DNA of 64,000 nucleotides, taken from the NCBI GenBank assembly GCA_024516155.1, contig JAJJXM010000003.1:744001-808000 (forward strand), given 5' to 3'. This DNA comes from Pyronema omphalodes (taxonomy: Eukaryota > Ascomycota > Pezizomycetes > Pezizales > Pyronemataceae). The notes beneath the pieces were generated by a model. That model was not told the origin of the DNA, ran no database searches, and saw only the letters and a list, made by a program, of their open reading frames with translations. Shown piece after piece: positions 1 through 64,000 of this stretch. A program made the position numbers and the translations under genes. Position 1 is the first letter of the stretch, and each line of letters opens with the position of its first letter.

Positions 1-2815
1 ATCCACGTCAACTCCCCATTGCCCAGTCATCTTGATGCCTTCGCTTTGTGCCAACTTCCTTACCAACGCAGCGGTGGCAAAATGCCTACCCTGTGTAAGC
101 AAGGAAATATACCCATCCAACACTTCATCAGCAGTTCTCCGATCAATCGGGAACCGATGCTGCAAGAGTAGTACTAAAGCAGCAGCAAACTGAACATCGC
201 CATTCTGGGTAGCATGGCTAAGAAGCTTGTCAATGACTGGGGATGGGGCCCAGGGCTTCTCATCTTCTGAAGGCTGTGGGAGTAGCGGCGGTTCTATCCG
301 TGGTGGCGGAAGAACCGTTGATGCGTTCATCTCCTCTGTAATGACGGGCAGGGGAACAGAATCCGAGTAATCTTCATTATGTCCATATGAGCTTGATGTG
401 TGTTCTGAGATTAAAGAGAATTGACGTTGGAGAATAGGTGAAGAAAGCGAGTCGGGTTGGGTAGTGACGGAGCTTGAGGCCACAGGCATCTTTGGAGGTG
501 ACTGTGAGAGGGGGTCGGATCGTTCAGTATTGGAGGTTAGGAGGGGAAGATAGTGATTGCTGTCGATTGAAGGCCGCGTGTGGTGCCCGGTTACTGCGGA
601 GGGTGTTTGAGGGCCAGTAGGCTTGGTATCGACGGTGAGGATTGGACGGGTCGATCTGATAGAAGCGTTGGATGATAGAATGGACGGGACACGATTAGGA
701 ACCAATGTTTCTTCTCCATCTGTTGAGATAGCCGAACTGGTGGGACTGATGCCATAGGATACAGGAGGAATTGAGAGGTTCTGATCTTCAGTCTTCTCCC
801 GAGAATCTTCGGGTTTCTCTATTTGCTCGGACTGTTCCATCTGCTGGGGTTCTTCATATACAATTGGCTCTTGCGGAGGAACCGGTTCGGCAGGTTCCGT
901 GGCCATTGTTTTTGGCGAGTGAGCGGGTATCGGTGTAGTTCCTCCAGTAAGGCTGACAGAGTAGTTGCCGTCAAAAGGCAATCCTCTTCTTCCCAACGTT
1001 AACGAACTATTAAGCTGTTGAGTAAGTTGAGACAATGCACTACCCGGTCTGTCTTTCTTGTGTCTTTCTTCAGCGGCTTCTTCAGATTTGATTGTGAGTT
1101 GGAGCATCTTCCATGATTTCGCTGCACGATGTTTATGTGCCCTCATGGCTAGACGAGAGTTCTTCTCAAATGCATCATGAAGAGACATTGGTTTCACACC
1201 AGAAACTCCCATGATATCAATCACATATCGCCGCGCGAAGAAATCAAACGCTTCTTTGTCGAATAGAACTGGCATCGTAACATTAACCACGCTTTGGGTA
1301 GGCGTAAACTTCTCGAGTGCTGTTTCGAAGATATTGATTGGCATTGCATTTGGCCGAGAGGAGCGGAAGGAATTGCTGCGATCGTGCGAGCTATGGGAGC
1401 GGCGATTATCCCGACCTATTTCTTCATCCATATCGAAGGTGACCCGTGAATTTGATGGGCCATGATGTCGGATTCTGCCTCGACGTTGTGCTGCAAATGT
1501 GAAATTACTATCTGGAGTCCAGGCGAAGGCGCTGTGTGAGAGGGAATTGATTGGCCTTGGAGCGAATAGTAAATCGTTCTGAACTAGAGTTGAGTCTTTA
1601 GAGCAAGACCACAACAAATTGTCGTTTCTCCACATCAAGCCAGTTGTGGCTCCGTCATGTACATCCATAATTCTACTAGGGACGTATGGACGCTTGAAGT
1701 CCCATACGCATACACGATTGTCGTAATTAAAAGCACATGTGGCAATCTGTGTTGTTTCAGTATTCGCACTACTCCGAGGTCTCCATGCTATCCGGGATAT
1801 TGAGGCCATTGTAGTGATTGTATGCTTGGCCTGTCGTCGCGTATCCCCGGAAACTAGATCCCACACCTTCACGGTCTTGTCTCGTCCACCACTAGCACAA
1901 TGCTTTCCATCGGGGTGCCAGTTTACCGCAAGTACCGGGCCATTGTGTGCATTAATCTTCTTTGAATACATATGAGGGTTCCTGATGTCCCATGTCTGGA
2001 TAGCACCGTTGTCAAAAGCTGCGACAAACGTCACTGCATCCAAATTGTTGAACTGTATATCCCGCACTGCATCGGCTTTTCCGTAGAACGTAACACTACC
2101 CTTCTTGTCTCGTGGATCCCATAACTTTATCGTTCCGTCCTGACTTGCTGATAGCAAATAGTTGCCGCTTTGTTCATTAAAAACCAGACGATGCACCTGG
2201 CGCTGGTGTTCCTTGAGCGTTCGGTCTAGTCTCCCCTCTTTGACATCGTAAAGGCAAATTGTTCCATTCGTTCCAGCAGTTGCAATGATATTCCTATTGA
2301 ACTTCGAGCCCCACTTGACATCGGATTGAAAGTGACGTTTCTGTTCTCCCGGCAGTCGAAGGTTTGCGGCATCCGTAATCTCATTGTAGCCGACATTAAC
2401 AATACGCAGTATCTCTCTTGCCGCAACAACGATTCGATCTCCATCGGGATTTGCAGATGCCGCGAGAATTGGTGAGTTGAGGTTATACTTAAGTGTCCTA
2501 GCATGTTTAAGGTGGTTTCTGTACACCACGTGTTAGTTGACTCCCCTCATGTGTTGAAACCACATACGGAGCACTAGTGACGCCTCCTCCTCCGCTTCCT
2601 CCTGATCCTCCTAGACCGCCATTTCCTGACTTTTCGCCTCCGGAGGAACTAGGTGGGCGACTGGCGCCTAGGAAGGGCTGTGCTAAACGCGCGAAGACAG
2701 CTTTGCGGCTCTGATGGTTCGCTGGTTGTTGATTCTGTGGAGGAGGAGGCGGGGGTGGTGGTGGGTTGGCAGACAGCAGATTGTTGTGGTATTGCGCGTA
2801 TAGGCTGTCGGCCAT
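1..2815 (-). CDS. RTC1: RTC1/WDR24-type WD40 protein, SEACAT (GATOR2) subunit, 5' part
   Basis: Exons are 2568-2815 and <1-2518. The 49-nt intron 2519-2567 has a GTATGT donor, a CTAAC branch site and a CAG acceptor. The 922 residues in the window stay in frame to the edge, where the gene is cut. The start (MADSLYAQYHNN) is followed by a poly-Pro run and a Gly/Ser-rich leader. A WD40 propeller spans roughly residues 90-400, with repeat ends such as KLWDPRD, IQTWDIRN, KVWDLVSG and VCVWDFK. A long Ser/Pro-rich linker follows. The end in this window, around HATQNGDVQFAAALVLLL, resembles the helical part that precedes the C-terminal RING of this family; the RING itself would lie outside. Known role of the family: part of the SEACAT/GATOR2 complex at the vacuole, which relieves inhibition of TORC1 when amino acids are present. 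The family call rests on overall architecture and remembered motifs. Confidence 0.87.
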
Positions 2816-3220
2816 GGGGGATTGTCATTCGAAGGATGAGGGCGTAGAGAATGCTTGTCGGCGAAGTCGGAGGGCTTCCATTAGATTTAGAGTTTGTTCG
2901 GGGCTGTAAAGTAGTTGCGTTAGTGGGTTGTCTAGTGGTGAGTTAGGCGCGAAATCAATGTTGAGGATTCGATCAAGACCACGAGGAGAGATCCGTCGGA
3001 ACTCAACCGTCGTACAATCACACGTAGGATATCTGTCTTACACGCAAAGAATTTTGGCTTACCGATGAATAGTTATTTGCTATACATAACTACAAATACA
3101 ATATGACCACGAATTTGCATCACTTGAAATTACAGAGACCACGCAACGCTTTGAGAAATACCGTTGTAGGTACAAAAATAAACATACCATAGAGAGACAA
3201 CTAGGTTTTCTCTTCTCGGA

Positions 3221-3238
3221 CCCCCCCCCCCCCCCCCC
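3221..3238. repeat. Poly(C) tract, 18 nt
   Basis: Uninterrupted run of 18 C on the + strand in AT-rich noncoding DNA. It is one of seven G/C homopolymers of 14-19 nt in this window. Confidence 0.95.
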
Positions 3239-3627
3239 AAACATCTCTTGTGCATAGACATGTGCACAATCATATCTCACCCCCTAATTCTCGTTTACTG
3301 AATTATCCCAAAGTTCTTCAATTGTGACCCAGACAAATAGAGTTAAACAAACGTAGTAAAACATATATCACAGAAGTCCAAGAGTTTAGCCATCACCAAG
3401 GCATATCGTCATGCATTACAGATTTTCAACACTCTTCTAGAATATAGTCTTGCTCTGTGCTTGCCCAGGAGAAATCATAATCCTTTGATTTTGTTGGAAT
3501 TTCTAAGGCGATTTCTCTGTAACATAATCCAATGGCTATGCTTGCTATTAGTCCGGGATGAAATACATCCTCTTTTACCCAGTCTGCTTGCTCGATTAGT
3601 TATATTCCAACTTTAAGTATATAACGC

Positions 3628-4360
3628 TCACAATTCTTCGCTTTTTACACTAACATATAATTCTTTCTGTGGATAATCTTTATCAATTATGAGCGGTAGT
3701 TTTGACAGAGAGCCATAACTCCTATAAACCGCCTTTCCATTAGTGTCCTTGACATAACAGCATATTCCTTTGGGAATGAATGATGGTACAAAACTTCTGG
3801 GGCGGGGCGATTGCTCTAGAACTTTACCTAGTTCATGCTTCTCTTGAGGGGATTTCAATAATGTTCGTTGGGTCATATAGTCAACACCGAGTATGCGGCA
3901 GATGAATCATACGTTACAAAACCTCGTACAGTCAGTGATTTTGAGAGAAATCTTTTTACCATATTTTACTAGTTTCTTGGTAAAATGGCAGTTCCTGTTC
4001 TGTGATTTTCTGGTCCGTCATTACAGTATCATTAACCATGGTGTCTATTGAGAAGAATGATAGATGAAATTTAGGCAGCTGTATTACGAACAGTGAAAGG
4101 TTACTTAGTGAGGACATGAGCCAATATCATGGATATGGAGACAAAACCAATGTATAGATACTTGAATTATAGCCTTTCAATGCGATTTTTACATACATTG
4201 CAGCGACTTAGATATTTAACTCTTCCATCCAGACATCCTGGCTGCAAAGGCAAATACGTTGGGTATTTGTGTCCCATCACAATGAAAGCTTCTCGTACCT
4301 CGTTCTCAATTCCAATCCGAAATATTTCCTGAGCATAACAAAGGCATTTATCTGTTTCGC
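3628..4360 (-). pseudogene. Possible decayed or multi-exon hypothetical locus
   Basis: Two protein-like minus-strand pieces lie in the same order as they would be transcribed. The first (about 4167-4360) reads DKCLCYAQEIFRIGIENE and ends with two Cys pairs (RCNVCKNRI). The second is an 82-codon ATG ORF (3628-3876) that contains FVPSFIPKGICCYVKD. A possible donor (GTATGT) follows RCN in the first piece, but I could not join the pieces in frame with convincing splice sites, and the first piece has no ATG. I do not recognise a family. It may be chance, a relic or a real gene with more introns. Confidence 0.22.
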
Positions 4361-4627
4361 CCAAATAAAATCAAGTGGTCACTTCATGCAGGCCCCAGCA
4401 AACCACCCGACATCACACTGCATCAACTAGCATGCGCTAAGTGCTCTAGCGTCTCAGGCACATCCCACCACCGAGCTTCCCCAAGCTCGAGCTCCGCAGC
4501 GATAACCTCACGCGCAGCAACCGCCAACGACATCCCATTCCCAAGCTCAGTTTCATACCGAGCGCACGAATATCACCATACCCAGCAGCTTCCGCCACTC
4601 TCTCTCGTTTCCCAGACAACACCCACG

Positions 4628-5240
4628 ATGACTTCACGAACCACCTCCAGTACGTCCCCATCCATCCTTGTCCTTCCCCGTCCTCTCCAATAGCAACTTC
4701 CCGCTCCCCCATGCGCATTCCACCAACCTTCTCGAAACCACCAATGCTAACATAACCCCAGCTTCCCACGTCCTCTCACAAATCCCCCTTCTCGCCTCCC
4801 CGCACATAAGCCTCCCCTCCGCCGTCACCCTACCATACTCCTACCAGACTCTACCCCACGGGCTCCCTCCTCCCTCTACTGGTTCCAACCCCGGCGAAGG
4901 CTACATCGTCTCACCTTCTGGCACCGTGTCTCAAACCCCCGAAGCCGTGCTGCATAGTATCCACACGCTTCTATCACATATCCAGTCTGAGCGGTCTGAA
5001 GCGGAGGAAGCTTGGAACACGTGGGAGCGTGGGATTCAAGAACGGGAGCTTATGGAGAAGAGGAGGGTAGCACCGGGTTGGTTGGATACTGGGGTTACTA
5101 TACTCGAGCCTGTGAAGGCTGGGGGAGCCGGTGGTAGGGAGGATGTGAAAACGGCGGGGGTGGCTGATGGGACTCAGGATGCAGCATCGACGGAGGAAGG
5201 AAATCAGTTGGATCAGGTGTTTGGAAAGATGGCTGTGTAG
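4628..5240 (+). CDS. Conserved-looking hypothetical protein, 166 aa
   Basis: I do not recognise the family. The model joins 4628-4649 to 4762-5240 across a 112-nt intron with donor GTACGT, branch GCTAAC and acceptor CAG; frame is kept. The protein starts MTSRTTSTSHVLSQIPLL. It has a Pro/Ser-rich first half and a short acidic, probably helical stretch around residues 85-120 (IQSERSEAEEAWNTWERG). A compact motif follows (RRVAPGWLDTG, then TILEPVK), and the tail is low-complexity. There is no signal peptide or membrane segment. The reading frame stays open upstream of ATG 4628 to a TGA near 4281 without another ATG, so an earlier exon cannot be excluded. The GC-rich patch 4450-5320 is open in several frames on both strands, which lowers certainty about the N-terminus. 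The gene converges on the AP-1 mu gene. Confidence 0.6.
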
Positions 5241-5635
5241 GAACGGCTTTGGGGAAGTGAGAGGAGGGTGGAAGACAGGGAACCCTTGAGGGAGCACCCC
5301 GAGATGAGATATCATGAAATTGACGGGAAGGTGATTGTGAGGAACTAAGAGTGACTTGGGGCGGCGTTGCGGTGTTTATAGCGAGTCATTGGGACAATTT
5401 GTTGTGATTATTTATGGGAATAAGATTTTATTAACTCTTCGACGTAACCACTCATCCAACTAGCCAATGCTTCAGCCCTAGCTAAAAGGCTACGCCTTGC
5501 CTCGCCTTTGCCTAAAACACTACCGGCGACCTGCCACCGACCACCAAGCCTCTATGGGGTAACATAAAGTACTTATTTGCTAAACCATATTGTAACATGA
5601 AACATAAAAAAACGAACAACACCCGCGATAATTCA
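5241..5635. other. Convergent 3' intergenic spacer
   Basis: This is the gap between the 3' ends of the unknown + strand gene and the AP-1 mu gene. I see no further gene; it should contain both 3' UTRs. Confidence 0.6.
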
Positions 5636-7284
5636 TTAAGTCTGAGTAGGTTCCGGTAGTCTGACGTGATAATCTGCGTTTCTCATTAGTCCCAATCCTA
5701 TTTCCCATAGCAAAGAAGAACTTACCAGCTGCGCAAGAAATATATCGCACCCAAGGCAAAGAAGGGTACTGTAGCTTGGGCTCAATAATCTTCAAATATC
5801 TGACCTGGATTCCGGAGGTAGTAAAGTAAGGAATTTCGAACTTGACGCTTATTGGGCGCTTTTTCCGCTCTGGCTCCGCTTCCTTTACTGATGGCAATCC
5901 GAGTTCTGCGCGCATCAAGAATTCCTTTCCTCCTCCAAACTGCTTAATCTTCCAGACAATAGCAGACTTCTCGGGGGCGTAGTGAACGGTTCCGATGTTG
6001 GTACGGAAACGGGGTGAGTCGGCGTCGTCTGGAACGGGGACAATGATCTCGACGTTGTTGGCGGTGGAGCGGCGCTTGAATTGTGCTTTCGCCTATTCTC
6101 ATGTTAGACAAATCCCGCTATTTGCGCTACTGGTGAGGAATAGTGACCTTCAACATGTACTCGATTCTTGAACCCGAGTGAGACTCAATCATACACTCTA
6201 CCCAGATGAGCGGCTTGACTTGTGTGTTCAACCGGTAGCTCATAAGCTCAAACTCTCCATCGGGAGGAATGAAAGAGATCGTTCTATCATTCTCAAATCT
6301 TGACAGTCTAACACATTGGTGAAATTTGACATCCTCCATTTCAACAGCCTTTCCTCTGCTCGTCCTTCCAGTATTCTCGAACATGACTTTGTCGTTCAAT
6401 CCTAGTCGTAGCTCGGGCATTCCGGAGAGGTAACACTTCATCTTAACAGCACCCAAAATCTCGGAGCGCAAAACGTTTCCATTGCTGTTGACCAAAAGAT
6501 TGAGGGATTCGATAACATCGAGGAAAACTTCGTTCTTGCGGTAGCGAATTCCTTCGGATCGCCATGAAACGGCGTTGGTAACAGCGATAGGTGGGCGCGC
6601 TTGGATCTCGAGCTTGTGCGATTCTTGCGTAATGTATCTGTTTCGGCCGGGTCAGTATATCAAAACCCGCGCCTCCTCCGACTCGGCCAGCACTCCGCGA
6701 GCACTTGGTCGTAGACCACTCACTCCTGTAAGATCTTGGTCTCGGTTGTCTGAGGATATCCAAAGTCCATCATCTCGTCCAATAATTCGTAGATGATAAC
6801 AAAATTGTCTCTGATAGATTCCTCCTCTAGCTCCTTAAAGTATTCTGTAAATACCTCGACGATCTTGTGCAAGAATAGTAGAATCTCCGCGGCATTCGAG
6901 TTACGTTTGGTAATTGCAAGAACGTAAAGATTGTTGTGCTTAATATACAAGTACTATGCCGAACCATGAGTATGGCGGGGTATAGATAGCTGAAGGAGGG
7001 GCGGATATGGAGCACAGACGTTGATTCCTTCGTGAGAGAAGCAAGGCGGGACAGCTGAACTTTCTTCTTCTGCTTCTAAGAGGAGCATAGGAAACTTTTC
7101 AACTGCGGACATAGGAATATCTCCTCTATAGTTTCTGGCAAGGAGGGTCTAAATGTTGCACACGAGGTACCAATTTCACATCAGCGCGAGCTTTCCAGCA
7201 GCGAAGTAGGAGGTAGCAAGTGCTACTATTATCGGCGGATTATACCTTGCCCTTCAAATCCAAAAAGAATATCGCCGACGCCAT
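5636..7284 (-). CDS. APM1: AP-1 complex mu subunit (clathrin adaptor medium chain), 430 aa
   Basis: Six exons: 7246-7284, 7020-7148, 6724-6953, 6148-6637, 5726-6092 and 5636-5673. They join in frame to 430 aa, close to the usual length. The start MASAIFFLDLKGK is followed by TLLARNYRGDIP and later LYIKHNNLYVLAITKRN, the longin-like N-terminal domain (about 1-140). The C-terminal mu-homology domain (about 160-430) contains YRKNEVFLDVIESLN, KCYLSGMPELRLGLND, AQFKRRSTANNVEI, PEKSAIVWKIKQFGGGKEF and LPWVRYIS. Known role: it binds YxxPhi sorting signals and helps build clathrin coats at the trans-Golgi and endosomes. The donors before residues Y-L-Y-I and A-K-A-Q are GTCTGT and GTCACT, weaker than usual, but reading frame and family alignment require them. 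Confidence 0.93.
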
Positions 7285-10200
7285 GATGAAGGAAAGATGA
7301 GGTCGAGTTCGGGGCGCGTGTAGGAAACTTTTGCCAGATGTCGGATGTCGTGTTGGCGCTCCGGAACTGGAGCTCTCTACACAGATCGGAGTTGCACTGC
7401 TGCTACCACTGAGCCGCTTAGTTAAATGTGTCCAATGAATATATGCACGCTTACTGCCTTAGGTTGGCGTCGACACGTGCGCTAAGTGAGGACGTAAGCA
7501 AGCGTAGGAGCTGTGCTTGGCTCATGGGAAATCACCATGCTAGACAATGTCACCCGGAGAAATCATCTTGTTCATATACTTCTACACTCTTGCAATACGT
7601 GGACTATTGATGTTACGCTTGCTTAAAGTTACCAAGCTTAGAACTTTTGTTCCGAAGGCTGAAAGCTCGTCCTACAGTTACAAGAGATTTTCCCCATATA
7701 TGTAGCTCTATATTATATCCTTCTATCACAACCTCGAGAATATATTCAGTGTTACTTTTAATTATTACTTGCATAAACACCAAAAGTCTCACCCAGAGGC
7801 TGGATTTATGAACCATCACTGCACATGCATTCTGTAGCAAGCCGTACACGACCAGATAGCAACCAATACCCAGCTCACACTATGCTCATGTTTATCCAAA
7901 ACCGTGGCAGAACCATTCAATCTAAATTTATTTATTCGCCTCTTTCTCTAGTAGACATATAGCGAAGTATCACCAGCCATCCCCAGATTTCCGCTGGCAC
8001 CCGGGGATAACCAAAAGGGCAGTACCATTGTTTATATATCCACAATCCACAATCCAAAACCCCATAAACCTTTTACGCACCCATAAATCAATACATCCTT
8101 AACCATTCCCTAGGCAGTATCAACCCTTCTCCAACCTCCCATCACGCGCTTCAGGTAGACTACATATACATCACCAAGTCTCACACGCTGTACACAAAGT
8201 CTCACCATATACATAGTCTCAGATGACATTAAAGTGAAGCTACATATGCATACACATCTACATCATAAACGCATGAATCGCTACGTGACTACATGACATG
8301 CATTCGGTAACCAAAGTGCTATATACATGATGTATGTAGAAAAGCACTACTCTTCTACCTTATCTCAAGTGTTGTTTTTACCGAGTAACCACAGCATCTA
8401 CCGGCCCTCGGGTGAAATTATGTATGTATTCATGTAGCGTCGAGGCTCGAGATTTGAGACTCGAGAATTGCACATTGATTAATACTACAGTACCATCTTT
8501 TGATAAGTAACATTGCAGACATTCCTACTTCCCCTCTCAGTTGAAAAGGTTATGATGATAGCCGGTGAGTTACTATTTTAATATTCCTTCACCTGATCTC
8601 AAGGTATGTGTATTACATTTCTCGAGTTTCAATCCTCGGCCAATTCCTTCCTACACCCCTTCCCATCGCACCCCAAACCCAAGGCGAGCCACAAACATAC
8701 CTTATCAACCGGTACATATGTACATACACATCTTCACAGCCTCGTTATTTCGTACATATATACCCATGCAAGGGTACATTATCCCTCCCGTTCAGCGTCA
8801 AGTCGGGACCAGGGTCGGTCGTACTCGGGTCTTACATACATACTGTTATACATACATAACACCGCCGACAAGCTTTTATGGCATGTTGTGTTTTGCACAA
8901 GATATAAGCGATGTCGTACCTGGGTGTAACTGTTACTGGGCTTGGGCTTGGTTTGGGGGTTTGGGAGTTTGTGGATTTGAGATTGGTGAGAACTGAGGAA
9001 TATGTAATATAGGTAATGAGGAATGGCTGCGGTTGTGAATATGGTACACTCGGTGTAATTTTTGTACGGGTGAACTAATGATTTACTGTTGAAGTGGATT
9101 ATTCCAAGCCAAGCAGGAACCTCGATATAAACCATCCATACAGTGTACGTATCATCAACACAGCAGATTTATCCTAAAATACTGGCTGTGTTTAGTTGTG
9201 GTGTGTACATGTATAGTGGTTTTATCTATATAAATGCATAATCAGTTCACTTTCCGGTGGATAGTGATATATATATACCTCTGAGCAATCATATTTTTTT
9301 AGCACGCGAAATGCGCAATGCGAAATACGGGATGCGCACCGGATGCTCAGTGAGTCATCTCACCGGAATATAGAGGGTACGGGATGGGATATATATATAT
9401 AATCTTTTTCCCATAATTTTATTCATTTATCCGCTCATTAACTCTGAATTTTTAGTTATAAATTATATTCTCCGTGATATATGATAGTTATTGTATAGTA
9501 CGTAAGACCAGAGGGTATAGCAGCTCATTTGTTTAACTACACGCAGAACAGTACGGGTAGATATATTCCTCTCTCCTCTTCATAAATCCAAATACAATTT
9601 TTATATATATCAGTATCACGGTACCCGAATTTCGCATCCCGCAATAAATTTAGCACAAGACCCATATGTACATAGATCCATAGATCCACTGATAGTCTGA
9701 TACTGAGCATCATTTCTACATAAATTCCACCTTGATTACATACATACATACGTGTAACATAGCATAGCGCATCCATAATCGCCACAACCCTACTCGTGCC
9801 TCAAATCAAAGCCCTATTTTTTGCTTATTCCCTTCGTTTCTTATTTTGTTTTTTGTTTTTTTGTTTTTTTTTGTTTTTTGCTTATTCCATTCCATGTCCC
9901 GCATATATGTAACACCATAATCCGCACCTCCAAGTTTCCCAGCACCAATGAATCAGGCACGGGTATATCCATAAATCTCTGATACGTCGAGACTCCATAC
10001 TCCAGACTCCATACTTGCTATAAATACATCAACCAGCTATATATGTATGGCACCATATGGGTCTATGTATGAATATCCGTGTAGCATATATCATATATCA
10101 TATATCATGTAGTATTAAGCATCCTATACTACACAACCAGATCCTTTACAACCATGATATTTACATAAGGAAAATCTCTAGACCGACATCTTACACCTTC

Positions 10201-11061
10201 TACAGAATCCAGATTGATTACGAAAGGGTCTTGTGTTATTTTATTGTAGCGTAATATATAAGCTTAAGATTTGGATAAAAATAAGGGAATCGTATTTAAG
10301 ACGGGTTAGACGGCATGCGTCGATGCTTCGGTTATTTGTTATTGATGTATGTGTGTTAAGTACATAGGACTTGGATGATCGCAATGCATATTACAAAGAC
10401 ATAAAGAGAAAGAAAAAATCACAGAGACATCAACGTCAATGTCAACATCAAGGGAAATCGCAAGTAAACACACGATATGTAAACCCATAATCATATGTAT
10501 TCATGATTGATATAAGTATGTATATAGCTGATCAAAGGAAATATTTTTGAGCCCCATAAACCGATCCGAACCGCCCATCATAAGACATTAAGAAACCCCC
10601 CCCCCCCCCCCCCCACTCTCCACCATCCAGCACAAAACATAACCAAAAACTATAAATTTTTCTTCAACCCCCGGGGTATATATATATTTCCTTTTTTTTA
10701 CATCTAATCGCTCAACGCTTAGGGAAAAAAAAAATAAGTACACATCAAACTCAACACACATCTTTGATAGAACCATAGCTATCTCTACTACAAAAGAAAA
10801 AAAGAAATTTCAACAACGACAACCGCATACATTCATTACGTTTTAAGATAAACCAACCCATCCATATCTTTCCGCCGATATCATGACTATTCTTTCCGTC
10901 TCCCGCCAAAAAAAAACTCCGTTTCAATATACATATTAAGTTAAGAAAAAGTCAATTTTTGCACCTCCTATCCTCTGTTTTCCATAGCTATAATAACCGA
11001 CAAATCTGCTATGTTTTTTTTTTTTTTTTCTTTCTTCGCTGTTCGTAGGAGAAGTAATAAA
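7285..11061. other. Long AT-rich intergenic region, no convincing gene
   Basis: Nearly 3.8 kb between the 5' end of the AP-1 mu gene and the 3' end of the PHO84-type gene. It is rich in TATATA, CATATAT and GTATGTA-type short repeats. Overlapping open frames at 8565-8996 exist in several phases, which suggests chance rather than coding. A T/G-rich run lies near 9835-9890 and a poly-C tract at 10596-10614. No tRNA or other RNA gene was recognised. Confidence 0.6.
10596..10614. repeat. Poly(C) tract, 19 nt
   Basis: Uninterrupted run of 19 C on the + strand, about 450 bp beyond the stop codon of the PHO84-type gene. Confidence 0.95.
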
Positions 11062-12860
11062 TTATACCTCCTCCTCCTTCTTCTGGAGCTCACCAGTCTG
11101 AAGAGCTGCCTCCTCCTTGGCAATTCCCTCTCCGTACAACTCACCGCAAAGCTCCTCAAGGGTCTTGCGCTTAGTCTCAGGAATCAACAAGGTGGTGAAG
11201 ATACCGGCGAACATGAAGGCGGCGAAGATCTCCATGACGTGGTTCAACCAGGGAGAGTCGTTGGTGGGGGTCTTTCCGCGGACACGGAGGGGACCAATCA
11301 AAACCTGGGCGATGATAGCACCGACCTTTCCGGAGGCGGCGGAGATACCGTGGGAGGTAGATCTGTAACGAGTAGGGAAGCACTCTCCGGGAACAATGAA
11401 GGTGGTGGCGTTAGGTCCGAAGTTGAAGAAGAACTGGCAAAGAACGTAAAGAGCGAGAAGAGCGTTCTTGGACAAAGAGTGGAAGGCGAATCCGATAACA
11501 CAGAAGAGAATGGTGAGGATAACGAATCCCATAAGCTGGATGGGCTTACGTCCGACAGTGTCAACGGTAGCAACGGTGACCCAGTATCCGGGGATGGAAC
11601 CAGCGCAAATCAAAATCAAGTTACCGACAGCGTTGTTGTAAAGCTTCTCGTAAACGGTAGACTGAGCAGAGTATCCAATAGCCTGAAGAATGACAGAGTT
11701 GTTGAGTCCAAGACCGTAGAAAGCGACATCCAAAAGGAACCAAGATCCTGCAGTTCCGAGAAGGATCTTTCCGTAACGCCACTGTCCGTAGTGGCGGGTG
11801 AAGTCGGCCCAAGAAGCCTTAGGAACCTCGAGCTCAGTCTGGGCCTGGACCTGGGTGTTGACACGGCGGATCTCATCAACCTCAGCGTTTCCGGTGGCTC
11901 CGGACATGTAGTGCTGGGCATCGGCGGCGGCCTTCTCAACATCACGCTGAACATCGAAGGTGAAACGGGGAGTCTCGGGGATTGTAAGACGGTAGTACAA
12001 GGCAATGCAGGCGGGGATAGCTCCGAATCCGATGATGATTCTCCACATGCGGTCGACGGCGGTCTTGCAAGCAACGTCGCAGTGGTCGATGGACTTTCCA
12101 ACGGTGTGCTTCTTGAAGGCAACGGTGACAATCAAAGCAACGAGGGCGGCGGCGAACTGACCAATTCCCTGCATGGCAAAGACGGCTCCCATCATGGCTC
12201 CTCTCCACTTGGTGGTAGCGAACTCAGAGGTAATAATAGAAGAAAGAGGGTAGTCTCCTCCAATACCGATTCCCATGATAACACGCCAGAAGACGAGAAG
12301 TCCAACAATGTGCATAGAGTAAGATTCCGAGGTGAGAGCCTGAGCGAGGGTGGCGGCAATGATGACCATAAGTTCGAGTCCGTACATCTTCTTACGTCCG
12401 ACGATATCGGCCAACCATCCGAATCCCAATTGTCCGATAACAGTTCCTCCGGAGGTGGAGACCTTGATGGCAGTGTCGGCGTGCTCGGGGATCTTTCCTC
12501 CCTTCCAGTAAACAAGTCCAAGCATAGCAGTAACCATGTTGATAGCGAAGATCTGAAACAAAATTAGTAAACAAATCACTCGGCCCGGAATCATGATATC
12601 ATACATCGTAAGAGTCAGTGAAGAAACCGATACCGGCAACAACAATAGCACGGACGTGGTACCATCCGAAAGGAGCCTTGTCAATCTCGGCAAGAGCTAG
12701 ACGACGACGCTCATTGGGGTCCTACATCATCCCGCAGTATCAGCATTGACCTCTTGTTACGCATATTGTGGGGAAATCTTACAGTGATGTGAGCAAACTG
12801 GTTGTTGAAGTTCTTGAACGCAGAGTTTCCTCCGGCGGTCTTTCCGATTGGAGCAGCCAT
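11062..12860 (-). CDS. PHO84: High-affinity inorganic phosphate transporter, PHO84 type (MFS), 561 aa
   Basis: Three exons: 12783-12860, 12605-12721 and 11062-12552. Introns are 12722-12782 and 12553-12604, and frames join to 561 aa. The start is MAAPIGKTAGGNSAFKNF. Family features are the first membrane region (WYHVRAIVVAGIGFFTDSYD), the MFS loop motif GFGWLADIVGRKKMYG, GDYPLSSIITSEFATTKWRGA, and the phosphate:H+ symporter signature around FGPNATTFIVPGECFPTRYR with SGKVGA. The tail PETKRKTLEELCGELY is shared with the sugar-transporter-like MFS group. Twelve membrane helices are expected, with a long central loop near ASWADFTRHYGQWRYGK. Known role: H+-coupled phosphate uptake at the plasma membrane, induced in phosphate starvation in related fungi. 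Codon use is strongly biased, consistent with high expression. I found no CACGTG (Pho4/NUC-1-type site) in the roughly 1.5 kb upstream that I read. Confidence 0.96.
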
Positions 12861-12935
12861 TGCTGGAGATTTTTGTGTATATTACGACCAGCGAAGAAAA
12901 GGGTTTTTGATGGTTAAGAGGCGGTTAACGAATTC

Positions 12936-13044
12936 CTGGAGAAAAATGTAATCAGCTATTGTCCGCGGGGAGGTCGATATATATAAAACAATAGCTAAAT
13001 AGACCCGTAGCACAGGGCAAGTTTAGACTGCAGTTGGCACTTAC
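12936..13044 (-). promoter_or_regulatory. Probable 5' UTR intron of the PHO84-type gene
   Basis: On the minus strand there is a strong donor (GTAAGT at 13044), a branch-like CTGAT and a CTCCAG acceptor at 12936. This bounds 109 nt ending 75 nt before the start codon. It is predicted from splice signals only. Confidence 0.5.
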
Positions 13045-13663
13045 CGTCTGGAGAAGAGGCCGGGCAGAGCTGTTGAGTAATGCTTGTACCGTCGCACAAC
13101 TCAATCGTAAACGTTGAGAAGGGAATAAGGCGGTAAGGCGGTGTCTGAGAAGAGAGGTGAACCAAGTAGTCTTGTCCAAAACTCACTTGAGATGAAGATC
13201 CAGCTGCAGATTGGGAGAGGCCTGCGGGGACGGGAGCATTTAAGCATTCTCGGAGGGCTGTGAGCACACTCGCTTTCCGCCGAATCATTTGAATGAGATG
13301 ACAGGAAAAAAAGCTTTAGGAGGCTTCCGGAATGCTGTGAGTATCTCAAATCTCAGAAAGTTTCCGGAGGAGGCGAATCTTGAGGTATGATTTTCGCCAA
13401 TCAGGAGTGGATTTGAAGGGCACGTTGCTCTTACAGTTTTCCAGATTTACATGAAGAAGGACAGGCATTACCGGTTCGATGGTGTCCCTGCCACCTCCTT
13501 CGCTCCCCACAGCAGGCGAATCTGAGATGTTACGATTTTTTGCCTTTTGCAGGTGGAGCTAGCTGTTGTGGGCGTAGTTTTGTGATGCAGGCTCGACTGC
13601 AGGCTCATGTGTTGCCTGGGGACTCACCAGGTACGGCAGGATGCACTATCAGAGTGGTTATTT

Positions 13664-13680
13664 GGGGGGGGGGGGGGGGG
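13664..13680. repeat. Poly(G) tract, 17 nt, followed by G-rich repeats
   Basis: Run of 17 G on the + strand. It is followed to about 13755 by repeated GGTG/GCTTGGGG-type words, making a G-rich patch upstream of the PHO84-type gene. Confidence 0.95.
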
Positions 13681-15874
13681 TTGTGGTGCTTAGGGTGATG
13701 CTTGGGGGGTGGTGGTGCCTGTGGTGATGGTTAGGGTGCTTGGGGTGCTTCTCCCCGTAGCTTGTCTCCGCAGTGCACGCGGTGTGGGATTCATATTTCT
13801 GTCTTAGGTACCTGCACTTTTTTTTTTTGATGGAGCTAGCTAGCTAGAGTCCTCCTCCATGTCTCTACGGTCCATGATGCAAAGCTAGCTGGATGTTCTG
13901 TATGTATTATGCTCCTCCATGTTAGCTTCACCCTGCTTCGTTCCTGGTGCTCTTTACTCCTAGTGCTGCTCATCGTCTCGCAATCAGCTTTTCCTTGCTC
14001 TCTCTCCTTCTAGCCTTTCTCTACACTCCTCTCCACCCCTCTTCCCCTCCTCCATCCCTCCCCCCCCCTCCTAGCCTCCCGTCTATTCCCTCCTGCATCT
14101 TCAGGGCTCCCCGGTGTCGGCGGACACAACCTTGAACCCCGACCTTACCATCACCACCACCGCTCTCTCACACACAAATACGCCATTAGCTCTCCGACAT
14201 TTCCCCAGCTACAATTGCTTCCTCTAACCCATCTCCAACAGACCATTATGATGACCACAATCCCTAATATTCCATTACATATAAAAATTCCATTAAATAT
14301 GACCAAATCCCTAATATGATCCCACCCCCCCTCTTCAGATGGCCCACTGTGTCACCCGGGAAGCACGGATATACAGTGACATACAAGCAGACCATCACCG
14401 CTGCTTAGCAAATGTCGCCAAATCAAGCATAGACGATTGGTATGAAATCTACTAGTGGGCACCCCGGGGAAGTAGCCACCACCACCATCTCCTACTCTAC
14501 GGGAGACCCACAGTTTAGACTTCTATTCTTTCATCCCCCTTCATTCCAATTTTGTATTCGAAAAATGTGTCAGCAATTGAGATTCGCATAACCAATCAAG
14601 TTTTCACGACCCCCCATCTTTACCTACCTGAGTGGTGGGTTGTGACCTTTGTTTAATTTTGGTGTGTTGACTCAAGTGCCGAAGTTCCATAGAGTGAGCT
14701 TTCAGAATAGCCTCACCAAATATGGTGCACCATACACCATACACACACACAAGGTAGGGTAGGGCGGCGGGAAGATTGTAGCCTGCCAGTAGCGTAGCGT
14801 GGTGACGTTGCTGTGTTCGTGGTGCTGGTGCTTGCAAGCAACGAATTTTACCGCGGCAAAGATAAGATGGGATGGGCCTATCTTCCGATGCAGCATTTAC
14901 CTCCGAGACACGGCAAAGGGACGCGCAAGTGAGGGAGTTTGCCGTGATACCCATTATTTTCCACTCCTCGGATTTTCTCACTCCAAGGAAGCCGAAGTCG
15001 CCGTTTCATATCGCCGAGTAGATCATCGGCATTCCATATAAATTCGCTTTCCCGACCTTTTTTAACACCCCTCACGCGACATCAACACACGTTAAAATCA
15101 AACACACGACACATTCCCATTTCCAGAACACCAAAACCGCATTCAAGCACTTCCAAGAGATCGTTTTGCTTCTCGCGCCGAATTTTCTTCGATCGAACCG
15201 AGTCTTGGCTGCTGCCAAGTAGCCAAGAGAGAACCGTCGGCGGGTGAAACCGAGTAAATAGGGGGGGGATATGAGCTTGGCGGAGGTAACGCCTCACCGA
15301 AATGCAGCAAAGCGCAGCAAGGCCAGCCGAAAGGAACGAATAATGATGAAAAGCCAAGAAAGAAGAACGCTATGGTTGATATATTCCCCGGCGCTAATAG
15401 TTACAGAGTCTCGGCGGAAAGGCTTGATTTCGCGACCTGCGAGCGAAGGCAGCGAGAATCACGAATGCCGAGAAAAAGCTTGTGTTGGGTGATACATACG
15501 GCAACTAAAACGACTCACATTTGCTTGTTTTTTTTTTCTTTGTTTTGGTTGCCTTCTCGGCTCGGATGTGTCTAAAGGAAATCATATGCGACTGCCAACC
15601 AACATAAACGCCGGTTCCTACTGACCATCTATCCCGAGGGTACGTGGTCCCGAGATTCCTTCCAACCATACAAAGTCTGCCTTAGCGGACTACTCTCCGC
15701 CACTCTTCTCCGACCGACAAGGCACCTACGGGAAGAAAGCTAGGGCGGCACTGGAAACGACGTAAACTCCGTGTTTTGGTCTAGAGGAATTCTAAAAGAA
15801 CCAATTGCCGCTACAACCGAAGCTTAGTGAAGCTTAGTGAAGCAAGACTGGTCGTCAGAGAGCGAACTCCTCCG

Positions 15875-15901
15875 AACCAGAACCAGAACCAGAACCAGAA
15901 C
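15875..15901. repeat. Microsatellite (AACCAG), 4.5 units
   Basis: Perfect hexamer repeat on the + strand in noncoding DNA. A duplicated AAGCTTAGTG decamer lies just upstream near 15823-15842. Confidence 0.9.
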
Positions 15902-16416
15902 TGAGAGCGCGGTATGTATCATGTGTGGGGAAGGGAATGCCCAGAATTTAACTCCGCGACGACTACATACGACATCTCATGTCGCAAGACAAGATGAAAC
16001 CTTTGCCAACGATATAAAAAAACATCAATTCTAGCACGGTATGAGATTAGAAAAAAAAATACGGGGTGAAATAAATAAGAATAACAATAAAAAAACCAGC
16101 CTCCTAAAAAAAAACACTCCCCCGTGCCGCAAAAAAAAACAAGTCTGTCGTCGCCCGATCCCATAAAAGCCTCACATCAGCCGGCGCACAAGCTACTTCC
16201 TAAACGCCGAGATAGGAAGATTTCGAACCACCGACCAGCCGATTGCTACCGACCAGCAGTTTTTGCCTCGCAATAAAATAGGCAGACCATAATCCCGGAC
16301 CCGTAGTATACAAGACAAGACAGGAAATCCAGACTGCAGGCTGGTGATATTACCGAGCATGATCGTCATTGATCTGTAAATCTCAACAAGTAATAGAAAT
16401 TTCCAATCATCATCGA

Positions 16417-16440
16417 CATTGCCATTGCCATTGCCATTGC
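16417..16440. repeat. Microsatellite (CATTGC) x4
   Basis: Four perfect CATTGC hexamers. This is the first element of a cluster of short tandem repeats that runs to about 17.33 kb. Confidence 0.95.
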
Positions 16441-16533
16441 CATCATCAACATTAAAGCGATATGCGCCGGAAAACTTTCTAGAATCTAAAATCATATCAT
16501 ATATTTCATTATCAATTATCGATTATCAATTAC

Positions 16534-16580
16534 CCATCCATCCCATCCCATCCCATCCCATCCCATCCATCCATCCATCC
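16534..16580. repeat. Tandem CCATC/CCAT repeat
   Basis: Mixed CATCC pentamers and CATC tetramers repeated about ten times on the + strand. Confidence 0.9.
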
Positions 16581-16880
16581 TATCTCAACTCCAATATATC
16601 CAGCCGTGTTTATCGTTTTGTTACTTATAAATCCCAGCATCAATAATCACCATTCCCAGTCCTGAAACGCCACGTATCTATGAAAAAAAAAACACGCCTC
16701 TTGAAGTTTCGAATCGTTATCGTTATCATTATGAACCCGTGCTTGATTTACTGTTAGAAAACCCCAAAAGGAGTTTATGGTTTTAGCGCTGAGACTCGGG
16801 GTGGTTAAGGGAGTGGAGTATGGAGGAGAGAATAGAAGGGGATGAGGAGATGAGGAGATGAAACATGTCTGGGGTGGTGG

Positions 16881-16908
16881 TTTGTGGTTTGTGGTTTGTG
16901 GTTTGTGG
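16881..16908. repeat. Microsatellite (TTTGTGG) x4
   Basis: Four perfect heptamers. About 30 bp further (16935-16970) a 12-nt unit, GGGGATGATACG, is repeated three times with small changes. Confidence 0.9.
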
Positions 16909-17284
16909 CGGTAAATAAAACTACATACCAACGAGGGATGATACGGGGGATGATACGGGGGATGATATGAGGGTGTCGTATCAGGTACTAGATAAAGGTA
17001 AAAGGTGGAGGTTGAAAGGTTGAGGTTGAAAGGTACAAGGTGTAGAGGACTGTGATGTTTATTGTCTTGGGAATAAGTTCTCAAAGGCAATGAAAGGGAT
17101 ATCACGGCGTCTGAGTTTTAGAATCATGATCAATACATACTGTAGAAATAAAAGGCTCATGATAACAGTGTATGTATGGTTATTAGTCTTAGTATCAAGA
17201 CGCTTCAAGTTTCATCAGGTAAGAAAAGCTATCTAATTCATAAAACTCTCAACCCCGTCGAAAGGTTTAATGAAGCTTGGCATC

Positions 17285-17326
17285 GATATTGATATTGATA
17301 TTGATATTGATATTGATATTGATATT
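17285..17326. repeat. Microsatellite (GATATT) x7
   Basis: Seven perfect GATATT hexamers followed by one imperfect copy (GGTATT). It lies at the downstream end of the repeat cluster. Confidence 0.95.
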
Positions 17327-18799
17327 GGTATTGATAAACACCGTTCTTTATATAAGTAACATAATATCAATATGGGTATTACTATTTCTCTTCCTGTTGA
17401 AAATGTAAATATAAAGAACTTGTTTCTGTGGTATTTATTCATGTATATTGGAGTATAATATGGTATCAAATACATATGAAGCAAAAGTAAGGAGCTCCAT
17501 TCTTTAATTTGTTCTAACCTCTAACCCCTCCCTCCATACAGCACGGTGAATAGGTGAACAGATGCTAAGGTGTTATGGTGCTATGATGCTATGGTTTACT
17601 CATTGAGGGAGGCATACAGCACCAAAAATTTAAGGTTTCGGTCCTTTTGGACCTTTCAGTTTCGGTCCGTCTAAGTCGTGACTCGTTTAAACTATGTATG
17701 CTTCTATACAAGTGTCTTCTTATGTATATGCATGAAATAATTGGCTACGAGTGTCTTACCCAGACATGAAACTATATCTCCTCATATGTATATTAGCAAA
17801 AGAAAAGTAAAGCTTCATTAGTTCCACCTCATATTCCCTTACTTACTCTCTTTGTATTGGTCGAAAACTGAAGTCTGAGAACAAAACATTACTAAGAGCT
17901 ACGGAGCTACGTCTGGTACACACCTACATACATAGACTACATACCGATACAGCACCATAGCACAGTATCACCGGAATCATACCGGTGGCTCCGCAATATA
18001 TCAAGCGGGAATTAACCGTGATTCCGTCAAGAAGATCTTCACTAGGTACCATGTGTTTAAAGCACGATTATGATTGGTTACCAGAGAATTAATGAGGTTG
18101 TTTTGGTGCGATGGAGATTCTAGAAGGCTGGTTGGTGACATATGGACTACGGATCCACATGATGGCGATAGGCGATGGTTATACCCATCATCCATGGAGG
18201 GGGGGTGTATGTATGTAGAAGCAGGGAATCGGCTAGTGGGTGTATTGTATTGTATTCTACCTGCACCATATGTAAACGGCTTTCGATTTTCTGTCTAGCG
18301 AGACTTGGCGGCGGAATATGAGCGCATGGTAGAAAAAACAATGATATGCTACGTACATAGCTGTTATGTAGCTGCTAGATACAGTTGAAGTCAATACATA
18401 TCAAGCTTGCTACTTGATGGCAGGTACGTAGGTGGAATTGGATTACGACGCATATTATCACGCCGTTCAAATATCCTTACGACTTGGCGAACGCCACAAA
18501 GCTTGAAAGGGCTTGGAAATAGTTGGAGATGCTTAATGACTTCGCTTGCAGGATTAATGGTTGGATTGATAAGGTGATCAGAAGACCAGAATATGCTCAT
18601 GGGGATATCCGAATGAGATCTTACCAGGCTTCTTCAGTGGTCTGTGTTGGACGGGTCAATGACTTGTCAAGGACGGTCAAGACTTGTCAAGGAGTTGACA
18701 ACAGCCGGTCTACATACCATAGTCTCGACCTTAAAGATCCCCCCATGCAACAAAGCGTGCAAATCATAAGGGGTGGGATGAATAAAAGGCGATAGCCGA

Positions 18800-18831
18800 T
18801 GATAGCATGATAGCACGATATCATGCTATCA
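18800..18831. repeat. Perfect 12-bp inverted repeat, 8-nt loop
   Basis: Left arm TGATAGCATGAT (18800-18811), loop 18812-18819, right arm ATCATGCTATCA (18820-18831). The arms are exactly complementary, so a stem-loop or a dimeric binding site is possible. No gene lies close by. Confidence 0.9.
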
Positions 18832-19246
18832 ACGCAGCTCTAGATTCCAAGTCTCGACAATCAGCTATGATATCAAGGTTTCAATCACAGTTATTCATCG
18901 ACAACATACGACCACGTTTTCCGCCACAAGTTTCCAGACGAACCTGAAATGTTGTACCCCGTGGGCATATATCAAACCACAAATTGGCGGAAAATCCTTT
19001 TTACTTTACATTTTACTAAAATCTTTCTTCGGTAAGTTTTCGGCACCTATGTACGGAATACCTTCGCTTCGGTAAACTCCTAGTGTGGTTTTTTTTTGTA
19101 TGTAGGTTGTGAATTAAAGGAAAAAAAAACTAAACTATATAAGAGTGATCAGTAAACAATAAATACCCCTCGTAGCGCTCGCCCCGTCGCAACATCTCCC
19201 TCCCACCCCCTTTACAAGCGACTGACATCAAAGAGAGCACGTGTTT

Positions 19247-19260
19247 GGGGGGGGGGGGGG
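19247..19260. repeat. Poly(G) tract, 14 nt
   Basis: Run of 14 G on the + strand, starting a few bases after a CACGTG E-box at about 19239. Confidence 0.95.
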
Positions 19261-20287
19261 TTTTCGAGACTTTTTTTGCTACGAAATCAACCAAGACAAA
19301 AGCACGTTGTTGAAAAAAAGATTTGACAGGAAACGAGAACAACACGCGGAAGTCCGAGCGGTAAGCTCATGATCTTCAAAAAGTGGGGAAAAGCGACAAC
19401 AGACCAAAGGACAAAAGACAAAAAAAACTATGATCAATAACCAGTAACCGATAAACTATAGCGACACTGGACTTTATGCCATATACAACTTCTTGAATTT
19501 TTTTTATAATCAATAAATACACACCAGAGGCCCGCCCCACTTCTTATCCAAGAACCCCTCGTATGTAACTTGCTTTGTATATGTCATCCATATACGTTAC
19601 GTGTTACAGATGAAAGATTATTTATTATTTTTTCTCTTCTTTTATTTTTCGTCTTTGGAGAATTACTATTTATTTGCAGAGATCTTCCCGAGGCTCTATC
19701 GTCATCATAATCATCGGTGTCTTCACTTTATATCACATATCTATATTCATAATCCATATTCCTACATATCCATATCCATAACCGTAATCCGAAATACAGA
19801 ATACAGAATATTGGATATTGAATATCTTTCTTTTAAAGTTCTTACATACATACCGCTACACGGACAAATCTACATACCCATCCTTCCTTGTCTCAGAGGT
19901 GTTTTCGTTAGAGGAATTTGATTATGCAGGTACAAACATTTCTTTCTATGTAAATATGACAATCCAAACCTCTGTACCTGGATTAGAAAAGAGGAACATC
20001 ATACATCCATATGCCTGTCATATTGTGCCTAGGTTTCTAGGTTCCTATGTATGTAGGTGATTATCGTAGCCATGTAAATGACCCCTCCATACTCTTTATT
20101 AGCTAGTTGGAACTTAGCTAGCTATGTACATGGAATTTATTTTACGCTTTACTGGTGATGATTAGGATGAGTGAGATGGTGTGATTCCGGGATATTTGGA
20201 TTCTATGTACGGACGAAGGTTGAAGGTTGAAGGTTCAGTAATCGGATTTTATGTGCATATGGAACGGAGGTTGTTCCGATGGTAGAA

Positions 20288-20304
20288 GGGGGGGGGGGGG
20301 GGGG
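20288..20304. repeat. Poly(G) tract, 17 nt
   Basis: Run of 17 G on the + strand, about 70 bp downstream of a short AAGGTTG triplication (near 20215-20234). Confidence 0.95.
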
Positions 20305-22078
20305 TAGATGGATGTGTAGGTGTGGGGGGTGTACCTGAATCTGTGTATAATATCGATATGATACGACTGAGCAGAGTGTAGTTGACAGTTTTTGATTGTC
20401 ATTTTGATTTCGAGGAAGATTCAATAAAAAGGTTATAGCTGGCCATGGGGAAATGGTAATCATATTTCTTTCAGCAGGATCGATTCTTCGGAATATGTAT
20501 GAGGAGTCATCATTCATCCAATAATAATACCAATACCAGTGTAAATCAATCTGAGACAATTATTTTTCTTTTTCTTTTTTGTTTTTTCTTCCTTAATCTG
20601 CGGGGTCACAGGGTGATGGGTGATTTACTGAAGATCTTGAGATTAATGGTTCATGGCTCGTGGTTTATGGTTCATAGTATCCCGCTATTTTGTGCACAGA
20701 CGTTTTTATGGTCTGTGATATAGTTGAGGAATTATTAAGCATAGATAAACGTTCTTTGTGGTCTTTTCTTTAAACGCGATTTGCGCTGGTGATATGTAGC
20801 GTTATAGGTTCTTAGAGATGTTTACAGTACTCTAAGTACATATCCATATACCTACCTTAACATCAACATACGAAGACCCAAAGCCCCATCAAAAAAAATC
20901 ACAACACCAATCCCAACCCATAAAGAACCAATCACAAACCCCGAATGACATCACCCAAAATAACCTCATCCCCATCCAAAGCAAGTCACTTAACTAGCGA
21001 AAAAGTCATCGGCCGGCAAGCACCATATCATATTTTGCTTTTTGAAACAGTCGTAAAACATAGGAAATTTATCCTTGCTTATAGATAGCTAGTGGGATTT
21101 TTCGATGATTAGTAAACATTGCACTAGCGTTGTGCAAGGTCACCGATGGATGCTTGAACGCGAACTTTGAAGGTCCGTGATGTACTGGCAGGGTCCATCG
21201 TTCATCGTCCTTCGCGTAATGGATCGTTAGCTTGGGATGGTTGAGGATGGGCACACGTGTTGATGTGAAGATGTATGGTGTACATATAGGCGGTTTGATT
21301 GATTGATTACTGGCTTAGTTGATTGGTTAAAATCGCCTTCGTCGTAATTTCGTAAGTAATTACACATCAAGATCAACCCTCAGACCCATGAGCCATCCAT
21401 TGTATTACATTACACATCGATGACATAATTTCCAATACATCCGCCAATAAAACTGCTTATCTAACCATATATTCATCAAAGCTAACTCGGTTACGGTGCC
21501 CTATGGCCGATTCCCAAACACCCGTTTATATCACAACCGCAGTCCCGCTCTTAAATATCTATTTGAAAAACATAAGAGCATCGATTACTTCTATTTTCAG
21601 CTTCACTTCAAAACTTTGTTCTTGTTTAATCCTATTTTTTGTTTCCTCTCGGTTATGTATAACTTTGCTTACTCATGATTGCTGCTGCTGTTTCTGCTGT
21701 TTTGATGCTGTGCATAATTAGGGCCTCCCTTTGTATCTTGTACCGCCAAAGTTCTTGGCACGCTCAAATAATGTCACAACTATAAATTGTTCTTTCTCTC
21801 CTGTATCATAATCTCAAATTCATCATCCACCACCACCATCTTATTCTCAGTATTTCAACACCTTTTCTTTTTTTTTTTGAGCACCGGAATATGTAGTTGC
21901 TTTATATGCGAGTGATGGTGCAGGTGATTACTGTTCTTGGAGTGCTCAGTGCTATGGGGTTTGGCGCTGCTTATTCTTGTGCTGATTTGCTTTCTGTAAA
22001 AGAAAAGGAAGAGAGGCTTATATATATGCATAGAAAAAAGAGAACTTAATCTTGTCCTTAGATGTACGAGGTGCTGGA

Positions 22079-22135
22079 CAAAAGTGACCCTCACCCCGCG
22101 CGGCGCTTAGCACAGAAAAGTGACCGTCACTTTTG
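22079..22135. repeat. Overlapping inverted repeats built on CAAAAGTGAC
   Basis: CAAAAGTGAC at 22079-22088 is complementary to GTCACTTTTG at 22126-22135. A second AAAAGTGAC copy (22116-22124) is also complementary to that right arm, with a 1-nt spacer. The two left arms therefore compete for one right arm. Confidence 0.85.
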
Positions 22136-23601
22136 TCACGGTACCGTACATAGTATGGTTGAACCCACTTATCAAGCCTTTATAATTTCTCCACTTTATC
22201 TATTCTACTGCATCTCGAGTACTTTATCTTGGTGATAATAGTTCCTACTTTCATACTCTATATCACTTTTGTTCTCTGTAATTTTTAAACAGATATACGC
22301 TTCTCTTTTTCTTTCTGTAACGAATTTGCGGGGTATGACTGGTTACCATGAGGATCGTTCGAGTGATGCTTCATGACTGATACATGATTACTGATTAGCG
22401 ATGATAGATGGCAAGTGTGGGTTATGGAGTTAATTTAGGATACTGGAGATAAATTGATAGCGGGTGCTATTTTTTGACGAATAATCATGGTGGTGATCAT
22501 GACTACAGAGTATCTTGTCTGAGTTTAGGATGGTAAGATAAGGAGTTTAGGTAAGCTTATTTTGTGTAGCTGGAAGTTATATCGCCTGATTGCGATTGTT
22601 GTCCTTGGTATCGTCTTGATTATATCCCTAGAACGGCCGAGAGTTGGGAAATGTTAATGGTAGAGGCTTCTGGGTATATGTTGGCAGTCTTTAGGGTTGT
22701 GGATAACTCGGGAGTAAAATATATACATATACATTAGTCTCCCTTTTTCGTTTTTATTATTTTTATTTCTAAGGAATGGGTAAAAATATAATAAAGAATC
22801 TTAACAAAACCTATATTGACATATAATTCATGGGGCGTCAGGTGCATCAGGTGCGTCTTTGGTCTTATGGGCTATGGATAATCGATGATCGATGATTAAC
22901 ACATGGATAGAATTTTGATATTGGGAAATGGAACAAATTAACATAAGACGGAAGTCTCCGTTATTGTAATAAGATGTTGCACACTTATTAGTATTGTGAT
23001 TTATTTCTTTAATCATACGCTGACCGCGGGCTAAAAGACCCATGCAAGAGATATCGGTATTTTAATTCTACAGAAATATGGCTTGGTTATTATGATTACA
23101 TTAGTTACACCATGACTTTGACTGCGTGAAACTCAATATGATGAACATAATAAACGAGGGTACCTTTTACATCAGTATACATATGGGGTATATACTGCAC
23201 GTATTATGAGTGATACAACTTTAAACTTCACATGTGTCATCACGTCATAAAAGTTCGTTGATAGATATATTGTGAAACGGTCCAACTTTGGTATTGAAAC
23301 GGATATGTGCACTGGATTAAGACTTTGGTTCCACGACAGATTTTGGGAATATATGTATGGTGCCCTTTTAATCGGCTGTTATCTAGTCTACTTTGCACTG
23401 GCAGGGCGTCGTTAATCTCAAAAGTGAAAATCGATTAGATCTACTAGGGTACTACTTGTAAGCCCTAAACTACAACTGCCCAATATTAATTTCAATGGAG
23501 TTTGTTTTCAACCCTTAAACATATCTTCTTGCTTTGAAGACTCTCTTCTTGCGCTTGTAAAACAACCCAAGACTCGAGTTTTCTTTTCCTTTCTAATTTT
23601 T

Positions 23602-23826
23602 ATGTCGTTTCCGGATGACTCTCCCCGAAACGCATTTCAAAACGCATTTCCAAACGCACGTTTGGCTGGGCGAAGTCTGATCCCTCTCAACGCAGTTCGT
23701 TGTCACTCTGTAATTGGTCTGAAAGTGGTCCCGGAATTGGTAAGTAATCACGAGCTCTTCGGAAGCGTTACAGAGTTACAAATTTTAATAGAATCGACAG
23801 TCGTCAAGACTTTTACCAGTCCTTAA
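23602..23826 (+). CDS. Possible small ORF, 74 aa
   Basis: An ATG ORF is preceded by a long pyrimidine-rich stretch of the kind found upstream of fungal genes. The start MSFPDDSPRN is followed by a near-repeat (NAFQNAFPNA) coded by two copies of an AAACGCATTTC word. A GTAAGT sits inside it after PEL, so an intron with an altered C-terminus is also possible. There is no recognisable domain, and the ORF may be chance. Confidence 0.18.
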   Translation: MSFPDDSPRNAFQNAFPNARLAGRSLIPLNAVRCHSVIGLKVVPELVSNHELFGSVTELQILIESTVVKTFTSP

Positions 23827-25071
23827 CAGTACCCTCGAAGCGCTCACTTGTAGAACTATTAGTGACTATTAGTAAGACAACACAGTATTCTTCATCTCCG
23901 GCCTGTAACAGTGGCTTTGTAGAGATGCCGAGAATCTAGAAGCAGGATTTCTCATAGTATTTGTCGTTTAATCATTTAGCTGCGACACCGTAACGGTTGG
24001 CATTACGTGAGGCGATGATTTGGCGAACCCGAGTCCGGAAATCTAGAGCTCCTTTGCTGTAGGTTTTGTAACCGCAGTCTCGACTCTCAGTGTACACTGG
24101 TGGTCTGGACATGGTATTTGACGAGTGAGCGCTTCGTAGGCCTGAGCATGGAAGTCTTCGAGTCGGGTTCCACGTTCTATACGGCTTCCTGTCTTCCTCT
24201 GAAACCGCACTATGGCCGCGGTGTAGGGCTGTGTTGGCTATTATCCGCCCCGCTTGGAATCGGTGTTCGTAACTTCACATGGATCGTGGGGTCGGGGGAG
24301 TGGGGGGAGGGTCGGTGAGTTGGGGAATTGCGGAGGCTCTTCCGAGTTGACAGGATCAGGTGGTTGTCTCATGCATTTGTTGCAAACAGAGAATTGACGG
24401 ATATACCGCTAATTAATGCCGGTGTTGTTCTATTGCCTTGTTCTGTTGCACATGATATTTTGTTTTTGTCCTACTCACTTTTGTTTTGTATGCGAACCAG
24501 AATTGAGACAAATTGCCTGTTATGTATGTAACTTGGTCAGGATTTGATCGGTTCTTCGGTATGCTTCTCTGTACGATCCCCACAAACAGCCGTTTTTCTG
24601 TGCAGCGGAATGATCGTAACCAGCATTTCAGAGTCACACGGTTGCATTGCGCTCAGGAACTGAATGGGCACGAGAGCAAACCTGAATTCCTTGAATGCCC
24701 AAAAAAAAAGTGTCTCGTGCGCCCTGCTAAACACAACCCAAATGTTTTCCACACACAAGGGTTAGGATCGGCCCGTCGCGACGTGCGAAACAAAAGATGC
24801 TGGATGTAACCCACGGGCCTCACTTGGAGGCTTCTATTGGTTTTGGCTTGCCGAGTGGGCTTTAGTGAAGGAGTGTTGTTATCCTCAGTCATGCGCCGCC
24901 CAGCTTTTGAATAGATGCAGGGTGGCCAAAACGTCGCCGGGAAGAGAGAAAAAATTATCCGTGTGTTTTGTTGATGTTACATACACTTTGTGCCATCTCG
25001 ATCCGGGCGCAATGCAGACATCCGAGATTGACCTGGCGATATGGATATCGTTCTGTTGGGAGAAGAAGAAG

Positions 25072-25258
25072 ACATCATGAATGTGTTCAATTTTGTAGCA
25101 GATATTGTGAGTATTTTGATTGTACAGCAGATGTCATGAGTCTATTTCAATTACATAGCATATATCATGAGTATTAATTACAATTGTGTAATATATATGA
25201 ATTTTTTTTTTGATTGTACCCGAGTACAACAGATATCATCAGCATCTTTCAATTCTGC
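25072..25258. repeat. Degenerate minisatellite, unit about 30 nt, about 6 copies
   Basis: Repeated pattern of ATATCATGAGTATT, then CAATTGTA, then TAGCAG, with substitutions in every copy. It ends about 370 bp before the start codon of the SPX transporter, probably within its promoter region. Confidence 0.7.
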
Positions 25259-25631
25259 TTCAAGCTTTCAAATCCTTTAAATACGTCGGGAAGTGATCTG
25301 CGCTCCACCCCACAAACCATGCTGAAGCTTAGTCCCCTGTAGCTCACCTGCCTAGCGTCATCACCGTTACTCAGCGAACGTCCACAACCAACTTTCTCTG
25401 CCCCCGATCCACTCAAAAGAACGACAAACAGAGACAAGGCAACTGCAAATCCTATATCCCACCAACTCGCCCATCATATCACCCATCAGCGACCCACCAG
25501 ACCCCGGAGAAAGCATCCCTCTGCGCCCGTTATCGAGCAGCACCCCCGCCCCAGACACTGCTAGGAGCAAAGCCAAGTGGGATCACGATACCGATAAACT
25601 TCAGCGCAGGCTTGACGCCGCCGAAGCAGGA

Positions 25632-28264
25632 ATGAAGTTCTCTCATAGCATACAGTTTAATGCTGTACCAGACTGGAGCAGTCATTACATTGCCTACTCC
25701 AACTTGAAGAAGCTGTGAGTTGCCTCGAGTTGTGGGGAAGCTCCTACTGATAAGGGGAATAGAATCTACACGCTTGAAAAGAAAGTTGTACAGAGCGGCG
25801 CGAAATCCAGTGCTACAGACCCAGAGCGAAGCGCGCTCCTCGGCGATGATGTCGACACAGATGCAGTCTTCCGGCGCGCTCTAGACGCCGAACTCGAGAA
25901 GATTATAGGATTCTATGAAAAGAAGGAAGACGAGCTATTGAAGGAGGTTCTACAGCTATTGAAGGATGCGGAAGAGTACGACTTGTCAACAGCCGAGTTT
26001 GCAGACCCAAATCCCTACAAAGGTCGCCAGTTGCGATCATCGGCTAGTAGCGGCTTTGAGCGATGGGGCGCCAGTACCGACGTGGAGCGGGTTGAAGATG
26101 GAGATGACTCAGATGATGACGATAATGGACCTGATGGCGGTGCGGACGGAGCAAATGATCGGTTACTGAGAGGTGGAAGCCAGAGAAGCGCCAATCCTAA
26201 TATGCATGCATCTATCTTGTCCGAGGCACCTAGTGACATGACCTTTCGACGAAGAGCTTCGGTAGCATATTCTGAGGACGGTGACCCATACATGGACACT
26301 ATCTGGGACAAGCGGATTACATTAAAGAAGCGGGCTATATCACTATTTGTTGCGCTACGAGAACTTAAGAGCTACTCTCAGCTCAACAGGACCGGATTCT
26401 CAAAAGCTTTAAAGAAGTACGACAAAATCTTACAGAGAAATCTCAAGGTACCATATATTGAAAATAAGGTCGCCCCTGCATACTGCTTCCAGGAATCAAC
26501 CATTAAATACCTTGATGAAAATATCAACAAGATTACACTCATGTACGCCAATCTCGTTACCGGCGGCGACTTTGAGGAGGCCAAAAAGGAATTGCGCCTT
26601 CACTTACGAGAACACGTCGTCTGGGAACGTAACACAGTATGGCGGGACATGATTGGTATTGAGCGCAAAGCTAATGCAGCGCACATGGGGCCATTGGTTG
26701 GCAGCTCAACTGAGAAACGAAGACTTCACGGCGATGACCCAACCGCGGCTGTCTACACCAAACAGTTATGGACCCCAATGGGCCACTGTACAGTTCCAAT
26801 ATGGCTCTTTTCTTCCAGCTTCTTCATCCTGGCAATAATTGGAATTATTTTCTCGATCTTGCTAAAAGTTAATATCTTTGCTACCCCCGAGCAAAACAAT
26901 TGTTTCGCCATGTTGGTGTTTGTATCCCTACTCTGGGCTACTGAGGTATGTTTCCCAATTTCTGCCTTATTTATCACTCGACTGACGATACCCAGGTCAT
27001 ACCCCTCTTCGTAACTTCCCTCTTAATCCCCTTTCTCGTAGTCCTCCTTCGCATAGTCCGCGCCGACGAAAAGCCCCATGAACGATTGGAGACAAAAGCG
27101 GCGACCAAATACATCTTTTCAGCCATGTGGACGCCCGTCATTATGCTCCTCCTCGGTGGATTCGCCATAGCAGCAGCATTGAGCAAATACGGTATCGCCA
27201 AGCGTATGGCCACCTTTGTTCTCTCTCGTGCGGGTACTCGCCCCCGAACCGTTCTCGTCACCAACATGTTCGTCGCCATGTTCGCCTCCATGTGGATTTC
27301 GAACGTTGCCGCGCCTGTATTATGCTTCTCTATCATTCAGCCGCTCTTGCGAAACCTTCCAGCAAACAGTCCCTTCTCCCAGGCGCTTATCCTAGGAATT
27401 GCTTTGGCCTCAAACATCGGTGGAATGGCCTCTCCCATCGCATCCCCCCAAAACATCATCGCTTTGGAGAATATGCACCCTGCACCTTCTTGGGTTGCAT
27501 GGTTCTTCATCGCTATCCCGGTGTGCATTATTTCAATCCTGTTGATCTGGGTGCTGCTCTTAATCACCTTCAACCCCGGCAAAAACACCACCATCGTCCC
27601 AATTCGCGCGGTTAAAGATCCCTTCTCTGCCGTCGAAATCTACATCACCGCAGTAACCCTAGTCACTATTGCCCTCTGGTGTGCCAGTCACAGCTTAGAG
27701 CATGTCTTCGGTGACATGGGAGTAATCGCCATCATCCCTCTCGTAGCATTTTTCGGCACCGGTATCCTCACTAAAGAAGATTTCAACAACTTCCTCTGGA
27801 CGATCATCATCCTAGCCGCCGGTGGTCTTTCATTAGGTAAAGCAGTGAATTCCAGTGGATTACTGCAAACCATAGCCGGCAACATCAAAGTGATGGTAGA
27901 AGGCCATTCTCTTTACACTATCCTTGTGATCTTCTGTTTAATGGTTCTTGTCATCGCTACTTTCATCTCCCATACTGTTGCAGCTCTTATCATTCTGCCA
28001 ATTGTTATGAGAGTTGGTGCGGCCATGGAGGAACCTCATCCTAATCTACTCGTTATGGGCGCGGCGCTTATGTGCTCTGCCGCTATGGGTTTGCCGACTA
28101 GTGGGTTCCCGAATATGACGGCTATTATGATGGAGGATCAACAGACGGGTGAGAGGTATCTGTCGGTTAAGCATTTCATTACTAGAGGTGTGCCGAGCTC
28201 TTTGTTGACTTTTGGGGTTGTCGTTACGGTTGGGTATGGATTGATGAAGGTTGCTGGATTTTAA
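25632..28264 (+). CDS. SPX-domain low-affinity phosphate transporter, PHO87/PHO90/PHO91 type, 844 aa
   Basis: Three exons: 25632-25714, 25763-26945 and 26996-28264. Introns are 48 and 50 nt (GTGAGT and GTATGT donors), and frames join to 844 aa. The N-terminal SPX domain (about 1-330) opens MKFSHSIQFNAVPDWS and carries the Lys-rich helix SKALKKYDKILQRN, which in this family binds inositol pyrophosphates. An acidic, Asp-rich loop lies near residues 130-160. From about residue 370 the protein is a divalent-anion/Na+ symporter-type membrane domain with many helices. It has conserved motifs ASNIGGMASPIASPQNI and SHTVAALIILPI, and GLPTSGFPN near the end. Known role: low-affinity phosphate transport at the plasma membrane (PHO87/90) or export from the vacuole (PHO91). 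I cannot tell which applies here. It is divergent to the PHO84-type gene 13 kb away. Confidence 0.94.
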
Positions 28265-29941
28265 GGTGCGAGGGATATGGATTGATTTGTGGGTGTGGTG
28301 CGGGGTGGCGGCGTGGTGTGGAAAAACAAACAGCCGGAAGGACAAGGAGATGAACCACGAAAGACGCGGAAGAAGCGAGGCGAGTTGTGCAGTATGCGGT
28401 ATGCAGTATGTGGTATGCGGTGATAGTTAATGAAAGTTCAAAGTTGAACCTTTGACAGTTGATTAGTCAGTCAGTCAATTAGTTAGTCGATATGATGCGG
28501 CCGATATAATACGGTCAATAGATATGATGTGGCCGATGTGTAAGAACCGATGGGATAAGAAGAATATTTGATTTGAGTTTTCTTATTTTTTTTTCTACTT
28601 TTTTTTTACTAGTTTACTAGTTTACTTACTTTTACTACACGGTGTTTATTACTTAACATAGAATTTGTATGGGTTTCTGCTCTTTTTCTTCGGTTCTCGG
28701 TTTGTCGTGAATGGTTATCTTGATTATCTTTTTAGAGGTTGGAATTCTAAATGCCAGGATATTCTTTCTTCTTTTTTGACTGAATTCTTTAATTGTGAGT
28801 TGAGGATTGTAGATGAGATAGGTGTTCTGCGATAACCCCTTTCAATTTGATAACAAGTAATGAATTCGCAATCACAATATAATCACCATATATATATGAC
28901 TACAATCTCACTACAATATCAACCAAGCCTTATGAGAAAATCACATTCTTAATTAATCCTGTAAGACTGTAACACTGTAATCCAGTTCATCCTAATCATA
29001 ATTTCAAAATAATAAAAACAAATAAAAACACAATCCTGCTTTCCGTTATACTATTCATAGCATATCATTCGGTTTTCGCATTTAAGGGCATTGAGGATTG
29101 ATTTCATAACTCGTCTGATTGTAACTTACACCATTCCATTAAAATTCTACGGCCTCCATTTAGACGGTGCGGTATATTGATGCTTGACAAAGAAATGTGG
29201 TGATGGTAAATACGCCCACTTATATATTTATGCAGTGATAAAAGCATCGATCACTATATTCCAAGATCCTTTCATCTTTTCTTTTACTATACATATTTTT
29301 ATGGCATATTCAGATCAATTCCAACCTTTATTTTATCTAACTAATACACTACAATCTCCCAGATGGGGGTGGGACAAGGACATTGATGCTTATCAAAAAA
29401 GAGGGGAAATACGCCCTGATTGTGTGGGCGTTAATTTTTGTTGTCAAAGAGCCGCATGTTTGGTCACATGACCCGTGTTGTGAAAATTTTAGCGTTTTAT
29501 GGTGCTATATGTGCTCAAATTTTCATAGCTGCAATTTGAGTTTACAAAATCGCCGAATTGTGGTTCATAATAAACATTTTATATTTGCAGGGCTTAATCG
29601 ATCGGGGTTGATCGGGGGTGAAAATTCGGCATTTTGCCCAGATTTTCAGGGGTAGGCAGAATTTCAATTTTACGACGATTTCGGGATGACTTTGAAGTGC
29701 ATCAAAAAATTGATTTTTAACGTACAGAAGCGGCCCTTGACTGGATATCATACCATTACACTAATGACAGAAAGGGGTTTTCGCTAATCACAATACTTCA
29801 CGCAATTCTTGGAACCAACATCGGGAAAAAAAGGAAGCCCATCATGAAATTTTGCAAAAACACCGTACCCAAACCCAGAAGCCGTTTTTATTTGCTCATT
29901 AAAATCAAACAGAAAACAGAAAACAAAGCACATCAATCCGT
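28265..29941. other. Convergent intergenic region, no gene seen
   Basis: This lies between the 3' ends of the SPX transporter and RPL4 genes. It is AT-rich, with duplicated GTATGCGGTATGCAG-like words just after the transporter. The block 29470-29760 has a more complex composition but no convincing ORF. Confidence 0.6.
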
Positions 29942-31209
29942 TTATGCGGAGTTGAGGACCTTCTTGAAGGTCTCGGTCAAACCGGGACGCTCCTTGGAGC
30001 CCTCGACCTTCTGGGAACCGAGCTTCTCGGCGGCGAAAGCCTTGGCGTAGGGGTTCAAGCGGAGCATGACCTGCTTGTTCTTGAGGGGGTTCTTCTTCAA
30101 GACACCGGCGTATCCTCCCTTCTTCTGCTTGGCTCCTCCCTTGGTGGGGCGGAGGACGCTCTGGACCTCAGAGGAGTTGATGAGACGGACAAGGTCGGAC
30201 TGGGAGACGACGTTGGAGGGGAGGAGGTAGTTCTTCTTGCCCTCACCAGCCTCGGTGGTAGATCCGTAGATGGTGTTAAGAGCGTTGAAGGCAGACTCGG
30301 TCCAGATGACGAAACGTCCGAGGTGTCCACCGGGGGCGAGCTGGAGGAGGTTGAGGGAAGAGACGGAGGAGGTCTCAACACCGGGGATGTTGCGGAAAGC
30401 CTTGGCAACGTTGGAAGAGGTCTCGTCGGCGGGGTTGAAGATGACGAGGGGTCCACGGCGCTGGCGGTGACGGCGGCCACGGAGCTTACCCTTTCCGGCA
30501 CGGGTCTTCTTGGACTTGGTGACCTTGACGACGTCGGCGTAGGCTCCAATGGACTTCAAGAGAGCGACGGCAGCGCGGGTCTTCTCAAGACCAGCGAAGG
30601 CAGAGTTGGCAATGACCAAAGGAAGCTCAGAGACCTCAGAGACGCGGTGTCCACGGGCCATAACGAGGGGAACGGCGGCGGAGGCAGCGACGGCGGAGGC
30701 GGTAGCGAAGCGGCGCTGTCCCTGGGGGACCTTGACGTGCCACTTGCGCCAAGTCTTGGTGGGAGCGAACATACGTCCGGAACGGCACTGGTTACCGAAA
30801 GCGGCCTGTCCAGCACGGTGGGTTCCTCCTCCAGAAACACGGGGAATACGGGCGACGGCACGTCCTATTTTTCGTCAATTTTTCTGTTTCCTCCCCTCGT
30901 ACTTGAGGTTTTACGAACCAGTTCCCCAAGACTCAGCAGAGGTCTGGTGACCAGCCTTTACGGAGACGGCGTAGGGCTGTCTCTTGTTCTTGGCCATTCC
31001 GGTGTGGACCGACTGGACAATGTCGGGACGGATAGGGGCCTTGAAGACGGCGGGGAGAGGGGTGGTCTCGCCGGTCTGCTTGCCATCGGCACCGAGGATA
31101 GAGACGGTAGGTCTGGAGGCCTGGAAAATCAAACCGTCAGCATTTTTGCCTCAAAATTGTAATTTCCTCCGATCTCCAATTCCCTGGCCGTAGGTGTAGA
31201 GCTCACCAT
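29942..31209 (-). CDS. RPL4: 60S ribosomal protein L4 (uL4), 375 aa
   Basis: Three exons: 31207-31209 (only the ATG), 30919-31120 and 29942-30864. Introns are 86 nt (GTGAGC) and 54 nt (GTTCGT). The protein is 375 aa, the normal fungal length. The sequence begins [14 protein letters not shown]. It includes [51 protein letters not shown], the basic loop [13 protein letters not shown] and [15 protein letters not shown]. Known role: structural protein of the large subunit whose extended loop lines the exit tunnel. Codon use is extremely biased (CTC, GTC, AAG, CGT), as expected for a very highly expressed gene. The same bias creates long but meaningless open frames on the opposite strand. A first exon holding just the start codon is common in ribosomal protein genes. 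Confidence 0.97.
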
Positions 31210-34188
31210 TTTGTCGATTGGTGTGTGTTCGGTGACGACGCTGGGCTGCTGCGGTGTTAGTTGGCGAGTACGGCAATTGATCTAATTTCGCCGCGTATGG
31301 TTCTGTGCGGGAATTTGCGAATGCGGCTCGTGCAACGGCGCTTGTGACTGCTTTCTCTCTTTACCCTAGCCCCAGCACGCTAAGCCCACATTGAACGCGA
31401 CGCACACCCGCAACCTCGCAACACCTAATGATTGGAGCATATTGTATTCGCAATTAATTGTGCGTATTTGTCTTAAGATGCAGTTTTGAAGAAGTGTATT
31501 TATCCTTCGCTGTACGTTATAATTGTGGGCATACGTCTTCAAAAACGTCACGCTGTAATCGCGGGTCTGTCCTCCTGCGGCTCCTCAAGCCTTACTTGTG
31601 CAGACGAGGCTTCGTGGATGCTTTGTTGGTTGTAGATAGAGACCCTGAATCTCGGGATGCCACCACCGCTGTGGAGCCCTGCAAGTTACGGGCACCTTCA
31701 AGGTTCTATGGCCGACTTGGGAAGGACGGGAGGTGACTCACCCAAATTTATCCCGCATCATGTACCCCACACTTCTGGAATTCTCGCTACCGAAGCACGG
31801 TGATCTCTTTAAAGCTAGCACGCTGGCGGATCCAGAACATATTCCTCCTCCCAGTGACCTAATCCTTACACCAGTACCATACGCTGCTCACTACGAACTC
31901 ATCCAACGCTTCCACGTTATGGAAGCTTCATTACACATTTCCCGCATACATGTCACGGAGAACGAGTTCTCTTGATTCTGTGTGCAACTTCGAATCTACC
32001 GACCCTTTAAATGCTCTGTACAATATTAATTACTTCAACACCGGGCCGTGTGTCTCAGGTAAGACACACACCATGATTCAATGCACATACTGTCTATTTA
32101 GACTCCCAGAAACCTTTCAAACCCGTTTCGGTACCAGTAGATCTAAAGAATGGTTGTATTATCACGATGGAATGTCTTCGACAGAAGGTTCAATCAGTCG
32201 TAGCTGCCTATCTACGGGCACCACCAGGGCCGTTTAATCAAGATTTGATTGCTATTCAATCCACCTTATACAATAGTTAATTCGTTAGGGGGTCGACAAT
32301 CTGCCAACAACCCGAGTGGATCTGCCTCAAGTACCTGGTTGGTTTTTGATAGCTGATACATTGTCAATTTTGCATGTTCAAGATACTTGTAGGTTCAAAG
32401 CTCACTAGTCTGAGACTTAGCACATAATAAAGCTTATCATTATGAAGCTTGGGATCCAGTGTGTGATTGGAAGCAGCAAGAAGTAAATTGAGCTATAGCT
32501 AGGTTGTGTATGCGTACAATCATTATTAGCAACCATGCTTCCATGGTATTATCTTTCGTAACCCCCATAGTAAAATTGCGTTTGCATACCTTTGGTTCAT
32601 ATTTGGCTAATAATAATGCCTACACCTACATCTATGTGGTTCTATGCTCATTAACTTTAATACATTATCTCTACTCATTTTAATCATGTTCAGGTCGTTC
32701 TTCTCTCTTCCTGCCATGATGCCCATTTTATCGCTCCACCCATGGCCTTTACTATCAAGCACCCACTCTATTCTAGTTTCATCACACTCTTAGTGTATAT
32801 CATCTGGTGCCTGATGCTCCTCTACTCATATGAAAGTCGGCTCAGATAAATTCCCAAGGTTAAATATTTATCTTCATCGAGGCGTCTTATAGGCATCTCC
32901 TATTCAATGTTGTAATGTGATAAATAAATGCAAAAACGCTATGAAAATGTATGTCCAATTTCATGCTATTTTTTCAGTTACACATTCTAACACAGCTGAT
33001 CATTATGGAGAATCAAATCTTCCATACTGTATCCCGAACGTTTTCGCTGGGTAGATTATTCTACCGCATACATAATATAGCTACCGAACTCCATAGTGCC
33101 CGTGAAGAGGTCCTATTCATGTCTTCCTGGTTCGATGACCAAAACTCGAATCCCAGACAGTTTTCCTTCATCAAGTACTTACCCTCACATGGATAGCATC
33201 TCAAGACTGTAAAACGATTTGCAAAACTGGGGCTGTGAAATTAGGTAGTCACACTTTCTTTAATGAATTGTATGTTCCGTATGGTGTTTGTATTTGCATA
33301 TCAAGCATCATCATTCACTCAGATTCGGAAAACTATCCTAACTTGAAGGTCTTCGATGGACTACAATTTGGGGGGCCCATATGAACTTGGTGGACAGGAG
33401 ATGATGTGAGGCTGGCAATTACAACGAAGAACTTTGTTATGCCTTGAGGCGGGTATCATATTTCATAATTCCCCGTAGGTAATTCAAACATTGATCACAA
33501 AGCGGCAAAGCCGAGGTTGACAGCCCCAGACAAATTTCAACAGACATCCATAGGCCTTGGATGGTTCTTGTGAACTGTATAGAGAACCTTAATCTGAACT
33601 TGGCCTTCAAGAGCCCAAAGCGAAATTTTCTATTGGTGTTACCTCTGGGGTTACGCATTAAAATAAAATAAATAGCTATATATCTCTCGATTTTGGAATA
33701 AAAATCCAAAAGCACCACTTGTCATCGAGATGTCTCCTTGGTCTTGATGAGTGAGGGATTTGGTTATCAATTCTCTGGCATTTTTGATACAAAAAGTACT
33801 TTTCGAGGCCAAACGTTGCACCTTTATTATCCAATGGGCGCCACCACGGACCTGGAGAGGTCTTTTGACATGTGGTATTCTTGAGAATTCAATTGCCAAT
33901 TTACGTATGGAAATTTCTTAATTTTATTTTCTTTGTATAGGTATGCCTTTTTTTTTTGGGCGTGGGAATTATGAGTACGAAGTCGTCATGACTATGTATG
34001 ATGAAATAAAGTTCTCAGTAGATATAGCTAATCAGAGGTAAAACATTAAAATTCCTCACCGTCTGCCGTCATGTAGCAAGAGGTGCCGTTTTCCTAGAAC
34101 GAGCGTTAATTAAGCCATTACATACGCATGCGCGGTTGCCTAGCATCCGTAATCGCCACACCCGCTTCGTCCATTAACTGGAGACAAG
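31210..34188. other. 3-kb intergenic region, no convincing gene
   Basis: The part next to RPL4 should be its promoter. The frame at about 31760-31975 contains PEHIPPPSDLILTPVPYAAH, which looks protein-like but has no partner exon or recognisable family. An 8-bp inverted repeat lies at 32048-32069. The rest is AT-rich. Confidence 0.55.
32048..32069. repeat. 8-bp inverted repeat with 6-nt loop
   Basis: GTGTGTCT (32048-32055), loop CAGGTA, then AGACACAC (32062-32069). It is isolated in noncoding DNA and of unknown meaning. Confidence 0.8.
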
Positions 34189-35348
34189 ATGCCAGCCCTT
34201 CTCCGACTATGGATTGCAATCTCGGTCGCTCTTGCGAGAATTTCGAATGCCGTCCCACAAGATATTTCGACATCCCTCGCCGTCCAAGAAGATGACGCGC
34301 TCCCGATCGAAGCTGCAGACCATGCCAGTATAAGCACTACAGAATCCTCAGAGAATACAGATAGATATGACTCCCATGGGAAGTACTCCCCTCAAGATCT
34401 TAGCAACGGCCTATGCGGAAATATAATTCTTCTCTACGCCCTTTTCATTGATCCATATGGGTTACATGGGGGATCTAAAGCCCTAAATCACCCAACAGCA
34501 GGACACACTGCCAAAAGAACTCGGCGAGAATCCGGAATGATGCAGAAATGGGCGTCCGCCCTTGAAGCACAGTCTAACGACTCGGTAATTGTACAGGATG
34601 TTCCATATTTTGTACTTGGTGTTGGTAGCTCCTTACCCTGAGTATCGAATAGAGTTCTGAAACGACTTAGCCTGGGGATACAGTCTGTTTCAACTTGACT
34701 GCACAAATTGTCAAGCAGGCTATTGATCAGTGCCCAGATTCTAACATTGTCTTGAGTGGACATGGGTATGTTCAATTCATCGCAGTAATTTCTTAACTAA
34801 CGTTGTATTTCAAGTTATTCTGCTCGGCTTTGGCACGATGTTGTAGAATTAGAGTTTATTCCAGATGAGTACTGTACAAATATCAAAGCGGTGATGTTAT
34901 TTGGGGATTCTCGTGATGTGTGACCACTGCAGAAACTTTCCGCAAAACTGAAGCTAATATGCATAGATAGGCGAGACCTTTTCCTGGAAGCCTTCATGAT
35001 AAAGTTAAATGGGCATGCCACCCATCTGATGCTATTTGTCATGGAGGAATGAAACGGGATGAGTTCCATTACAAGTACGACGAGTATTTTGCTCCTGCCG
35101 CAGAATGGGTTGTCAACCAAGTTGCCGGTATCAGTGGGTCATCTGATCCTCACATTGAAGTTGATGTGCACAAGATGCCGGTTATTGGACTCGGTCCTGG
35201 TGAGATTATGACCGATCTTACCATGCCTCCCAAGCTTATGGAGAATGGATACAGAGGAGGGGTATATAGTAACAATTACTGGGAGTCAATTTTTCATGCA
35301 GCACTTCGATTCTTTGGACTTGAAGGCGGGGGAATAATGGAAGGATAA
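34189..35348 (+). CDS. Divergent secreted cutinase-like serine esterase, 332 aa
   Basis: Four exons: 34189-34611, 34671-34765, 34815-34917 and 34971-35348. Introns are 59, 49 and 53 nt, and frames join to 332 aa. A signal peptide is likely (LLRLWIAISVALARISNA). The core matches the cutinase fold: LCGNIILLYA, then DSVIVQDVPYF, QCPDSNIVLSGHGYSA, KAVMLFGDSRD, ACHPSDAICHGG and EFHYKYDEYF. The inferred triad is Ser175-Asp227-His240; the Asp-to-His spacing of 13 equals that in classical cutinase. Oddities: the nucleophile motif is GYSAR, not GYSQG. The usual Arg-Gly-Thr segment after the first strand is replaced by LFIDPYGLHGG. About 70 extra residues follow the domain. It may be active on another ester, or inactive. 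Family members act outside the cell on plant cutin or acetylated polymers. Confidence 0.72.
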
Positions 35349-35965
35349 ATATGTTCTGTTATATTCAAGTACATTTTATGCCCCGAATCGTGTTTTCACA
35401 ATGATTAATCTCGCATATCCACTCTCGTAACCCACGGATAGAGTAAATTGAAGAATGAAGATATATTTAGAGGTAGTATATAGTAGGCTAATATCGAAGA
35501 CTTCGTCGTTGTCGTGCTCAGAATTGTCCTTGCTACGATTATCCTCCCCTGTGCCCACTCCCCGGCTCACTCACGTCATCGACCAACGCTATCCGTTGCC
35601 TTGCATACCCGCAATTTCATTGGAACTCCTTCAAAAACTGGGCTTCAAACAGACCCAAAGACATCCAGCACCCAGAACTCTCTTATCCACTGAGCTCTCT
35701 AACCTCATACTGACAGCCATGCCCAATCACATCACGTGCCTCTTCGTCTGCACCTTGAATGGATGAGGTCATTCTTCGCCGTGTCGCGGCGTTGGAGCTG
35801 GGCACAGCAGCAAGCACAGCAGCAAGCACACAGAGCACCTCCACCTATCGTTCCTACCGCCTGAGCACCCACGGACCGTGAATCCTTCCCCACACCCCTT
35901 TAACTTTAACACTTCATAAACACGACGCCGAATCGCGCCAAAAATTCGCATCCAGTTGAGATAAC
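35349..35965. other. Intergenic spacer and MFS gene promoter
   Basis: No gene is supported. An open frame of about 100 codons (35455-35766) lacks recognisable features. A CACGTG core lies near 35735, about 230 bp before the MFS start codon. Confidence 0.5.
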
Positions 35966-37823
35966 ATGCCGAAAGGACCCCCACCACCTAATCGCCTTGC
36001 GCCGCCACAAAGACGCAGGTCTTCCTACCATTACCAGACATTCGCAAATATCGTACCGCCTTCATCACGAGGAAGACCACCGCTGTCTGCTAAAATCAGC
36101 AACCTATCACCACCTCGAGCAGGCCTTGCCTCAGGCTCCTCATCGTTTCGTTCCGAAAATGGTGGTCGATCTAATAATACGCCGATACCCAAACGGCAAC
36201 TGGCTATATTAGCAATAATAAGTTTGGCGGAACAAACAGCGTTGAATTCGATTTCGCCGTATCTACCAGAGATGGCGGCGACATTTCCAGAGGTTGATGT
36301 GAGGAAAGTTGGATTGTATGTTGGTGTTATCGCAAGTAGCTTCGCGGCAGCCCAGGTTCGGAATCTCATTTGTCTGTATCAACTTCAGAAGACTGATTGG
36401 AGTAGTTTGCGACGAATGTGTTTTGGGGGAGATTGAGCGATAGAATAGGGGTGAGTGCTGCTCGCGTGACATGGTATTACTGTCAGAGACACTGACGAAA
36501 ATGTCAGAGAAAACCGGTCATATTGATGGGGACATTTCTCACAGCTATATGCTTCCTAGCATTTGGATTCTGCCGAACCTTGAAGCAAGCAATCTTTGTT
36601 CAGGTGCTGATGGGATTGGTCAATGCAAACGCTGGTTAGTGATGAGCTTCTAACCATTCGATGGCCAAAACTAATAAGGATATACGATAGGCGTTGTATC
36701 TACTGTACTTGGAGAAATCACAGACAAATCCAACCAAACATCTGCATTTTCCTGGATACCGATTGTGTACGGTGTCGGTGGTATTACTGGCCCCATTCTT
36801 GGTGGATTATTAGTCAACATATCGCCAAACCCGAACGGCCCGATATCATCGATGTTCCACAAATATCCATACCTCCTCCCAAACCTTATCGCCAGTCTTC
36901 TACTTCTCGCAGACCTAGTTATGAGTCTTTTTATGCTAGATGAAAGTTTAGCGGAGGCACAGGATCTCCCCCCGCTAGGCTCAAGACTGAAATGTCTCTT
37001 CTCGTGGTTGTGGCAGTTTATGGCAGCCTACCGACCATCCTACCTCCGTGGTAGAGAGGATGACGAAGCAGAGGAGGCAGATTCCCAAGCAACGCTTGCC
37101 GAGTCATGTCCTGCTCTTTTCCCAGAACACATCGAAGAAGTGTCCTACCAGGAGATCCTTGTACCACAGATCGTTCTCCTGCTAATTACATACACCCTCT
37201 TCAACCTTAGCAACATTGCTTTCAACTCGTTATACCCTATCTACACATCAGCACCACGACCAGCAGGACGCGAATTAACGCCGAAGGAAATAGGACTTTC
37301 TTTATCCTTTGCTGGTGCCGTTGCTATCGCTTTCCAGGCTTTCATGTTCAGCTATCTCCATGATAAGTTTGGCAATGTTTGGAGCTACCGTTTCGCTTTT
37401 GTTGGATTCCTAATTTCATTTCTCGGCATGCCGTTGGTTGGAATTAACCCTTCAACTACAAGACCATGGGTGTATGCTGAGCTCAGCTTCATGCTTTTGG
37501 TGAAGTCAGCGGCAGCTGTTGGAGGACTCACCTGTGCAATGCTACTCCTCACAAATGCTAGCCCGAAAGCTAGCACCCTCGGAACACTTAACGGACTTGC
37601 ACAGACATTGAGCGCAGGAGGAAGAGCAGTTGGACCTTTTGTTTCAGGTGCACTGTTCACGGCGGGATTCAAGAAGCCTCGTGGTGAATGGCTACCATGG
37701 GGAGTATTCGCGGGAATTGCATTGCTTGGTTTGGGGTTAAGTTTTTTCTTGAAGCAAAGCGAGTTGGAGCATGAGGACAGCGAGGAAACTGAACCTCTGG
37801 TGTCCGAAAGGCGCGGCAGTTGA
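35966..37823 (+). CDS. MFS transporter (DHA1-like, related to yeast YCR023C), 564 aa
   Basis: Four exons: 35966-36355, 36406-36450, 36508-36634 and 36691-37823. Introns are 50, 57 and 56 nt, and the product is 564 aa. A Pro/Arg/Ser-rich cytoplasmic leader (about 1-75) precedes the first helix (RQLAILAIISLAEQTALNSI). The MFS signature A spans the second intron: FWGRLSDRIG joined to RKPVILMG. The N-half motif VYGVGGITGPILGG follows. A long acidic central loop with EDDEAEEADSQ separates the halves. The C-half has NASPKASTLGTLNGLAQTLSAGGRAVGP, typical of this group. The tail is acidic and short. The substrate is unknown: relatives include plant ZIFL proteins and fungal uncharacterised transporters, so a vacuolar or plasma-membrane antiporter is plausible but unproven. 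Confidence 0.9.
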
Positions 37824-38287
37824 TTTTAGGTTGCATACGTTGGATTGGAACTACTATAGGATTGTTATATGTATTTACATGGCGTTTGTTTTGTATTTTG
37901 TGTTAGCTATCGCTTTTAATCTATAATTACGGGCTACTTTGGGAAACATACGCATGGATTCTGGCATTGTATTTGGAAGATTTTGAGCTTTGTGGTGCGT
38001 ATGAGATAAGATACTATGGTTTTATTTCAAGTCACTTTTTGATAGTAACAATCGAATCGCATTTATATCCTTGGAAAACCCTGAAGTTGAAACCTCACCA
38101 TCCTAATTGAGCATTATCTCGGTGTGGATCTCCACCGAAAGCCCAGCATGATTAAGCATCTGAACTCTTGACCTCCTTCGCTCTTTGCCGGTGTTACAAA
38201 TCCGATAGTACACGGATATACTAACCTCCAACCCCGCACTTCCTCAATCACCTCACCTCCTCCATCTTCTCTGAGCCACCAACCACC
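37824..38287. other. Intergenic spacer
   Basis: Contains the 3' UTR of the MFS gene and the promoter of the peptidase gene. A pyrimidine-rich stretch runs just upstream of the ATG at 38288. Nothing else is seen. Confidence 0.6.
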
Positions 38288-39025
38288 ATGGCCCCAACAT
38301 ATCCCAAGCAGATTCACGTCCTTATCACGGGCTACGGAGGATTCTCTCGCATTGCCGTGAACCCATCTTGGGGTATCGCCTCCACCTTCCTCACCCCGCA
38401 AATCATCACTTTACCCTCGGATGGCCTCGAAATCGTCATCACTGCACACCCTGACGAGCTCCGCGTCTCGTATCCTCTCGTCGATGCCTTAGTTCCTAAG
38501 CTCTGGAAAGACCGCAAATGGGATTATATCCTACATATTGGTGTTGGACTGGAGGGTGGTTATTGCCTTGAAAAACAGTCATGGTCCGAGGGATATAAAC
38601 TGAAGGATGTTGACGGGTTTGCGCCGGAGGCTGGCGAAGAAGTGGAAATGGAGGGTATTCATGGCAGTGAGCAGAAAGAGGCAGCGAAAGGAAAGGGTAG
38701 ACTCTTGAAGACTGCAGTAGATGTAGAGTGGGTGGTGGAAAAGGTGGTTGATATTGTGAGGGCAGAAGAGGATGGGGGAGGATTATTGCAGATGGAGGCC
38801 TCTACGGATCCGGGAATGTACTTGTGTGGGTATATATACAGAGCCAGTTTATTGGAGGCGGAGAAGTATGCGGGAGAGGAAGATAAGAAGAGGGTGTGCT
38901 TTTTGCATGTACCGCCGAATGGGAAGAGGTATGGGATTGAGACGGGATGTGAGGTGGTTAAGAAGGTCATTGAAGGGATGGTTAGGGCTGGTGAGGGTTT
39001 GAGGGATGGTTATGGTGAGTTATAG
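38288..39025 (+). CDS. Pyroglutamyl-peptidase I (cysteine peptidase family C15), 245 aa
   Basis: Intronless, 245 aa, start MAPTYPKQIHVLITGYGGFS. The opening VLITGYGGF with NPSW matches the VLVTGFGPF...NPS pattern of family C15. The catalytic Cys is Cys180 in DPGMYLCGYIYRASL, and the catalytic His lies in CFLHVPPNGKRYG. The family's Glu probably lies around LEGGYCLEKQ. Known role: removal of N-terminal pyroglutamate from peptides in the cytosol. There is no signal peptide or membrane segment. An acidic, Gly/Lys-rich insertion near residues 110-140 is longer than in bacterial enzymes. Confidence 0.88.
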   Translation: MAPTYPKQIHVLITGYGGFSRIAVNPSWGIASTFLTPQIITLPSDGLEIVITAHPDELRVSYPLVDALVPKLWKDRKWDYILHIGVGLEGGYCLEKQSWSEGYKLKDVDGFAPEAGEEVEMEGIHGSEQKEAAKGKGRLLKTAVDVEWVVEKVVDIVRAEEDGGGLLQMEASTDPGMYLCGYIYRASLLEAEKYAGEEDKKRVCFLHVPPNGKRYGIETGCEVVKKVIEGMVRAGEGLRDGYGEL

Positions 39026-40154
39026 AGGGTTTGGAGTTGCAAAAAATAATACTGTCAGAATAAAATGTAATAAATTTTGATATCCTCCTTATCAGTGTCG
39101 AGAATTGGTCCTACTGAAATCTTCTTGAACCCTACTGTGATCAGGGAACTACATAGAAATACAATTGGCGTTCACCACGTTGTTGTAAGGGCTAAACCCG
39201 CAATAATAAAAAAGTAACTCCCTATCTGTAGCTACTAATGTCTGATGGCCATTGCTTCATTTGGTATGGTGAAGGCCTGCAGCTTCGTCTGGAAGCCACC
39301 ATATTACATATATATCATCCAGACTTACCAATTCTTTGGTAGGATCAATTCGTTTACAGATTCGTTGCAATAGGCTTTTGATTAAACGTATTGTTGATGC
39401 CATCTCATGTGGGCTTTGAAGGACGGTGCCCAAACAGGAATCCGGAGACCGCAGGTCCATAAAGGTACACTACAGGTCTGCAACAGAGCCCCTAGTCGCT
39501 AGCCTATAATACCCCGAATTAGACTATTTACAAATGTTTATCAGACAGATGATTAATAAAGTCTTCAAGCTCTAAGAGCGGAATAAAGGTATTGATTGAT
39601 TTACAGTGATTATGCGTCGCATTTAACAGTAGACGTACTAATAATTTACAACCCAGTGATTTAGATTCCACTTGCGATATTACCCAAGTCTTACAACAAA
39701 TTATGGGCCATCGGAAAGATCTGCGTAAAATTGGATACATACAAGTGCCGTATTTTCGGTCTGAAGCTCCGTTCTGGCCTGGGTAACGGTTAGCGGGCTA
39801 TCCGCCACTCCGAGCTCAGTGTCCGAGGAAGCAACATCGGAATTCGCAGCATACACACGCTCGATTGTTCATCACAGGGCCACCAAATTCGTGAAAAACT
39901 TTCCGGGGAAGACGGGAGACGGAGATATATCTAGGCGAGAAAAATTAAAACAGTCCACATTGTTCACTATAACACCCGAGCGCCTTTGAAATCACGTGAT
40001 ACAGCCAATCATACATCGGCTATCGGGATTAGTAACGTCTACACTTTCAAATCCTCTCCGGCAGGTTAACCATCTTTTTCCCGGCTTCACCCACCTTTAC
40101 GCCTCACCTCGAGCCTTTCGATCTCCCCTCACAACCCATCACCACGCCGCAACA
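39026..40154. other. Intergenic region and RIP1 promoter
   Basis: No gene is supported. It contains the 3' end of the peptidase transcript, AT-rich sequence and, near its right end, the CACGTG/CCAAT pair listed separately. Confidence 0.6.
39991..40009 (+). promoter_or_regulatory. E-box palindrome plus CCAAT box upstream of RIP1
   Basis: ATCACGTGAT (39991-40000), a perfect palindrome of the Cbf1/bHLH type, is followed five bases later by CCAAT (40005-40009), the HAP-complex element. It lies about 150 bp upstream of the start codon of a respiratory gene, where HAP control is typical in yeasts. Function is inferred from sequence and position. Confidence 0.5.
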
Positions 40155-41174
40155 ATGAACAGCGTCCGTACCTGTGCCTCGCGCGTCGTCCGCAATGTGT
40201 CCACCGTGCGCCCGGTGACCGTCGCCGTCCGAAACTCCTCGACCGATGCCGGAGAGTACAAGAGCCCGTTTGCGGGTGCCTCTGCTCACCGCACCACCAA
40301 GATCCCCGACTTCAGCAAGTACAAGACTTCAAGCGGATCCAAGTCAAACCAGGTCTTTGGATACTTCATGGTCGGAACCATGGGAGCCCTCTCCGCCGCT
40401 GGTGCGAAGGCTACCGTCCAGGGTGAGCAACATCCCCGCGTTACGTTACGTTACAAAGAGAGCCCCTCCGGATGATAGGGATATCAACGACATTACGATA
40501 CAACCACGATGAATGAAGATATGGCTACAATGAGAAGCATTAAATGGCTGATTCAATCCCTACGACAGACTTCTTGGTGAACATGTCCGCTTCCGCTGAT
40601 GTCTTGGCTATGGCCAAGGTCGAGGTCAACTTGTCCTCCATTCCCGAGGGAAAGAACGTATGTGCACCCGATATGAATTTATTCAGACTACACGAATTCG
40701 ACATTCCATACCAATTCCCCGAATACAACCAATTCAACAATTGTCTATCTATACAACAGCTCTGACGTCCACCTATAGGTCATTATCAAGTGGCGTGGAA
40801 AGCCCGTTTTCATCCGTCACCGTACCCCCGACGAGATTGAGGAGGCCAACAAGGTCAAGATCGAGACCCTCCGTGACCCCCAGACCGACGCCGACCGTGT
40901 CAAGAACCCCGAGTGGCTCGTCATGTTGGGAATTTGCACCCACTTGGGATGTGTCCCCATTGGTGAGGCCGGAGACTTCGGAGGATGGTTCTGCCCCTGC
41001 CACGGATCCCACTACGACATTTCTGGACGTATCAGAAGAGGACCCGCTCCCCTCAACTTGGAGATCCCCGAATACGAGTATGTCACCTTTATACCCCCAA
41101 TGAATTGTACCGGATGAATACTAATGGATATGCGAAATAGCTTCCCTGAGGACGGAAAGTTGGTTATCGGTTAA
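40155..41174 (+). CDS. RIP1: Rieske iron-sulfur subunit of the cytochrome bc1 complex, 229 aa
   Basis: Four exons: 40155-40422, 40569-40657, 40779-41077 and 41141-41174. Introns are 146, 121 and 63 nt, and the product is 229 aa. The start [16 protein letters not shown] begins an Arg/Ser-rich mitochondrial targeting peptide; an in-frame GTG upstream (39996) is not a plausible start. The hinge and membrane helix contain [22 protein letters not shown]. The 2Fe-2S ligands are Cys172 and His174 in CTHLGC, and Cys191 and His194 in CPCHGS; Cys177 and Cys193 form the usual disulfide. The C-terminus reads [12 protein letters not shown], completed by the last 34-nt exon. Known role: electron transfer from ubiquinol to cytochrome c1 in complex III at the inner mitochondrial membrane. 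Confidence 0.97.
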
Positions 41175-41803
41175 ACGTTGCGGTAGAAATTTTGATGATG
41201 TTTTTCTTTGCCTGCTTCGTTCGTTCATAAGACGCCCCTTTGTAGCTTTATGTGTAGATGGGTAGTAGATTTCTCTCCAAAAAATTCGCTTGGCGCCCGT
41301 TTGTTCTCCAGAATTTCCAGGTCGGTTTTGAATTTCGGTGTTCATGAGTTATGGTGCGAGTGGATGTAATGTTTTTATATATATATCCAGTAGAATCCAA
41401 TATTTCCCATTAAAATAACAGTCTCAATAAGCAGATTTCCCAGAGTTTTACAAAAAGCATTACTGTAGCTATACCATGAGCTGAACTACGAAACGACATG
41501 CAACCGAAGATGGGGGACTTGACTCCTCGAAAAATCGTTGACTAAATAAAGGGTATAAAGTAGAACGAGCAGAAAGACCAATGTTTTGCCGCAAATAAAG
41601 CACGGGACATCATGACAGCAAGGATATATACAAGCACATCGAAGACCTCTCCGCACAGTGGCAAGAATAACTGCATTTGGGTATTAAGAATCTTGAAATA
41701 GTCGCAATGTTTTGAGCGTGAACACTCTCTATTTCTTCGCTTTTTGGGGTATTCGTCTCCCAATACTGACGCACCAATGTATTCCACAACGCGATTCAAC
41801 AAT
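41175..41803. other. Convergent 3' spacer between RIP1 and PP2A
   Basis: The two 3' UTRs meet here. The sequence is AT-rich, with a TATATATA run near 41375. No gene is seen. Confidence 0.6.
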
Positions 41804-43309
<1,506 letters not shown>

Positions 43310-45505
43310 GGTGACGGAACTATGTGGTTGAGTTGGTGAAGTTGGTATTATGATTCGTTGCTAGGTAGTAAAAGGAGGCTGCTGTACTCTATGGCGCGGC
43401 GAGAGGGCTTGTTAGGAGAGTTCTTCGAGCGTAGGAAAGCTTTGGTGATCGCGTGGGGTTCAGTGGGGAATAAGGGATCTATGTGGCTGCTGGGTCGATG
43501 ACGGCAGAGTTAAGTAAAAGTAGGTAGGTGGGATGGGTCGGGGGGGGGGGGGGGGGGATGTGGTTGAGAAGGGTTGGTGGGTGGGGGAGAGTGGTAGGAG
43601 GAGCAAGCAGAGCAGAAGAGATGGTAGTTGGGGGGGCGGGGAGGCTGTTACGGACAGGACAAGACGCAGAACAAGAAAAAGCAGCTTCGCGGAGTAGTCG
43701 TGACCGGATCAACTAGCGAATAGACGACGGCGACGACAGGGCAGAGAGGAGCGAAAAGAGGCAAACAATACCCGCAATGAAGAGTTGATGTGTCGATGAT
43801 GAATGAGAGAGTAGACGCTTCGTTACCACGCTTGAACTGAGCACAGCGAGCGAGGGGGCAGAGGAGATAACCGTATTGCACGGGAGCCGACTAAAATAGT
43901 ATATGCGGGGCAAAACACCACACTGGCGGCAGGAGGACAACGACAACGAGTTGACAGCAGAGCAAACAAAGCACTTGGAAGTTCCAGTAGAGGGGTCGAG
44001 TTCGAGAAACACAAGTTGAGATTACCGTTCAGCTGGATGGTCGAAATCTAGTGTTTAATTGCGAACAGACACGAAGATACGTGCGTCAGTTGTTTTTCCA
44101 GTCATCCAGGGATGCAAGCTTGTTTGGCGGACTCGACTTTATAGCCTCAGTTCTCTTCACCGCCACGTAGGAAAGACTCGAGTTTCGCCGTAGATGGTTT
44201 CTATTCGCAGTCCACATGTCCAATCCTCATTTCTGACTCCACGGTCCACGACGCAAAGCATCCCTTAAGCTTTGACCGTTTTTTTGAAACTCTTGGTAAA
44301 TAAGCGAGCACAGATGAGCACTCAGGTGCTCTAGGGCAAATTTAGGCGCTGTCAATTCCACGTGAGGCGGTTAGGGGCGCTGTACGGTCTGTGCAAATCC
44401 TCTGCAAAGTCAGTATAAAAATCGATGGCATTTTTAACGGGCATGTGGAGTATTGTGACATCATCCCGGTCGAACAGGGCCAGAATCCTCCTTGTTCTCT
44501 AAATATTACCTGGCCCGTATCTGCTATTGGAAGGAAAATTTCTGTTTGGATTCCATTAGGCATCCTCGTTAAATACATACTGCTCAGAGAAGATTTGGAT
44601 ATTTTATATATGGTTTAACATTAAGCACTATGACCCCAACATCATATTGGAATCCACCGCTCTACGTAGAGTACATCATTTCAATCATAGCATATGACTC
44701 GCAATTATACATTCAGCACGGAAATTTCATTTTCGAATACCAAAAATGTTTTAAAAGCATTTACAAGACAGGCTATATCTGTCTAAAACTTTGATTTTTA
44801 GTATTTCATCAGATATACTGCACCAAAGCAGATTTGAAGGACAGTTATTCTTGTGTTTGACGAGCTTGGATTTGGATGATGGCTTTGGAATTCATGATTG
44901 ACCCGGGCTTCTAGTCCTCATCCGACCTCAAAGATGCACACTGTTATACATAGGAACTCGGGCCATGGCCCATTTCCCAGCCAATATATGCCGATAAGTG
45001 CACTACCGTTCACAGACCCTTCACAAGTGCCAGGGATGTATGGCCTTGCTGGAGAATGCCAACTAAACATCGAGTTATCGATTGACTACGGCCCAGCAGT
45101 ATGGGCTTCTAATATGCACTACCTCTATGCTGTATCTATTCAGAGCAAAGTTTCACTCCAATCAAACTTTTCTGAATATGGGTTGTTTCGGTTATCTTTT
45201 GCTGTGTCCTACAGTTTGATGTGGGGCCGCGCGAGAACCTCTTTGGGCTTACTACACCAAGCTTAACTAGCGTTGAGCGATTGGCACGCGTATCTATGTA
45301 GCGTCATTCAAGTCCTCGCGATGAGCAACCTCAACATGCACAACTCCGGGTCGACACGGTTTATTCATATATACCGGATTCCAATCAGTACACCGGCCAA
45401 CTATAGGTGGCACTCATTCCCAAATACAAAGCTCACTAAATGAAACAGGTACAGACAATCACGGTAGAGCATTGAGCTTCGATACCGATCCGCAGAAGAG
45501 ATCTA
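43310..45505. other. 2.2-kb intergenic region
   Basis: The left part should be the PP2A leader and promoter and includes an 18-nt poly-G tract with further G-rich sequence to about 43650. An open frame at 44898-45266 lacks an ATG start and recognisable features. No gene is supported. Confidence 0.55.
43540..43557. repeat. Poly(G) tract, 18 nt
   Basis: Run of 18 G on the + strand (poly-C in the sense of PP2A), 230 bp upstream of the PP2A start codon. Confidence 0.95.
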
Positions 45506-46257
45506 CTACTTTGCCTTCTTCTTGTTGGTGGGAGCCTGCTCCTTCTTTTGCGTCACCAAGACAACCGCCGGCCACTCTTCGCTTGCGTTCTTCAAATCTT
45601 GACCACGGCCCCACTCAATGTCGGCCAACACAGGGAGTTCCAGCTCGTCGTCGGCCTTTTGATACTACGTTAACATATTTTCGGATCACCATCATGATGT
45701 GGAAGCTACCTTCTTCTTGTAGAGCTTGTGTATCGCAGTCAGGCAGTCATACACAGTAACACCAGTCTTGGAGGATGGTGATGCGCGAGCGGTTACATGG
45801 ATACCGGTACCGAAGAAGATGTGAAGCTTGCGGACTTTGGGGGTTGTTATTGGGAGCTCCTTCATGGCCTTGGCATCCTCCAAGGTAGCGGGAGAGGTGT
45901 TCATCTTCCTGCATCATAGCAGTCAGTATGGAGGACGGAGGATGGAGGATGGAGGATTGAGATGGACTACCAATTCAGCTTCGCAACCTCCTTTGCAACG
46001 ATAAGGTCTTTGTCTTCACCGAGGAAGGCCTCTGTGGGTTGAGGTTAGCGAGCTTGGAGGATATCACAATTCCTCACTGATTGCTATATGCACTTACTGA
46101 GTTCCTCAGGTTTCAGGATATCAGTGACCGAAGAGCTTCCACGGCGGTGTTTCTTCGCATCAGTAGCATCTTTCTTTTCGTCGACTGGGCTGACAGGAGT
46201 ATCAACGGGTGCTTCTGCTGCAACGGTCTGTGACTTTTCTTTCTTGGATGGGGCCAT
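45506..46257 (-). CDS. Small hypothetical fungal protein, 189 aa
   Basis: Four exons: 46098-46257, 45971-46031, 45710-45908 and 45506-45655. Introns are 66, 62 and 54 nt with standard signals, and the protein is 189 aa. The N-terminal 45 residues are Lys/Ser/Pro-rich and probably disordered. A compact domain follows from about LKPEELKAFLGEDKDL to EWPAVVLV, with VRKLHIFFGTGIHVTARASP and GVTVYDCLTAIHKLYKKK at its centre. The pattern of a beta strand followed by a TVYDCLTAIH-type helix loosely recalls the fungal DUF6699 fold, but I cannot confirm this. The tail is Lys-rich (NKKKAK). No signal peptide or membrane segment is seen. Function is unknown. Confidence 0.82.
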
Positions 46258-49200
46258 GATAGAAAGATATGATTGGGGTTGGGGGAGAGTATGAAGTACA
46301 CGGGTATGGGTGATTAAGAGGTGGAAGTATGTATTCTCTGTAAAGATGAAGAGGGGAGAAGAGATGCGGATGGTTCCTGGTATAAGAGGGAAATCTGACC
46401 CCTGATGACCTCCCCCACCCGCAGTGTGGGTGGTATGCGTGGATTGGAGGGGTGTCTCTACATACTGTAGATGCGCAATTGTGGGAGGGGATGCCTCCGC
46501 CGTACGTACCGAGCCGTGCGGACTTTGAATTACCTTCAATACCCCCCCCCCCCCCCCCTGCACGGATTGAATTGGCAGCATGTATAATGGTACGACTGCG
46601 GCGATGATGATATTTTGGGGACGGCCATTGAGCACAGTGCACTAAGGGCGGCCACCACAATCCCCAAATTCCTCATGGGCGCACGCCGTTTTGCCCCTAC
46701 CAGCTGTCACTCGTCCATTCACAATTCCTCAGGGTCGCCCTATCCCACACTCGACCTCGATCTCCTCTCCCTCGTCTCGCTCTGCATGTTGCTCCCGGCA
46801 GTCGTGTGACGAATTGCGGGGTAGACACCCGTTACACCGCTCTATGCGTATCCACAAACCTGCTTGTGGAATATGGCTATATAACGTTCATCTCGATGTA
46901 AATACAAAGAAGTAATTGCAGAATCCGGGGTAGTTTATTCTGGAATAGGTAACCGCCATGATGTCTTGGCTGCATAAGAACGGAGATCTCCCTCTCGGGG
47001 CTGTCCTAAAGCTATAGCTATAGCTCACGTACCCAGAGCTTAGAAGAGCAAAAGAGCAGCAAAAGCCAATGGCAATATCATAACTCGGCGGCGGCTGCAA
47101 TAACAGTCCGTAGCTGCAGCAACAATACCATTATTAGAGAAACATATACCGAGCAAAGTCAATATCGTAAACGCTGCGTAGCATGCACCGCAGATAGACT
47201 ATGTTTGAGCAACGAACTACATACATTTGAGCAACAGACATGACCTGATTTATAATGATGCCATTCACGCACCACAAATTGAATATGTAGATACCAAATT
47301 AACACTTCCATTCTCCCAACCCAACGGCAAAACAGCTGATCAGTCTGCCAATATTCTTATATCTTAGTAATATAGAATCCAAGACCGAGCTAGAAATCAC
47401 TGTCGTAACGCATACGGAATGGAATGGAATGGCATGTTTGGTCACCCACCGTCGCGTGACAACCTTCTCACCCGTCTGCCTGCCACCCCAGGCCCAGGGC
47501 TGCCATGCGCCCAACCAACGCCACTATCGTTTGGCCAGTGCAGACCCCTCCCCCGCGTTGAATCGGTTGGAATCTTCTTTAACCCTGATCTCCTAATCCC
47601 TCCAGTTCGTAGCACACATCAGCGCCACCGAACATCACCCGGCTATCAATCTTTTGATCTGCGACAAACGAAGCAGAGCAAGCATGTCCTCAGCCCCCGA
47701 TTTTCAATAGAATCCTGCACTGCCTAACCCTGTTGTCGGCTCTCCTTCATCCGGCAGCGGGGGGAGAGGGGAATCTTTTGGCGAGCTTGTGAATCATTTG
47801 GAGGTTGTGCGATCGAACGAATCACATCCCGTGGCCTTACACCTACTGCACTATTTTCCTGCGTGTGATCTTGGAATGTCATACCTGTTTCAAAATGTTC
47901 TGAATTTTCCGCAATTAGTCATGGTGGTGTGACTGCTCTTCTGAGTTGTGTATAAAAATGGCCGCGGTGTACCAACTTGACTTCTATTCTCAATATCCAC
48001 GATCCAGCTCGATCGAATGAACCTTCTGATCTCTCATATTGAGTATGACTTTCTGTTTGTTCATATTCGGCATGGAGTTTTCGATATAAGGATACCAGGC
48101 CGTCATCTTTACCTTCTCTTCGGCGTCAACGCTCTAACTAGAGGTGTACCCGGAAACGGATAGAGTATGGTTCAATGATTTACAGACTGCATTTCTTCCA
48201 GGGGTTGTCAAGCGGGGACGCGGGGTAGCCTAAAGGCTCTTCACTTACCTATTGACTGGTTAGCTAGATACTATTTTCATTTGACCGGGTAGATGTTTGC
48301 GATGAGCGGAATTGACTTTTAGCGGCCGTCGATTATTAAACGATATGTTATTCATGTACATGGTCGTGTGTTTCATGCTTTAGACTGGTTAGAAGGAATG
48401 AAGTCGGAGGTGTCCGCTAATTGTACAGCAGCATAAAGCAGCTTGCCAAATAACCGGAATAGGGAGAGCTCCAGCTTCGAACTGTTGACTAAGGATACAG
48501 CTTCACGAACGGACCCCCGAGACCGACGGAGTTCAAACCGTAACCCGCAATCGCTGTGATTTCAATGCATACATCCATTCGGTTGATTCCCTCGATTGAT
48601 ATCAACACTTGATATACCCTTCCACGAGCACCATTTAATCGGCCCACCTTGCCCGCTGACTCGTACGAAACATACCTTCCATCACCGTTGCCCAACCGTC
48701 CGACAGTAACATCCATCGGTTATCCACATCGATTTCGACTCCCCCTATAACGAAAAGTACAAATTGTTTGTTTCTCTTTCCATTAAAAGCAAACACAATA
48801 TTAACTTTTCAGTCGTGCGTAAGGAGCCATCTCGCATCGTGAAACCGTCGTTATTGTGCACCAAAATTGTATATCCATGCACCGGGTCCACGAGGATAAT
48901 ATCCGGTTTCAAACTCGTATTCACTTACATCCTCCACCTCCACGACACACTTGAAACTATCATAAAGCCATACATTATAAATTTTGCGTATCAATTATCA
49001 GAAATATCGTAAGTCTTGGAAGTTCGGTAAATTTAACGTCTTCAGAGACGAGCTTTCGGACTATCACTCGCACTACGAGGCGACCTACAATATCACTAAA
49101 TAACGCTTAATATCACCGGGAATTGTAAGTTCCAATAATATTCTGGACGGCTTAAATATACAGCGGATACAGTCCATGAAACATAATACCCACATCCTCC

Positions 49201-49540
49201 CGGAGCCCTCGACGGATTTAATGAATGAAGACATTTTTTGTAATCTGGGTACGTGCCATAGGACTTCAAACCATTTTGATATTATAGGACGGCCCAACAA
49301 CATTCAACAACCACAAACCTATCGTCGACGGAGTTCCTATATCCTTGAATCCAAATAACCAAAATTGGAAGTATTCCCACATGACTTAACACACTGAAAC
49401 TGCGACATCCAGGCGTATTCAACGCAGTATACCTCTCGTAAAATCTCACAAAAAGCTTGACAAAAATCTTTCAAATTGCAAGTCAACCCACTGTTTCTAA
49501 AAGGAAAATAATGTAGCTCAACCCGGAGGCAACACAACGC
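46258..49540. other. 3.3-kb intergenic region with weak protein-like frames
   Basis: It begins with the promoter of the 189-aa gene, including a 17-nt poly-C tract. A TATA-like GTATAAAAATGG lies near 47950. Minus-strand frames at 48489-48716 (75 codons with ATG) and 49337-49612 (no ATG) look protein-like, but I could not splice them together. They may be remnants or belong to an unmodelled gene. Confidence 0.45.
46542..46558. repeat. Poly(C) tract, 17 nt
   Basis: Run of 17 C on the + strand (poly-G in the sense of the neighbouring minus-strand gene), about 285 bp upstream of that gene's start codon. Confidence 0.95.
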
Positions 49541-49986
49541 ATGACCCACCGGAAATTCATCAAGCACCATGATTCTGAAACCCAACGGCAAGACTCCATC
49601 CTTCACCTTCAACGTCCAGGATTCCTAACGGCAGTAGACGGTATGTTGGTTGTCCTCATAAGTATTTTGTTTCTTCGTTCATAAATCTAATTCCGTAGGA
49701 CCTATATCGACGATCCTACGGCGATTATCCGGCGGCCAACCCGACGATTCTACGGCGTACTCCAGCAACGGACACCCACCAGACCGGCGGTTCGATTCCA
49801 GCAACGTACAGCGCACGGCCCGGTACCCTACCCACCGACAACAGCAGCAAAGGTACATTTCTCCATCTCCATCTTTTCATATCCCCATCTCTCCCTGCCC
49901 CTCCACCTCATGAACTGCAGCTAACACCCTCTTCCAGTAGAAGCCTCCGAGGACCTGTGATTCCTCATCTCATCTTAGCATACTAG
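49541..49986 (+). CDS. Candidate small spliced gene, 100 aa, unknown function
   Basis: Three exons: 49541-49640, 49699-49852 and 49938-49986. The first intron (58 nt) has donor GTATGT, branch TCTAAT and acceptor TAG. The second (85 nt) has donor GTACAT, branch GCTAAC and acceptor CCAG. The frame stays open across both junctions to 100 aa, although each exon alone is short. The protein starts MTHRKFIKHHDSETQR, is basic and polar, contains STILRRLSGGQPDD and a QQQQ run, and has no recognisable domain, signal peptide or membrane helix. The middle exon holds two internal direct repeats (CGACGATnCTACGGCG and CCAGCAACG). The stop codon abuts the hairpin array, so the array would lie mostly in its 3' UTR. 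An antisense frame overlaps exon 1. Splice signals make a + transcript likely; coding capacity is less certain. Confidence 0.4.
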
Positions 49987-50206
49987 AGGGCTCGTGATTC
50001 CTCCATTAGAGGGGGCTCGTGTTCCCCCATCGGTCGCTCGTGTTCGACCTTGGCCGCTCGTGTTCGGTCTGTTTATAGGAATGGAAAAAAAAAGACTGCT
50101 CGTGTTCAGTCATAAATTTTGGGACGATGAGGATGACTGCTCGTGTTCAGTCAAGATGGGGGTCGCTCGTGTTCGACCATTAAAGGAAGGCTGCTCGTGT
50201 TCAGTC
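49949..50206 (+). repeat. Array of nine 18-nt hairpins with covarying stems and a constant loop
   Basis: Units: 49949-49966, 49986-50003, 50011-50028, 50032-50049, 50052-50069, 50094-50111, 50135-50152, 50161-50178 and 50189-50206. Each has a four-base outer stem, a fifth closing pair and an eight-base loop. Outer stems in order are GAGG/CCTC, GAGG/CCTC, GGGG/CCCC, GGTC/GACC, GGCC/GGTC, GACT/AGTC, GACT/AGTC, GGTC/GACC and GGCT/AGTC. The closing pair is A-T, G-T, then G-C seven times. The loop is CCTGTGAT, CTCGTGAT, then CTCGTGTT seven times. Spacing between units is irregular (2-41 nt), so this is not a simple tandem repeat. The only non-Watson-Crick pairs are G-T on the + strand, consistent with pairing in a + strand RNA. 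No named element known to me matches it. Confidence 0.9.
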
Positions 50207-50870
50207 AGGATTTTGGAAGAGCGGGGAGCGGGGGAGGGCGGTAATAGAATGAATGGGATTGGAGGGTGTGTTTTTGTTCGGTGAGCCCTGCCTAATGATA
50301 TAACCCGTAGTTGATGACAATCGTAAATGTTTCTGACAAATTAAAAACAGATGGATATGTTTTTGCATTGTTTTCTTTTCTTTGGGGGGAGTAAGATTAG
50401 AGGTTGTTTGGGTTGTTTATTTTGTATTGTTTTTTATACATGTACTTGCTTTTTTACGGAACATCATACAACATCAAAAAAAGGAAAGACGTGGGATTTA
50501 AGTCAAAGGGTTTGGGGGTCTTTCCAATATCAATTATTTCCACACAAATTTTGTAATGACTCGAGTTATTGTGATTTCGTGGTTTTGATATTTTGATATT
50601 AGTTTGAGCTAGATAATGTGAAATTTGATAATATGGGGTCATATGAAATTTTCTCCACTCCTCAATTCCTCCTATTCAAAACCAGATCAGATCAACCATA
50701 CTTCCATTCATACCCCATCTCAGTCTAGCACCATCCATTTTACCTTATTCTCTCACCTACAACCATGCCCAGCACAAACACTGCCAACGACTTTTCCTCT
50801 ACTTGAAACATCAACATCAACCTATTCTATAAAATTTATTATATTGACATTATTTGTTTCATTCACATAA

Positions 50871-50955
50871 TCCGTTATGGTGTAGTGGCTAGCATCGGCC
50901 GCTCTCAAGCAGAGCATTAATCCGGCCAGACCGGGGTTCAATTCCCCGTAACGGA
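50871..50955 (+). tRNA. tRNA-Glu (anticodon CUC) with a 14-nt intron
   Basis: Acceptor stem TCCGTTA pairs exactly with TAACGGA. The D arm includes GTGTAGTGGCTAGCAT. The anticodon stem GGCCG (50897-50901) pairs with CGGCC (50923-50927). The anticodon CTC is at 50904-50906. The T arm CGGGG-TTCAATT-CCCCG is complete. A 14-nt intron (50908-50921) sits one base after the anticodon, the standard position. Mature length is 71 nt before CCA addition. It decodes GAG glutamate codons. Confidence 0.95.
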
Positions 50956-50958
50956 ATA

Positions 50959-50967
50959 TTTTTTTTT
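50959..50967 (+). terminator. RNA polymerase III terminator of tRNA-Glu
   Basis: Run of nine T beginning four bases after the tRNA 3' end. Confidence 0.85.
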
Positions 50968-51005
50968 ATTTTTCATCTTTTCCTCACTTTTCTCACGAAA
51001 ATTTA

Positions 51006-51039
<34 letters not shown>

Positions 51040-51776
51040 TGGATTAGAACTTTTCTTGTTAAAGAGTTGGATTAAATCTGTTTCTTTATCTTTTATTTGT
51101 TTTTGGAGCATGGAGCCAGCTCCGAATTTTGTGTCTTTGTTCTGGTATGGTGTATTGAATTTGGTTCTTTTTTGGTCTGGTAGTGTTAGTCTGGATCGTA
51201 CCACTTGTATGGAAAGGTTTAACTATATCGGTCAATTTGCATGAGTTTCTTTGTTCATGTATGCATTTTTAGTGGGCCGAAGTGCCCTTTGTTTCGACAT
51301 GCTTCCATGTAAGTTGTGCCTTTATGGTGCATACAGCCTTTCCTTGATAAAGATTAAACTCTGCACAACAATGCTTCTGTTTGACACCTTGGTAGACCTG
51401 GCGACAAATGCCATTACCAACATTGAACTTACGTTGTATTTGAAGAACACATTAATCATTTGAAGTCACGGCTATCAACACGTTGTAAATGGCTAAAAAC
51501 GTTAATTCTGAGATCTTAAAAAAACCAAAGAGCCTCGTTTACGAAACACGCCGAGCGATCGAATCGCAGATCATCATGCCACCTAACAAGTATACCATAA
51601 TAACAAAAAAACAGCCCAAATGAAAAAAAAGCGTCGGTACTTTATTACAAGCAAATGTAGGAAACTTTGTCCTTCATTCCCCATGTTGTAGTCCGATTAA
51701 AAACAATGGCAAACCCGTTAAAAAAACAACCAGAAACACAAAGTACAAACAAAATGACCATTTCCCAGCGAGGCGA
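50968..51776. other. Spacer between tRNA-Glu and SKP1
   Basis: AT-rich, includes the poly-T tract. Open frames up to about 70 codons are unremarkable. The right part should hold the SKP1 3' UTR. Confidence 0.55.
51008..51038. repeat. Poly(T) tract, 31 nt
   Basis: Uninterrupted run of 31 T on the + strand, 52 bp downstream of the tRNA. It could be slippage expansion or the trace of a retroposed poly-A tail on the other strand; no retroposon body is visible. Confidence 0.95.
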
Positions 51777-52481
51777 TTAACGGCTAGGCAACAGTTAGTT
51801 ATCACGATTCATCTTTTAATGGTTGACAAGACTTACTCCTCGGCCCACTCGTTCTCACGACGAATCTGCTCCTCCTCCTCGGCAGTGAAATCGTTCTGGA
51901 TGTTAAATGTCTTGCGGATCTCCTCGGGAGACTTGCCCTTGATCATGTTGGCGACTGTCTTGCATCCAACATCAAGAAGGGGCTTGATGTCGAGGTAGTT
52001 CGCAGCCTAGATGACTGTTAGATATAGGTTCACTTTCAAGAGCCGCCGAAATACGTACGAGGATGATCTCAAAGAGCATCTCCTGGTCAACCTGCATGAA
52101 CTTCTGGTCCCACTCCTCGATATCGGTAGATCGCTTGCGGGAGTCGGACTCCTCATCGTTGGTGGAGGGTGAGTCGCCCTTGTGGTGCTCACACCATTCG
52201 ATGACCTTCTTCAAGACAGCCTCGTTTACCTAGCGTAATGTCATTAGCTAAGTGCTCCACTTGAGCTCACCGGTCGCGTCTTACGTTGGGGATGGGGATG
52301 GCCTCGTCGACCTCTCCAATGTCGTCAAGCATGTTCTTGATGAGGACGGAGCGTTCGGCAACCTCCTTGTCTGTACGCGTATTAGTGCCAGGAAGTTACA
52401 ATAGAGTTAAATGCGACATGGTTGCGTACCGACGACGAGCATGGCCTGGTCGGAACTCATAAGCTTGATCTGAACGCCCAT
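51777..52481 (-). CDS. SKP1: SKP1, SCF ubiquitin ligase adaptor, 161 aa
   Basis: Five exons: 52430-52481, 52285-52370, 52059-52229, 51837-52006 and 51777-51783. Introns are 59, 55, 52 and 53 nt, and the product is 161 aa. It starts [17 protein letters not shown]. It includes the BTB/POZ-like core [34 protein letters not shown] and the acidic linker [18 protein letters not shown]. The C-terminal F-box-binding half contains [37 protein letters not shown]. The last intron (GTAAGT, branch ACTAAC, CTAG) leaves a 7-nt terminal exon that completes the conserved ending NEWAEDR. Ignoring it would give a premature stop after WAEE. Known role: links cullin to F-box proteins in SCF ligases, and also serves in kinetochore and V-ATPase assembly. 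Confidence 0.96.
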
Positions 52482-53346
52482 TTTTGCGGTTGTGTGTGTT
52501 GGTTTCTTGAGAAAGCGAGGTGTGTTATAGAGTGGAGGTTGGAGGTTGGAGATTGATGGAGCTGCAAAGGCGTCGATAGGTAGTCTCGTGGAGTTAGCGG
52601 GCAAGTAGTGTTGGTGGGGTGGCGGCGTAGGTAGGGTTATAGTAGGGTGATGTAAGAGGGAACAGAAGACTGCGATGGGTGGAGGCTTATTTAATGGGTT
52701 TGAGCTACAGACAAACCGCGCTTACTAGCGATCGTTGCTAGCTGCGACATGCAACCGCGGGGAACAAGGAGGCAAGCTTCGCCGCGGAAAGCCATGCGCA
52801 ACATGCGGGGAAAGGACAACACGGCTGTGCTGCCGTTCAAGCTCACTCACTCAAGCTATCCTAATTTGTGCGGTGTGAATACTTGAATATTTTTCTTTCG
52901 ATGAAACGGACGCTGAACTAGAAATATAACCGCAGTACACATATATACGAAAAGCAGATATGTAATGTTTCATGCCAAACCTCTGACTCTGACTCAAGGC
53001 AGACGAGGCGGTATGTAGTATTCTGTATCTTCCCGGCAAAGCCTGAAACTCACCGTCAGACCAAAATCTCCAAAAGAGCGATGTTGAACACGTCATTCAT
53101 CAGTACACTATGTATATAAAGTAGACTGCCTTCCCATTTGAATTTCCTAAAAGAGTCTCTTGCGTACAAACAAAAAAAATACACGTACAAACAGAAAGCG
53201 GGTAACAACCATAACCATACAAACGAAGCTAGACAAATGAAGTATGTAATAAACCCTCAACCAAACCTGTAAAGATACGCTCGACAAGACAGAACTATTG
53301 GATAAACCCCATTCACTGCATGTACAAAACTATCCACGCCTTACGC
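52482..53346. other. Intergenic spacer between SKP1 and GCN2
   Basis: The SKP1 promoter is on the left and the GCN2 3' UTR on the right. Nothing else is recognised. Confidence 0.6.
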
Positions 53347-58724
<5,378 letters not shown>

Positions 58725-59618
58725 TGTGCTTGTAGTGTCGTATTGGGAGGCGCTATGCTATTTACGTGTATCTCAATCGAATGTGTTGCTCTGAAGTTCG
58801 TTCAAAAGGTCCGAGTATGTGGGGCGCTGGAAAGGTGTTGATAGCTATCGATTCGGTGACAGATTTGACGCAATAGCAGCCTCTAAGCCGCAGCTTTAGA
58901 AGATGCAGACGGACATTGATGTGTAGTACAAAGGTGTTCTGAAATGAGGTTGGTGGAAACAATCCCTCACACTCTGGAGGAAGAGAGGCAAGAAGTTGAG
59001 TTGCTGGTCGTGTGTCACGATTCACCGCCTACCGGACGACAGGGTGCTTGTTATCTGCAGCATGACACAGCTTTCGCTTAGATAAGCTACTACTTCCTTA
59101 GTCCCTTAATCTACGTATTCCTCGACTGCAAGGAGCGAGGCGGAGATGCCATACAGTCTATAGAGAAGTCAAAGGTTTCCATGGAGTAAATTATGGAACT
59201 TCTAGGCCGAATATTATTGGGTTCATTATTACCCATGGGCTAGTATCGATTATTATTGTTGAAAAAAGCGTCAACATAGGAGTCAAGAGAGACCATGAAT
59301 CCAGACACAAACATAAACCCAGTCATAACTTCTGCCTCTAGAGTAACCAGGTACTCGATATGTCGTATTAATATACGTTCCAATGCTCTATACACATATA
59401 CCCATATCATGCCGACATCCAAATAAAAACAAAGCTACAATACAACCATACACAAAATTCGGGATATCATTAATCGCCCGCCTATCTCTGATGTGGCCAG
59501 CAAAAGAAGAAAACAGACCCACTGTCCCAATTGTTAAAAGGGAACTGCGTACTATCCACCAGAAATGAAAATATACATTAATAAGAAAGACAAACGCCAA
59601 TTACAAATATTATCCATC
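58725..59618. other. Intergenic spacer, GCN2 promoter side
   Basis: About 0.9 kb between the GCN2 start and the 3' end of the CSI2-like gene. No gene or RNA is recognised. Confidence 0.6.
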
Positions 59619-60566
59619 CTAATACCGTCGGTGATCCGGGGTCTGATGGTGGTTTTCAAACAAATCCTCCAGGTAAGCACTTGGTGCACGTCCAGTGGGG
59701 AGTACGTTAAGGCTTATTTGTGAGTCATTAACTCTGACTCCTGGCATTCTGTCAGTGCCAACTGAACTGGCACGTCGGCTCACTGGTGCCATCAAGGGCG
59801 TTCCGGGAGGACTGATTCCTAGTCTACTATTGCTCGCTACAAAGCTTTTTCTATTTGCCGAGTTCGCTGCGTAGAATCCTGGTGGTAGATACTGAGATCT
59901 CCGGTCTGCTCCGGCGCTGGGTGGTGCTGCCTGATTCGATGTTGGCGAAAAGAAAAGGCTGCTGTTTGGCGGCGGTAGTCCAGGAGAGCGGTTGGTTGAA
60001 GCAAGGTGGTCCAGGGAATGCATCGATCCCACACCCGCTCCATAGAATCCCCCATTTCCTCCACCGTTACCACCCAAAGGTTTGGAATCAATCAGGCCCT
60101 GCTTATTGTTTGCACGCTGCACAGAGCGATGTAATGCCCAAGCAACCAGGCCGCGCCATGCCAAAAGAATGAGAACGCAGGCACCTAGTACCGCTCCAAC
60201 GGCAATAAAAACAGTACCCTCAGGGTATTTTGACTGTTGCATAAAAGGCGCATTCTTAGTAGGCGGGGGTGTTATTACTGGAATAGTGAACGGCAGTGTC
60301 GCTTTTGGCAACGGTGCATCGGTAGCAGGAAGGTCGGTATTCGCAGCAGGCACAGTGTTACTTATGCTACTAGTCGTAGGGGTAGGGGCAGTCGTAGGTT
60401 GATTATCGTTGTTTGAGGTACGTGAAGTAGCGATGGGACCGCGGGTAGTGCGCGGAGAGGCAGTTGTATCGGTATTTCCATTACCGCCGTTATTCTGCGC
60501 TTGTGTACCTGCGGCGAATAGCAGGATGGATATCGCGGATGCCGTAAGGAGGCGTTGCACCTTCAT
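59619..60566 (-). CDS. CSI2-like single-pass membrane protein, 315 aa
   Basis: Intronless. I place the start at the ATG at 60566 (MKVQRLLTASAISILLFAAG); an in-frame TTG further upstream is not a plausible start. A signal peptide (about 1-22, cleaved near TQA) is followed by a Ser/Thr/Asn-rich, probably O-glycosylated outer domain. A short conserved motif (FMQQSKYPEGTVFIAVG) leads straight into one membrane helix (about 118-142; GAVLGACVLILLAWRGLVAWAL). The cytoplasmic tail is Gly- and Ser/Pro-rich and ends DLFENHHQTPDHRRY. The QQSKYPEG-helix-LAWR pattern is the hallmark of fungal CSI2-type proteins. CSI2 was named in yeast for a role in chitin synthesis and localises to the bud neck and vacuole. 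The role here is inferred. Confidence 0.82.
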   Translation of the reverse strand: MKVQRLLTASAISILLFAAGTQAQNNGGNGNTDTTASPRTTRGPIATSRTSNNDNQPTTAPTPTTSSISNTVPAANTDLPATDAPLPKATLPFTIPVITPPPTKNAPFMQQSKYPEGTVFIAVGAVLGACVLILLAWRGLVAWALHRSVQRANNKQGLIDSKPLGGNGGGNGGFYGAGVGSMHSLDHLASTNRSPGLPPPNSSLFFSPTSNQAAPPSAGADRRSQYLPPGFYAANSANRKSFVASNSRLGISPPGTPLMAPVSRRASSVGTDRMPGVRVNDSQISLNVLPTGRAPSAYLEDLFENHHQTPDHRRY

Positions 60567-62298
60567 GGTTGATTGCGGAAAGAGTCGTCTCTCGGTCAAT
60601 CAAATGACGGGTTGCGCAGCAGCGAGCGACAGGTTGAACGAGTGAAGGTTGTAGCGAGCGAAAGAAAGGAAAAAGGGAAACGAAGGGAAGAGCGCTCGCT
60701 TCAGCTAGCCCGGGTCGGTGTGTGGGGTGCTGCGCACGCTCTGGTATGGTATGTACTGTAATCAGGCTACCGACAGTGGGTAAGTATGGGTATGGAGATT
60801 CTTTGGCGGTGGAGGAGGAGGGGCTGTAAGAATGAGGGAAGTTTCTGGAGGGGACAGAAACAAGTGACGAAGGGGGGAGGTGTGGAGTTGCATTGGAATA
60901 GGAGTGCGGCGCTTCTCCTGCGGCGGGTGGCCGTCGAGGTGTGGATGATGTCTCTCCACTCTCCTCCAGGCACAGGCTGGCACGTCGGAGTGCCCTGCAT
61001 CGAAATACTCCCGCGACGTTCCGCTCTAGGCAAATACTCTATTTTCGCTACAACGCAGTGTATGTATTAGATTTTAACACGGGAGACGGACGTAAAAGTG
61101 TTTAGTATTTTTTTTTATATTTTTCGTCATATGGTGTTGTTATCCGTGGGTATGTGCCGCCAGCCATGGAGACACAACACCACTAATTACAAACTACAAA
61201 AAACTTGAACTCTGCTCAACGTCCATCATGTCAAGATGTTCGAATTTTCGACAAATGTTGCCCATCGCAATCAATACATGCACTTCGCTCCACCCTAAAC
61301 CTTATGCCAAACAGCGTCATGCTAGTGCGATGGTTCCCTTTGCCGATCTCAGGGTTGCAGTTCTGTGCGCAGCTGCAAAGAAGTTCACGGATTTGTTCGC
61401 ATTTGGCGGAGCCGCAAGTATGTAGACTGATTTTGAAATGCTATGTACTGTAGGAGCAAGGCTGTATCAATATTTTATTTTTCATTAAATGTACTATCAA
61501 TATTTCTGTTCCATTTACTGTCAATAATTTTTATTGCATGGACTATCAGTCATTTTTGTTACATGTACTATCCATGATTTTGTTGGATTTACCATTAATC
61601 CTGTTATTACATGTATACTATCAATCATTTTGTTGCATTTACTATCAATCGTTTTATTTTACACATTCATTCATTCATTCATTAAACACAACCCCACGCG
61701 AGGCGGAGATTGGCCATCAAGAATAAAAAAGAACAAGTATTACTTACCCCAAAGCAAGTATGTAAAAAGACCAAATCAACATAAACGTCTATAATAAACA
61801 ACCAGCCACAAATAATCGTTCCTTTGTATACTATCGATGCTAATGCTCACAATCTGACAATGCAATGGTAACTTACTCAACAGCAAGAAAAAAAAAACAA
61901 AAAATAAAAACAAGGCTGAATCGAACCTTCTGCACCGTCACAAAACAGGACTGCTCACTCGCCCGCCTCCCCACCACTGCACCCGCGAAACTCCGCATCA
62001 CATGACTCCCCACACGCCCTAAAGCACATGTCCCTCACTCGGCTGTTCGTCCACTAGACACTCCAAGCTCCCACTCTGTTCGACATGCGGGGTCGTGTTT
62101 CATCCCTGTGAAGCTCTTGCCGCGACGCGTGGTGAACTCTCGGATCTGCGCTGTTTGCTATCTGCTTTACCTGTCTAGCCGCACAGTCCTCAACAACCTT
62201 ACCTCCCCCGTCTTTCCCATCCTCCAGTCTCCCCGCACCCAAAACCACCCTCAACAGCGGCCGCAGTACACCGTGGTACTGACGTTCGCATAAACAAG
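60567..62298. other. Divergent promoter region of CSI2-like and SIN1 genes
   Basis: 1.7 kb without a convincing gene. It holds the CSI2 leader (purine-rich GAAAGAAAGG words) and the minisatellite at 61461-61663 with an adjoining CATT repeat. Short open frames at 61205-61453 lack recognisable features. Confidence 0.55.
61461..61663. repeat. Degenerate minisatellite, unit about 25 nt, about 8 copies
   Basis: Repeated pattern ATTTACTATCAAT, then CATTTTGTTGC, with changes in each copy and alternating ATGTACTATC/ATTTACTATC starts. It is followed by five CATT tetramers to about 61683. Confidence 0.8.
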
Positions 62299-64000
62299 AT
62301 GTCGCTACTCCAGAATCAAGAGTTTGTGATCTCGATCTCCCACTTGTCAAGCTGTGTAACTAATCCTAGTAACCCCACGACAGCTTCGTTATCTATCGGA
62401 TCCGAAGCAAATACGTTCAGTCTGCTAAGGATGGTGTTAGTGAACGACTGATAGGCGTGAATCCTACTACACTCAATATCCCCGCCTTCAAAAACGCTGG
62501 TTGGGGTGTCGGCCAGGACATCAAGCGCAACTACTCCCCGCCCATCCCCTGTGGCCCCGCCGGCGAATACTTTGCAAGTGCTGCAGGACGAGCGTTCAAT
62601 GAGGAGGCTACACCAGGTTTAGGAGGTCCTGGAGGCGACGAAACAAGTACATTGCTATCGCATTTCTCCAACGACAGTCTTGAAACAACCAATGCAAAGG
62701 CACCCAAGTCCAACATCGCAAGACGCATTGAGATGCATCGCGAGGAGGACGATAGTTCGGATATGAGTGACGAGTCGGATGACGAGCAGGTTGGAGAGAG
62801 GTAAGACGTATAGATATAATATCTGTGAATACTCTCTGATATGGAACGGCAGCTCGGACAAAACAGGTCAGAAAATTCATTTCGATTTTAGCAAGAAGGA
62901 GCTCCCAGTGAGGCCCCGTGCTGGATCTTCGCCAATTCGAAATAATGGCCCACAAGTCTTGGTTACATCACCAACTTCTCTTTCCAAGGCTCGTTCTCGG
63001 CGTCTACGTGGTGGTTCTCATGGGGATGTCGACTACAAATCCGTTGTTACATCGGCTGCTGCAGATTTCGACACCATACCAGGAGCTGACGAAGAACTAT
63101 TGTCCTCTGGAGTCTTGAGAGCAGGGGGGGATCTTCACTCGGACATTGTCAGTAGAATGCGATCGTCCCCAAAATCCTCTTTACCTCGAGACAACGGCTT
63201 TGATTCCGGCGATGAATCGGACGCCAGTAGTACTATGTCTTCCGATTTTATGCCTACTGCAGATTCCAACCCTGTCGTGATCGGAAATTCTTTATCGCCA
63301 CCAGTTCGCGCCATACAGCGAACTTCACCGGCCGTTCTCAATGCACTGCCTCCGCCGATTCGACCTGTGTCTATGGTACAGCCAGTATCCATTTTAAGCT
63401 TGCTCTTAAAGGCCAAAGCGAATGAAGCGGATAGTCCATTGGATGCATACAGATATTTCTCCGGCAAGGGCGAACTTTCGCCAATTTATCTCAAGATTTA
63501 CATACCATTTGCCGGTGGTAGTTCGCCTTTTGAGTTTGTTCTCAGTCAAGTATCCAAACAGGGTACGGACGATGGTAACAGAAGCAAAGAAACAACTGTG
63601 GCCGATGCCATCGGGTTCGTTTTGTACAAGTATGCTGAAGACAAGAAAGAACCTGTCATGAAGGAGGATCTACTGGATATTAACCGTTGGGTCTTGCGTA
63701 TGGTGGATGACGGCGAACCAGATGACGATTTCCCACCATTGGAACGAACCCAGCCGATCAAGGCATACATGGTTAAACGGGCTGGACGAGGTGGACGATT
63801 GGCCGCAGCAAATAGGGAAACCAAGTTGGAGGGTGAATTCGCCCTGTGTCAGGCTAGTGAGGATCAATGTATGCCTTTCCATCACAAACGAGATCTTGAT
63901 TTGATGCTAATAAAACTCAGATGTGGAAAACTGCAAAGTCACTCCAATGGATAAACCGACTCCCAAGGCCCCAGCTCAGCCGGTACCCCCACCTACTGCT
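62299..64000 (+). CDS. AVO1: SIN1/AVO1-type TORC2 subunit, 5' part
   Basis: Exons: 62299-62321, 62384-62800, 62853-63868 and 63921->64000; the window edge cuts the gene. Introns are 62, 52 and 52 nt (donors GTTTGT, GTAAGA and GTATGC), and all junctions keep frame. The start MSLLQNQDFVIYRIRSKYV with KDGVSERLIGVNPTTLNIPAF is typical of fungal Sin1/Avo1 N-termini. A Ser/Asp-rich region follows. The CRIM domain (conserved region in the middle, about 325-455) begins VSILSLLLKAKANEADSPL and includes YLKIYIPFAGGSSPFEFVL and DINRWVLRMVDDGEPDDDFPPLERTQPI. The Ras-binding-like and PH domains expected at the C-terminus lie beyond the edge. Known role: CRIM recruits AGC kinase substrates (Ypk/Gad8/SGK) to TORC2 at the plasma membrane. 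Confidence 0.92.

Follow-up and report, generated by a model that had tools for sequence, protein, structure and literature searches.

Why would nine short palindromes, clustered in the genome of the fungus Pyronema omphalodes, keep one loop sequence while the letters of their stems change and go on pairing? The array occupies positions 49949-50206, plus strand, of the window, by which is meant the whole 64,000-nt stretch of DNA that was analysed (GCA_024516155.1, contig JAJJXM010000003.1, positions 744,001 to 808,000). As the original prediction had it, there are nine 18-nt units, each with a 5-bp stem and an 8-nt loop, and the two at the 5' end carry loop variants. The loop is CTCGTGTT in seven of the nine (units 3-9), CCTGTGAT in unit 1 and CTCGTGAT, one base off the consensus, in unit 2. 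The arms are GAGGA/TCCTC in unit 1 (49949-49966; diverged loop, innermost pair A-T), GAGGG/TCCTC in unit 2 (49986-50003; innermost pair G-T), GGGGG/CCCCC in unit 3 (50011-50028), GGTCG/CGACC in unit 4 (50032-50049), GGCCG/CGGTC in unit 5 (50052-50069; pair 2 is G-T), GACTG/CAGTC in unit 6 (50094-50111) and in unit 7 (50135-50152), which is identical to it, GGTCG/CGACC in unit 8 (50161-50178), identical to unit 4, and GGCTG/CAGTC in unit 9 (50189-50206; pair 2 again G-T). Counted over all five pairs there are seven distinct stems; over the outer four there are six, the number first reported. Pair 1, the outermost, is G-C in every unit. Pair 2 is A-T, G-T or G-C, pairs 3 and 4 take three forms apiece, and pair 5 is G-C save in units 1 (A-T) and 2 (G-T). 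Beyond the 5 bp, the next outer bases pair in unit 7 only. The spacers are 19, 7, 3, 2, 24, 23, 8 and 10 nt long, with a GC content of 29% against 64% in the units. All seven copies of CTCGTGTT in the window lie within the array, a count reached in none of 100 shuffles, and the units are spread over all three reading frames, three per frame.

How well is the pairing kept? All 45 stem pairs are intact: 42 are Watson-Crick and three are G-T, with no A-C and no broken pair (25 G-C, 7 C-G, 5 A-T, 5 T-A and 3 G-T). Two-sided changes have occurred at four of the five pair positions under a constant loop, and the pair types imply at least six of them (one each at pairs 2 and 5, two each at pairs 3 and 4); at pairs 2 and 5, the G-T forms are intermediate between A-T and G-C. 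When the 3' arms are exchanged among the units, 24 of the 362,880 permutations keep all 45 pairs, with a mean of 33.0, and with the seven distinct units only, 4 of 5,040 do as well. The claim that the outer stem bases vary and yet stay complementary is thus confirmed. A statistical test of covariation had also been proposed. The seven distinct rows have a covariation score of 0.952. Shuffles give 0.356 +/- 0.099, none of the 500 being as high, with the caveat that related rows, as these units are, may beat shuffles without any structure. Two other measures on the same rows are less striking, pairs changed on both sides being matched by 31 of 500 shuffles and further pair types by 48 of 500. 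Sliding the partner columns by 1-3 positions lowers pairing to 37-71%. These tests speak against arms that drift independently. By themselves, they cannot separate selection from templated copying.

A constant loop on stems that change while pairing is kept is the pattern found here, and the high-GC units on low-GC, unrelated spacers would fit small structured modules on unstructured linkers. Both count in favor of the reading to which we give a probability of roughly 0.5, that this is a multivalent RNA hairpin array on which a single RNA-binding protein would dock. Could mutation alone have produced it? Copying probably took place, since unit 8 repeats unit 4 exactly and unit 7 repeats unit 6. 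The array might then be a functionless product, an 18-nt palindrome spread by micro-duplication, its arms matched by template switching during replication or repair. The adjacent pairs 3 and 4 often change jointly (GG/CC, TC/GA, CC/GG, CT/AG), like one copied arm, and the evidence on strand that comes from pairing is weak (3 to 0). However, the loop and the inner pair are fixed in units 3-9 while the flanks are unlike, an outcome that recent whole-segment copying would not yield. The flanks resemble one another no more than random 12-mers do (at most 7 of 12 in 72 comparisons; P for at least 7 is 0.014), which bears out the earlier description of irregularly spaced units (2-24 nt apart) with unrelated sequence between them; a repeat search does lengthen the match between unit 6 and unit 9 to 33 nt (82%), partly via the units themselves. 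The G-T pairs at three places are lasting mispairs of the sort that templated repair would erase. Such a process should also act widely, but the window and 134,887 bases of other loci hold no comparable array apart from two sites with three-unit look-alikes (L035, where the period is 13 nt, and L072, the same site as L073); these other loci amount to about 0.2% of the genome and were picked through earlier matches, and are not a measure of genome-wide rarity. Taken together, a purely mutational origin, the leading alternative, seems unlikely, if by no means negligible.

If a docking protein exists, does it have other targets of this kind? Within the window, both strands were scanned for 3 units within 400 nt that share a loop of 5-12 nt and have 3 different paired stems. 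Only this array qualifies; allowing 2 different stems adds simple repeats near 15.9 and 17.3 kb. A pattern search of the 60.8-Mb genome finds no second array with this loop. The exact 10-nt core GCTCGTGTTC has 49 copies in the genome, 7 of them in the array, against 106 for the reversed control. Three of the 42 cores outside the array have four pairing flanks, all three relying on G-T, where about 0.8 of 42 would be expected by chance at equal base frequencies. To judge from these flanks, the other exact cores do not look like targets of the same putative protein. Pairs of the form CTCGTGWT-N10-40-CTCGTGWT occur at 19 places, 7 of which are the array (reversed control, 5), and the other 12 show no set of varied paired stems: one (C178) has four near-identical tandem copies that pair at 4 of 5 positions, another (C113) has one fully paired unit out of four, and the rest pair at 0-3 of 5. 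A covariance model run on 41 loci of this genome (123,110 bases) gives two matches, of 15.1 and 14.9 bits, compared with 21.5-28.5 bits for the source units and at most 13.6 elsewhere in the window. Separately, a near-identical 56-nt stretch with two copies of CTCGTGAT is present five times, four in C231:84457-122195 and one near a contig start (C138:103), and is probably part of a repeated gene or element.

The same counts bear on the possibility that the array works as DNA, through repeated protein sites or cruciforms. CTCGTG resembles an E-box, and a factor reading it could explain why a brief core recurs between palindromic flanks where no genes are recognised. A double-stranded site, however, gives no reason for arms to stay complementary through changes of letter, the three G-T positions would be mismatches in a DNA palindrome, and 5-bp stems with 8-nt loops make poor cruciforms. 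Nor is the core enriched genome-wide. A role at the DNA level is therefore quite improbable.

Outside the fungus, bacterial, archaeal and viral collections contain at least 120 and 23 stretches with two cores 8-38 nt apart. The strands with two or more cores in 143 of these loci carry 371 cores, of which 46 have flanks that pair at four positions; this exceeds the 2% expected by equal-base chance, through recurring flanks such as TCRTG... None of the 143 loci listed has more than two different fully pairing stems; in one (L184), four units are paired and share two near-identical stems between them. These core pairs were provisionally taken as chance or coding matches. Rfam 15 gives no match at the curated cut-off anywhere in the window, and over 49400-50400 only three matches, with E values of 3.9-6.5, far under their cut-offs. 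Among the open-access literature matches listed, judged by title and the start of the abstract, there is no report of such an element, in keeping with the initial impression that it has no name. The pattern searches find one locus, so in its strict form the element is known here from a single locus. That single locus would fit a role confined to this place, a protein whose other targets are looser, or the lack of any role.

Which strand would carry the hairpins? The original prediction took the presence of G-T and the absence of A-C as a sign of selected pairing in a plus-strand RNA. The counts are confirmed (3 versus 0), but the argument built on them is weak: p is 1/8 at best, and two of the three G-T pairs share one stem position and may represent a single event. 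The asymmetry weakly favors a plus-strand RNA. The plus strand is backed separately by two predicted introns just upstream of the array, each with a donor, a branch-like site and an acceptor. The first, 49641-49698 (58 nt, GTATGT...CTAAT...TAG), is separated by a predicted exon (49699-49852) from the second, 49853-49937 (85 nt, GTACAT...GCTAAC...TTCCAG), which ends 11 nt before unit 1 and has alternative acceptors at 49940 and 49943. With these predicted introns upstream, the array is therefore probably in the last exon of a spliced plus-strand transcript. The start of this predicted exon, with the array, spans 49938-50240, and its 3' end presumably lies before the tRNA-Leu at 50871. When 49637-49948 is shuffled 2,000 times, one shuffle has two such introns and three have an acceptor no more than 12 nt from unit 1, figures that are optimistic because the donor list (including GTACAT) was drawn up after the introns were seen. 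A like scan of the whole window returns 27 plus-strand and 42 minus-strand candidates, which cannot all be real. The predicted exon before the array also has internal, diverged repeats at 49708-49823: the 16-nt CGACGATYCTACGGCG is present in two copies at a distance of 34 nt and in a third at 75%, and another repeat, of 27 nt, has two copies (74%).

A minus-strand RNA, with the loop AACACGAG, would have one point in its favor, since most of the hairpins form better on that strand in context. On the other hand, A-C mismatches would then sit in three units, unit 9 forms at 0.01-0.21 across all seven spans tested, and the nearest minus-strand intron candidate is about 170 nt off, compared with 11 nt for the plus-strand intron. 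That the hairpins are carried by the minus strand is thus very improbable.

Would the plus-strand RNA fold into the nine hairpins? As isolated 18-mers, eight of the nine fold as described, at -3.2 to -5.3 kcal/mol; in unit 3, a close alternative wins (-8.4 versus -8.2 kcal/mol). The 303-nt plus strand, however, reaches -98.0 kcal/mol via duplexes between units, against -80.3 kcal/mol with the nine stems imposed, because the CGUG of the loop is self-complementary. Compared with shuffles, its energy has a z of 0.82, and 77 of 100 shuffles fold at least as well (z is -0.61 for the minus strand). The nine stems form at 0.64-0.99 when pairs may span no more than 20 nt; at 30 nt, units 7-9 drop to 0.00-0.13; and with no limit, no unit is above 0.51. 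Of all the results, this modeled folding preference tells most strongly against a plain hairpin array; the plus-strand hairpins would thus depend on a bound protein or on folding locally during transcription.

Perhaps, then, the units are meant for one another, and long duplexes or kissing loops through CGUG would make a large double-stranded or dimerising RNA, such as a substrate for RNase III or Dicer. The minimum-energy fold joins units 6 and 7, among others, and is 17.7 kcal/mol better than the imposed stems; when the loops are replaced by A in silico, eight of the nine hairpins return in the best fold. Between neighboring units, 33 of 40 positions can pair in one direction and 35 of 40 in the other, against an off-diagonal mean of 68%. 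Within units, however, the match is better, 45 of 45, and pairing there is for this reason the better kept of the two; the plus-strand energy is also no better than that of shuffles. Pairing between units is a distinctly unlikely purpose for the array.

If the hairpins are displayed on a plus-strand transcript, what kind of transcript would it be? A possible spliced ORF of 100 codons runs over 49541-49986, from an ATG at 49541 to a stop at 49984-49986, between units 1 and 2. Its codon score is neutral (-0.005 per codon), and a Pfam search with it has no match, so a noncoding transcript is at least as likely as one with the array in its 3' UTR. A second spliced frame has 59 codons, no ATG, a stop inside unit 1 and a codon score of +0.025. 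The frame open over most of the array scores -0.126 per codon, versus 0.056 to 0.221 in the six training stretches, which were scored on themselves, and 10 stretches between 47371 and 50281 have no Pfam match at E <= 1. A protein-coding repeat was rejected on the codon score of the array and on the spread of the units over three frames. Our preference is for a transcript that is noncoding or whose 3' UTR, after a very short ORF, holds the array. It had been suggested that the array might be a docking array or a structured 3' UTR element. The constant loop and the kept pairing support this idea, but the 3' UTR is uncertain with an ORF of this kind.

To the left of the array is a minus-strand ORF with its ATG near 46260, for which a Pfam search gives no match. 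To the right are tRNA-Leu(AAG) at 50871-50956, the exons of SKP1 at 51836-52229 on the minus strand (Pfam Skp1, E 1e-30) and then a GCN2-like gene, also on the minus strand. Genes for Rieske and PP2A proteins are also within the window, and the best Rieske matches include chains that we take to be yeast proteins, which agrees with the fungal source assumed in the original prediction. With these neighbors, the array transcript would be a separate gene rather than the UTR of one already recognised. (On the minus strand at 48748-49624, several stop-free stretches of 47-95 codons overlap and possibly represent a decayed gene; four have no Pfam match, and the two that were codon-scored are both negative.) The tRNA-Leu(AAG) region, 50866-51038, has 39 further matches in the genome at 80-100% identity, three of which reach about 80 nt past the gene at 80-82%, perhaps only via the T-rich tract that follows. 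An origin from a repeat or transposon was rejected, as the flanks (47700-49940 and 50205-51800) match the genome only by a 48-nt pyrimidine-rich stretch and the tRNA-Leu copies.

Are there known systems built in this way? In the transferrin receptor 3' UTR, the IRE/IRP system has several hairpins with one loop sequence and variable paired stems on one transcript. The IRE has an apical hexaloop, CAGUGN, and a conserved unpaired C on the 5' side below the upper helix. The loops of the array, in contrast, are 8 nt long (CUCGUGUU and two variants), the base 5' of the stems is C, A, A, C, T, A, T, G and A in turn, and Rfam gives no IRE match for the array. The bacterial sponge RNAs of the CsrB/RsmZ type also consist of many short hairpins that present one loop motif, and titrate a protein; their loops carry GGA, which is lacking in the loops of the array, and the array locus is fungal. 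The array is thus laid out like an IRE cluster or a CsrB-type sponge, yet by loop length, loop motif and the lack of a fixed C below the stem it is a member of neither. The upper helix of the IRE is given as five base pairs (PMC8466369), the length of the stems in the array. Short palindromes in non-coding fungal DNA also have a precedent in the mitochondrial double-hairpin elements and palindromic repeats, which, in the part of the source consulted, occupy several intergenic regions and are putatively mobile (PMC7218506). Those elements are dispersed. The array, by contrast, has a single location, next to SKP1 and a GCN2-like gene on a contig of 1.6 Mb, and accounts for 7 of the 19 CTCGTGWT pairs. 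Covariation-supported RNA structures are known from fungi as well: 17 structural RNAs are reported for Ascomycota in the sections consulted, some of them in 3' UTRs (PMC8216456). No micro-hairpin array is described in those sections, and the words 'tandem' and 'repeat' are absent from the main text of that paper as it was available.

How might a docking array work? We infer transcription, a binding protein and a role as sponge or point of control, around a spliced plus-strand exon that is itself predicted. The array would lie in the last exon of a transcript that is probably noncoding or has a very short ORF. Each unit would display the loop CUCGUGUU on its 5-bp stem, the letters of which would matter little as long as pairing is kept. 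One loop-reading RNA-binding protein could dock on up to nine units together, and the nine copies would give avidity or titration. The transcript would either sequester the docked protein or be strongly controlled by it. In a more specific and more tentative form, this could be a fungal nuclear lncRNA whose last exon is a nine-site hairpin sponge for the putative loop-reading protein, a eukaryotic counterpart in layout to the CsrB-type sponges, with a loop code that is absent from Rfam.

What does this mean for the biology of such elements? Covariation among paralogous units of a single genome offers an unusual view of selection on RNA structure, one that does without relatives. If the array is an RNA element, its stem variants with one loop are a built-in mutational series, in which the loop would be read and the stem need only pair; these natural variants would make a pulldown of the candidate protein simple. 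Covariation within a locus would then offer a way to find RNA elements confined to one lineage, which comparative screens may overlook.
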